The notes under the pieces were generated by a model. The model made no database searches. It was not told where the DNA came from and was given only the letters and a program-made list of their open reading frames with translations. Both the position numbers and the translations under genes were made by a program. A stretch of DNA of 64,000 nucleotides from an uncultured Pelagibacteraceae bacterium. Its GTDB lineage: Bacteria; Pseudomonadota; Alphaproteobacteria; Pelagibacterales; Pelagibacteraceae. Of this stretch, positions 1 through 64,000 are shown piece after piece. The number at the start of each line of letters is the position of its first letter. The first letter of the stretch is position 1. The stretch spans positions 1 to 64,000 of the forward strand of contig CACEXV010000002.1 of the NCBI GenBank assembly GCA_902563575.1, read 5' to 3'.

Positions 1-109
1 CTTTAACTATTATCTCGGTTTTTTTATTTTCTTCACTGTCTTTAGTTTCAGTATTAAAAACTCCTGTTGCTAAAACGACTGAAACTATAACAACAATTAA
101 AAAATTCAT
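1..109 (-). CDS. N-terminal fragment of a small secreted/membrane protein, truncated by the window edge
   Basis: Minus-strand reading from ATG at 109: MNFLIVVIVSVVLATGVFNTETKDSEENKKTEIIVK..., a hydrophobic signal/TM segment followed by a charged region. A TATAAT lies just upstream at 118-123. Confidence 0.4.
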   Translation of the reverse strand, partial: MNFLIVVIVSVVLATGVFNTETKDSEENKKTEIIVK

Positions 110-117
110 AACAACTC

Positions 118-123
118 ATTATA
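118..123 (-). promoter_or_regulatory. Candidate extended -10 element (TGGTATAAT) 8 nt upstream of the ATG at 109
   Basis: Reverse complement reads ATTGTGGTATAATGAGTTGTTATG; perfect TATAAT with an upstream TG. Confidence 0.4.
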
Positions 124-212
124 CCACAATGTCACTGGTGATTAACTCATTTTGGACTCATATAGGACTAAATGAGAGACGACAATATGCTTACACCAGG
201 CCACAAAAATCA

Positions 213-293
213 TTAAAAAATATATTTATCTCCTAGATAAAAAACTAAGCCCAAGGCGATACCAGATAAAATCCAAAAAAATGAATCTTTCAT
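213..293 (-). CDS. 26-aa single-pass membrane micropeptide candidate ([26 protein letters not shown])
   Basis: Its ATG overlaps the TGA of the upstream MazG-like gene (ATGA); hydrophobic core; below the ORF-track size cutoff. Confidence 0.4.
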   Translation of the reverse strand: MKDSFFWILSGIALGLVFYLGDKYIF

Positions 294-664
294 CAAGCTA
301 CGAATTTGGTTAAATCTGGTTTAAAATAATTAGGACCCTTCATAACCTTCCCTTTTTCATTATAAATTGGTTTTCCATTTTGGTCTAATTTACTCATATT
401 AGAATTTTGAACCTCTTGAAAACATTTATCTAGATTGATACCAAAAGCGTGTCCAGCTCCATAAGTTACATAAAGTATATCTGTTAAAGCATCAGCAACT
501 TCCTTTATATCTTTCTTGTCTATCGCTTCTTTAAATTCCTGAAGCTCCTCTTCAATTAATTCGTAACGTAATTTAGTTATTTTTTCGTTAGGAAACTCAG
601 CTTTTTCTTTAATTTGTTGACCAAAGGTCTGCATAAACTTTTTTACACTTTCAAAATTACTCAT
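293..664 (-). CDS. MazG/HisE-like nucleotide pyrophosphohydrolase (phosphoribosyl-ATP pyrophosphohydrolase-like)
   Basis: ORF with [37 protein letters not shown], the EExxE...ExxD signature of the all-alpha NTP-PPase fold. Confidence 0.8.
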
Positions 665-722
665 ATTGTCCTTTATGTTTTATAATTTGTTTATAAAGGT
701 GTATTATAACAGAGAATCAATT

Positions 723-2111
723 ATGAAACATAGAATTGAGTTTGATAGCATAGGAAAAATTAAAGTTCCTGGTGATAAGTATTGGGGTGCCAGCACTGAA
801 AGATCCAACAAATATTTTAATATTGGTGATTTTAAGGTTAGACCAATAGTTATTCACTCTATTGCTATAATTAAAAAAGCTGCAGCAATTGTAAATTCAA
901 GAAATAAAGATTTAGAAAAAAGATTAGCCAAATTTATTATCAAATCAGCTGATGAAGTTATCAGAGGTAAACATGATACACATTTTCCTCTAAAAGTATG
1001 GCAGACCGGATCCGGGACACAAACAAATATGAATGTGAATGAAGTAATTGCCAATAGAGCAATAGAAATGATGAAGGGTAAGCTTGGTTCAAAAAAACCT
1101 GTCCATCCTAATGACCATGTTAATAAATCTCAGTCAACAAATGACGTTTTTCCAACTGCTATGCATATATCTATAGCCTTAAAGGCTAGGGAAAAATTAA
1201 TACCCTCATTAAAACTTTTGGAAAAAGAATTGGGTAAAAAAGTTAAAAAATTTAAATCAATAGTAAAAGTTGGCAGAACTCACCTACAAGATGCAACTCC
1301 GATAACTTTAGGTCAAGAATTTTCAGGTTACCATTCGCAATTAAAAAAGTGTATTGAGAGAATTGAGAGAGCTTTACAAGAAATATATTTTTTAGCTCAA
1401 GGTGGAACTGCTGTTGGCACAGGTTTAAATACAAGAAAAAATTTTGATAAAAAAATTGTTAAAGAAATTTCTAGAATTACAAGGTTACCTTTCAAAGTTG
1501 CGCCTAATAAATTTGCAGCCTTAGCTGCTCATGACTCAATAGTCAATTTTTCAGGCACAATGAATACAACAGCGGTTTGTTTGATGAAGATTGCGAATGA
1601 TATAAGATTTCTTGGTTCAGGACCTAGAGCGGGTTACGGGGAACTAGTATTGCCTTCTAATGAACCTGGTTCATCAATAATGCCTGGTAAAGTAAACCCA
1701 ACTCAGTCTGAAGCGGTAACTATGGTCTGCGTAAAAGTGATTGGAAATCATAATGGTATCACTATGGCGGGATCCCATGGTCATTTTGAATTAAATGTTT
1801 TTAAACCTCTCATCATTCACAATATTTTACAATCTATAGAAATAATGGCAGACTCTGCTAGAACATTTGCATTGTATTGTGTGAAGGGGATAAAAGCTGA
1901 TAAAAAAAGAATAAAAAGTCTTCTAGATAATTCTTTGATGAATGTTACAGCCTTAGCACCAATGATAGGTTATGATAAAGCGGCAAAAATTGCAAAACTT
2001 GCACACCAAAATGGAACATCATTGAAAGAGGAGATACTCAGAGAAAAAATTCTTAGTGAAAAGGATTATGATAAGATAATGAAACCAATTTCAATGACAA
2101 GGCCAAAGTAA
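723..2111 (+). CDS. fumC: Class II fumarate hydratase
   Basis: [15 protein letters not shown] signature, [39 protein letters not shown] at 723 preferred over the ORF-track start at 666. Confidence 0.96.
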
Positions 2112-2207
2112 TCCTAAACTAGTATTGTAAAAATCTTCAATTTCCCTGTGATTATATTTCATTTTTTTAAATTTTCTTAATAGTGTATAAATGTAATTTT
2201 TAACTTT

Positions 2208-4243
2208 ATGAGTAAAATAGAAGAATTAGTAGATAATTTAAATAAAAGTCAAAAAGAAGCGGTATTAGATACTGACGGTCCTAGTTTGATTGTTGCAGGG
2301 GCTGGGTCTGGTAAAACAAGAGTGCTCACAACGAGGTTGGCTTACATAATTAGTAAAAAAAAAGCGTGGTCTAATCAGATTCTTTGTGTGACTTTTACAA
2401 ATAAAGCTGCGAGAGAAATGCAGAATAGAGTAATTGATTATTTAAAAGGAGAGTCAAGTGCTGTACCGTGGCTAGGTACATTTCACTCTATAAGTGTGAA
2501 GATTTTGAGAAGACACGCTGAAGCTTTAGGATACAAAAGTAATTTTACAATTTTAGATACTGACGATCAAAAGAAATTAGTAAGAAAAATTTTAGATTCA
2601 GAAAATATAGACCAGAAAAAAATATCTCCGCAATTTATATTAGGTTATATCGATAGGTGGAAAAATAAAGGCTTATTACCACAAGAAGTAAAAGTGAAAA
2701 ATTCAAATGTTTTGGAAAAAACAATCCATAAAGTTTATGGCACTTATCAAAATAAGATAAAAGACTTAAATGCTTTTGATTTTGGAGATTTAATTTTATT
2801 TTGTGTCAAATTATTCGAAAAGGACGAGTCAATTAAACGTATATATAATAGTAATTTCAAATATATACTTGTCGATGAGTATCAAGATACAAATTTTATT
2901 CAAAATAAATGGTTAAATCTTTTAGTTAATGAGAATAAAAATATTTGCTGTGTAGGGGACGATGATCAATCCATATATAGCTGGAGAGGTGCTGAAATTA
3001 AGAATTTTTTAACTTTCGATAAAATTTACGATAACTGTAAAGTTTACAAGCTGGAACAAAACTACAGATCTACAAAAAATATTTTGGATACAGCTTCTTC
3101 TCTTATCTCAAATAATGAGAAAAGAGTTGGTAAAAAACTTTGGTCTAATGGTGAAGAGGGAGAATTAGTAAGATTAAATTGTTATGCATCTGGAAAAGAG
3201 GAAGCTGAGGGTATATCTGAGGTGTTAGACAAAAAAATAAGAAAAAAATACTCACTTAATAACGTTTCTATTCTATTTAGAGCAATATATCAGACCAGAG
3301 AGTTTGAAGAACGTTTTTTAAAAATAGGCATTAATTACAGAGTCTTAGGTGGAATTAAATTTTATGAGAGAGCAGAAATAAAAGATGCAGTAGCTTATTT
3401 AAGAATCATAAACCAAAAGTACGATGATTTGGCCTTAGAACGAACTTTGTCTGCGCCAAAAAAGGGAATTGGTGAGAGTACAATTAGACAAATTTCTGAA
3501 TTTGCTAGTAAAAATAAATTATGTATGGAAGACTCAATTTTAAAACTAATAGAGCTAGATAAATTTAAGCCAAAAGTAAAAAATACTATAAAACAATTTA
3601 TAAGATTAATTGAAAAGTGGAGAAATGATTTAAAAAAAATAAAGCATTTTGATTTACTTAAATTGTTATTGGATGAGTCGGGTTATTCTTCAACATTAAA
3701 GAATAAAAAAGACTTAGAAAATGAGAATAGACTTGAAAACCTTAAAGAACTTTTGAGAGCTATGAGAGACTACGATAATTTGAATAGTTTTTTAGAGCAT
3801 GTTGCATTGGCAACATCTATTGATCAAGATTGGGAGGGGGAAAAAGTAAACTTAATGACGATGCACGCTGCAAAAGGTTTAGAATTTGATGTGGTTTTTC
3901 TTCCTGGGTGGGAAGAAGGTTTGTTTCCACATCAAAAATCTTTGGAGGAAAAAGGAGACTTTGCTTTAGAGGAGGAAAGAAGATTAGCATATGTTGGTAT
4001 AACAAGAGCAAAAAAGGAAGCCTATATCTCATTTGCCATGAGAAGATCTTATCATGGAGATTGGATGGACTCTTTACCCTCAAGATTTGTTAACGAATTG
4101 CCAGACAGTAGCATCGAAAAAAATGAAAATAACAATAAACTTGAGGACGAGGATTTTGATTTTAATCAAGATTTAACTGTAGAATATGACCAAGAGTACA
4201 GGAGTCCAGGGTGGGAAAGATTTAAAAATAAAAAACTTCTGAA

Positions 4244-4265
<22 letters not shown>
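2208..4265 (+). CDS. uvrD: UvrD/PcrA-type superfamily 1 DNA helicase
   Basis: Walker A AGAGSGKTRVL, DEYQDTN, GDDDQSIYSWRGA, QNYRST, TMHAAKGLEFDVVFLPGWEEGLFPH. Confidence 0.95.
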
Positions 4266-8814
<4,549 letters not shown>

Positions 8815-8861
8815 TAGATTTATTCATATCAAATAAAACTATATAGGTAAATTTAAGGATT

Positions 8862-9788
8862 TTATGCAGTTGCAGATAAGTTGATCTTAGATTTTTTTAA
8901 GTCTTTTGTTATTAACTCTATATTTTCAAGATCAATTAGTACGAAATTCGAACTTTCTTCAAAAATTTTTTTTAGTAAGCCTATAGTCATTTTATGTCCA
9001 CCCTCTTTGCAAGATACATTACCTAAAACTCTTGAGCCTGAAAGCATCATATCGCCACATAGATCTAATATTTTATGATTTACAAATTCGTTTTTATTTC
9101 TTAAGCCACTTGGATTTAAAACCTTTTCATTGTCTACGACAATTGCATTATCTAAAGATCCACCCTTAGCAAGTCCCACTTTTTTAATTTGCTCAATATC
9201 TTCATAAAGACAAAAAGTTCGAGATGAGTATACGTCTTTTAATTGATCTTTATAAAAATCAACTTTATTTTTTTGATTACCTATAATTTGATTTTCATAG
9301 CTCAATTCAAAATCTATGCTTAGACCAAAATTGTTTGGCTTTATCTTTATAGACTTAGTACCATCTTTAAAATTTACTTCTTTGCAGATTTTCACAAATT
9401 TTCTTTTTTTTAACTGTTCTTCTGTTCCAGCGGTTTTTATTATCTCTATAAAATCTGATGATGAGCCATCCATAATTGGAACCTCATTATTATCTATCTC
9501 GACTATCAAGTTGTCTATACCAGTTATGTATATAGCTGCCATCAAATGCTCAATCGTACTGACAGAAACACCGCTTGAATTTGAAATTGTTGTGCATAGT
9601 TGCGCTGATGAAACATTTTTATACTCGGCTTTAATAAATTGATTTTTCTTTACATCAGTTCTTTTAAAAACTATCCCAGTGTTTTCTTCAGCGGGAACTA
9701 GAGTTACATTGGCCATATTGCCATAGTGCAAGCCGATTCCCTTAAAAGAGATATTTTTTTTTATTGTATGTTGCAGATAATTATTCAT
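8862..9788 (-). CDS. lpxC: UDP-3-O-acyl-N-acetylglucosamine deacetylase
   Basis: MNNYLQHTIKKNISFKGIGLHYG, STIEHLMAA, EVPIMDGSS, HKILDLCGDM. ATG at 9788 preferred over the ORF-track start at 9851. Confidence 0.95.
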   Translation of the reverse strand: MNNYLQHTIKKNISFKGIGLHYGNMANVTLVPAEENTGIVFKRTDVKKNQFIKAEYKNVSSAQLCTTISNSSGVSVSTIEHLMAAIYITGIDNLIVEIDNNEVPIMDGSSSDFIEIIKTAGTEEQLKKRKFVKICKEVNFKDGTKSIKIKPNNFGLSIDFELSYENQIIGNQKNKVDFYKDQLKDVYSSRTFCLYEDIEQIKKVGLAKGGSLDNAIVVDNEKVLNPSGLRNKNEFVNHKILDLCGDMMLSGSRVLGNVSCKEGGHKMTIGLLKKIFEESSNFVLIDLENIELITKDLKKSKINLSATA

Positions 9789-9853
9789 CGAGGAAGTTAT
9801 AGATTGAGAATCGGTAGAACTTAAAACAAGAAATGTTTCAAAAAATAACAAGA

Positions 9854-11044
9854 CTACTTAAATATTATTCTAAAGAACTTAGATAAAAGCGACCTTTTTT
9901 CAACTTTTATAGGTAAAGCTTCTGATTTCCACCCATTTATAACTAGACTCATAGCTGTTAAATAATTATCTTCTTGTTCATCTTGGGTTTCTACGAAGGT
10001 CTCGATGTTCTGGTCTAAATAAATTTTAAAATTTTTTGAAAAGTTCTTGTAAATATACACGTCTTCAAAAGACAACTTTATAAAAACATTTTTGTTGGCA
10101 AAACTAAGATTTATATTTTTTTTTATCAATATATCGCAAATTTCAGATATTCTTGCATTGATAATGTCTTCAACATGTTGCAAACTAATTTGTCTATTCT
10201 TTAAATTATCATGATCAAAATATTTTTCCTCAATATTTGAAACCTTTTTTTTCACATCATTAAAGTCCGTATCTTTAATTAAATTTTGAGAATTATTTAG
10301 ACTCAGTTTACAAACTTTTGCAACGTCTTTATATAATATATCAGATCCAAAATTGAATGACTCAGAATATTTAAATGCGGCATTTTCAAAAAATGATAAT
10401 TGGATATCTTTATCATTTATTTTAATATCAATTATCTTTTTTTTTCCCAAGAAAGTATTTATTGAATTAATTCCTCTTATAAAGTTTTTTAAAATAATTC
10501 TCTCAACATCTAAGTTACATGAATTACATAATGCATTTATTCTTCTTTTTTCATCACTATCAATTAAAAAAAAGGATAAGGAGTGCCCATAAAAATCAGC
10601 TGTTGAATTTATAGGAATGGATTCTACTTCTTTAAAATCTAAAATAAAACTAGTATTAAAAATATGAATGATGTCTTTATTTTTTTCGTTTTTGAGCACG
10701 TCTGTTTTAAGTTTATTTATCAAAAAGGTTACATCATCATTATTTATTTTTGATCCGAGCATATTTTTTGAGCTTGATATATTAATATTATTAGAATTGT
10801 AGTAATTCAGTATGACTATTATTTTATGAAAAATTTTACTACTTTTTTTTTCTATTTCATTTAGTGTTTTTTTTAATCTTTTTTTTATTTCATCACTTAT
10901 AATTAACTTGCCGTTTTCCACACATGTTAATTCTATAATTTCTTTTTGAATGATTGATAAGATTTTATCCTTTTCTAAAATGACTAAAAATATTAAAGAA
11001 CTATTATTAATTTCCAAAAATAATTTAACATTTTTCTCTGGCAT
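9854..11044 (-). CDS. ftsA: Highly divergent FtsA-like protein
   Basis: Syntenic position between ftsQ and lpxC; residual SHS2/1C-like segment PINSTADFYGHSLSFFLIDSDEKRRINALCNSCNLDVERIILKNFIRGIN; C-terminal amphipathic tail KRSLLSKFFRIIFK. Canonical actin-fold phosphate motifs not recognisable. Confidence 0.7.
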   Translation of the reverse strand: MPEKNVKLFLEINNSSLIFLVILEKDKILSIIQKEIIELTCVENGKLIISDEIKKRLKKTLNEIEKKSSKIFHKIIVILNYYNSNNINISSSKNMLGSKINNDDVTFLINKLKTDVLKNEKNKDIIHIFNTSFILDFKEVESIPINSTADFYGHSLSFFLIDSDEKRRINALCNSCNLDVERIILKNFIRGINSINTFLGKKKIIDIKINDKDIQLSFFENAAFKYSESFNFGSDILYKDVAKVCKLSLNNSQNLIKDTDFNDVKKKVSNIEEKYFDHDNLKNRQISLQHVEDIINARISEICDILIKKNINLSFANKNVFIKLSFEDVYIYKNFSKNFKIYLDQNIETFVETQDEQEDNYLTAMSLVINGWKSEALPIKVEKRSLLSKFFRIIFK

Positions 11045-11046
11045 AA

Positions 11047-11700
11047 TTATTTTAAGATCAATTGATCTTTAATGCGGTAATCAAATACTGAGTGATTTTT
11101 AATTAAATTGTTATCTAAATTGAGATAATTTGTAATACTATTCTTATAATCCAGTTTGGGTAACTTAATCAATTTTTTATTTTTTGTTAGAATATCCCAT
11201 CTGCCTACCTCAAAATAATAATATGCTTTTATATTATTCAAATTAAAATTGAGAAATCCTAAATCTTCATAAAATTCTACAAATTTTTTGTAATCACCAA
11301 AAACATTTGGTAATTTATTATTTAAAATATCTTTATTAAATTTCAGTAATTTGTTATCTCTGGAGAGAAAAAATTTATCCTTATTTTTATTTACAATAGC
11401 AATAATTTCTCTTTCTTTTAATTCAATTATGATTTTGTCTGGGTAAACTTTTTTTAGTGATGCGTTTTCAATAAACTCGTAATCATTTATCAAAGAATTA
11501 ATTTTTTCTATATTGAGAGCCATTAAATTAGTTTCATATAATACGGATAATTCCTTTGTAATTTCTTTTTTTGAGATATTTTTTCCTGTGGATACCTCTA
11601 TCTTTTTTATTGGAAAAAATTCAATTTCAACTTTCGGATTATATGTAGGTAATAAAAAAAAAGATATTATAATTAAATATTTTAAGTTTTTATTTATCAT
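11047..11700 (-). CDS. ftsQ: Cell division protein FtsQ (POTRA-containing)
   Basis: N-terminal TM, POTRA-like KKIEVSTGKNISKKEITKEL, LKKVYPDKIIIELKEREIIAIV, position between ddl and ftsA. Confidence 0.85.
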   Translation of the reverse strand: MINKNLKYLIIISFFLLPTYNPKVEIEFFPIKKIEVSTGKNISKKEITKELSVLYETNLMALNIEKINSLINDYEFIENASLKKVYPDKIIIELKEREIIAIVNKNKDKFFLSRDNKLLKFNKDILNNKLPNVFGDYKKFVEFYEDLGFLNFNLNNIKAYYYFEVGRWDILTKNKKLIKLPKLDYKNSITNYLNLDNNLIKNHSVFDYRIKDQLILK

Positions 11701-12626
11701 TTATGTAAACCGGCGTCTGATAAAATTTTATTTATAAGACTCTCAAAACTAATATTATAATATTTTGCGATTTCAGGCACTAGAGATAAACTTGTCATCC
11801 CGGGTTGAGTGTTAATTTCCAACAAATAAAATTTATTTTTATAAAATTTAAAATCTGATCTTGTCACACCTCTGCACCCCATTATTTTGTGAACTCTTTC
11901 AGCAATTTTCATAACTTTTCTATAATTTTTCTTGCTGAGATTTGCAGGCATAATATGTGTAGTTTTTGCTGACTTTGAATATTTAGCTTTATAATCATAA
12001 AATTTTCTTTTTGGCTTAAGTTCTATTGAGCCAATAGCTTTTTTGTTTATTACAGCAACTTGAATTTCTTGACCCCCTATAAACTCTTCACACAGAATTT
12101 CTTTATAATTTTTACTTAAACTTTTTAATACGGATGATATTTTAGAATAATTAAAACAAATATTTACATCGATACTAGATCCTTCTCTTATAGGTTTTAA
12201 AACAATTGGAAGTTTGAATTTTTTTCTTGCGATTTTTGATTTAATTAAATTGACATTATCATTCAAATTTAAATGTAAAAATCTTGGCGTTAATATTCTA
12301 TTAGAAATGAATATATTTTTAGAAATAATTTTATCCATTGAATTCATAGATGAAATTACACCTGAGTGAGTATACGGTATTCTTAAATATTCAAAATTAC
12401 TTTGAGCAATTCCATCCTCACCGTATTTACCGTGAAGTGCGTTGAAAATTATGTCAATTTGATTTTTATTAATTTGATTTAAAGGTTTTTTTTTTGGATC
12501 TAAAGTTTTAACATAATGACCTAGTTTTTTAATTGCCTTAATGCAGGCTCTACCTGACTTAAGACTTACCTCTCTTTCTCGTGATAATCCACCTAATACT
12601 ACTAAGACTTTTTTTCTTTTTTTCAT
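11697..12626 (-). CDS. ddl: D-alanine--D-alanine ligase
   Basis: VLGGLSREREVSLKSG, NALHGKYGEDG, LEINTQPGMTSLSLVP. Confidence 0.96.
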   Translation of the reverse strand: MKKRKKVLVVLGGLSREREVSLKSGRACIKAIKKLGHYVKTLDPKKKPLNQINKNQIDIIFNALHGKYGEDGIAQSNFEYLRIPYTHSGVISSMNSMDKIISKNIFISNRILTPRFLHLNLNDNVNLIKSKIARKKFKLPIVLKPIREGSSIDVNICFNYSKISSVLKSLSKNYKEILCEEFIGGQEIQVAVINKKAIGSIELKPKRKFYDYKAKYSKSAKTTHIMPANLSKKNYRKVMKIAERVHKIMGCRGVTRSDFKFYKNKFYLLEINTQPGMTSLSLVPEIAKYYNISFESLINKILSDAGLHK

Positions 12627-13522
12627 TTATCGCCAATTATCTTAATTTCTAAACTAAGAGTTACTCCGCTTTTTTCTAAAACATTTTTTTTAACTTTATT
12701 TATAAGTTCTTCAATGTCAGATGCTTTTGCTTTACCGTTATTTACAAAAAAATTAGAGTGTTGTTCAGAAATTCGCGCGTCACCTACCACGAATTTGCTT
12801 GACCCAGTTTTTCTTATTAGCTGCCATGCTTTTTCACCTTTTGGATTTTTAAAAGTACTCCCGCACGTTTTAACTCTAGAAGGTTGATCTTTCTTTTTTT
12901 TCTGAATAAAACTATTTTGAAGATTTTCAATTTTACTATTTAGTTCTTTTCTCCCTTTAAATTTAGCTGACAAAATAATAACGTTTTTTGGTAAATTTGT
13001 TCCTCTGTAATAAAATTCTATATCCGCTTTTGAAATTTCTTTTATATCGCCATTTAAATCCATAATTTTTAATGACTCAAGAACTTGTGATATTTCTTGG
13101 CCGTAACATCCGCTATTCATAATAATTGCACCTCCAATAGAACCTGGTATACACGATAAAAACTCAAAGCCTGTTATAGAATTTTCCTTTGTAAAATTTG
13201 AAACTTTTTTATCCAATGTTGCGGCACCTACCTCTATCTCAGTTTCTCCATTTTTCTTGATAAAGGAAAAGTTGGATCCTAGTTTGATGGTTAAACCTTT
13301 CAAACCCTTGTCACGAAAAAGAGTGTTAGAACCTGCCCCAATTACAAAAATTTCTTTATTATGTTCTTTTGCCTCTTTAAGAAACTCTTTGATTTGTATT
13401 TCATCTGATGGCTTAAAGAAAATCTCGGCAGGCCCACCTAGATTGAACCAGCTATATTTAGAGAGATTTTCATTTAAGGTTATATTTTTTTCGAATTTTT
13501 TAATTAATTTTTCCTCTATCAT
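12623..13522 (-). CDS. murB: UDP-N-acetylmuramate dehydrogenase
   Basis: YSWFNLGGPAEIF, GAGSNTLFRDKGL, IPGSIGGAIIMNSGCYGQE, CGSTFKNP. Confidence 0.96.
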   Translation of the reverse strand: MIEEKLIKKFEKNITLNENLSKYSWFNLGGPAEIFFKPSDEIQIKEFLKEAKEHNKEIFVIGAGSNTLFRDKGLKGLTIKLGSNFSFIKKNGETEIEVGAATLDKKVSNFTKENSITGFEFLSCIPGSIGGAIIMNSGCYGQEISQVLESLKIMDLNGDIKEISKADIEFYYRGTNLPKNVIILSAKFKGRKELNSKIENLQNSFIQKKKKDQPSRVKTCGSTFKNPKGEKAWQLIRKTGSSKFVVGDARISEQHSNFFVNNGKAKASDIEELINKVKKNVLEKSGVTLSLEIKIIGDK

Positions 13523-14916
13523 AGTTTATTTTTTAAATCTCTTATCCACTGAGATATAGATCCAGCTCCCATACCAATAATTATTTCATCAGAGTAAATA
13601 TTTCTACTTAAATATCTTAATATTTGCTTTTTATCATTAACTATCACAACATTCACTTTTGATAGTTTTGCAATAGATCTAGCAAATTTTAATTCGTCAT
13701 ATTTTTTGTCTTTACGCTCTCCAGCAGGATAGATTGGGCACAAAATTACAGTGTCAGCATATTTAAAACTTTTAGCAAATTCTTTTTCTAAACTTAAAAC
13801 CCTTGAAAATCTATGGGGTTGAAAGATAGAAATAATTTTTTTTTCTCCAGATACATCTTTAACACTTTTTAAAACAGACATTATTTCCGTTGGATGATGA
13901 GCATAATCATCATAGTAGTCATTTAAATTTTTAGTAAATACTTTCGTCATTCTTCTCTGAACACCAGAATAATTATCTAAAGCCTTTTTTATTATATTTG
14001 GATTAATGCCAAGATTTAACGAAATTGTAATTGCTCCTGCTGCATTGGAAATGTTATGCCTCCCCATCAAATTCAATTTAAAGTTTTTAATTAGAACTTT
14101 TTTACCCTTGAAATTCTTAATTCTTAAATCAAATCTTGAATGATTATAGTTTAATTTTAAATTTAAAATTTGATAATCACTTTTAGAACTAAAACCATAA
14201 GTTATATAATTTTTTATATCTATTTTTTTTATTATTCTTAAAATATTTTTATCATCTATACATAACGCAACTTTACCAATAGGGGGTGTTTTATTTATAA
14301 ATTTAACAAAAGAATTTTCAAGGTTTTTAAAACTTTTGTAATAATCAATGTGTTCATAGTCCAAATTTGTTACTATCGAATAATTTATTGGTAATTTTAA
14401 AAAACTACCGTCTGACTCGTCTGCTTCAACAGTAGACCATTCACCTTTGCCTAATTTTGCATTATTTTTAAGAGAATTGATAACTCCACCATTAATAATC
14501 GTTGGATCAAGTTTTGCCTCTGTTAAAATTTTACCAATTAGTGAGGTGGTCGTCGTTTTTCCATGAGAGCCTGTAATTATAATATTTTTTTTTAATGAGA
14601 TAACATTAGCCAACATTTCGGCTCTATCATAGATCGGGAGTTTGTTTTTAATTGCTTGAATAATTTCTGGATTATTTTTTTTTATTGCAGTGGATTTTAC
14701 TATTATTGTTGCTTTATTTAAATTATGTTTTTTATGACCTATGTAGACTTTAATTTTTAAATTTTTACAATTGTCGATATTTCTGTTTGTATTAATATCG
14801 CTTCCTTGAATTTTGAATCCCATAACTTTCATAATTTGAGCTAAACCACTCATTCCGATACCGCCTATACCTATAAAGTGAATTACCTCTTTTGATCCAA
14901 TATTAATTGTTTTCAT
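13519..14916 (-). CDS. murC: UDP-N-acetylmuramate--L-alanine ligase
   Basis: HFIGIGGIGMSGLAQIM, TGSHGKTTTTSLIG, DDYAHHPTEI, FQPHRFSR. Confidence 0.97.
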   Translation of the reverse strand: MKTINIGSKEVIHFIGIGGIGMSGLAQIMKVMGFKIQGSDINTNRNIDNCKNLKIKVYIGHKKHNLNKATIIVKSTAIKKNNPEIIQAIKNKLPIYDRAEMLANVISLKKNIIITGSHGKTTTTSLIGKILTEAKLDPTIINGGVINSLKNNAKLGKGEWSTVEADESDGSFLKLPINYSIVTNLDYEHIDYYKSFKNLENSFVKFINKTPPIGKVALCIDDKNILRIIKKIDIKNYITYGFSSKSDYQILNLKLNYNHSRFDLRIKNFKGKKVLIKNFKLNLMGRHNISNAAGAITISLNLGINPNIIKKALDNYSGVQRRMTKVFTKNLNDYYDDYAHHPTEIMSVLKSVKDVSGEKKIISIFQPHRFSRVLSLEKEFAKSFKYADTVILCPIYPAGERKDKKYDELKFARSIAKLSKVNVVIVNDKKQILRYLSRNIYSDEIIIGMGAGSISQWIRDLKNKL

Positions 14917-15998
14917 ATTTCTTCCACAGATTTCTCTATTTTTTTATAAACATCCTTATCATTATATCTTTTTTGATTAATTATAATTTTTGAAAGTACT
15001 GACCTATCTTTATTAAAAGAATTAATTAATACAAATAATTTTTTTTCAATATCTATTTCCTCGATTAAAAAACCAAATTTTTTTTTTTTAAAATATTCAG
15101 CATTTAAAAATTGATGATTGTCTGCAGAGTTAGGCAGTGGTATTGAAATAAATGGCACACGACAGTTAACTAACTCAGCTAACATTGATGAACCTGCTCT
15201 TGTTATACATATGTCTATTTTTTTAAAGTAATTATGTAAGTTCTTTTTAAAATTAAAAACCTCATGTTTAATTTTAAGTTCAGAATAATATTTCTTTAAC
15301 TTTTTTATTTGGTCGTTGGTGCATTGTTGATAAACTGCAACTTTTATATTTTTTTCTCTACATCTTTTAATAATGACTGGTAATTTTTTACCAAAAGAAT
15401 TTGCAGCTTGGCTTCCACCAAGTATAAGTACACTTAATAGTTTACTTGATTTCTTTTTTGTTGTTGAAGTGTTAAAATTTAATATTTTTTTACTTAAGAT
15501 ATTTCCGGTTACAACTATTTTATCAAAGTATTTAGATTTTATACCCTTTAATTCTTTGTAAGAGATTAAAATCTTTTTTGAAAATGGTAATAAAAACTTA
15601 TTTGCCTTACCTAACAAAAGATTATTTTCATAAATTATAAATGGAACATCTAAAACCTTGGATGCCATACAAAATGGTAGCGACGTATACCCGCCCATTC
15701 CTATTACTAGGTCGGCTTTTTTATTTTTTATCAAAAAGATAGATTGCAGAAATGACATAAATATTATCATAATCGAAAGTATAAAACTAATAGGGTTTTT
15801 ATAATTGATTGTAGAAGAAAAAATAGTCTTGAATTTTCTCTTATCATATTTGTTCAAAAAGATTTCACCCCTTTTATCTGTTATAATTTCAACGTAGTTC
15901 CTTTTAGACCTTAGATCCTCACATAAGTTGTAAGCTGGAAAGACATGTCCACCAGTGCCTCCGGCTACGATTAAAATTTTTTTTTTTTTATTTTTCAT
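14913..15998 (-). CDS. murG: Undecaprenyldiphospho-muramoylpentapeptide beta-N-acetylglucosaminyltransferase
   Basis: IVAGGTGGHVFPA, GMGGYTSLP, ILGGSQAA, ITRAGSSMLAELV, PLPNSADNHQ. Confidence 0.96.
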   Translation of the reverse strand: MKNKKKKILIVAGGTGGHVFPAYNLCEDLRSKRNYVEIITDKRGEIFLNKYDKRKFKTIFSSTINYKNPISFILSIMIIFMSFLQSIFLIKNKKADLVIGMGGYTSLPFCMASKVLDVPFIIYENNLLLGKANKFLLPFSKKILISYKELKGIKSKYFDKIVVTGNILSKKILNFNTSTTKKKSSKLLSVLILGGSQAANSFGKKLPVIIKRCREKNIKVAVYQQCTNDQIKKLKKYYSELKIKHEVFNFKKNLHNYFKKIDICITRAGSSMLAELVNCRVPFISIPLPNSADNHQFLNAEYFKKKKFGFLIEEIDIEKKLFVLINSFNKDRSVLSKIIINQKRYNDKDVYKKIEKSVEEI

Positions 15999-17115
15999 TT
16001 TGAAACCTTTTTTTTGTAAAATTTAAGATCATTCCAGCGAGTATCGCGCTGCCAATTAATGATGATCCACCATAGCTCAAAAAAGGTAAAGTCATTCCAG
16101 TAGTAGGAAGCAAACTTGTATTAACCCCGATATGAATAAACGTTTGGAAAATAAGTAATGAAGATAATCCAGATAGTGAAAGTCTGATAAATTCATTTTC
16201 TTCTTTAATGCAAATCTTTATTACTCTGTAAGAAATATATAAAAAAATTAGTACAATCATTATTGAAAGTATTGACCCAAATTCTTCTGAAATGATGGCA
16301 ATTATATAGTCTGTATGCGCTTCCGGTACATTATCTTTTAGTATACCTTCACCCATGCCCTGGCCTTTCAAACCTCCAAGCTTAATCGCCTCGAGCGCTT
16401 TTTCATTCTGAAAGTTGTCACCAGAGGATGGGTCTAGAAAAGTTAATAGTCTGTAAATTATATAACCAAATTTTTCTGGAAATAAAAAAAATATTAATAT
16501 AGACAGAGAAAGTACAAAAATACCTATTAAGACAAGATACATCAATTTTATTCCTGATATAAAAATTAAAGACAACCAAGTAGAAACGATTAAAACCGAT
16601 TGTCCAAAGTCAGGTTGATTGATCAGAAGTAATACAACTGAAGTTAAAATAAAAAAGCTTAAAAAGTAACTTATAAAGTTTTTATCAAATAGTTGAGAGC
16701 ATAATATTCTAGCAGTCATCAATATGAAAAATGGCTTAATCAACTCAACCGGCTGTAATCTTAAAAAGAAGATATTAAGCCATCTCCTTGAGCCTTTAAC
16801 CTCTACGCCAATAAAAGGAACTAAAATTAATAAAATTAATAGGAACAGGAAAAGTGGTGCTATTGCTTTATTTAGCATATCCAAACGAACTGATGAAATA
16901 GCTAACATTAAAGATAATGATAAAAACGCAAAAATAAAATGTCTAATGAAGAAGAAATAATTGGCCTTGTCCAATCGCTCACCTGCTAATGAGGAAGTAG
17001 ATGAAAATGAAAAAAAGACTCCTAAAAAAAATAAAATTAGAAAACTAAATAATATACTTTTATCAATATTGCGCCAGTAATTGTCAATGTTATCCAACAA
17101 AAATGTTTTAAGCAT
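15988..17115 (-). CDS. ftsW: SEDS-family peptidoglycan polymerase FtsW
   Basis: VKGSRRWLN, QPDFGQS, EAHTDYIIAIISEEFG, TGMTLPFLSYGGSSL. Confidence 0.94.
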   Translation of the reverse strand: MLKTFLLDNIDNYWRNIDKSILFSFLILFFLGVFFSFSSTSSLAGERLDKANYFFFIRHFIFAFLSLSLMLAISSVRLDMLNKAIAPLFLFLLILLILVPFIGVEVKGSRRWLNIFFLRLQPVELIKPFFILMTARILCSQLFDKNFISYFLSFFILTSVVLLLINQPDFGQSVLIVSTWLSLIFISGIKLMYLVLIGIFVLSLSILIFFLFPEKFGYIIYRLLTFLDPSSGDNFQNEKALEAIKLGGLKGQGMGEGILKDNVPEAHTDYIIAIISEEFGSILSIMIVLIFLYISYRVIKICIKEENEFIRLSLSGLSSLLIFQTFIHIGVNTSLLPTTGMTLPFLSYGGSSLIGSAILAGMILNFTKKRFQNEK

Positions 17116-18412
17116 ACAATTTTACCATCCGTTTAAATTTTGATCCTCTTTCCTCAAAATTTTGAAATTGATCAAAAGAGGCACTAGCTGGACACAACAA
17201 CACTGTTTTAGAAAAATTTGTGTTTAGCGACTTAAGCTTTTTAAGGTCTTTTTTTATATCAAGAAATGCTCTTTTTAAGCTGTGACAAATTTTGTAATTA
17301 AATTTTTTATAAATTAAATTCTCAAAAAAACTAATATTTTTACCTATAAGATAAATTTTGATTATTGATTTTTTATAATTTGATAGATTGATCTTTTCAC
17401 CTTTTTTAGGGACTCCGCCTAAAATCCAAAAAATATTTTTATGAATGGAGAGTGAATTTTTTGCTGCTTCAAAACTTGTCGCTTTAGAGTCGTTAATAAA
17501 TACAACACCGGCTTTTTTAACTAAATACTCACCTCGATGTGGTAAAGGTTTAAAACTATTAATTATACTAAAAAAAATTTTTCTTCTAATTTTAAACTTA
17601 TTTGCTATTGTATAAACAAATCTTAAATTTTGAAGATTAGCCTCATTTTTAAAATATCTTGTTTTTATATCGTTAACAAAAGTATTCTTTAATTTTTTTT
17701 TAACTGTTATAAGTTTGCCCTTGAATTTTTTCCTTTTAAATTTCGTAATTAATTTCAAATCTTCAAGATAAGCAAAGTTATTTTTTTTCTGATTTTGAAA
17801 AATCTTCAATTTCGAATTAAGGTAATTCGAATAATTTATGTGCCAATCAAGATGATCATTGGAGATATTAATGATCAAAGCGTGATTTGGTCTCAAATAT
17901 TTTGAATAATATAACTGATATGACGAGGCCTCAATTATAAATAAACTTCTATTTTTTGGTCTTTCATAGAGTATTGGTCTTCCAATATTACCTGATAAAT
18001 GAACATTATATTTTTTTGTTTTTTGAAACAAATTCTTAAGCAACTCACATGTTGTTGATTTACCATTGGTCCCAGTGACCATAATAGTTTTTAAGTTTGG
18101 ATAAAACAAGTAAAAGATATCTAAGTCAGTTATAATTTTTTTGGTATATCTTTTTAAAATATTTTTTGCTATTGCTTTAGAAATTTGGATACCGGGGCTG
18201 ATAACTATATAATCTGAATTAACAATTTCTTCAGATAAAATCTTTATCTGGTTTTTTTTTTTATTTGCTTTTTTCGATATCCAATTATCGTCCCAAACAA
18301 AAAAGCTTTTAATATTATTTTTTTTTAAAAAAAACTTTACAGATTTTCCAGTTTTGCCAAATCCGTATATAACATACTTGCTTTTTTTTAGATTGATTAA
18401 ATCGTTTCTCAT
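17108..18412 (-). CDS. murD: UDP-N-acetylmuramoyl-L-alanine--D-glutamate ligase
   Basis: YVIYGFGKTGKSV, MVTGTNGKSTTCEL, NISNDHLDWH, FINDSKATS. ATG at 18412 preferred over the ORF-track start at 18475. Confidence 0.94.
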   Translation of the reverse strand: MRNDLINLKKSKYVIYGFGKTGKSVKFFLKKNNIKSFFVWDDNWISKKANKKKNQIKILSEEIVNSDYIVISPGIQISKAIAKNILKRYTKKIITDLDIFYLFYPNLKTIMVTGTNGKSTTCELLKNLFQKTKKYNVHLSGNIGRPILYERPKNRSLFIIEASSYQLYYSKYLRPNHALIINISNDHLDWHINYSNYLNSKLKIFQNQKKNNFAYLEDLKLITKFKRKKFKGKLITVKKKLKNTFVNDIKTRYFKNEANLQNLRFVYTIANKFKIRRKIFFSIINSFKPLPHRGEYLVKKAGVVFINDSKATSFEAAKNSLSIHKNIFWILGGVPKKGEKINLSNYKKSIIKIYLIGKNISFFENLIYKKFNYKICHSLKRAFLDIKKDLKKLKSLNTNFSKTVLLCPASASFDQFQNFEERGSKFKRMVKLYA

Positions 18413-18417
18413 TAAAA

Positions 18418-19503
18418 TTATCTTAATTTTAGGGTAGCTAAACCTATTAATGCTAAAATAATAGCTATTATCCAAAATCTAATTACAATGGTTGACTCAG
18501 GCCAACCTTTTTTTTCAAAATGATGGTGAATTGGAGCCATCATGAATACCCTTTTGCCGGTTAATTTAAAAGAAATTACTTGAATTATTACAGAAACAGT
18601 TTCAAGTACAAACAGTCCTCCAATTATAGCCAAGACAATTTCGTGTTTAGCTATTACAGCAACAGCAGCTAAAGAACCCCCTAATGACAAAGACCCAGTA
18701 TCCCCCATAAAAATTTTAGCGGGAGGTGCGTTGTACCAAAGGAAACCTAAACAAGAACCAACTATTGATCCGCAAAATACTGAAATTTCACCCACACCAG
18801 GAATAAATTGAATATAAAGGTAATCTGAAAAAATTGCGTTACCAACTAAATAGCATATTAATGTAAAAGAAAGCGCAACCAACATTACAGGTACAGTAGC
18901 CAAACCATCAAGCCCGTCCGTTAAATTAACCGCATTTGATGCTCCTATGATTACAAATAATACAAATGGAATAAAAAATATTCCTAAGTCTACTATTAAA
19001 TTTTTAAAAAATGGAAAGTATAACTTGTCTAAATATTCATGATCTGAAAAATTTATAAGTATTAATATTGTCAAGACTCCAACTAGTAACTGTCCTAAGA
19101 ATTTAAACTTTGAATTTAAACCTTGAGAATTCTTTTTTTTAATTTTTAAGTAATCATCAATAAAGCCTAAAAGCGCTAAGGCAAGTGATATAAAAATTAA
19201 TGTCCAAATAAAAATATTGTTTAAATCAGACCATAACAAAGTACTGATTGTCATACTTATTATTATGATTATACCGCCCATTGTTGGCGTACCGGTTTTT
19301 TTTATAATATGATCTATTGGGCCGTCTCTTCTAATTTGTCCAGTGATTTGATTGTTAGAGAAAGATCTAATTAAAGGTCCTCCAATTAAAAAAGAAATTA
19401 TTAATGAAGTACCCACTGCTAAACCAGTCCTAAAAGTCAAAAATTTAAAAACAAAAAAACCAGGATAAGTTTCTGATAATGATAATAGTAAACTATACAA
19501 CAT
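18418..19503 (-). CDS. mraY: Phospho-N-acetylmuramoyl-pentapeptide-transferase
   Basis: GTPTMGGIIIIIS, GFIDDYLKIKKKNSQGL, NLTDGLDGLA, FMGDTGSLSLGG, APIHHHFEKKGWPE. Confidence 0.98.
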   Translation of the reverse strand: MLYSLLLSLSETYPGFFVFKFLTFRTGLAVGTSLIISFLIGGPLIRSFSNNQITGQIRRDGPIDHIIKKTGTPTMGGIIIIISMTISTLLWSDLNNIFIWTLIFISLALALLGFIDDYLKIKKKNSQGLNSKFKFLGQLLVGVLTILILINFSDHEYLDKLYFPFFKNLIVDLGIFFIPFVLFVIIGASNAVNLTDGLDGLATVPVMLVALSFTLICYLVGNAIFSDYLYIQFIPGVGEISVFCGSIVGSCLGFLWYNAPPAKIFMGDTGSLSLGGSLAAVAVIAKHEIVLAIIGGLFVLETVSVIIQVISFKLTGKRVFMMAPIHHHFEKKGWPESTIVIRFWIIAIILALIGLATLKLR

Positions 19504-22243
19504 TTTTTAATCCATTAATTATTGTCTTTGAGAATTTACTTACTCCAGTAGCATTAGATCCTTTAATCATTAGGTAATCATTGTTTTGAATAATATTTTT
19601 TAATAATTGATCCAAATCACTTAAATTTTGTAAAATATTACCCCGTTTGTGTTTATCTAAATACTTGTAAGTAATCAAAACTTTTTGACCATAGGTGAAT
19701 GTTTTATCAACATTAGACTTGTTAATAACATTAGAAATGTCTTTATGGTAATCATTTGATTTTTTACCTAACTCAAGCATATCCCCAATGATTAAATACT
19801 TTTTATATTTTGTAGCTAGGTTTGATAAATTTTCAATTGCATTTTTTGTTGAAGATGGATTTGCATTATAACTTTCATCAATTAAATTAAAGATTTTTTT
19901 ATATCTTTTTACTCTAAAAATTTTACCTCTTCCTTCCAGAAATTTACTGTTGTTAAATGTTTCTGATATTTTATTACAATCTAAATTAAGTATTTTTAAT
20001 ACTGCCAGACAGCACAGTAGATTTAAAATGTTAACTTTATTTGTATTAGCCAATTTAAAATTAATGATCTTTTTAAAGTGACACACTATTACCTTATTTC
20101 TTATAATTTTTTTTATATGAATATCTGATAGTTTCGATAGTCCAAATGAAATGACTTTTAGTTTTTTTCTATCAGCAATTTTTTTATGAAAATGGTAAAA
20201 TTTATCATCTCGATTTAAAATAATGTGACCATTATTAACAATATTATCAATTATTTCTGCCTTAGCTTTCGCAATTTCTTTTATTGAACTAAAATTTTCC
20301 ATATGCGCTTCGCCGATATTAGTGATTATTCCAATATTTGGTTTGACCATTTTTGATAATTTATGAATTTCACCTTTTTTACTCATTCCAATTTCAAGAA
20401 CACAAAATTTATTCTTTACTTTAAAATTTGATAGGCTTAATGGCACACCAAATTCATTGTTATACGATTTGGGAGAAATATATGTTGAAGAAAAATTGCT
20501 CAAAACTTTTCCAATCATTGTCTTGAGAGTGGTCTTACCTGAGCTACCAGTAACTCCGATAAATGTTGAATTAGAAAAATCCCTTTTTAGGCTACCAAAA
20601 AGTTTTAAAAATTTTAATGTATTTTTAAAGTAATAAGTGTTTTTTTTATTATTTAATTTTGATGATCTAATTGCCCCATTTGCTCCCTTCAACAAGGCAC
20701 TATTAACAAAATTATTCCCATTATTTATTTTTCCTTTTATAGCTACAAAAAGATTTCCTTTCTGTTTTGCTCTCGAGTCTATTGATATATTATCAAAAAA
20801 GAGATTGGATTTTTTATTTAAAATGTTGGAAAAAATAAAATTATTTAATTTCTTATCATTATCTATTAAAATTTTTTTTCTATTGAATTGTTTTACTATT
20901 TTTTTATCAGATATTTTTAGAGTATATTTACCGTAATCTTGGGTCGTTTCATGTCCCTTGCCTGCAATCAATATACATTCTCCAGGAAAAGAATTCTTGA
21001 TTGCATGATTAATTGCTTTTGATCGATTTGCAATGTCATAAACTTTTTCTTTGGCAATATATTTCAATAAAGTATTTCTAATCTTTTTTGGATTTTCATG
21101 TCTTGGATTGTCATCAGTAACTATAACTTTCCTACAATATTTGTTTGCAATTTTTGCCATCATTTTTCTTTTTTTAATATCTCTTTCACCACCGCAGCCA
21201 AAAACTAAAGTTACATTTTTATTGCTATCTTCAACTAGGCTTTTTAAAACTTTTTCTAATGCATCAGGTGTATGGGCATAATCAACAAAAATTTTACTAT
21301 TATTAATTTTTCTGACTAATTCTAACCTGCCAGGTATTTGATGAAATTTTTTAAGAGCAAAAATAATGTTTTTTTCTTTAAGTCCGCAAATTTTTGCCGC
21401 TGCAATGGCTTTTGATAAATTTTCTAACTGAAATTTTGCCTCGAAGTTTTCTAATTTTAATTTTGTTAATTTTTTATATATTTCATGTGTTTGAATTAAT
21501 TTTAATTTTTTTCTTTTTGAAATTTGGTTTATTTTATTAAATTCCGGAACTTGTTTTGAGATAATAGAAAAATTACCCTTTTTAAGATATTTTCTAAATA
21601 GTAAAAGTTTGGCATTTAAATAGTTTTTTTTTGTTATATGGTAGTCTAAATGATCCTGGCTTAAGTTTGTAAATATACCAGCTTTAAAATTTAACCCATC
21701 AAGCCTACCTTGATGTAGACCATGGCTTGAGGCCTCTAAAATAACAGAGTCTATTTTTTTTCTTTTGATATCTCTCATGTATTTATGAAGAGAAACTGAG
21801 TCTGGAGTTGTTAAAATTGATTTAGTCTTTTTGTAATTTAAATACATTCCAAGTGTTCCGATGGTAGCAACTTTTATTTTATTTAAATATAATAATTGAC
21901 GAAAATAATCTACGACTGAACTTTTTCCATTCGTCCCGGTTACGGCTATGATATTTTTAGGTTGATCTTTATAAAATTTTCTACATGCACTTATTAGTGT
22001 AGCTTTGATATTCTTATTTTTGCAAAATATTATTTTTCTATTTGAAGATCGTTTATCTGAGATAACGGCTTTTGCGCCTCTTTTGATAGCTTCTTTTATG
22101 TAATGTATCCCGTTATACTTTTGGCCTTTAATAGCAAAAAATAAATAGCCCTTTTTAATCTGTTTGCTGTCGGTTGCTATGCCTTTAACCTTTACATTGT
22201 TTAAAGACAATGGGCAGTTTTTAATTAAATTTTTTAACAACAT
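19493..22243 (-). CDS. murEF: Fused MurE-MurF: UDP-MurNAc-dipeptide ligase plus UDP-MurNAc-tripeptide:D-Ala-D-Ala ligase
   Basis: One uninterrupted 916-aa ORF. The N half has AVTGTNGKSSVVDYFRQL, SSHGL and TDDNPRHENP (MurE). The C half restarts with IDSRAKQKGNLFVAIKG then GVTGSSGKTTLKTMIG and LIDESYNANPSS (MurF). Confidence 0.94.
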   Translation of the reverse strand: MLLKNLIKNCPLSLNNVKVKGIATDSKQIKKGYLFFAIKGQKYNGIHYIKEAIKRGAKAVISDKRSSNRKIIFCKNKNIKATLISACRKFYKDQPKNIIAVTGTNGKSSVVDYFRQLLYLNKIKVATIGTLGMYLNYKKTKSILTTPDSVSLHKYMRDIKRKKIDSVILEASSHGLHQGRLDGLNFKAGIFTNLSQDHLDYHITKKNYLNAKLLLFRKYLKKGNFSIISKQVPEFNKINQISKRKKLKLIQTHEIYKKLTKLKLENFEAKFQLENLSKAIAAAKICGLKEKNIIFALKKFHQIPGRLELVRKINNSKIFVDYAHTPDALEKVLKSLVEDSNKNVTLVFGCGGERDIKKRKMMAKIANKYCRKVIVTDDNPRHENPKKIRNTLLKYIAKEKVYDIANRSKAINHAIKNSFPGECILIAGKGHETTQDYGKYTLKISDKKIVKQFNRKKILIDNDKKLNNFIFSNILNKKSNLFFDNISIDSRAKQKGNLFVAIKGKINNGNNFVNSALLKGANGAIRSSKLNNKKNTYYFKNTLKFLKLFGSLKRDFSNSTFIGVTGSSGKTTLKTMIGKVLSNFSSTYISPKSYNNEFGVPLSLSNFKVKNKFCVLEIGMSKKGEIHKLSKMVKPNIGIITNIGEAHMENFSSIKEIAKAKAEIIDNIVNNGHIILNRDDKFYHFHKKIADRKKLKVISFGLSKLSDIHIKKIIRNKVIVCHFKKIINFKLANTNKVNILNLLCCLAVLKILNLDCNKISETFNNSKFLEGRGKIFRVKRYKKIFNLIDESYNANPSSTKNAIENLSNLATKYKKYLIIGDMLELGKKSNDYHKDISNVINKSNVDKTFTYGQKVLITYKYLDKHKRGNILQNLSDLDQLLKNIIQNNDYLMIKGSNATGVSKFSKTIINGLKNVV

Positions 22244-23942
22244 TTATATTTGTAGAATTATTTTTATTTATGGCTAAAATTGGTCCAATTCTTTCTATAA
22301 CTTTGCCAGCTACATAAACCACATTCCAACCTGCTTCGTTTCTAAAACCTTTGATTTTAAATCCATTGTAATCATAGATAAGATCGCGAGCTATTTTTGG
22401 ATCATCTAGCATTATTAATAAGATATATTTTTTTTCGTTCGAAACAAAATATGATATAAATGTGTTAATATTTTTATTTTTGTTGGAATAGTATTGAGAA
22501 GTCCCAGTTTTTCCAGAAACCTCATATCCAAATATATTTGCTAGACGAGCTGTACCGTCTTTATGAGTAACGACCTTTCTAAGTATGGAGTTTATGCTTT
22601 TACTAGTGCTTTCTTTAATAACTCTAGTTTTTTTTTTCAAAAGAGTGTCCTTTTTTAGTGTGGGTTTAACGTAGTATCCGCCATTTACCATGGCAGCGTA
22701 AGCAGTCGCAGCTTGTAAAGGTGTTGTTGTTATTCCATGACCATACGAGACTGTTTCTAGTTTACATTTATTCCATTTCAAAGAGTGCGGTGTTCCTAGT
22801 TCGCCCAACTCTAAGTCCGCCCTAGAATTCAAATTAAGTTTTTTTATAAAAGACTCGAATTTATTTTGACCTATCATTCTTGCAATTTTTAACGTACCAA
22901 CGTTAGAAGATTTTATTAAAATTTCTTCAACAGACATTTCATTAGGAAATTTTTTCATATCAGAAATCTCATGTTTAGAACATTTGACTGTATTCGGTAT
23001 ATTTTTAATAATAGTAGAGGGAGTAACAATACTTTCATCGAGAGCCAGGGCAACTGTGAACGTTTTAAAGATTGATCCAAGTTCAAATATTCCTTTTGTA
23101 ATTTTATTTGTGAATTCATCTGCATTAATTTTTTCTCTTTTATTTAAATCGAAATCAGGTAAGGAAACTAAAGAGATTACTTCTCCGTTATCTGCATCCA
23201 TCAACAAAGCACCTGCACCGTTAGCATTAAAGGTACTAATTGATTTTTTTAATTCTTTGTTTATAACGTGTTGAATATTTAGATCGACAGTTAAAGTTAA
23301 AGGGATATCATTTAATTCAGCTTTTATTAATTCCTTGTCAAAGAAATATTCAATTCCGGATATACCATAATTATCATCATCAGTTTGGCCAATTAAATGA
23401 CTAAAAAGATTTGAGTGCGGGTAAATTCTATTTTGCACAGGTTCAAATACAATGCCCTTTTCTCCCATTAGCCATAATTTTTTGTATTCTTTGTTGGTCA
23501 GTCTTTTCTTAAAATAAAAGTATTTCTTATTATTTAAATTATTTGATAAAATTTCTGTATTTATTTTTGGAAATTGAAGCTGAAGCTTTAAAATTAATTT
23601 TTTTTTATCTTTCACCAAGTTCGATCTAATAGCAGCATTGTACATTTGAATACTACTTGAAATAAGATTTCCATTTCTATCAACAATATCTCTTCTTATA
23701 GGCGCAAATTCAGAATAAGTTTGGTGATAGCTCAGTTTTTTAGGTTGCTCTATTGAAATTAAAAATACCTTAATAGCAAAAATTAAAATTAGAAAAACAA
23801 AAACTGAAAATAGAATGAAGATTCTATCTTCAATTATATTTAACTTACTTTTATGACTTTCTGAGGAACTATAAAAATCTTGAAAATAAAAACTTTGCTG
23901 ATTTTGATTAAATATTCTACTTTTTTGTTTTTTCTTCATCAT
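22221..23942 (-). CDS. ftsI: Septal class B penicillin-binding protein (PBP3/FtsI)
   Basis: GSIFKTFTVALAL (SxxK), SSNVGT (SxN), SGKTGTSQ (KTG). Confidence 0.94.
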   Translation of the reverse strand: MMKKKQKSRIFNQNQQSFYFQDFYSSSESHKSKLNIIEDRIFILFSVFVFLILIFAIKVFLISIEQPKKLSYHQTYSEFAPIRRDIVDRNGNLISSSIQMYNAAIRSNLVKDKKKLILKLQLQFPKINTEILSNNLNNKKYFYFKKRLTNKEYKKLWLMGEKGIVFEPVQNRIYPHSNLFSHLIGQTDDDNYGISGIEYFFDKELIKAELNDIPLTLTVDLNIQHVINKELKKSISTFNANGAGALLMDADNGEVISLVSLPDFDLNKREKINADEFTNKITKGIFELGSIFKTFTVALALDESIVTPSTIIKNIPNTVKCSKHEISDMKKFPNEMSVEEILIKSSNVGTLKIARMIGQNKFESFIKKLNLNSRADLELGELGTPHSLKWNKCKLETVSYGHGITTTPLQAATAYAAMVNGGYYVKPTLKKDTLLKKKTRVIKESTSKSINSILRKVVTHKDGTARLANIFGYEVSGKTGTSQYYSNKNKNINTFISYFVSNEKKYILLIMLDDPKIARDLIYDYNGFKIKGFRNEAGWNVVYVAGKVIERIGPILAINKNNSTNINVVKKFN

Positions 23943-24261
23943 AATATACGTTTATTTTTGTTTTTTGGTATTGGTGTTCTAATAAATCACTTAAACTTAA
24001 ATAAATTTCAGAAAAACTTCTTGGCACGTATTTTTCACTAGAAAACTCACTTAATTTATTAAAAAGATATTTGGGTGAAGAAAGATAAGAATACTCAACT
24101 TTTGCATCGTGCAATTCATGTCTTAATTTTGAAATCTTATGGTTCAAATTGTATATTTTTTTTTCTAGTAATCTTGTTTCATTTTTAATAAATGAAGTAA
24201 AAATTAGTAAAATTAAAAAAATTAAACCAGAAACACAAATTTTTTTATTAAACATAAGCAC
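23917..24261 (-). CDS. ftsL: FtsL-like cell division protein
   Basis: Short single-TM protein with coiled-coil segment, between rsmH and ftsI. Confidence 0.7.
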   Translation of the reverse strand: MLMFNKKICVSGLIFLILLIFTSFIKNETRLLEKKIYNLNHKISKLRHELHDAKVEYSYLSSPKYLFNKLSEFSSEKYVPRSFSEIYLSLSDLLEHQYQKTKINVYYDEEKTKK

Positions 24262-25258
24262 TCTCTAAGTTAAGTAAATTTTTAAATTTAATTATTAAGT
24301 CATTTGGAAATTGATAGTTATTCGAATTCCTAATGACAAATCGTAATTTAGCAGATCTAGACGGAGGGTTTGTTTCAACCTCTTTTAAGCTTGGTCTTAT
24401 AATTTTGTTTTTGTAAACTTCAAAAAGGCTAGTGTCTTTTTTTGGTATTTCTGGCAAATATCTTGATCCGCGTGCTTTGTTACTCGAATAGTTTTTAAAA
24501 TAATATTTTACTATTTTGTCTTCAATAGAGTGAAATGAGATGATTATTAATTTTCCGCCAGGTTTTAAAAATTTTGTAGCACTAGCTATACCGTTTATTA
24601 GTTCAGAAATTTCCTTATTAGCAAATATTCTCAAAGCCTGAAAAGTTTTTGTGCATGGATTTATTTTAGAATATTGGTATTTTTTGCTTTTTTTTATAAT
24701 TTCTGCTAGTTCCTTCACTTTAATTATCTTTTTTAATTTTCTTGCTTTTGCAATATTTTTTGAAATTAAACCTGCGTCCCCCTCGTCACCTAAATCTTTT
24801 ATTATCTTTTTTAACAGCTCTTCGCTGCAATTATTAATGATATCTTCAACCTTTGTTGAATTCGGATCCATTCTCATATCTAAATCAAATTCTGAATTAA
24901 AAGAGAAACCCCTTGTGTAATCCTTAAGCTGTATAGTTGAAAGGCCTAAATCAAAAATAATTGCATCAAATTTTTTCTTACTTAAGATCTTTTCAATTTG
25001 GCTAAATCTATTATTAAAAAAAATAAATCTATTTTTATGTTTTTTTTTAATTTCTTGCGCAACTTGGATAACTTTTGTGTCTCTATCTATAGCAACAACA
25101 TTGGAATTTGGTATTTTTAAGAATTCCCTTGAATATCCTCCACCGCCAAAAGTGCAATCTAGTAAGTCAACTCTTTTCTTAGAAAAACAAAGATCAAATA
25201 CTTCGTTTAACATTACTGGAAAATGTGTATTTTCCAGTAATGTTTGAGAGGACATCAT
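24248..25258 (-). CDS. rsmH: 16S rRNA (cytosine(1402)-N(4))-methyltransferase
   Basis: HFPVMLNEV, DCTFGGGGYSREFL, FDLGLSTIQL, RGFSF, ALRIFANKE, SFHSIEDKIVK. Confidence 0.95.
   Translation of the reverse strand: MMSSQTLLENTHFPVMLNEVFDLCFSKKRVDLLDCTFGGGGYSREFLKIPNSNVVAIDRDTKVIQVAQEIKKKHKNRFIFFNNRFSQIEKILSKKKFDAIIFDLGLSTIQLKDYTRGFSFNSEFDLDMRMDPNSTKVEDIINNCSEELLKKIIKDLGDEGDAGLISKNIAKARKLKKIIKVKELAEIIKKSKKYQYSKINPCTKTFQALRIFANKEISELINGIASATKFLKPGGKLIIISFHSIEDKIVKYYFKNYSSNKARGSRYLPEIPKKDTSLFEVYKNKIIRPSLKEVETNPPSRSAKLRFVIRNSNNYQFPNDLIIKFKNLLNLESAYV
25209..25244. repeat. Perfect 15-bp inverted repeat with 6-nt loop (AACATTACTGGAAAA-TGTGTA-TTTTCCAGTAATGTT)
   Basis: Read directly. Lies within the first codons of rsmH, just after the ftsZ stop. 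Confidence 0.9.
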
Positions 25259-25276
25259 TATGATTGATCTGTAACA

Positions 25277-26737
25277 TTAAAATTTTTGTTTTCTTAAAAA
25301 TGCTGGAATCTCGAATTCCTCTTCAATTTCATCTTCACTTTCAAACATTTTTATTGAATTGATATCATCCGCAAGATTGACATTGTCGTTTGTATCAACT
25401 TTTTCTTCTAAAAACAATTTAGGTGCATCAGCTTCGACCTCATTGAAGACTTTTTTATCTTTATTACTATCTAGATTATTCTCCTCCATATACGAGGTAT
25501 TTTCAATTGATACGCCTTTTGCTTCTTGAAGATCAAGATAATTTTTTTTAACTTTTTCTTGAGATTCAATCCTTTGATTAGATAAATCATTATTAGGCTT
25601 TATCTGCTCGCTCACCTCAAAATTTTCATCTAATTTTAATGCTGTAGCACCATCAATGAGATTGATTGCATGATTTTGGGGTTTGGCTGAATTAAATAAA
25701 TTTTCTGAGTAACCATGATTTCTATTATGTATTCTGCTTCTCATGTTTAAAACTGTTCTTGCCTGAGCTTGATTACCGTCTAATGCGGTAGCCACAATAG
25801 AGACCCTTATCTTACCGTTCATATTTTCATCTTTAATAGCTCCAAATATTGACTCAGCCTCTGGATCTACCTCAGCTCTTATTTTATTTGTAATTTGATC
25901 TACCTCAAAAAGAGTTATGTCCTTTCCGCCGGTTATATTTACCAACAACCCTTTAGCTCCTTGTAGTGTATATTCATCGATTAGAGGATTGTTTAATGCC
26001 ATTTCAGTCGCGACCGTAGCTCTATTTTCCCCTTCTGCTTCACCAGTTCCCATCATCGCCTTACCCATGGCGCTCATAACAGTTTCTACATCAGCAAAAT
26101 CCAAATTTATCATTCCAGGTCTGACCATCAAATCTGTTATACTTTGAACTCCATTTTTTAAAACTGCGTTCGATAAAGAAAAAGATTCTTCAAAACCTGT
26201 TTTCTCATTAGCGATTTTAAAAAGATTTTGATTTGGAACAACAATTACAGTATCTAAATGTTTTTTAAGTTCCTCTAGTCCCTCAACAGCCCTTCGCATT
26301 CTTTTTGGACCTTCGTATGAAAAGGGAAGAGTAGTAACACCAACTGTAAGTATATTTAATTCTTTTGCTGCTCTTGCTATTACATGCGAAGCACCTGTTC
26401 CAGTTCCACCACCCATACCAGCAGTTATAAAAATCATATTACTGCCTTGAATGTAATTCACTATTTCATTCATTGACTCGTCTGCAGCTGCTTGACCTAT
26501 ATCTTGCTTTGCGCCAGCTCCTAAACCTTTAGTCAAGTTCATTCCAATTTGGATTTTTGCATCAGCTTTATTTGCTCTTAAATCCTGAGCATCTGTATTA
26601 ACTGCTACAAACTCTACACCTTGTAGCCCTGACTCTATCATCGCATTAATAGCGTTTCCGCCTGCTCCGCCAATACCAAGAACTAAAATTCTAGGCTTTA
26701 ATTCCTTTAACTCACCTCCTCCAATATTTATACTCAT
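25277..26737 (-). CDS. ftsZ: Cell division GTPase FtsZ
   Basis: GGAGGNAINAM, TAGMGGGTGTGASHVIA, RGPGM-like MVRPGMINLDFADV, C-terminal FEIPAFLRKQ peptide. Confidence 0.98.
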   Translation of the reverse strand: MSINIGGGELKELKPRILVLGIGGAGGNAINAMIESGLQGVEFVAVNTDAQDLRANKADAKIQIGMNLTKGLGAGAKQDIGQAAADESMNEIVNYIQGSNMIFITAGMGGGTGTGASHVIARAAKELNILTVGVTTLPFSYEGPKRMRRAVEGLEELKKHLDTVIVVPNQNLFKIANEKTGFEESFSLSNAVLKNGVQSITDLMVRPGMINLDFADVETVMSAMGKAMMGTGEAEGENRATVATEMALNNPLIDEYTLQGAKGLLVNITGGKDITLFEVDQITNKIRAEVDPEAESIFGAIKDENMNGKIRVSIVATALDGNQAQARTVLNMRSRIHNRNHGYSENLFNSAKPQNHAINLIDGATALKLDENFEVSEQIKPNNDLSNQRIESQEKVKKNYLDLQEAKGVSIENTSYMEENNLDSNKDKKVFNEVEADAPKLFLEEKVDTNDNVNLADDINSIKMFESEDEIEEEFEIPAFLRKQKF

Positions 26738-26755
26738 ACTCCCTCCCTTTTTTTG

Positions 26756-27205
26756 TTAGTTGTTATTATTCCATTTTAAAGTTGACCTATTTTTAAAGGC
26801 TTTCTCTCTAGCTGATTTTTTAAATTTTTCAAAAATGATTGGGTTCCAAATTTGAAAGGTTTTTCCTAAACCGACAAACAAAAAATTGTTCTTTATTTTA
26901 GCATGCTGTAATAACTTTTCGGGAAATATCACTCTGCCTTCGCTATCAAACTGAAGATTTATACATTCCGATAAAATTGAAGTTGCAAAATAATCTCTTT
27001 TTTCCTCAAAAGGATTTAGGCTATCAATAGTATCGTTGATCTTCTCTATTCTGTCCTGAGTACATCCCTCAAGGGCATTGTTATTAAAGGAGGGATAGGT
27101 AATGAAACCGTTGTATCCTAGTGCGCTAAGATGTGATCTAAAAGTTGCAGGCACGGATACCCTTCCTTTTTTGTCTAGTTTGTTTTCGTAACTTGATAAA
27201 AACAT
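26756..27205 (-). CDS. mraZ: Transcriptional regulator MraZ
   Basis: YENKLDKKGRVSVPATFRSHL and FDSEGRVIFPEKLLQHA (paired AbrB-like repeats); first gene of the cluster. Confidence 0.93.
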   Translation of the reverse strand: MFLSSYENKLDKKGRVSVPATFRSHLSALGYNGFITYPSFNNNALEGCTQDRIEKINDTIDSLNPFEEKRDYFATSILSECINLQFDSEGRVIFPEKLLQHAKIKNNFLFVGLGKTFQIWNPIIFEKFKKSAREKAFKNRSTLKWNNNN

Positions 27206-27240
27206 ATTTAATTAATTTTATATTCAAAATTCCTCCACTT

Positions 27241-27282
27241 TGGGATTAAATGGGATTTTATGGGTTTTTGGGGTATAGTCAA
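27241..27282 (-). promoter_or_regulatory. Candidate mra promoter (TTGACT-N16-TAAAAT) overlaid with 10-bp-spaced CCCA repeats (MraZ site candidate)
   Basis: Plus strand TGGGATTAAATGGGATTTTATGGGTTTTTGGGGTATAGTCAA: AGTCAA (27277-27282) is the complement of the -35, ATTTTA (27255-27260) the complement of the -10. Confidence 0.55.
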
Positions 27283-27334
27283 CACTTTTTAATTGAATTG
27301 ATTTAAGTACAAAACAGGAACAATAAGATAAGTT

Positions 27335-27688
27335 GCTAGACAGCCTATAAGCCGGGTTTTGTCATTTAAGAGGTAATTTATCTTGGCTTAAACTCGCATT
27401 TAAGCTCTAGCGGCTAACCCAGGTAACTAATAAAGGACTATTTTTAGCTTTCGCAATGTTACCTCTATTTAGCCTTGCTCCAGATGGGGTTTGCCGTGCG
27501 ATTTTTGTTACCAAAAACCCGGTGTGCTCTTACCACACCTTTTCACCCTTGCCTTGATTAGGCGGTTTGTTTTCTGTGGCACTATCCCTAAGGTCACCCT
27601 CGCCAGCTGTTAACTGGCATCTCGTCCTAATAGAGCCCGGACTTTCCTCTACAATTAATGTAGCTACCGTCCAGCTATCTAGCGATAA
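27335..27688 (-). ncRNA. rnpB: RNase P RNA, bacterial class A (ends approximate)
   Basis: Reverse complement contains GAGGAAAGTCCGGGCTC near the 5' end, CCACAGAAAACAAACCGCC, and AAACCCGGCTTATAGGCTGTC at the 3' end. Confidence 0.93.
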
Positions 27689-27691
27689 CTT

Positions 27692-27718
27692 AATATAATT
27701 TAAATATGTCCAAATCAA
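27692..27718 (-). promoter_or_regulatory. Candidate rnpB promoter (TTGATT-N15-TATATT)
   Basis: Reverse complement CTTGATTTGGACATATTTAAATTATATTAAG immediately upstream of the rnpB 5' end; spacer is short. Confidence 0.35.
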
Positions 27719-27725
27719 GTGCTTG

Positions 27726-28430
27726 TTATTTTTGTGCTAATAATTGGCTTAAAATGTAGGTTTTTTTATCAATTTTTCCGCTTACCTTCTCAGGGAAATA
27801 TCTCATTTGAAATGCCTTGATTACCATTCTGTCGGTAGGATTTTTCGTTTTAATTTTAAAATATCTGTAGCCAATTAATTTTAAATTCTTAAAAAAATTT
27901 TCTCTTATTAGATTTTTTTTCTCTTTAATCTTTTTTTTTGAAAGTTTTTTAATACTTGGAATATAAATTATTGATTTCCAAGGGAATTTTTCTCCTGGGT
28001 CTTTTTTTCTCAATGGGGAAATATCAGAGTGTCCCAGTATATTTTTAAGGGGAATTTTATATTTTTTTCTCAATTTTTGGCAAAGTTTTCTTACTGCACT
28101 AACTTGTTTAATGTCATACATTTCATAATTTTTTCCGTGACCTTTATTTTGAATTTCTATACCGACTGAGCAAATATTGAGATTTACAAATTCTTTCCAT
28201 CTTGATTTGCCGGCGTGCCAAGCAACATTTTTTTCAGAAACAAGTCTGTAGATATAACCATTTTTACTTATCAAATAATGACAACTTACTTTGAATTTCT
28301 TAGATTTCAGCCGAGAAATAGATTCAATTGTAGATTGCATTCCAGTATAATGAAGAATGATAAATTTGATTCTCCTTTTTTTACCTAAAATTTTGTCAAA
28401 ATTATTTGAGAAAACGTCTATAACTCTCAT
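27726..28430 (-). CDS. N-acetylmuramoyl-L-alanine amidase (Amidase_2/AmiD-like)
   Basis: IILHYTGMQST, CHYLISKNGYIYRLV, AWHAGKSRW, GHSDISPLRKKDPGEKFPW; peptidoglycan-binding-like C terminus. Confidence 0.88.
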   Translation of the reverse strand: MRVIDVFSNNFDKILGKKRRIKFIILHYTGMQSTIESISRLKSKKFKVSCHYLISKNGYIYRLVSEKNVAWHAGKSRWKEFVNLNICSVGIEIQNKGHGKNYEMYDIKQVSAVRKLCQKLRKKYKIPLKNILGHSDISPLRKKDPGEKFPWKSIIYIPSIKKLSKKKIKEKKNLIRENFFKNLKLIGYRYFKIKTKNPTDRMVIKAFQMRYFPEKVSGKIDKKTYILSQLLAQK

Positions 28431-28520
28431 TTTGCAACAATTTTAACACATATCGGCTGAATTTAAACGAATTTATTATTTAAATATGGATATTAAAACA
28501 AAATTATATATATAAGCTTT

Positions 28521-29270
28521 ATGATTAGATTTAAACTACCTTTAGTGACATTAACCATAATACTTTTTTTGTCGTTGTCACACAATGAATTAAGAGCTGA
28601 GAAAGAATGCTTCGAAAAGGTCAGCCGATCAATTTTTAAATTTAATACAGCTCTTGATAATGCACTAATAGGACCTGTTTCTAGATTATATAACAAACTG
28701 CCTCAAAAAGTTAAGGAGGGAACTGGAAATGTAACCTCCAATATTGGAAGATTATTGAGCGTACCTAATCATCTTTTACAAGGAAATGTTTCTCAAGCCG
28801 CGGACTCCTTTGGTGCTTTTACTATAAATTTATTTTTTGGAATTGGTGGATTAAATGATGTTGCGTCAGCTTATATTGATATTAAACCAACTCAAGAAGA
28901 CTTAAGTCAAACGCTTGGGGTTTATGGAGTTAAAAATGGTTGTTACTTTGTACTTCCTGTATTGGGTCCAACTACTGTTAGAGATACCGCAGCTATGGTT
29001 GGTGATACTTTCCTAGATCCGTTTGCTACAATGACATGGAGACAAAAAGAGGTGTTAAATGAAACATTTAACAAAAGTAATTACGTATTGTATAAAGGGG
29101 CAGACGCCATTGACTTCAGAGGTGATAATGACACAAATATTGAAAGTTTAAAAAAGAATTCAATAGATTTATATGCAGCAACTAAGAGTTTATATTTACA
29201 AAATAAAAAGAATAAAATTGAAAATTCCACTGGTAATGAAGAAGATGGATGGGGTAATTTAGATAAATAA
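28521..29270 (+). CDS. mlaA: MlaA/VacJ-family phospholipid transport protein
   Basis: FNTALDNALIGPVSRLYNKLP, GGLNDVASA, EDLSQTLGVYGV, GCYFVLPVLGPTTVRD. Confidence 0.9.
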   Translation: MIRFKLPLVTLTIILFLSLSHNELRAEKECFEKVSRSIFKFNTALDNALIGPVSRLYNKLPQKVKEGTGNVTSNIGRLLSVPNHLLQGNVSQAADSFGAFTINLFFGIGGLNDVASAYIDIKPTQEDLSQTLGVYGVKNGCYFVLPVLGPTTVRDTAAMVGDTFLDPFATMTWRQKEVLNETFNKSNYVLYKGADAIDFRGDNDTNIESLKKNSIDLYAATKSLYLQNKKNKIENSTGNEEDGWGNLDK

Positions 29271-29279
29271 TATTTTTGT

Positions 29280-29876
29280 ATGAAAAAAATAGTATTTATC
29301 TTTTTTATATTTCTTGTTCTCAACAATAACAAATTATTAGCTTACAGTTCAGAGCCAAAATCTTTTGTTTCTGAAATGGTCACAGAGGCTATAAATGTCC
29401 TGAGTGATAAAAGTTTGAGTGACGAAAAAAAGAATGATGTTATTGCATTAATAGCAAAAGAAAATGTAGATATAAAAGCTTTGGGCTATTACACACTAGG
29501 ATCTATTAGAAAATCTTTGGATAAAAGTATTTTAGAACAATATAACAATCTATTTGAAAAATATTTTTTAAAAAGTTTAACTTCTAGATTAAGTGAATAT
29601 TCAGATCAAAAATTTGAGGTTACGGGAGCAGAGCAAAAAAGCGCAAATTATACAATTGTCTTTTCTAAGGTCACTGGTGAAACTAAATCTCCTGAAATTA
29701 AAGTTAATTGGAGAGTTTATACAAAAAACCCAAATAAACCATTGATTAGAGATTTAATAGTAGAAGGTCTTAGTTTGGCCAAAACCCAAAAAGAGGAGTT
29801 CGCATCGATATTAAATTCTAATAATAATGATGTAGCTAAATTGTTAGATAGGCTAAAAGAATTTATTAAAAATTAA
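29280..29876 (+). CDS. mlaC: MlaC/Ttg2D-family periplasmic phospholipid-binding protein
   Basis: Signal peptide, ABC-type Tol/Ttg2 pattern (FEKYFLKSLTSRLSEYSDQKFEVTG, VNWRVY, IRDLIVEGLSLAKTQKEEFASIL), adjacent to mlaA. Confidence 0.85.
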   Translation: MKKIVFIFFIFLVLNNNKLLAYSSEPKSFVSEMVTEAINVLSDKSLSDEKKNDVIALIAKENVDIKALGYYTLGSIRKSLDKSILEQYNNLFEKYFLKSLTSRLSEYSDQKFEVTGAEQKSANYTIVFSKVTGETKSPEIKVNWRVYTKNPNKPLIRDLIVEGLSLAKTQKEEFASILNSNNNDVAKLLDRLKEFIKN

Positions 29877-29879
29877 TTT

Positions 29880-29956
29880 TGGTGGGCCCGCCAGGACTCG
29901 AACCTGGGACCAATACATTATGAGTGTACTGCTCTAACCAACTGAGCTACAGGCCC
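29880..29956 (-). tRNA. tRNA with CAU anticodon and encoded CCA; acceptor bases favour tRNA-Ile2 (k2CAU) over elongator Met
   Basis: GGGCCTGTAGCTCAGTTGGTTAGAGCAGTACACTCATAATGTATTGGTCCCAGGTTCGAGTCCTGGCGGGCCCACCA folds as a cloverleaf; C4-G69 and C5-G68 present. Confidence 0.93.
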
Positions 29957-30000
29957 AACTATAAATAGGGATAATATTAAAGTTATCAAAAGTCAAACTT

Positions 30001-30261
30001 TCAATTATTATTAACTTCCTTAATTAATTTCTTTAGAAACTTACCAATCAAGTCCGCATCATCAGGATTCAGCATTTGCTCTTTTTCGATCCCCTTTTTC
30101 ATTTCATCTCTTATCTTATCTTTCACAAGTATAATTTTTTCCCTGGATAATTGATCGCTTAAATCCTTTTTTAGACTGTTTACCAACGATCCAATTGTTA
30201 GTTGGAATAATACAAAAATACTTATAAAAATTATTAATGTCTTAATTACAAATATTTTCAT
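30001..30261 (-). CDS. Small single-TM protein of unknown function
   Basis: 86-aa ORF with N-terminal TM helix, start overlapping the stop of the upstream membrane protein (ATGA). Confidence 0.6.
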   Translation of the reverse strand: MKIFVIKTLIIFISIFVLFQLTIGSLVNSLKKDLSDQLSREKIILVKDKIRDEMKKGIEKEQMLNPDDADLIGKFLKKLIKEVNNN

Positions 30262-31913
30262 TTTATTTTACTGCTTTTCATATTTATGAATAATTCATTT
30301 ACTATATTACCATTTATCTCAAACTTATAATAGGATTTAAAATAATCAGGGATTATATATCTTTTTTTATTATATATTGGCCTTGTAAAATAATAATAAT
30401 TGGTAAAAATAAAATCACTTTCATAATGCCTATCTTCAATAAAATTTATCTTATTTGCATCAGCTGCTTCCATAATTAATTTAGTTTTATTTAAATCTGT
30501 AAAACTTGCTGATGAAATTTTTATAGGAAATTCATCATTATCAGTATTCTTTAGTAAATGATTTAGAGTTTGAGAATTTGAGACTCCCCAATAATCTAAT
30601 GCAAATTCACCCTTGATAAAACTATTTACTAAGCCATTAAAATATACGTGCTGGTGCGGGTGCATTTGAATAATATTGTGTATACTAAATAATGATTGAA
30701 TTGAAAAAATTAGTATAAATATTCTGAAATATTTGATGTTTATCTTTTTTAAAAACTTCAAAAAAAATAATCCAAGAATTATGAGTGGTGGATATAAAAA
30801 ATATAACTGCCTCCAGCCAGAGTAAAGGGTTGAGTTAAATAAAATCACTAATAAAATTGGAGTAATAGTGACCATAAGGAAAAAAATACCAAACATTTCA
30901 TAATTCTCTCTCCATAGGTTGTTATTTTTAATTACCTCTATTTGAAATAAATTTCTAAAAAAAATAAAGAATGTATAGATAACTCCAAATATAATAATTA
31001 CCGAAAATATAACTGGTGTAGTTAGTAAAAACCAAACAAAAAAGTAATGCCAGGGGGTAAACTCTGCATTTATAAATTTACCAAAATATAATATTTCTCC
31101 CTTCCAGGGATAATTTTTAAACTCATTAAAAGCGACTAATAGATTTGAAAATGTATCTTCCCATAAAAACGGCCATAAAAAAATTAAGAAACCAAGAAAT
31201 AAAAATAAGTACTTAATAGAACTAAAAATTTTAAATTTAGTTTTTGTATTATCTGTGTTGAATAAAAAAAAGAATAAAGTTATTAATGGTAAGTAAATAC
31301 CTACTATCCTTACTCCGACTGCTAATGACGTAAAAAAAGCAGCTAAAATTATTGATGAATTATTTTTATCCCTTAAAAATTTTATGCTAAACAGGGTCGC
31401 AATAATAAATAAACTCATAAATATTATATCTTTAGGGTTATAAAAACTTTCAGCAAATATTCTTGGTGATAAAATTAAAGATAAACTTCCAATCAGCGAC
31501 AAAACTTTGTCCTGAAAAATTTGATTACATAAAATAAAAAATACAACAGTTGATATAAAGAACAATATGAAATTTATTAAGTGTCTAAATAAAAAGGCAT
31601 CTCTCGTATTATCAATGTCAAAAAAAAATTCAAAAAAAGCCAAAGGTAAATCAAAAACCACACCGTACGCTTTGTCTTTATAGTCACTTAGATTTGGTAT
31701 ATCGACTACAAATTTTGAGAGATCGGCGTTAATTCCTATTTTTTCAAAAATATACTTTAAAGATACGAAACCATTATCTCTATTTATATTTTCATCAAAT
31801 GATATCCCATAATCTTTGTAAATATTGATCCCGATAATGAAATAAATCAAAAAAATGAAAAAAATTAATAAATTAATTTTAAACTTTTTTTTTGTTTGTT
31901 TTACAGTAATCAT
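30258..31913 (-). CDS. GT-C-fold (family 39-like) membrane glycosyltransferase
   Basis: 551-aa multi-TM protein with an acidic motif in the first extracytoplasmic loop (YGISFDENINRDNG) and FNPKDI-like YNPKDIIFM. Confidence 0.7.
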   Translation of the reverse strand: MITVKQTKKKFKINLLIFFIFLIYFIIGINIYKDYGISFDENINRDNGFVSLKYIFEKIGINADLSKFVVDIPNLSDYKDKAYGVVFDLPLAFFEFFFDIDNTRDAFLFRHLINFILFFISTVVFFILCNQIFQDKVLSLIGSLSLILSPRIFAESFYNPKDIIFMSLFIIATLFSIKFLRDKNNSSIILAAFFTSLAVGVRIVGIYLPLITLFFFLFNTDNTKTKFKIFSSIKYLFLFLGFLIFLWPFLWEDTFSNLLVAFNEFKNYPWKGEILYFGKFINAEFTPWHYFFVWFLLTTPVIFSVIIIFGVIYTFFIFFRNLFQIEVIKNNNLWRENYEMFGIFFLMVTITPILLVILFNSTLYSGWRQLYFLYPPLIILGLFFLKFLKKINIKYFRIFILIFSIQSLFSIHNIIQMHPHQHVYFNGLVNSFIKGEFALDYWGVSNSQTLNHLLKNTDNDEFPIKISSASFTDLNKTKLIMEAADANKINFIEDRHYESDFIFTNYYYFTRPIYNKKRYIIPDYFKSYYKFEINGNIVNELFINMKSSKIK

Positions 31914-31937
31914 TTTATTTTGTATTGTTTTTATTGC

Positions 31938-32930
31938 ATGAAATCGACTCTACTATTAAAAAATATTTTAACAACTTTTCTAGGAATTTTTTTATCACTT
32001 GTTGTCATTGAAATTATGCTTCGAATTTTGGGTTATACCCCCTGGCATTACGATAAGTCAAATAATCCCAGTATTTACCGATTTGACAATGAACTTGGCT
32101 GGATATCAAAAAGCGGGAAGTTTAGTATGAGAGTATCAAAGAGTAATAAGGACATATTTGAGATGACAATTGAAAATGATTCTAGCAGAAAGATATACGG
32201 AAATCCTGCTGAAAATAAGATTTTGTTTCTTGGGGGATCTTTCACACAAGGCTGGGGTGTCAATGATAATGAAACATTCGCTAATTATGTGCAGAAAAAT
32301 TTTAAAAATTACCAAATTAAAAACTTCGGTCAGGGTGGTTACGGAAGTGTGCAATCTTATTTACTTTTAAAAAGATTATATAATGAAGGTGCTAAACCAA
32401 AACTTGTAGTCTACTCATTTATTGATCACCATGAATACAGAAATGTTGCTCGAGGGGAATGGCTTAGATTGCTACTAAAATATTCCAATTCGGGTCATGA
32501 AACCCCTCCCCGAGTTCCATTTGCAACTGTTGGAAAAAATAATTTAATTAATTTTCATGAACCGATTAGTTATCCAATGTTTCCTTTCAGAGAATCTTTG
32601 TCTTTGGTTAATTTTTTAGAGTTCAATTATGCAAAAATTACAACGAAAAGAAGAAAAAAAATGCAAAAAGAGGTTTTGCGTAAATTGTTGCTAGAAATGA
32701 AAAAGATCAGTGATTCTAAAAATTCGGTTTTTTTATTCGTCAATTTAAAATCTGAGATTTCTGAACATGAAAACTTTTTAATAAATCAGCGAATAAATTA
32801 TGTTGATTGTAATATAAAGCTATCTGAGGACACTTTGCTAGACGGAGACTATCATCCCAATGTTAAAGCTCATAAATTATATAGTCGGTGCATTACATCT
32901 TACTTAAAAAAAAATAATTTACTTTTCTAA
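31938..32930 (+). CDS. SGNH/GDSL-type hydrolase-like membrane-anchored protein
   Basis: [20 protein letters not shown] (block I), [16 protein letters not shown] (block II/III), [15 protein letters not shown] (DxxH). ATG at 31938 preferred. Confidence 0.8.
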
Positions 32931-34784
32931 AAAACTTTTTAGTTGTTTTGACCTGCTGGGATGTTTGAGTTTTCTAAGTGCTTTTGCTTCGATTTGTCTA
33001 ATTCTTTCTCTAGTTACGGAAAATTGAAGACCTACCTCCTCTAGAGTATGATCAGTATTCATTCCAATTCCAAATCTCATTCTTAAAACTCTCTCCTCTC
33101 TCGGAGTCAATGATGCTAAAATTTTCGTTGTAGACTCGCTTAAATTAGATTGTATAGCAGTGTCTAAGGGCTGAAGAGCATTTTTATCCTCAATAAAATC
33201 TCCAAGACTACTGTCTTCCTCATCGCCAACTGGGGTTTCTAATGATACAGGCTCTTTAGCAATTTTTAAAACTTTTCTTACTTTCTCTAATGGCATTGCA
33301 AGTTTTTTTGCTAGCTCCTCGGGAGTCGGCTCTCTTCCAAACTCACTCATAATTTGTCTTTGAGTTCTTACAATTTTGTTAATTGTTTCAATCATGTGAA
33401 CTGGTATTCTTATAGTTCTTGCTTGGTCAGCTATGGATCTTGTAATAGCTTGTCTAATCCACCAAGTTGCATATGTTGAAAATTTATAACCTCTTCTGTA
33501 CTCAAATTTATCTACAGCTTTCATCAGTCCAATATTACCTTCCTGAATTAAGTCTAAAAATTGTAGTCCTCTATTGGTATATTTTTTCGCGATAGAAATT
33601 ACCAATCTTAGATTGGCTTCTACCATTTCTTTTTTTGCTATTCGGGACTCTCTTTCACCTTTTTGAATTCTGCTGACTAACTTTTTAAATTCACCCACTG
33701 ACAAGCCAATTTTTTTACTTAACTCTATTAGCCTATCTCTAATTTCATTAAAATCCTTTTTATGTTTTTTGAAGAAACTTTTCCAGGTTTTGTTCTCATT
33801 CAAAAATGTTTCAAATTTGGGATTGATTTCATTTCCTAAATAATATTTTAAAAATTCTTCTCTTGTTATTTTATTTTCCATTGCTAATCTTAGTAAAACT
33901 CCCTCAAGAGAAACTATTTTTTTGTTTTCTTTGTAATGTGCTTGAACAAGCTCTTCTACAACACCTGGTGATAAAGGGAGATTTTTAAAATTATCTATTA
34001 AAGTTGACTGTATTTTTTTAAAATTTTTACTTTTTGATGTCGAAAGCTCTTTTGAGGCGAGCAGTAGTGCTAATTTCTCAGTTTGATATTTAGTTAATTT
34101 AGAATAATTTTTATTTAGGTTATCTAAAATTTTTAAAATTTTAGGCTTTATCTCCTCTTCCATTTTTGCAAGTGAGACATTAAATTCATCCTCGTTGATA
34201 TTTTCTTCCTCAGTTTGTTTCTCTCCTCCCTCTGGGGAGGTCTTTTGATTTAACTTTTCACTAGATTTATTTTTTTTTGACTCTTTTTCGCCTTCTTCCG
34301 TTTCAATATCTTCGTAACTAGAGTCTATATCGATAATATCTCTGACCAAAATCTCCTGTTTTTCAATTTTATCTTTCCACTCTGTGATTTTTTTTCCAAC
34401 TATTGGACTTTGGGTCAAGGCGTTAATCATCACATCTTTACCTGCCTCTATTCTTTTAGCAATTGCAATCTCACCTTCTCTAGATAATAACTCTACTCCT
34501 CCCATCTCCCTTAGATACATTCTTATTGGGTCGTCACTTTTATCTGAAGATTTATCTTCGCTTACTTGCGCCACCTCTTTCTTCTTATGAACTTGATAAT
34601 CAGCTTTTTTCTCTACTAAAGTTATTTTGTTATCTGCAATTATAATAAAAGATTTTTCGGTGTTATCACTTGAATTACCTCTTTTACCTAAAGACTTACC
34701 CAGTTCCTCATATGTAATAAAACCTCTTTTTAAACCTTTATCTAAAAGACGCTCGAATGATTTTGTAATTAGTTTATCAGGCAT
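32919..34784 (-). CDS. rpoD: RNA polymerase primary sigma factor
   Basis: [83 protein letters not shown]. Confidence 0.98.
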
Positions 34785-34837
34785 AATATGAACAGTAGAG
34801 TATATATAGTCTTTAAATTTTAAAAATCTATTCTTTT

Positions 34838-36622
34838 TTATTCCCCATTTATCTGACTTTTAAGCTTAACCAGCTCAGAGTATGCATTTTCATCGAAATT
34901 TTCTAATAATTTTTTTTCAAACGACTCAATTTTTTTTTGCTGAAATTCTTTATTATAATCTGAAATCAGCTCGTCAATTATATTGATTATTTCCTGATCA
35001 TTTTTTTTATTGGTTATTAGCCTTACATTAGAATTTGAGTATATATCTTCTATTAATTTTTTATGAGATATACTGAATTTTTCTATTATAATTTCTTTTG
35101 AGCAATTATCAGAAAGTATCAATTTAACTATTTCATTTTTAAAACCCTCGTTATCTTTATTTGAAAAACTAATTTTGCTAATATCTTCAATTCTAGCATG
35201 AGATAACTTGTTAAACTCAATTAACATAAATAAGATGGATAATTCTTTTATTTCTAAATTGTTAAGATTATTTTTTCTTTCTAGAATTTGTTTAGTTTCC
35301 TTTAAGATCTTTTCTTGCTTAAAATTGAAAATTTTTTTTGATCTTTTTAAATTTTGATTTGGTGTAAGTGTCCTGAGTTTATCTAAATAATCCTCGGTTA
35401 TATATTTTTTCAAAGTTTGGTCTTTAATGTTGTTGCTTAAATTTTTTATATACTTTTCAAATCTTGAAATTTCATAAGGATCGGAAAAGTTCAATTTTTC
35501 TAAACATTTATTCCATACATAATCTTTTATATCTATTTTGTTTTTTATTAATTTCAAAAATTCTTCTCTTCCATTTTTTTTAATAAAATCGTCTGGATCA
35601 GTGGATACTGGCAATGAAGCGAAATAGATATTTTTATTTTCAGAAATATATGGAAAAATATTTTCAGCAATTCTTAGAGAGGCTTTTTGTCCACTTACGT
35701 CACCGTCTAATGATATTATTGGATTTGAAAAAAACCTCCATACAAGTTCAACTTGATTTTCGGTAAAAGCTGTACCAGAATTAGCAATGACATTCTTAAT
35801 GTTATTTTCATACAGGCTTATAACATCCATGTAGCCTTCTACTACAATTACCTCATCCCTTTTGACTCTAAAATTTCTAGCTCTATCAAGATTAAATAAT
35901 ATTTTACCCTTTTTATAAAATTCTGTCTCTGGAGAATTTATATACTTTGCTATTTTATCACCTGAAATGATTCTTCCTCCAAATGCGATTGGGTCGTTAG
36001 TCAAATTATTTATAGGAAAAATTATTCTTGAATGAAATCTATTTACAATCTTATTGCTCTTTTCACTTTTATAAAATAAACCTGTCAAATCAATTTCTTC
36101 ATCATTATATTTTTTTTTAAGTATTTCATAAAAATTTTCATTTCGATCAACATAACCAATTTTAAAATCCTTTAGGGTGTTTTTTGTCACTCCTCTTTTT
36201 TCTAAATAAAGCAAAACATTTTTATGTTCGCTCGAAAATAGCTTTTCATGAAAATAGTTTTGAAAATCTTGATAAATATTTTTATACACTTGATATCTTT
36301 TCTCTTTTTTTTCATCGAATTTAGAAAATTTGTACTCTTGCATCCCTGCCTCTGAGGCAAGATGTTTTACTACTTCACCAAATCTCATAGATTTTGTTTT
36401 CATTAAGAAATCAAAAATATTTCCATGCTCCCCGGTGCTAAAGCAATGATAGAAACCTTTTTCATCACTTACGGTAAATGATGGTGTTTTTTCGTTTTTG
36501 AATGGAGATAACCCTATGAATTCTTTTCCTCTTTTTTTTAGGTTTACTGTTTTTGCCACAACAGACGAAACCTTTAGTCTTAATTTTATTTCCTCTAAAT
36601 ATTCTTTGGGATACTTCATCAT
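34838..36622 (-). CDS. dnaG: DNA primase
   Basis: [70 protein letters not shown]. Confidence 0.96.
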
Positions 36623-37071
36623 TTTAACAACTCTTTAATAATTTTACTTACTTTCGAAAAATCCAGATTATCACCATGAGATTTTTTTAATGCTCCCATT
36701 ATTTTACCCATATCTTTCATAGATTGAGCGTTTAATTGCTTGATAAGTGTTTCGCATATTTCTTTTGTCTGGGCTTCATCTAGTTGTTTTGGTAAAAATT
36801 CGTTAATGATTTTGATTTCTTTCATCTCTTTGTCGTAGAGATCTTTTCTTCCAGCTTTTTGATATGCCTCACATGAGTCGTTCCTTTGCTTAACCATTTT
36901 CTTAAGTATAGACTTAACATCATTATCTTTTAGGCTTTTCTCTTTGATTTTATTAGCTATTTTTAAATCTTTAATTGCCGATATTATAAGTCTCAAGGTA
37001 GGATAAACTTCTTTATCTTTATTTTTAAGGCTTAGAGACAGCTTTTCTTCTATTTTTTTTTCGAGAGACAT
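36619..37071 (-). CDS. yqeY: GatB/YqeY domain protein
   Basis: RLIISAIKDLKIA, VKQRNDSCEAYQKAGRKDLYDKEMKEIKIINEFLPKQL, KDMGKIMGALK. Confidence 0.92.
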   Translation of the reverse strand: MSLEKKIEEKLSLSLKNKDKEVYPTLRLIISAIKDLKIANKIKEKSLKDNDVKSILKKMVKQRNDSCEAYQKAGRKDLYDKEMKEIKIINEFLPKQLDEAQTKEICETLIKQLNAQSMKDMGKIMGALKKSHGDNLDFSKVSKIIKELLK

Positions 37072-37120
37072 AATGCAGTTACTTTAATCACAAATTATAT
37101 TTAAAATAAAAAGATCTTTC

Positions 37121-37149
37121 TTGACGATTTTTAAAGTTTTTCATATGTT
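37121..37149 (+). promoter_or_regulatory. Candidate carAB promoter (TTGACG-N17-TATGTT)
   Basis: TTGACG at 37121-37126 and TATGTT at 37144-37149 upstream of carA. Confidence 0.5.
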
Positions 37150-37191
37150 TCGCAAAATCATGTTTATAAGTTTTTTACTTTAACTCATGAG

Positions 37192-38385
37192 TTGTATTTG
37201 AAACATTTTGATCAAAATATATACTCACAAAACAATCTTAAAAAGATCAATGGTACTGCTATTTTAGTTCTAGAGAACGGGAAATTTTATAAAGGTTTTG
37301 GTTTAGGGCACGAAGGTTCCGCAACTGGAGAAGTCTGTTTCAATACTTCTATTACTGGCTACCAAGAAATTATTTCAGATCCATCATATGCGGAACAAAT
37401 AATTAATTTTACTTTTCCTCACGTTGGTAACGTAGGAACAAATATTGAGGATCATGAGTCTGATAAAGTTTGGACAAAAGGTATAATTCTAAATACTGAA
37501 ATTACTGATCCCTCTAATTATCGTTCACTTAAACATCTCGATTTGTGGTTAAAAAAAAATAAGATAGTTGGGATTACAGGTATAGATACTAGAAATTTAA
37601 CCAATTTCATAAGGGATAAAGGAGCGCCTAAGGGCACTATATCTTTTTTAAAAAGTGGAGAATTTAATATAAAAAAGATGATAAGTGTTACTAAAAAATG
37701 GAGTGGTTTAAAAAATCTTGATTTAGCTAAAAAGGTTTCAACAAAAAAAAATTATGTGTGGAAAGATTTTAAAACTTGGAAAAAAGGAGAAGGTTTTACA
37801 AAAAATATAAAGAGGTCTTTACATGTTGTAGCTATTGACTACGGAATTAAAAAAAATATTTTAAGATATTTTTCAGATTTTAATTGTAAAGTTACGATTG
37901 TTTCTTGCAAAACAAGTGCTAATGATATTTTAAAGTTAAAACCAAATGGTATTTTTTTATCTAATGGCCCGGGTGACCCTGCGGCTACCGGAAAATACGC
38001 TATTCCAATTATAAAAAGTTTTATAAAAGTTAATCTACCAATATTTGGAATTTGCCTAGGTCATCAATTGCTAGGTTTGGCTTTAGGTGCGAAAACTAAA
38101 AAGATGAGTTTAGGACATAGAGGTGCTAATCACCCCGTTAAAAATTTAATAAAAGGAAACGTTGAGATAACTAGTCAAAATCATGGATTTGAAATAGTAA
38201 AAAAAAATTTACCAAAAAATATTCAAATTACCCATCAGTCTCTTTTTGATAAAAGTATAGAAGGTATCAAACTTAAATCTAAACCAATTTTTTCTGTGCA
38301 ATACCATCCTGAATCGAATCCAGGGCCTCAAGATAGTGTCTATTTATTTGATGAGTTTATTAAAAGTATGAAAAAAAATGCCTAA
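37192..38385 (+). CDS. carA: Carbamoyl-phosphate synthase small subunit (TTG start as given; start uncertain)
   Basis: [64 protein letters not shown]. Confidence 0.95.
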
Positions 38386-41300
38386 AAGAAAAGATATTAA
38401 AAAAATTTTAGTTGTTGGCGCTGGTCCAATTGTTATTGGTCAAGCATGTGAATTTGATTATTCTGGTACACAAGCTTGCAAAGCTTTAAAAGATGAAGGG
38501 TATAAAGTGATTTTAATTAATTCTAATCCAGCAACGATTATGACAGATCCTAACGTTGCTGATAAAACTTATATCGAACCTATAACACTGGAAGTTCTTG
38601 AGAAAATTCTTATCAAAGAAAAACCTGATGCTATTTTACCAACAATGGGAGGGCAAACCGCTTTAAATTTGGCAATGGAGGCAGAGAAAAAAGGGATACT
38701 CAAAAAATATAAAATTGAATTAATAGGTGCAAACTCAAAAGCAATTTCAAATGCTGAAGATAGGAAAAAGTTTAGGAAAAATATGCTTCAAATTGGTTTG
38801 GATTTACCAAAATCAAAAATAGTAAATAATTTTAATCAGGCTAGAAAAGTTTTAAAACAAATTGGATTACCTGCAATTATAAGGCCAGCATTTACTTTAG
38901 GTGGCCTTGGAGGTGGAATAGCTAAAAACAAAAAAGAATTTTTCAAAATAGTAAAAGAAGGTCTGAATGAGTCACCTGTAAGTCAGATTTTGGTTGAAGA
39001 GTGTTTGCAGGGTTGGAAAGAGTTTGAAATGGAAGTGGTGCGGGACAAAAAAGACAATTGTATAATAATTTGCTCAATTGAAAATTTAGATCCGATGGGA
39101 ATTCACACAGGAGACTCAGTCACTATTGCTCCTGCACTAACATTGACTGACAAAGAATATCAAGTAATGAGAAACGCATCGATAGCTTGTTTAAGAAAAA
39201 TTGGTGTAGAAACTGGGGGGTCAAATGTTCAATTTGCCATAAATCCTAAAAATGGAAGAATGGTAATTATTGAAATGAACCCAAGAGTTTCGAGATCTTC
39301 GGCTTTGGCGTCAAAAGCTACTGGTTTTCCTATTGCAAAAGTAGCTGCAAAATTAGCAATTGGATATACTCTTGATGAATTAAAAAATGAGATAACAAAA
39401 GTTACCCCCGCCTCCTTTGAGCCAACGATTGATTATGTTGTAACTAAAATTCCCAGATTTACTTTTGAAAAATTTTCAGCTTCAGCTGCGATTTTAGGCA
39501 CTTCTATGAAATCTGTTGGTGAAGCAATGGCTATAGGTAGGAATTTTAAAGAATCATTACAAAAAGCTTTGGTTTCTCTTGAAACAGGTTTTTCAGGCTT
39601 GGATCAAATATTTAACTTAAATGTTAAACAGATTGAAAAGAAACTTAAAGAGAATATCCCAAATAAAATTTTACTAGTTGGAGAGGCATTTAGGAAGAAA
39701 ATTAAATTAACTAAAATTCACAAACTTTCGAAAATTGATCCTTGGTTTTTAAATCAGATAAAAGAAATTATTGAAACCGAAGCAAAAATTAAGAGAAACG
39801 GTTTACCTAGAACTTTCAATGGATTAAATTATATAAAATCTATAGGTTTTTCGGATAAAAAATTATCAGAACTTACAGGTACTTCTGAGAAATTAATTAG
39901 GAAGAGAAGAGTTGATTTAAAAGTTTTACCCGTTTACAAAAAAGTAGACACTTGTGCTGCCGAATTTAAATCCTTTACTCCCTATATGTACTCAACCTAT
40001 CAAAGAAGTTTTTCCCTGAAATCTGAATGTGAAGCTAATCCTTCAGGGAGAAAAAAAATTATTATTCTTGGTGGAGGACCAAATAGGATTGGTCAGGGTA
40101 TAGAGTTTGATTACTGTTGCTGTCAAGCCAGTTTTGCTCTCAAAGAAGCTAAGTATGAAACTATAATGGTTAATTGCAATCCAGAGACAGTTTCAACGGA
40201 TTACGATACAAGTGATAGATTATATTTTGAGCCTTTAATCGGTGAATATGTTTTTAATATTATTAATAGGGAAAAGTCTAAAGGTGTTTTAAAAGGAGTT
40301 ATCACTCAATTTGGTGGACAAACTCCAATTAAACTCGCAAAATTTTTACACGATAATAAAATTCCAATATTAGGAACTCAGTATTCATCAATTGACCTTG
40401 CGGAAGATAGAGATAGATTTAGAAAACTTTTGAATAGATTAAATTTAAAGCAAGCTGACAGCGGCATCGCAAAAACATTTCCTCAAGCTATTAAAATCGC
40501 AGAGAAAATTGGTTTACCTTTAATGGTTAGACCATCATATGTATTGGGTGGAAGAGCCATGGAAATAGTTTACGAAAAAAGACAGCTTAAAGAATTTGTA
40601 AAGGAAGCATTTAAGGTGGCAGAAAAAAATCCAATTCTCATTGATAAATTTATCGATAACGCAATGGAAGTAGATGTTGATGCAATATCAGATGGTAAAA
40701 ATGTTTTCGTAGCTGGTATTATGCAACATATTGAAGAAGCTGGGATACATTCAGGTGACTCGGCATGTAGTTTACCGCCTGTATCTATAAAACCTTTTTT
40801 ATTGAAAGAAATAGAAAATCAAACAAGAAAGTTGGCTTTGGCACTAAGAGTTAGAGGTTTTATGAACGTGCAATATGCTATCAAAAATGATTTGATTTAC
40901 GTGATAGAAGTTAATCCTAGAGCAAGTAGAACGGTCCCATTTGTATCAAAGGCAAAAAATTTACCTTTGGCCAAGATAGCCTCAAGAGTTATGGCTGGAG
41001 AAAAAATATCTAAATTTAATTTGAGAAGTAAAACAAAAAATATGTTTGCTGTGAAAGAGGCGGTCTTTCCATTCAATAAATTTCCTAACAGCGATCTTTT
41101 GCTTGGACCTGAAATGAAATCTACAGGTGAAGTTATGGGTTTTGATAGAAATTTTGGTATGGCATTTGCAAAAAGTCAGATTGCAGCCTCAAATTCATTA
41201 CCTAAAAAAGGTTTGGCTTTTATATCTTTAAAAAATAGTCATAAAGTAGAGGGAGTTCAATTGGCGAAACAATTAATAAAATTGAATTTCAAACTTTGTG

Positions 41301-41602
41301 GCACTGGAGGTACTGCAGATTTCATAAATCAGCACGGAATTGAATGTAAAAAAATAAACAAAGTGAACCAAGGATCTCCACATATTGTAGATGTGCTTAA
41401 TGCAAAAAAAATTGCTTTGGTGATTAATACAGGAGGCGGAAATAGTGAAAATCAACTCAGTGATGCCGTAGCTTTGAGAAGGGCTACTCTGGCGAACAAA
41501 GTTCCTTATTGTACTAACATGTCAACCGCAAAAGTTTGTTTGGAAGGAATAAAGTCTTTAAAATTTAAAACTATAAATGTTACTTCGCTACAAGATATTT
41601 AA
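38378..41602 (+). CDS. carB: Carbamoyl-phosphate synthase large subunit
   Basis: [66 protein letters not shown]-grasp repeats. Confidence 0.98.
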
Positions 41603-42264
41603 TTATTAACTTTCCAATCAGTCTTGAAAGTTACATAATTAATTTGAATACATCTTCTCTCTTTTTTAATCTCCTTTTTCTCCATCCCATGCCATGTGTT
41701 TGGTCCACTAGTGAAAAAGTATCCATAGTTGTGTTTGTAAGGAACTGTTTTTACCTTTTTTAATTTTTCGTCATAAAAATCTGTCCCTAAGTTTTCTGAC
41801 TCATTATGTAAATTTACAAAAACAATTGAAGACATTAATTTTTCCTCAATATCGCAATGAGGTTTTAACCAAAAACCTTCTCTATCACAAATTACTTCAA
41901 GTCTAACAAAAGAGTTACTTAGGTCTTTTCCTATCAATGATCCTATTTTTTTATAAACCTCTGGCGATCTCAATTCGTCAATAAATTTTGTTAAATTGGG
42001 AAATTGATTAGAGTTTTTTTTAGTTACATAACATCTTAGTTTTTTTGCTTTACCACCATCTTTAATTCCTGCACGAAAATTTCCCTCACCTCCGTCCAAA
42101 GCCCTCGTGCCATCATAATCAAGATTTTCTTTTCTTGGGTCAGCTATTTCAGCATTACAAATCTCATTGATAGCTTTTTGTGTTAACGGCTGATTTATCT
42201 CAAAATGCTTAAAAGGATCTTTAAATAATTTTGTTCTAGTTTCTAATGACTTAAATAATTCCAT
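41599..42264 (-). CDS. 2OG-Fe(II) oxygenase-like protein
   Basis: HxD-like [20 protein letters not shown], distal TWHGME, and downstream [12 protein letters not shown] (double-stranded beta-helix pattern). Confidence 0.72.
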
Positions 42265-43201
42265 TTTTTTTTATTCTTTCATTTATAATGGGCGATATTC
42301 TATTTACCTCGTCTAATTTATCATAAGACCACAAATCAATTTTATCTGTCAAATCTTTTATAATATTTAATTGTTTAAATTGGGAAAAAAATTTTTGAAA
42401 TCTTAAATTATTTTTGTTTGTATTCATCTGAGCAACATATATTGGTTTTCCAGTAATAGCAGCCTCGGATATCATGGACGTAGAGTCGCAAGTCACAACG
42501 ATATAGTCTGAAATAGATAGAGCAGACAAATACGCTTTTTTGTCCACCTCTTTTATAACTTTGTGATCATGTCCAAACGAATTATATGCTTTTTTTACGA
42601 TATCGAAGGGTGTTCTATATGATGGTACGATAACTAATTTATATTTATCTCTGGTAAATATAGTTTTCATTCGATTGAATAAAAAAGTAATTTCTTTATC
42701 TGAAAAAGAATAATATTTATTTGGCCCTCCGAGAATAAAAGCAACTATTTTTTTATCTTCTTTTTCAATTTTTAAATAGTTTTTTTCTTTTAATATTTGT
42801 TTATCTGTAAGATAATGTATTGCTCCAATTGTTTTGATAACATTTTTTCCTTCTAAACTATCATGTTCAGGGCATATGATTAGATCGAATTTGTCTATTG
42901 AAACTTTTGGATCCTGTATATGAATAGTAAAGATCTTATCTTTGTATTGTTTCTTTAAAGCTATTGATGGTATAACGCTTTTTCTCCCACATGAAATGAC
43001 TACTTTCGAATCAAAAATAAAATTAGTTTCAAGTACACTCAAAGTAGCTGGTGTTAAAAAAGGTGGTATAAGCTCCCAAAATTTTTTCAATTTAATTTCT
43101 TGGTTTTTATAGTTTAAATTCAAAGCTTTTGCTAAGCCCTCTACTTGACTGATCATACCATGCATACCTTGCGTTAAAAGGAGTGCTTTTAATTTTGACA
43201 T
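42251..43201 (-). CDS. ELM1 (mitochondrial fission) family GT-B-like protein
   Basis: LLLTQGMHGMISQVEGLAKAL, PSIALKKQYKDKIFTIHIQDPK, FDLIICPEHD, FILGGPNKYYSF, VTCDSTSMISEAAITGKPIYV. Confidence 0.8.
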   Translation of the reverse strand: MSKLKALLLTQGMHGMISQVEGLAKALNLNYKNQEIKLKKFWELIPPFLTPATLSVLETNFIFDSKVVISCGRKSVIPSIALKKQYKDKIFTIHIQDPKVSIDKFDLIICPEHDSLEGKNVIKTIGAIHYLTDKQILKEKNYLKIEKEDKKIVAFILGGPNKYYSFSDKEITFLFNRMKTIFTRDKYKLVIVPSYRTPFDIVKKAYNSFGHDHKVIKEVDKKAYLSALSISDYIVVTCDSTSMISEAAITGKPIYVAQMNTNKNNLRFQKFFSQFKQLNIIKDLTDKIDLWSYDKLDEVNRISPIINERIKKNGII

Positions 43202-43225
43202 TTGTTACTATATACCTTCATTAGA

Positions 43226-44173
43226 ATGAATAATAAATCAAGTAAACATACAAAAGTGTTAATTCTTGGGTCAGGACCTGCCGGATATACGGCAGCAATT
43301 TATGCTGCTAGAGCGCTATTAAAGCCTATATTGGTTTTTGGCTCTGAGCCAGGCGGTCAATTAACAACAACAACTGATGTTGAGAACTTTCCGGGTTTTT
43401 CAAAAGTTATACAAGGTCCATGGTTAATGGAGGAAATGAAAGGTCAAGCTAAGGCTGTTGGCACTGAAATGATACAAGATCATATTAGTAAAGTTGACTT
43501 ATCTGGTAGGCCTTTCACTGCACACGGCGATAGCGGTCAAATTTACACTGCTGATAGTGTTATAATTTCAACTGGTGCTCAAGCTAGATGGTTAAATTTA
43601 GACTCTGAAAAAAAATTCAGAGGTTTTGGCGTATCTGCTTGTGCAACATGTGATGGATTTTTTTTTAAAGACAAAGAGGTTGCTGTGGTTGGCGGGGGTA
43701 ACGCTGCTGTTGAAGAAGCAATGTTCTTAACAAAATTTGCATCTAAAGTAAAATTAATACATAGGCGAGACTCTTTGAGAGCAGAAAAAATGCTACAAGA
43801 AAAACTCAAGGCGAATAAAAAAGTTGAAATAATATGGGATAGTGTTGTCCATGAGGTTTTGGGATCAGTGGAGCCAAAGGGAGTTAACGGATTAAAAATA
43901 AAAAATGTTAAGGACAATAAAATTTCTGAGCTAAAGTTAGATGGACTTTTCGTTGCAATAGGACACGACCCTGCTACATCTTTGTTCAAAAATCAATTAA
44001 AGATGGATAAAGAAGGATATTTAATAACAAAACCCGACTCCACAGAAACGAACATTCCAGGCGTATTTGCAGCTGGAGACGTTAAAGATAAAATTTTTAG
44101 ACAGGCAGTAACTGCTGCCGGTATGGGATGTATGGCGGCATTGGAAGCTGAAAAACATTTATCACACAAATAA
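43226..44173 (+). CDS. trxB: Thioredoxin reductase
   Basis: LGSGPAGYTAAIYAARA, CATCDGFFFKDKEVAVVGGGNAAVEEA, GVFAAGDVKDKIFRQAVTAAGMGCMAA. Confidence 0.97.
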   Translation: MNNKSSKHTKVLILGSGPAGYTAAIYAARALLKPILVFGSEPGGQLTTTTDVENFPGFSKVIQGPWLMEEMKGQAKAVGTEMIQDHISKVDLSGRPFTAHGDSGQIYTADSVIISTGAQARWLNLDSEKKFRGFGVSACATCDGFFFKDKEVAVVGGGNAAVEEAMFLTKFASKVKLIHRRDSLRAEKMLQEKLKANKKVEIIWDSVVHEVLGSVEPKGVNGLKIKNVKDNKISELKLDGLFVAIGHDPATSLFKNQLKMDKEGYLITKPDSTETNIPGVFAAGDVKDKIFRQAVTAAGMGCMAALEAEKHLSHK

Positions 44174-44174
44174 A

Positions 44175-46315
<2,141 letters not shown>

Positions 46316-46350
46316 TTATAATATCTTATTTAAATTATTAATAACATAAA

Positions 46351-48522
46351 ATGAGTAATTCGTATCAAGAAAAATTTAATGAACTGGAGAGTGGATCTGC
46401 AGCAATCAAGAAAAAACTTGAGGGTGGTATTAAATTTAAAATTAAAAGTAATTTTCAACCTAGCGGTGATCAACCTGAAGCAATAAAAAAAATAATAAAA
46501 AATTTAAAGGGAGAAAAGCAAGAACAAGTTTTATTGGGAGTTACTGGTTCAGGCAAAACTTTCACAATGGCTAAAGTAATCGAAAGTGTTAATAGACCTG
46601 CTCTGGTTTTAGCTCCGAATAAAACTTTAGCAGCTCAACTTTATGGAGAAATGAAAAGTTTTTTCCCAAACAACGCAGTGGAATATTTTGTCTCTTACTA
46701 TGATTATTATACCCCTGAGGCATATGTGCCTAGATCAGATACTTATATTGAAAAAGAAGCATCTATTAATGAACAAATTGATAGAATGAGACATTCAGCA
46801 ACTCGTTCTTTGTTAGAAAGAGACGATGTAATCATTGTTGCAAGTGTTTCTTGTATTTATGGTTTAGGTTCAGTTGAAGCATACTCTAAAATGACAATCA
46901 CCCTTAAAAAAAATTATGAGTACGACAGAGATCAATTAATAAGAGCTTTTATCAATTTGCAATATAAAAGAAATGATCAAAACTTTTTTAGAGGGACATT
47001 TAGAGTTAGAGGCGAGAATTTAGAAATCTTTCCATCTCATCTTGAAGATAGAGCATGGAGATTAAGTTTAAATTTCAATAAATTAGAAAAAATTGAAGAG
47101 TTTGATCCTTTAACAGGTGATAAAACAAATGATTACTCAATAATTAAAATATACGCAAATAGTCATTACATCACTCCTAAACCAACTATCGACCAGGCGA
47201 TCAAAGAAATTAAAAGTGAACTAGAGGTAACTTTAAAAAAACACGAAGAAAATAACAAATTGCTTGAAGCACAAAGATTGAGGGAAAGAACGAAGTTTGA
47301 TTTAGAAATGATAGAGGCTACAGGTACGTGTGCAGGTATTGAAAACTATTCAAGGTTTTTATCTGGCAGAAAGGCCGGAGAGCCGCCGCCAACTTTGTTC
47401 GAATATTTTCCTGATAATACAATTATATTTGTCGATGAAAGTCACGTTACCGTTCCTCAGTTAAATGGGATGTATAAAGGAGACCGTACAAGAAAAAGTA
47501 CTTTGGCCGAATACGGCTTTAGGTTGCCATCTTGTATGGATAATAGACCTTTAAAATTTGAGGAATGGGATTTAATGAGAACACAAACTGTTTTTGTTTC
47601 TGCTACTCCTGGTCCGTGGGAGCTTAAACAAACAAAAAATGAGCATATAGATCAAATCATCAGGCCAACAGGTTTGATAGATCCACCTGTTGAAATTAGA
47701 CCAGCTAAAACGCAAGTTGATGATTTAATGCATGAAGCTAAAGAAATTGTAAAAAAAGGATACAGAATACTTGCAACCACACTAACAAAAAAAATGGCAG
47801 AGGACTTAACAGAATACCTTCACGAGAATGGTCTTAAAGTAAGATACATGCACTCAGATATAGACACTCTTGAAAGGATAGAAATTATAAGAGATTTAAG
47901 AATGGGAGTATTTGATATTCTTGTTGGAATAAATTTATTAAGAGAAGGACTAGATATACCTGAATGCGCTCTTGTAGCAATTCTAGATGCTGACAAAGAA
48001 GGGTTCTTAAGATCTGAAACGTCTTTAATACAAACAATTGGACGAGCTGCCCGTAATGTTGATGGCAAGGTAATCTTATATGCAGATAAAATTACCAAAA
48101 GTATTGATAAAGCTATAAAGGAAACTGAGAGAAGAAGAAATAAGCAGCTTGAGTATAACAAAAAAAATGGAATAACCGCTGAGTCGGTTAAAAAAGAAAT
48201 AAGCGATATATTAGAGTCGGTTTACGAGAAAGATTACGTAAAAATTAGTGAAGGTTCCAATGTAGGGGGAAATTTAAAGAAACATCTGAAAGCTCTAAAT
48301 AGAAAAATGAAAGAGGCTGCGTCTAATTTAGAATTCGAAGAAGCTGCAAAAATAAGGGATGAAATGAGAAAACTTGAAGCGAGTGAACTCGAAATAACTT
48401 TGAATCCAAAAATAACTCAATATAATTTAAAAAGTAAGGTTTATCCTAAGGGAAGATCAACTATGGGTATGCCTGGCACAAAGCCGAGAAAAGCGATTAA
48501 AAAATGGAAGCCAAAAAAATAA
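46351..48522 (+). CDS. uvrB: Excinuclease ABC subunit B
   Basis: [67 protein letters not shown]-terminal UVR domain. Confidence 0.98.
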
Positions 48523-49259
48523 TTATTACAGGTGGGGCTACTCGTATAGGTGCAGCAATAGCAAGAAGTATAGTTGGTTTTAATACTAAAATATCTATTC
48601 ATTTCAATAGATCTAAAAATAATGCCTCAAAACTAAAAAAAGAACTGGAAGATCTTGGTGCTGAAGTGCATCTGCTTAAAGCAGATCTTAGCAATTTCAA
48701 ACAAACACACAATTTAATCAAAAATGCTAATAAAAAAATGAAAGGGTTAGATTGTTTGATAAATAATGCCTCAATTTTTGAGAACGACAATTTAGATAAT
48801 TTCTCGAATAATTCATTTTTAAAACACTTAAATGTAAATTTGAGGGCTCCGGCTGTCTTGATTCAAGGTTTTAAAAAACTAGTTAAAAACAAAAACGGGT
48901 GTATTATAAATATTATTGACCAAAGAGTTGAAAAACTAACCCCCTTTTTTTTCTCCTACACTTTAAGTAAATCCTCATTGGTAACTTTAACAAAAACATC
49001 GGCCATGAAATTGGCTCCTAATATTAGAGTAAATGGTTTATCGCCCGGTCCTACATTGAAAAATAAAAGACAATCTGAGAGACATTTCAAAAAACAATGG
49101 AAATCTGTGCTTTTAAAAAAAAAGGTAGATTTAGAGGATATATGCAAAGGTGTAAAATTTCTTATTGAAAATCAAAGTATAACTGGAGAAATAATAAATA
49201 TTGATAGCGGACAAAGGCTTGCGTGGCAGACACCTGATATAATAAATACAAAAGAATGA
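48504..49259 (+). CDS. Short-chain dehydrogenase, pteridine reductase (FolM/PTR1)-like
   Basis: [58 protein letters not shown]; immediately upstream of folB. Confidence 0.82.
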
Positions 49260-49651
49260 AAATAATTAAATTTAAAAAAAAAGAAAAATTTAGATACAGA
49301 AGAAAGGTAATTATTAAAGATTTAATTTTAAATATATCTGTGGGTATACATATATTTGAAAAGAAAAAGAGACAAAGAGTAAAGTTTAATATTGAAATTA
49401 TGACTAATCCTCTTACACCTCCAAATAATAAAGATTTAAGTTCAATTCTAAATTATGAAGAAGTTGTTAATGATATAGAAAAACTTGTCAATTTAAAACA
49501 TTATGAACTATTAGAAGATTTAGCAGAAAATATTTTTGATATGATATTTAGAAATAAACTGGTTAAAAAAATAAAACTTAGAATAGATAAAATTGATATA
49601 ATTAAGAAAGTGGACTCCGTCGGAATTGAGGTTCAAAAGTCAAAAATATGA
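49256..49651 (+). CDS. folB: Dihydroneopterin aldolase-like
   Basis: [75 protein letters not shown]. Confidence 0.8.
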
Positions 49652-51486
49652 TTAATAGTTTGGAGCAAGGTAAAAAAATAATTAAAGACAAAATACCATT
49701 AATAACAAACAATCCTGGTGTTTATAAAATGATTAGTTCAAACGGAGAAATATTATATATTGGTAAAGCTAAGAATATTCCTAGTAGACTTAAAAGTTAT
49801 GTTACAGACTCAAATCTTCCAATAAGAACTGAGAGAATGCTATCTCTAACTCATAACCTTGAGACTACCACAACGAGTAACGAAAGCGAGGCTTTGCTTC
49901 TAGAGGCAAATTTAATAAAAAAACATAAACCACGTTTTAATATTCTTTTACGTGATGATAAATCTTTTCCCTACATTTATGTTGGTGAGAAAGATAAATG
50001 GCCTCAACTTACGAAGCTGAGAGGTAAAAAGTCGAAATCTGGATATTACTTTGGACCATTTGCGTCTGTAGGATCGGCGAATTGGACAATTAAGATTTTG
50101 CAGAAAATTTTTCTTTTAAGAGTTTGTGATGATACAGTTTTTAAAAATAGAGAGAGACCTTGTATACTGTATCAAATAAAAAGATGTTCGGCTCCTTGCG
50201 TTGGACATATAAACGAAAAAGACTATAAAGCATCAGTTACAGACGCTATAGATTTTATATCTGGAAAATCTAGGAGAATACAAAAAAATCTATCGAGAGA
50301 AATGGAAAAAGCGAGTAAAGATCTTGATTATGAAAAGGCTGCTATAGCCAGAGACAGAATAAAAGCTTTAACTCAAATACAAACTTCCCAAAAAATTAAT
50401 CAGACTAATTTAACTGAAGCTGACGTTATCAGTATCTACAAAGAGACAGGAAAAACATGTGTGCAAGTATTTTTTTTTAGAGCTAAGCAAAATTGGGGAA
50501 ATCAAGCATTTTACCCCAAGCATGATCCCGACGATGACTTAGGAGATATCTTAAGTTCTTTCATAACCCAATTCTACGAAAACAAGTCTATTCCAAGATT
50601 AATAATAACTAATTGTGAAATTAAAGACAAAAAACTTATTGAGAAAACATTTTCACAAAAAGATAATAAAGATGTAATTATCAAAGTTGCAAAGAATAAA
50701 AATGAGATAAATATTTCCAATCTTGCAGAAAAAAATGCCAAACAAGCTTTAAAACAAAAATTAATTCAATCAGATACTAATAATAATCTGATCGATGAAT
50801 TAGCATCTAAATTTAATCTTAATAACAGTATTGAGCTGATTGAGGTTTACGATAACAGCCATATACAAGGTACTGACTCGGTAGGATCTTTAATTTGTTT
50901 TGGCAATGAGGGTTTTGTTAAAAAAAGATACAGAAAATTTAACATTAAAGATGAAAAGATAAAAAATGATGACTATGGAATGATGAAAGAAGTACTCTTC
51001 AGAAGATTTTCGAAAGCTATTAAAGAAAAATCTGGCTCTCTGACGCTTCCAGATCTAATAATTATTGACGGTGGAAAAGGACAATATTCAGTTTCAAGAG
51101 AAGTTCTAAATGAATTAGGATTACATGACCTTCCGATCTTGGCGGTAGCTAAAGGAAAAAAAAGAAATGCAGGAGAAGAAAAAATTTATCATAGGGGTAA
51201 AGAATATGTTCTGAGTAGGAATAATCCTTTATTATTCTTCATACAAAGATTGAGAGATGAAGCGCACAGATTTGCCATAAGCACTCATAGAGCAAAAAGA
51301 AAGAAAAATCTCAGCAGATCTTTGCTTGACCAAATACAAGGTATTGGCAAACAAAGAAAAAGAGCTTTATTAAATCATTTTGGATCTGCTAGATCGGTCG
51401 AGTCAGCAAGTTTGGATGATCTTAAGTCTGTTGAGGGAATCGAAGACAGTATTGCAAAAAAGATATATAATTATTTTCACGAGTAA
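49648..51486 (+). CDS. uvrC: Excinuclease ABC subunit C
   Basis: [72 protein letters not shown]-terminal HhH. Confidence 0.97.
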
Positions 51487-51490
51487 AACT

Positions 51491-52075
51491 ATGAAAATTA
51501 AAATACCAAATATACTCACAATTGGAAGAATTATAATTGTTCCTATTTTTGTATTTACATTTTTTTTACCGGGTTTTTTTGGAGATTTAATCCCTTTTTT
51601 TTTATTTGTAATTGCAAGCTTTACAGATTTTTTGGATGGTTTACTAGCTAGGCTTTATAAAGAAGAATCAAAATTAGGGGAACTTTTAGACCCAATAGCT
51701 GATAAGATTTTAATAGCAGCAGCTTTAATATTGCTTGTGATGAATGGTACTATAAAAAATTACGAAGTTATTGCCGCTATAATTATTCTAACAAGAGAAA
51801 TATTAATATCCGGTTTAAGAGAATTTTTAGCTAATGTGAGTGTAAAAATGCCTGTCTCTAGCCTTGCTAAAGTAAAAACATTTACTCAAATACTCGCAAT
51901 TTCAATTTTATTAACTGGAGAGAGTGGAAATAAATTAATTAACTTCGAGGATTATAATGCACAAACTATTGGCATAATACTATTGTGGTTCTCAGCTTTT
52001 TTAACTCTTTACACCGGATATGACTATTTAGTTAAAGGTATTGACCATGCTTTAAATGAAGACAGAGATAAATAA
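51491..52075 (+). CDS. pgsA: CDP-diacylglycerol--glycerol-3-phosphate 3-phosphatidyltransferase
   Basis: MKIKIPNILTIGRIIIVPIFV and the CDP-alcohol phosphotransferase motif in TDFLDGLLARLYKEESKLGELLDPIADK. ATG at 51491 preferred. Confidence 0.93.
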   Translation: MKIKIPNILTIGRIIIVPIFVFTFFLPGFFGDLIPFFLFVIASFTDFLDGLLARLYKEESKLGELLDPIADKILIAAALILLVMNGTIKNYEVIAAIIILTREILISGLREFLANVSVKMPVSSLAKVKTFTQILAISILLTGESGNKLINFEDYNAQTIGIILLWFSAFLTLYTGYDYLVKGIDHALNEDRDK

Positions 52076-52822
52076 ATGCAATTAAGTGAAGAAAATAAAA
52101 GAGAAATTAAATTTCACGATGAGCTTCAAAGTAAAGATAAGGCCAGATTTGAAAATAGATTTTATAAAGCTTTGGCGAACATGTTTTCTGATTTCGACAG
52201 TCAGATAGAGCAAAATTGTAAAAATAAAAAAATATTAGATTTTGGGTGTGGAATTGGTAACAATTTGGAAAAAGTATTAAAGTATAGTCCAAAAGAAATT
52301 ACTGCAGTAGATATTTCTAAAGTATCTTTGGAAAAAGCAAAAAGAACAATTGGAATTGACAAATCAAAAAATATTAATTTTGTTAATGATAATTGTGAAA
52401 AACTTTCTTTTGTCTCTGGTAGCTTTGAGGTAGTTTATGGTTCTGGCATCCTTCATCATCTAAAATATGAATTGGCTTTAAAGGAAATCTCAAGAGTTTT
52501 AACAAACAATGGAAAGATAATATTTATTGAACCACTCGGCACAAACCCTGTAATAAATTTTTACAGACGTTTAACCCCAAAATCTAGATCTGTTGATGAA
52601 CATCCATTTCTAGAAACTGATTTTTTAAACTTTGAAGCTTACTTTAAAGATGTTAAATTAAAATACTACGGATTTTTGACACTTATTTTTTTCCTCTTTT
52701 ACAAAGACCCAAAAAATTCTTTAATTTTCCACTTTTTATCAAACTTAGATCAAAAACTATTTAAATATAAAATTTTTCAAAAATTTGCTTGGTCAGTGTT
52801 AATTACTGGTAACAAAAATTAA
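52076..52822 (+). CDS. Class I SAM-dependent methyltransferase
   Basis: ILDFGCGIGNNLEKVL (motif I), VYGSGILHHLKY, EISRVLTNNGKIIFIEP. Confidence 0.82.
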   Translation: MQLSEENKREIKFHDELQSKDKARFENRFYKALANMFSDFDSQIEQNCKNKKILDFGCGIGNNLEKVLKYSPKEITAVDISKVSLEKAKRTIGIDKSKNINFVNDNCEKLSFVSGSFEVVYGSGILHHLKYELALKEISRVLTNNGKIIFIEPLGTNPVINFYRRLTPKSRSVDEHPFLETDFLNFEAYFKDVKLKYYGFLTLIFFLFYKDPKNSLIFHFLSNLDQKLFKYKIFQKFAWSVLITGNKN

Positions 52823-53706
52823 GCTGCTGTTTTTTTTCTTACTAGACTTTGATAACTATTACTCAAGTCTTTTATAGTTTCGCAAACAACAAATTTATAA
52901 TTTCCAATAAGAGAAACTGGAGTAAGTTCAGCTGCAGTACCAGTTAAAAAGCATCCTGTAAAATCTTTCATCTCTTCGGGTTTAATTTTTCTTTCGATAA
53001 CTTTGATATTCTTGGACTTAGCAATCTTAATAATTTCTCTTCTCGTAATTCCATCTAAAAAAGAATCTGGTATTGGTGTATGCAGTTCGCCATTTTTAGT
53101 TTTAAAAAAAATATTTGCACCTGTTGCTTCAGCAATATTTTCCTCGTGATCTAACATTAATGAGTCCGAATACCCTTGGCTCTCTGCTTCATGTTTGGAT
53201 AAAGTGCAAATCATATATAACCCCGAAGCTTTGGTGTCCCATGGAACCGAATTCGGCGACGGTCTCCTCCAAGAAGAAATATTTAGCTTAATGCCTTCAA
53301 TTTTTAACTTTGGATCAAAATAAGATCCCCACTCCCATGCAGCTATAGCTAAATGAGTTTTATTTTTTTGTGCTGAGATAGCCATCATCTCGCTTCCTCT
53401 CCATATCACTGGTCTAACGTAACCATTTTGCACTGACTGAACATTTACAATTTTTCTGCAAAAACTGTTTATTTCTTCTAAAGAGTAAGGAACTTTAATA
53501 CCCATTCTTTTCGCTGAATAAAGCAACCGCTCATTATGTTCTCTCAATCTAAAAATTTCTCCATCATAAACTCTCTCACCCTCAAAAACGCAGCTAGCGT
53601 AGTGCAGCCCGTGGTTTAAAACGTGAATTTTTGCATTGCCCCAATCAACTAGGTCGCCATTAAACCATATTTTTCCAGATCTTTTATCGTAAGGAACAGT
53701 ATCCAT
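52819..53706 (-). CDS. ilvE: Branched-chain amino acid aminotransferase
   Basis: GKIWFNGDLVDW, HVLNHGLHYASCVFEGERVY, AEATGANIFFKTKNGELHTP, LDGITRREII. ATG at 53706 preferred. Confidence 0.93.
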   Translation of the reverse strand: MDTVPYDKRSGKIWFNGDLVDWGNAKIHVLNHGLHYASCVFEGERVYDGEIFRLREHNERLLYSAKRMGIKVPYSLEEINSFCRKIVNVQSVQNGYVRPVIWRGSEMMAISAQKNKTHLAIAAWEWGSYFDPKLKIEGIKLNISSWRRPSPNSVPWDTKASGLYMICTLSKHEAESQGYSDSLMLDHEENIAEATGANIFFKTKNGELHTPIPDSFLDGITRREIIKIAKSKNIKVIERKIKPEEMKDFTGCFLTGTAAELTPVSLIGNYKFVVCETIKDLSNSYQSLVRKKTAA

Positions 53707-53748
53707 TAATTTAATATAACTTTTTTTTTTATTTAAAAAAGTATATTT

Positions 53749-53772
53749 GTTATAGTGATAAGTCAACATAAC
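53749..53772. promoter_or_regulatory. Near-palindrome GTTATAGTGA-TAAG-TCAACATAAC, candidate MarR operator
   Basis: 10-4-10 inverted repeat with 8/10 matching arm positions, ending 8 bp before the marR ATG. Confidence 0.5.
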
Positions 53773-53780
53773 TGACCAAT

Positions 53781-54221
53781 ATGAAAAATTTACTTTATCT
53801 AAAAGATGAACAAATAAAAGAGTTTATACAGCTATTGTTTTATGCCTACAGGGAAACTTTCTCTGACCCTAAGGAGATACTGTCTAAAAATTACTTTGGA
53901 CCCGCTCATCTAAGGGCTTTAAATCTAATAGAGAGTAACCCTGGCATTAGCTTGAGTGAATTAATTTATAAGTTAAAAGTAACAAAACAAAGTTTAAATA
54001 GAGTTTTGCGTGACTTAATAAAATCAAAAATGATTAAGCAAATAAAAGACGAAACTGATACTAGAAAAAAAAAATTATATCTTGATGTTGAGGGCAAAAT
54101 ATTTTTTGACTCGGTATATGACAAACAAAAAAAAAGGATTTTCAATGCATTAAAGAGTTCCAATTCGGACTCGGTTATTAAGTTTAAAGAGGTTTTAAAA
54201 AAAATTATTAATGGAAAATAA
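53781..54221 (+). CDS. MarR-family transcriptional regulator (PetP-like)
   Basis: LRALNLIESNPGISLSELIYKLKVTKQSLNRVLRDLIKSKMIKQ winged helix; directly upstream of an OmpR-type regulator. Confidence 0.85.
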   Translation: MKNLLYLKDEQIKEFIQLLFYAYRETFSDPKEILSKNYFGPAHLRALNLIESNPGISLSELIYKLKVTKQSLNRVLRDLIKSKMIKQIKDETDTRKKKLYLDVEGKIFFDSVYDKQKKRIFNALKSSNSDSVIKFKEVLKKIINGK

Positions 54222-54885
54222 ACCACATATATTAGTTGTAGATGACGATGATAAAATAAGAAATCTACTTAAAGAATTTTTGAATACTCACGAATTCTAT
54301 GTAACAACGGCATCAGATGCAGAAGATGCAGAGAAAAAAATGGGTCATTTCAAATACGAAATATTAGTTTTAGATGTCATGATGCCAGGTATTGACGGTT
54401 ATCAACTTACTAAAAATATCAAAAAGAAATCAAAAGTTCCGATTATCTTATTAACGGCTAAAGGAGAGGTAGAAAACAGAATAAAGGGCCTAGAGTTAGG
54501 TGCGGATGATTACCTTGGTAAACCATTTGAGCCTAAAGAATTATTGCTAAGAATTAAAAATATTATTAATAAAAATAAAAAGATCAGTGTTAACATTACT
54601 CATAAAGTTGGCTCTGCAGATATAGATTTGAATAAAATGTTTATCAAATTACTAAATAAAACGAAAAAAATTAACGCAAGTGAAAAAAAGGTTCTGGTTG
54701 AAATGTTAGCAAATCCTGGAAAAACATTTTCGAGACAACAGATTGCAAATATTTCAGGAATATCTCAAGAGAGATCAATAGACGTTATGATTACTAGATT
54801 AAGGCAAAAAATTGAAATCGAGCCTAACAAACCTAAATTTTTACAAACTATAAGGGGTGAGGGATATGTTCTCTGGATTAAATAG
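54211..54885 (+). CDS. OmpR-family response regulator (PetR-like)
   Basis: ILVVDDDDKIRNLL, LVLDVMMPGIDG, LLTAKGE, GADDYLGKPFEPKEL, winged-helix RSIDVMITRLRQKIE. Confidence 0.93.
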   Translation: MENKPHILVVDDDDKIRNLLKEFLNTHEFYVTTASDAEDAEKKMGHFKYEILVLDVMMPGIDGYQLTKNIKKKSKVPIILLTAKGEVENRIKGLELGADDYLGKPFEPKELLLRIKNIINKNKKISVNITHKVGSADIDLNKMFIKLLNKTKKINASEKKVLVEMLANPGKTFSRQQIANISGISQERSIDVMITRLRQKIEIEPNKPKFLQTIRGEGYVLWIK

Positions 54886-56185
54886 ATTGATTAAATTCCT
54901 GTTGCCTAAAAGACTTTTTTATAGGTCATTAATTATTGTTGCTGCACCAACAATAATTTTACAATTAATAGTTACTGTTGTTTTCTTTGACAGTATATGG
55001 ATAAAAGCAAATAAGGGTATGACTAGATCACTTGTATCAGAATTAAAAACACTAACAGATGTTTATAAAAATAATAATGAAACTCAAATAAAATTTATAA
55101 CAGAAACTTATAAAAAAAATTTTGATTACGTAATTAATGTATTAGATGAAGAGATAAGTTTAGGCAATTTTGAGAGAAAATATAGTCCGATGGATAGATC
55201 TTTAAGAAGGGAATTAAAGTCAACTTTTGGTAGTGAAAATTATTGGTTTAATACAATAAGTTATCTCGATGTTGTTGAAGTAAAAATTAGATCTGGGGAT
55301 AGAGTATTACAATTTTTTTTTCCAAAAGAAAAAATTGCGACTTCCTCTGTGCGGCTGTTTATTTTATGGATAACTTTGCCATCAATTTTATTAATAACAA
55401 TTGCTATAATTTTTCTAAAAAATCAAACAAAACCAATAGTCAATTTATCTAAGGCTGCTGAGAGATTTGGAAAAGGGGAATATATAAATGAATTTCATGC
55501 TTCCGGTGCTTCTGAGATAAGAAAAGCATCATATGAGTTTGACAGAATGGTCAAAAGAATTAACAGACATTTAAATCAGAGGTCTGAGATGCTTTCAGGA
55601 ATTAGTCACGATTTAAGGACACCTTTAACCCGTTTAAAACTACAATTGGCAATGATTAAAGATGAAAAACTATCGAAAAAAATGTCTGAGGATATAGATG
55701 AGATGGAAAAAATGTTAAACGATTACCTTCAATTTGCAAAAACTCAAACAAAAGAAGATTTCGCTAAAGTTAATCTGATTGATCTAATAAAAGGAATAGT
55801 AAAAATTTCTAGTACAAACAATATTCAATTTGATTATAAAGACAGTATATTTATAAATGGAAGGGAAAATGCTTTAAAAAGATGTTTTCAAAACATACTA
55901 GAAAATGCTCTTACATATGGGGAAAAAGTTAAGATTAGTTTAAAAGAAACTTCCAACAGAGTCGCTATCACTATTGAGGATGATGGTCCTGGAATTCCTT
56001 CTGAACAATTTAAAAATGTTTTTAAACCTTTTCACAGGTTAGATAAAAGTAGAAGTATGAATAAAAAAGGCGTAGGTTTAGGCCTTGCAATAGTTGAGGA
56101 TATTGTAAATTCACATGGTGGAAACATACAGTTATCAAAAAGCCAACTTGGTGGTTTATTATTTAAAGTATCACTTCCTTCTTGA
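54857..56185 (+). CDS. EnvZ-like sensor histidine kinase
   Basis: Two TMs, HAMP, MLSGISHDLRTPLTRLKLQL (H box), N box ENALTYG, DDGPGIP, GVGLGLAIVEDIVNSHGG. Confidence 0.93.
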   Translation: MRDMFSGLNRLIKFLLPKRLFYRSLIIVAAPTIILQLIVTVVFFDSIWIKANKGMTRSLVSELKTLTDVYKNNNETQIKFITETYKKNFDYVINVLDEEISLGNFERKYSPMDRSLRRELKSTFGSENYWFNTISYLDVVEVKIRSGDRVLQFFFPKEKIATSSVRLFILWITLPSILLITIAIIFLKNQTKPIVNLSKAAERFGKGEYINEFHASGASEIRKASYEFDRMVKRINRHLNQRSEMLSGISHDLRTPLTRLKLQLAMIKDEKLSKKMSEDIDEMEKMLNDYLQFAKTQTKEDFAKVNLIDLIKGIVKISSTNNIQFDYKDSIFINGRENALKRCFQNILENALTYGEKVKISLKETSNRVAITIEDDGPGIPSEQFKNVFKPFHRLDKSRSMNKKGVGLGLAIVEDIVNSHGGNIQLSKSQLGGLLFKVSLPS

Positions 56186-56407
56186 TTTTGTTTTTTTCTT
56201 TAAATTTTTTATTATCTTTTCTTGTTTCTCTACTAATCTCTTAAGTTGAATAAAATCTTCCTTTCTTACCAATTGTAAATCATTTATTATTTTTTCCTTT
56301 TTAAATTTTAAATTCGTAATAATCTCTTTTTTTAAATCATCTGAGCTTAAAATCCCATTTTCAATAAAATCAGATATAAGTTTCATTATTTTTTGATAGT
56401 TTTGCAT
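56171..56407 (-). CDS. ubiK: UbiK/BMFP (YqiC) family accessory protein
   Basis: 78-aa coiled coil with the VRKEDFIQLKRLVEKQEKIIKNLKKK pattern typical of BMFP proteins. Confidence 0.7.
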   Translation of the reverse strand: MQNYQKIMKLISDFIENGILSSDDLKKEIITNLKFKKEKIINDLQLVRKEDFIQLKRLVEKQEKIIKNLKKKTKSRRK

Positions 56408-56451
56408 ATATTAGCTAATAAAAGATTATCAGTTATGTTATAAAATCTCAA

Positions 56452-57246
56452 ATGTATACACACAATTTAGACCCGGTTTTATTCAGCATTTACTTCCTAG
56501 ATATCCGTTGGTACTCATTAGCTTATATAGCAGGTATAACATTAGGTTGGTGGTATGCCAAAAAAATATGTTCGTTTTTATACAAAAGTAAAAATGTTCC
56601 AATTAACGGTGAAGAGTTTGATAATCTTATTTCTTATTTAATCGCAGGAATTATTGTTGGTGGAAGAATAGGTTATGTAATATTTTATAATCCTGGATTT
56701 TATTTATTCAATCCCATAGAAATATTGAAAATTTGGGAAGGTGGCTTATCTTTTCATGGAGGTTTAATAGGAATAACAATATCAGTTATTATTTTTTCAA
56801 GAAAAAATAATCTGAATACTTTAATGTATTTAGATGTAATAGCTTGTGTTGCACCAATAGGTTTATTCTTAGGAAGAATCGCTAATTTTATTAATAGTGA
56901 ATTGATCGGTAAACCAACACAATTTTTTCTAAACGTAATTTTTCCAAAGATTGATGAATTGCCAAGACATCCTTCTCAAATTTATGAAGCTCTTTTAGAG
57001 GGTGTAATTCTATTTTTTATTTTAAATTTTTTGATCTATAGAAAAAATTATGAGATAGGTATAATATCATCTTACTTTCTGATGTTTTATGGTTTATTTA
57101 GAATAATCTCAGAATTTTTTAGAGAGCCTGACGCTCATATAGGTTATTTATTTTATAGTATCTCAATGGGCACAGTTTTAAGCATGTGCATGATGATTGT
57201 AGGTCTTGGCTTATACAAGAAAGTCAAAAATGGATATAAAAAGTAA
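56452..57246 (+). CDS. lgt: Phosphatidylglycerol--prolipoprotein diacylglyceryl transferase
   Basis: IRWYSLAYIAGI, GGRIGYVIFYN, WEGGLSFHGGLIG, GRIANFINSELIG, RHPSQIYEALLEG. Confidence 0.96.
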   Translation: MYTHNLDPVLFSIYFLDIRWYSLAYIAGITLGWWYAKKICSFLYKSKNVPINGEEFDNLISYLIAGIIVGGRIGYVIFYNPGFYLFNPIEILKIWEGGLSFHGGLIGITISVIIFSRKNNLNTLMYLDVIACVAPIGLFLGRIANFINSELIGKPTQFFLNVIFPKIDELPRHPSQIYEALLEGVILFFILNFLIYRKNYEIGIISSYFLMFYGLFRIISEFFREPDAHIGYLFYSISMGTVLSMCMMIVGLGLYKKVKNGYKK

Positions 57247-58261
57247 AATTTTTTATAAGAAATATCTTCCAATTGATGAGTTTGTGGAAAAAATCTTATA
57301 CGATCCACAAAATGGTTATTATGTCAAACGTAACCCTTTTAATAAACAAGGTGATTATATTACAAGTCCTAACATCTCTCCTATTTTTAGTGAAATAGTT
57401 TCAATATGGATAGTTTCTCTTTGGAACAAATTCGGTAAGCCGAAGAAAATTAATATTGTAGAGCTAGGGCCAGGAAATGGTGAGATGACAAGAATATTAT
57501 CAAGAAGTTTAAAAAAATTTTTAAAAATAAATTCATTTGAAATATTCTTGTACGAAAAAAGTATTTCTTTAGTAAATCTACAAAAAAAAAGAATTAAAGA
57601 TCCATGTGTTAAATGGATAAACAATTTTAACAAGATAAAGAGCGGACCAGTAATATTTATAGGTAATGAATTTTTTGATGCAATTCCAGTCAAACAATTT
57701 CAGAAGAGAGATGATGTTATAAAAGAAAAAAATTTATTTTTAGAGGCTAACAAAATAAAAAATAGATATCTCAAAATTTCAAAAAATTTAGAGAGATATC
57801 TTAATAAATTTAAAACTATTAATTCGAATAAGTTTTTTGAGTTTCCTCTCAAAGGTTTAAAAATTATGGACGTTATTATAAAGGTAATTAAAAGATTTAA
57901 TGGAGCAATTTTGTTAATTGATTATGGTTACACTATTAAATCAGAAAAAAGCAGCTTACAATCTGTCAAAAATCATAAATATAACAAATTATTTAGTAAT
58001 CTTGGTGACGCTGATATATCTTCGCTAGTAAATTTTAAATTATTAGAGGAATATTTTAATTCTAAAAAACTAAAAGTTAATAACATAATTGGTCAGGGAA
58101 AATTTTTAAAAACTCTTGGTATTATTGAGAGAGCTGATATCTTAAGTAAAAATATGAATTTTAAAGATAAGGCAGATTTGTATTATAGGGTAAAAAGACT
58201 TATTCATCCTAAGGAGATGGGAAGCTTATTTAAAGTAATTCAAGCTTTTAGTCATAAATGA
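57230..58261 (+). CDS. MidA/NDUFAF7-family SAM-dependent methyltransferase
   Basis: ILYDPQNGYYVKRNPFNKQGDYITSPNISPIFSEI, IVELGPGNGEM, IGNEFFDAIPVKQF, LIDYGY. Confidence 0.9.
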   Translation: MDIKSKIFYKKYLPIDEFVEKILYDPQNGYYVKRNPFNKQGDYITSPNISPIFSEIVSIWIVSLWNKFGKPKKINIVELGPGNGEMTRILSRSLKKFLKINSFEIFLYEKSISLVNLQKKRIKDPCVKWINNFNKIKSGPVIFIGNEFFDAIPVKQFQKRDDVIKEKNLFLEANKIKNRYLKISKNLERYLNKFKTINSNKFFEFPLKGLKIMDVIIKVIKRFNGAILLIDYGYTIKSEKSSLQSVKNHKYNKLFSNLGDADISSLVNFKLLEEYFNSKKLKVNNIIGQGKFLKTLGIIERADILSKNMNFKDKADLYYRVKRLIHPKEMGSLFKVIQAFSHK

Positions 58262-58281
58262 AATACCTGAACTTAAATTAA

Positions 58282-59031
58282 ATGTATTTTTCCAAAAAAT
58301 TGAGAGGTGTTAAACATTGTTTTTTTTCTAGGAAAAATGGTATCTCAAAAGGTGTTTATAAAAGTTTAAATTGCGGTCCAGGATCCAAAGATAAAAAAAA
58401 GAACATAAAAAAAAACCTTAACAAAATATCGAAATTTTTAAATATTAAATCAAGGTATTTAAAATTAATGCATCAAGAACATAGCTCAAGAATTATTCAA
58501 ATAAATGCGAAGAATATTACAAAAAAAAAATTTTATTCTGATGCACTAATAACAAAATTAAACAAAGTTGGACTTGGAGTATTAACAGCTGATTGTGTTC
58601 CAATTTTACTTTACGACAAACCTAACCAGATTATTAGTTGTATACATGCTGGTTGGAAAGGAGCATTTAAAGATATAATTAAAAAAACAGTTATAAAAAT
58701 AAAAAAAACAAGTATAAAAAAAAATGATATTTCTGCAGCTGTGGGCCCGTGTATTGGGAGCAAAAATTATGAAGTTGATTTTAAATTCAAAATCAAGTTT
58801 TTAAAAAAATTCAAAAAATCTTCCAGTTGTTTTAATGAAAAAAAAGGAAGGTATTTTTTTGATCTCAGAAAATTTGTTAACCTAAAACTAAGAGAATCAG
58901 GAATAAAAAGAATTGATAATATTGCTTTAGATACTTTTAAAAATCACTCAAGCTTTTTTAGCTATAGAAGATCAAAACTAAGGGGTGAAAAAGACTACGG
59001 TAGATGCATATCTGTCATAAAATTAAATTAA
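58282..59031 (+). CDS. pgeF: PgeF/YfiH-family purine nucleoside phosphorylase / laccase-domain protein
   Basis: LMHQEHSSRI, TADCVPILLYDKPNQIISCIHAGWKGAFKDI, VGPCIGSKNYEV. Confidence 0.93.
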   Translation: MYFSKKLRGVKHCFFSRKNGISKGVYKSLNCGPGSKDKKKNIKKNLNKISKFLNIKSRYLKLMHQEHSSRIIQINAKNITKKKFYSDALITKLNKVGLGVLTADCVPILLYDKPNQIISCIHAGWKGAFKDIIKKTVIKIKKTSIKKNDISAAVGPCIGSKNYEVDFKFKIKFLKKFKKSSSCFNEKKGRYFFDLRKFVNLKLRESGIKRIDNIALDTFKNHSSFFSYRRSKLRGEKDYGRCISVIKLN

Positions 59032-59063
59032 TTGAAAAAAAATCAAAAAAATGTATATATAAT
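59032..59063 (+). promoter_or_regulatory. Candidate prs promoter (TTGAAA ... TATATA/TATAAT)
   Basis: TTGAAA at 59032-59037; overlapping TATATA (16-nt spacer) and TATAAT (20-nt spacer) only 8-12 nt upstream of the ATG at 59072. Confidence 0.4.
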
Positions 59064-59071
59064 ATTATTTC

Positions 59072-60004
59072 ATGAAAATTCTTTCTGGAACTAGTAACCT
59101 TAACCTGAGTAAGGATATCTCTAAATCATTAAAACTGAAATTAGTTAACACTAATATAAAGAGGTTCGCCGATGGTGAAATTTATATTGAGATAAATGAG
59201 AACATCAGGGGTAACAGTGTTTTTGTTATTCAGTCAACTTCTAATCCGGCAAATGATAATCTAATGGAACTTTTATTAATAATTGATGCATTGAAAAGAT
59301 CCTCTGCTAAAAACATAACAGCTGTAATTCCTTATTTCGGCTATGCAAGACAGGATAGAAAGGTCGTTCCTAGAACTTCCATTTCTGCTAAAGTTGTAGC
59401 AAACCTACTTACAAATGCTGGAGCTAGCAGAATTTTAACTGTAGACCTACATGCTGGACAAATCCAAGGTTTTTTTGATATGCCAGTGGACAATCTATTT
59501 ACAACTCCTCTTTTTGCTAGATACATAAAAAAAAAATTAAAGAAAAAAAATTTGATTTGTGTTTCTCCAGATGTGGGAGGGGTTCAAAGAACAAGAGGGC
59601 TTGCAACAAAGATCGCTGCAGATCTAGCAATAATTGACAAAAGAAGACCGGCTCCTGGAAAATCGAGAGTGATGAACATCATTGGGGATGTTAAAGGAAA
59701 AACATGTATTATAGTCGATGACATAATAGACAGTGGAGGCACAATTGTTAATGCTGTAGCAGCTTTAAAAAAATCAGGTGCTGAAGATGTATATGTTTTT
59801 ACCACACATGGGGTTCTAAGCGGTGAGGCAGTTAAAAAGATACAATCTTCTAAAATTAAAAAACTTGTAATTACAGACAGTATAGATAATTCCAAAAAAA
59901 TTAAAAATCATAGTAAAATTGAAGTTTTATCCATATCTAACCTTATGGCAGAAGCAATTAAAAGAATATCCAATTCGACATCTGTGTCAGATTTGTTTAA
60001 TTAA
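59072..60004 (+). CDS. prs: Ribose-phosphate pyrophosphokinase
   Basis: RFADGEIYIEINENIRG, YFGYARQDRKVVPRTSISAK, DLHAGQIQGFF, VDDIIDSGGTI. Confidence 0.97.
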   Translation: MKILSGTSNLNLSKDISKSLKLKLVNTNIKRFADGEIYIEINENIRGNSVFVIQSTSNPANDNLMELLLIIDALKRSSAKNITAVIPYFGYARQDRKVVPRTSISAKVVANLLTNAGASRILTVDLHAGQIQGFFDMPVDNLFTTPLFARYIKKKLKKKNLICVSPDVGGVQRTRGLATKIAADLAIIDKRRPAPGKSRVMNIIGDVKGKTCIIVDDIIDSGGTIVNAVAALKKSGAEDVYVFTTHGVLSGEAVKKIQSSKIKKLVITDSIDNSKKIKNHSKIEVLSISNLMAEAIKRISNSTSVSDLFN

Positions 60005-60053
60005 CACTTGTTTTATTTTAAAAGTTGAGTTAAATACCCTTTCAAAATAAATT

Positions 60054-60806
60054 ATGAATAACTTTAAAGCTGAAAAAAGAGAAAATACCAAAACCGGTTA
60101 TACTAATAGTTTAAGAGCTAAAGGATTGATACCGGCGATATTATATGGAGGAAAATTGCCAAATGAAAATATTTCTGTTGTTAAAAAACAATTTCAAAAT
60201 ATTTTAGACAGTGAGTCTTTTTTATCTTCAGTTTTAGAAATAGAAATTAATGGCAAAAAAGAAAAAGTTTTACCTAGAGAAGTCTCGTATCATGCTGTTT
60301 CTGACGAACCTATTCACATAGATTTTATGAGAATAGTCTCTGGTACTAAAATTATTTTAGAGATACCTGTTCGCTTTATTAATCAATCTGAGTCACCGGG
60401 ATTAAAAAGGGGTGGTGTACTAAACATTGTGAGAAGAAAAATTGAATTAAATTGTCCGGCTGACAACATTCCAAAAGAAATTGTGATTGATCTCTCAGGT
60501 ACAGATATAGGTACGAGTATTAAAATTTCGGCAGTTAAACTACCGGAAAATGTAATACCAACCATTACGGACCGGGACTTTGTTGTGGCAACAGTTGCTG
60601 CTCCAACGGTAATAAAAGAGCCAGAAAAACCTGCTGAAGCCGCGGCAGAAGGAGCTGATGGAGAAGCCGCTGCTCAAACTGAAGGTTCTGAAGTTAAGGC
60701 TGAACAAGGTAAAGATGGTGACGCAGCTAAAAAAGATGAAAAACAAAAAGATGCTGGTGGTGATAAGAAGCCACAAGCAGAAAAAAAACCAGCTGAAAAG
60801 AAATAA
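60054..60806 (+). CDS. rplY: 50S ribosomal protein L25/general stress protein Ctc
   Basis: LRAKGLIPAILYGGK, EPIHIDFMRI, RGGVLNIVRRKIEL; A/E/K-rich C-terminal tail. Confidence 0.95.
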   Translation: MNNFKAEKRENTKTGYTNSLRAKGLIPAILYGGKLPNENISVVKKQFQNILDSESFLSSVLEIEINGKKEKVLPREVSYHAVSDEPIHIDFMRIVSGTKIILEIPVRFINQSESPGLKRGGVLNIVRRKIELNCPADNIPKEIVIDLSGTDIGTSIKISAVKLPENVIPTITDRDFVVATVAAPTVIKEPEKPAEAAAEGADGEAAAQTEGSEVKAEQGKDGDAAKKDEKQKDAGGDKKPQAEKKPAEKK

Positions 60807-60812
60807 TAATTT

Positions 60813-61385
60813 ATGCTTTTATTAGTAGGACTAGGAAATCCAGGACCAAATAGTGTTAATAATAGACATAATATTGGTTTCAAAATTATAGATGCAATAA
60901 ATTCAAAGTTTAAATTATCCAAGCAAAAGCCAAAATTTAAAGGATTACTCACAACGGGGAACATAGACTCAAAAAAAGTTTATGCTATCAAACCACTTAC
61001 CTTCATGAACAATTCTGGAACTGCAGTAAAAGAGTTAATTGATTACTTTAAAATTGACGCAAAAAATGTAATTGTTTTTCACGATGACATGGATATTGAT
61101 TTTGGAAAAGTCAAAACAAAAGTTGGTGGAAGTAGTGCAGGACATAATGGAATTGAGTCAATTGATAAGTTTATAGGTAAAGATTATTCAAGAGTAAGAA
61201 TTGGTATTGGGCATCCTAAAGATAAAAAGAAAGTTAATAATCATGTTCTTGATGATTTTAAGGAAGATGAGGAAGAAAAGATTAAAGAAATAGCAGAAAA
61301 TATAGTTGAACAAATTCCAAGTCTAATCGATAAGAAAATTGAGTTGTTTTCAAGTAAAGTTAATCAAAACTTAAATGGGGTTTAA
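60813..61385 (+). CDS. pth: Peptidyl-tRNA hydrolase
   Basis: LVGLGNPGPNSVNNRHNIGFK, KPLTFMNNSG, FHDDMDIDFGKVKTKVGGSSAGHNGIESI. Confidence 0.96.
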   Translation: MLLLVGLGNPGPNSVNNRHNIGFKIIDAINSKFKLSKQKPKFKGLLTTGNIDSKKVYAIKPLTFMNNSGTAVKELIDYFKIDAKNVIVFHDDMDIDFGKVKTKVGGSSAGHNGIESIDKFIGKDYSRVRIGIGHPKDKKKVNNHVLDDFKEDEEEKIKEIAENIVEQIPSLIDKKIELFSSKVNQNLNGV

Positions 61386-62445
61386 GTGTGGAATAGTTGG
61401 TTTACCAAATGTTGGGAAATCAACGCTCTTCAATGCTCTTACAGCTTCTAAAAACGCAGAGGCAGCTAACTTTCCATTTTGTACTATTGATCCTAATATA
61501 GGAATTGTTGATGTACCTGATGAAAGATTAGAAAAACTATCTGTACTTTCAAAGTCAAAAAAAAAAATTTTAGCTAACATCACTTTTGTTGATATTGCTG
61601 GTCTTGTAAAGGGAGCATCTAAGGGTGAAGGTTTAGGTAATAAATTTCTATCACATATAAGAGAAGTCGATGCAGTAGTGCATTTAGTAAGATGTTTCAA
61701 AAACGATAAGATCCAACATGTGAATAATCTTATTGATCCTATTAACGATCTAGAAATTATTAAGACTGAGATTGTTTTGTCAGATATAGATTTAATTCAA
61801 AAAAAATTGGAAAAAGGTAAAAAAAAGATATTGAGTCCAAAAGAGCTTGATTTACTTCAATCAGCTTTGAAAAACCTAAATGAAGGCGAAGAAATAACAG
61901 TTCAAAGTGATGAAGATTACAAGTTTTTTAACACGATTGGGATACTAAGTATCAAGCCAAAGATAATTGTATGTAATGTTGATGAACAAAGTTTGGCTAC
62001 AGGGAATGAGTATACTAATGCAATTCAGCAAAAATTTATTAATGAAAAAATTATATTAATTTGTGCTGATATTGAGGATCAACTTTCCTCACTCGATAGA
62101 AATGAAAAAGAGAATTTTATGAAAGAAATAGGTCTTGATAAAACCGGATTAAATAAATTGATTAAAGAAGGATATGACCTTTTAAACTTAAATACTTTTT
62201 TTACCTCTGGTATAGAAGAAAGTAGAGCCTGGACAATTAAGAAAAATACTCGTGCGCCAGAGGCGGCGGGGGTAATACACACAGATTTTGAAAAAAAATT
62301 TATTCGGGCTGAGGCAGTTTCATGCGAAGACTTTTTTGAATTTGGTAGTGCTGAAAAATGTAAGGAAAAAGGTAAGTTAAGGATAGAGGGAAAAGACTAT
62401 ATAGTTAAAGATGGTGACGTATTACACTTCCGTGTCAATCCTTGA
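61375..62445 (+). CDS. ychF: Redox-regulated ATPase YchF
   Basis: CGIVGLPNVGKSTLFNALT, FCTIDPNIGIVDVPDERL, VDIAGLVKGASKGEGLGNKFLSHIREVDAVVHLVRCF. Confidence 0.97.
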   Translation: MGFKCGIVGLPNVGKSTLFNALTASKNAEAANFPFCTIDPNIGIVDVPDERLEKLSVLSKSKKKILANITFVDIAGLVKGASKGEGLGNKFLSHIREVDAVVHLVRCFKNDKIQHVNNLIDPINDLEIIKTEIVLSDIDLIQKKLEKGKKKILSPKELDLLQSALKNLNEGEEITVQSDEDYKFFNTIGILSIKPKIIVCNVDEQSLATGNEYTNAIQQKFINEKIILICADIEDQLSSLDRNEKENFMKEIGLDKTGLNKLIKEGYDLLNLNTFFTSGIEESRAWTIKKNTRAPEAAGVIHTDFEKKFIRAEAVSCEDFFEFGSAEKCKEKGKLRIEGKDYIVKDGDVLHFRVNP

Positions 62446-63204
62446 CCATAATCGCTTCATACTTAAATAAACTAAAATTGTTAGGAGAATTAAATAAATC
62501 ATTACTTTAACCCCTGTCCTATGTCTTTCTTCTAATTCTGGTTCTGCAGCCCAACTTAAAAAGGTCGTAACATCTCTTGCCATTTGTTCTTCCGTTGAAT
62601 TAGTTCCATCTGCATAATCGACCAAACCATCTGATAAAACTTTTGGCATTTTAATTTTATTCCCTGCCATATATTTGTTGTAATAAACACCATCGTCTAA
62701 AATCATTTCAGCTGGTTTTTCCTCGTAACCTAAAAGAACTGAATAAATGTAATCTGCTCCGCCTTTTCTTGCTTTAACTAAAACCGACATATCAGGTGGA
62801 TATGCGCCTCCGTTTGCTGCCATAGCGGCTTGATTATTTGGGTAAGGATTTACAAATTTATCTGCTGGCCTACCCGGTCGCAAAAACATTTCTCCCTGAC
62901 TGTCTGGCCCATCTGTTACCTCAAAACTAGCTGCAATTGCCTTAACTTCTTTTTCAGTAAACTCAGGACCTCCTGGCTCTCCTAAATTTCTATAACTTAA
63001 GTACTTCATTGAATGACATGAAGAACAAACTTCTTTGTATACCTGAAAACCTCTTTGCAAAGATGATCTATCAAACTTACCTGTTAATCCTTTAAAGCTC
63101 CAATCAACTTTTATTGGATCGATGGCCTCTGCAGAAAAAGTCTTAAAAGATATTAAAAAGCTAAAGATTATCGTTTTTAAAAATATATTAGATATTTTTA
63201 TCAT
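62422..63204 (-). CDS. petC: Ubiquinol-cytochrome c reductase cytochrome c1
   Basis: [23 protein letters not shown] (CxxCH), [32 protein letters not shown]-terminal TM. ATG at 63204 preferred. Confidence 0.95.
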
Positions 63205-64000
63205 TTCTTTTTGCAAAAGATACGTTTGCTCCACCTGTCATTATTGGATCAGATATGCTAACTGGTAGCGGATCTGTTTTCTCTAAATAACCAACAACTG
63301 GTAAAACAACTAAAAAATGTAAAAAATAGTAAATTGTTCCTACTCTTGTCAATAATAGATAAATTCCTTCTGCAGGCATTGCTCCCATGTATCCAAGTAA
63401 TAACACGTCTATAACAAGTATCCAAAAAAATTGTCTATAGATTGGTCTGAAAACAGATGACCTAACTTTTGAAGTGTCTAGCCACGGTAAAATTAAGAGA
63501 ATAAAAATTGCAGAAAACATCAATATTACTCCACCAAGTTTGTCAGGCACCGACCTCAAGATTGCGTAAAAAGGAAGTAAATACCACTCGGGAACAATAT
63601 GAGCTGGTGTAACCATTGGATTAGCCGGAATATAATTATCAGAATGTCCTAAAACATTAGGCGCGAAGAATACAAAGCCTGAGAAAATTATCATAAACAT
63701 TAATAATGCAAATAAATCCTTTATAGTAATATAAGGATGAAATGGGACAGTATCTTTAGAAGGTTTTTTTATATCTATACCAACTGGATTATTATTACCG
63801 GGAACGTGAAGTGCCCAGATATGCAGTACTACTAAACCTAAAATTAAAAAAGGTATTAAATAATGTAAACTAAAAAATCTGTTTAGCGTTGGATTATCTA
63901 CTGAGTATGCTCCCCACAACCATGTTGTTATACTTTCACCAACTAAAGGTATTGCACTAAATAAATTTGTTATGACAGTTGCTCCCCAAAAACTCATCTG
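63188..64000 (-). CDS. petB: Cytochrome b of the bc1 complex (5' part beyond window)
   Basis: [73 protein letters not shown]. Confidence 0.97.

Follow-up and report, generated by a model that had tools for sequence, protein, structure and literature searches.

Does the ORF that occupies the ftsA position in this SAR11 genome encode a genuine FtsA and, if so, what has become of its nucleotide-binding site? We addressed this question in the window, i.e. the whole stretch of 64,000 nucleotides that was analysed, and in related genomes. The window belongs to SAR11, since its named relatives are Pelagibacteraceae and Pelagibacterales genomes, chiefly single-cell or metagenome derived.

Genomic context of the ORF

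The genes considered here are located as follows:
8862..9851, minus strand: lpxC, downstream of ftsA, probably starting near 9785 (named by sequence inspection)
9854..11044, minus strand: ftsA-position ORF (motif-less FtsA), 396 aa, intact
11047..11700, minus strand: ftsQ, directly upstream of ftsA (named by position and sequence inspection)
25277..26737, minus strand: ftsZ, between mraZ and rsmH

The ORF starts 2 bases past the ftsQ stop codon, on the same strand as ftsQ and lpxC. With neighbours named from position and sequence, the gene order is ftsW-murG-murC-murB-ddl-ftsQ-ftsA-lpxC, and the ddl-ftsQ-ftsA-lpxC position is also found in relatives. ftsZ does not adjoin ftsA and lies about 14 kb away. 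In family genomes where both genes were located on one contig, the distance is about 15 kb, so that the relocation of ftsZ to the mraZ-rsmH interval, away from ftsA-lpxC, looks old. A 916-aa ORF at 19493-22243 of the window resembles a fusion of MurE and MurF.

The ORF is a FtsA by descent and predicted fold

The FtsA model TIGR01174 matches residues 15-316 of the ORF with an E-value of 2e-15 and 56.8 bits, for a curated cut-off of 175.85. A profile built from 79 relatives retrieves E. coli FtsA in the PDB (E 4.7e-18). An AlphaFold model computed with the 79-sequence alignment (pLDDT 88.3, pTM 0.85) was compared to the PDB with Foldseek: the 19 top-ranked chains were all FtsA (E 3e-23 to 1e-18; TM by query length 0.55-0.66), with PilM behind. 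The protein thus has an actin-like fold with a FtsA-type 1C domain, and ORF 9854-11044 is a genuine FtsA by descent and predicted fold. This agrees with the sequence-only reading, which had seen in it a diverged FtsA ortholog, and excludes that it bears no similarity to FtsA at all.

With the FtsAs of E. coli, Vibrio maritimus and Thermotoga maritima (PDB 7Q6D, 7Q6F/7Q6I, 1E4G, 4A2A) the window protein shares the fold including the FtsA-specific 1C domain, the position after ftsQ, an amphipathic C-terminal helix, the acidic phosphate-1 residue, the Arg and Glu of the PRxxE helix and the FtsZ tail peptide. Unlike them, it lacks the phosphate-2 and adenosine motifs, carries a GWKKEAIP box before the helix and scores far under the curated cut-off. 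PilM of type IV pili (PDB 2YCH, 5EOU, solved with ATP or ADP bound) has a FtsA-like fold with a 1C domain too, but it matches less well in structure (TM by query length 0.47-0.57) and stands in another gene context. We also considered, and rejected, that the genome encodes another, intact FtsA: the remaining TIGR01174/PF14450 matches are MreB and a 644-aa frame, probably DnaK (genome 84% complete).

The nucleotide-binding motifs are lost throughout the clade

The three regions corresponding to the nucleotide site are:
10979..11020, minus strand: degenerate phosphate-1 region, residues 9-22 (FLEINNSSLIFLVI), in which Gly is lost and the acidic residue persists as Glu
10391..10432, minus strand: degenerate phosphate-2 hairpin, residues 205-218 (IDIKINDKDIQLSF)
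10043..10087, minus strand: degenerate adenosine motif, residues 320-334 (VFIKLSFEDVYIYKN), among the stretches that are least conserved within the clade

We aligned 143 FtsA proteins: 80 from the window's genus (g1; 79 loci and the window), 7 from its sister genus (g9), 23 from other Pelagibacteraceae, 9 from the other Pelagibacterales family and 24 reference proteins, which are ordinary alphaproteobacterial FtsAs. Motif loss was scored at the 75 columns invariant across the 24 canonical alphaproteobacterial proteins.

The central DGGGTT-type motif and the late GG motif had been reported missing from the window protein, and both losses hold. The first stretch aligns with phosphate-2 (DxGGGTT), where Asp is kept in 2/87 members of g1 and g9 and the third Gly in none (0/87); the second aligns with the adenosine motif (GG[A/G]), where each of the two Gly is gone from all 87 members (0/87 kept). 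Neither motif is present as defined. The claimed absence of phosphate-1 ([D/E]xG[S/T]) stood only in part: its Gly is indeed lost (kept in 3/87), whereas the acidic residue is retained as Glu in 70 of the 80 g1 members. The corresponding residue of E. coli FtsA, E14, is also a Glu (PMC10213515). Absence of the motifs is therefore a property of the whole clade of 87 FtsAs. At other positions retention is complete (E65, D136, P144, G233, D240, R298 and E301, 87/87) or nearly so (H127, 86/87). The ORF is accordingly a new variant: FtsA by descent and fold, without the motifs by which an ATP-binding member of the actin superfamily is recognised.

One could imagine that ATP is still bound in a pocket rebuilt from different residues. 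The intact fold (AlphaFold, Foldseek), the phosphate-1 Glu and the Ser or Thr that 69 of the 80 g1 members have at the final position of phosphate-2 would be compatible with such a site. Nevertheless, in nearly all members the phosphate-2 and adenosine Gly are replaced by bulky or charged residues that differ from species to species, and the adenosine region has a mean entropy of 2.6 bits, unlike a rebuilt site under selection. We thus regard a rebuilt pocket as improbable; from the alignment, ATP binding appears to have been lost.

The gene is maintained by selection

Loss of motifs could simply mean that the gene is dying, or be an artefact of sequencing. FtsA diverges fast, with 31-38% identity between the window and its g1 relatives versus 71-75% for FtsZ, and the window copy forms the longest branch of the genus; it has also lost the 1C residues G146 and G149, which its relatives keep. 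However, intact ORFs of 376-401 aa were present in all 80 relatives fetched, the gene position is conserved, and dN/dS between close pairs was 0.09-0.34, mostly 0.1-0.2, by a simple counting method. Together, the intact frames and these low ratios indicate that ftsA is not decaying and is under purifying selection. Broken copies in g9 (in-frame stops in G198, G201 and G204; frame breaks at loci L170, L171 and L172) were rejected as evidence of decay, since at two of the three loci, L170 and L171, the neighbouring genes are broken as well, which points to sequence errors. The dying-gene or artefact explanation is already largely refuted, and we give it hardly any credit.

Erosion of the nucleotide site across Pelagibacterales

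When the motif columns were excluded from the FtsA tree, g1 and g9 grouped as a single clade (support 100/100). Loss of all three motifs requires three changes on this tree, one in the g1 and g9 clade, one in a single g14 genome and one in a g11 genome, the latter two resting on one genome each. FtsAs of other Pelagibacterales genera have the same locus and domain order as the window protein and differ from it in their motifs. In the majority of the remaining Pelagibacteraceae genera, phosphate-1 still reads [D/E]xG and the adenosine motif GxG[S/A], and phosphate-2 is reduced to GxxKT or the like, in place of GGGTT. The other family of the order mostly shows DIR and GYGA, a different partial loss. 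Given these intermediate states, erosion of the nucleotide site is a trend of the order which is complete in the g1 and g9 clade.

The 1C domain and the C-terminal region are the most conserved

The conserved features of domain 1 and of the C-terminus are:
10559..10798, minus strand: 1C (SHS2) domain, residues 83-162, the clade's most conserved domain
9911..9934, minus strand: GWKSEALP box, residues 371-378, preceding the membrane helix (GWKKEAIP in the clade consensus)
9857..9895, minus strand: C-terminal basic amphipathic helix, residues 384-396 (RSLLSKFFRIIFK)

Both a 1C-like segment and a basic amphipathic tail had been recognised from the sequence, and both were recovered here. In the 1C domain, the predicted fold is kept and 29 of 80 sites are conserved at >=90%, versus 0/34 in the adenosine strand and none in the last 1A helix. 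The GWKKEAIP box has a mean identity of 0.91 in the genus. The C-terminal helix ranks 4th of the 385 12-mers of the protein by hydrophobic moment and is helical in the AlphaFold model. The conservation pattern within the genus is the reverse of that expected of an ATPase. Given this concentration of conservation in 1C and in the box preceding the tail, an adaptor function directed at the late divisome may be no less important than the tethering of FtsZ.

In gammaproteobacteria, the 1C domain binds FtsN and makes a lateral filament contact (PMC7613929). No SPOR domain, as carried by FtsN, was found in three g1 genomes, the window's own and those of two relatives (G000, G006 and G020 together). 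FtsN may thus be absent from the genus or unrecognisable, and it was not retained as the 1C partner because no SPOR domain was detected in the window's genome.

The FtsZ side and membrane anchors

The features bearing on FtsZ binding are:
10121..10348, minus strand: 2B-like subdomain, residues 233-308, with invariant G233, D240, R298 and E301
25280..25315, minus strand: FtsZ C-terminal tail

Counted from the profile alignment, the four residues correspond to G236, D242, R300 and E303 of E. coli FtsA; they are identical in all 143 aligned proteins. In E. coli FtsA, R300 and E303 lie in the part required to bind FtsZ. The observation that FtsZ keeps its conserved tail was confirmed: the window FtsZ ends in EEEFEIPAFLRKQKF, the SAR11 C-terminal peptide is FEIPAFLRKQKF, and EIPAFLR[KR]QK is kept in all 30 sequences read. 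This invariance on the 2B side, together with the kept tail, suggests that the FtsZ contact is still used in the window's clade.

The very end of FtsZ (window and loci L217-L246) is QKF in all 13 window-clade sequences and QKN or QKS in the 17 other Pelagibacteraceae. We considered a QKN to QKF change as compensation for motif loss and rejected it: the fit to the clade is perfect, yet it is a single event, and two other genomes with motif loss (G124, G142) keep QKN. The same FtsZ sequences show a second conserved patch, P-x-LFs, in the linker.

Neither SepF nor ZipA was found in 9 genomes. Among the anchors looked for (SepF, ZipA and FtsA), FtsA is thus the only known type detected.

A proposed nucleotide-independent adaptor

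The reading that we favour, and hold to be somewhat probable, is that the window FtsA acts constitutively and independently of nucleotide as a membrane adaptor linking FtsZ to the late divisome. The FtsA of this uncultivated SAR11 lineage would no longer be a nucleotide-controlled actin homologue. Its C-terminal amphipathic helix would anchor it on the membrane, its 2B-like face would bind EIPAFLRKQ at the tail of FtsZ, and contacts with other FtsA copies and late divisome proteins would be made by the 1C domain, the partner at this domain being presumptive. If the protein is regulated at all, this would be through its partners and its oligomeric state rather than through an ATP cycle. Binding of the FtsZ tail is predicted here from conserved residues, and membrane binding from the helix. 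The sequence-only proposal of a membrane tether for FtsZ that does not bind ATP is thus plausible and supported in part, while the observation behind it holds for far more than one genome.

Membrane binding without ATP has a precedent in E. coli FtsA(E14R) and FtsA(S84L), although neither complements (PMC10213515). Several observations count against such an adaptor. In E. coli, the ATP-site mutants E14R, S84L, A188V and D210A fail to complement, so that the site matters there (PMC10213515), and S. pneumoniae FtsA requires ATP for polymerisation and membrane attachment (reviewed in PMC5832921). The retained phosphate-1 acidic residue and the lack of a detected SPOR-domain FtsN weigh in the same direction.

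A shortened FtsA in genus g6

A different reduction was observed in g6, another sister genus, which is probably Pelagibacter. In four near-complete g6 genomes the ftsQ-lpxC interval holds an ORF of 232-235 aa, and a full FtsA was not found in these four genomes. The short FtsA (~233 aa) is located at:
L247:3057-3758, minus strand
L248:3480-4178, plus strand
L249:3333-4034, plus strand
L250:4231-4938, minus strand
It is also present at L251-L280.

By profile comparison, the short ORF matches FtsA domain 1 (1A and 1C) with 99.3% probability against full-length g6 FtsAs and 98.3% against FtsAs of the window's clade. After domain 1 it runs straight into the terminal region and the amphipathic helix, 2A and 2B being missing. 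It shares with the window FtsA the ftsQ-lpxC position, the 1A and 1C domains and the terminal amphipathic helix; unlike it, it is only ~233 aa long, has wholly lost 2A and 2B and results from a separate event in a different genus. The short form constitutes one clade (support 100/98, 17 sampled). In a hand count of 199 g6 genomes, an ORF of 220-248 aa covered the model wholly or for the most part in 102, and a form of 370-401 aa occurred in 52. A LpxC signature follows the short ftsA at 29/29 loci checked and a FtsQ-like end precedes most of them (22 with both, by a crude pattern). In G053 (C1:193784-194455), G090, G055 and G070, the g6 FtsA match is broken, shorter or absent, as could result from further loss or from assembly problems.

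The short form bears on another reading, in which FtsA is a late-divisome scaffold first and a FtsZ tether second, its core being 1C and the membrane tail while the FtsZ-binding side becomes dispensable. Three observations speak for it: conservation is highest in 1C and in the GWKKEAIP box; about 100 of the 199 g6 genomes, forming one clade, have a FtsA cut to domain 1 and tail; and the gammaproteobacterial 1C domain binds FtsN and forms a lateral filament contact (PMC7613929). In the window's clade, however, G233, D240, R298 and E301 are invariant on the 2B side and the FtsZ tail is kept, suggesting a contact still in use. For that clade we consider a scaffold-first protein a serious but rather unlikely alternative to the nucleotide-independent adaptor.

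There is, in our estimation, a reasonable case that FtsA has been taken apart twice in SAR11, by different routes: the nucleotide site was lost in the window's clade, and all of domain 2, with the subdomain that binds FtsZ, in much of g6. If true, FtsA would be able to fulfil its role in division without an ATP cycle and, in some lineages, also without its known FtsZ-binding face. In the openly accessible literature, to which the search was confined, we came across no description of SAR11 FtsAs that lack the motifs or are truncated. What ATP does in FtsA has been approached in E. coli largely via loss-of-function mutants. SAR11 bacteria, among the most abundant of the ocean, supply natural FtsAs that evolved without nucleotide motifs beside close relatives keeping some, and others without ~40% of the protein (~60% of the length left). 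The need for ATP and the irreducible core of FtsA become directly testable with them by biochemistry and domain swaps, which may reveal how much of FtsA cell division truly requires.

Within g6, the genome G046 carries a full-length FtsA of 369 aa, and in the four short-FtsA genomes FtsZ keeps LEIPAFLRRQK.
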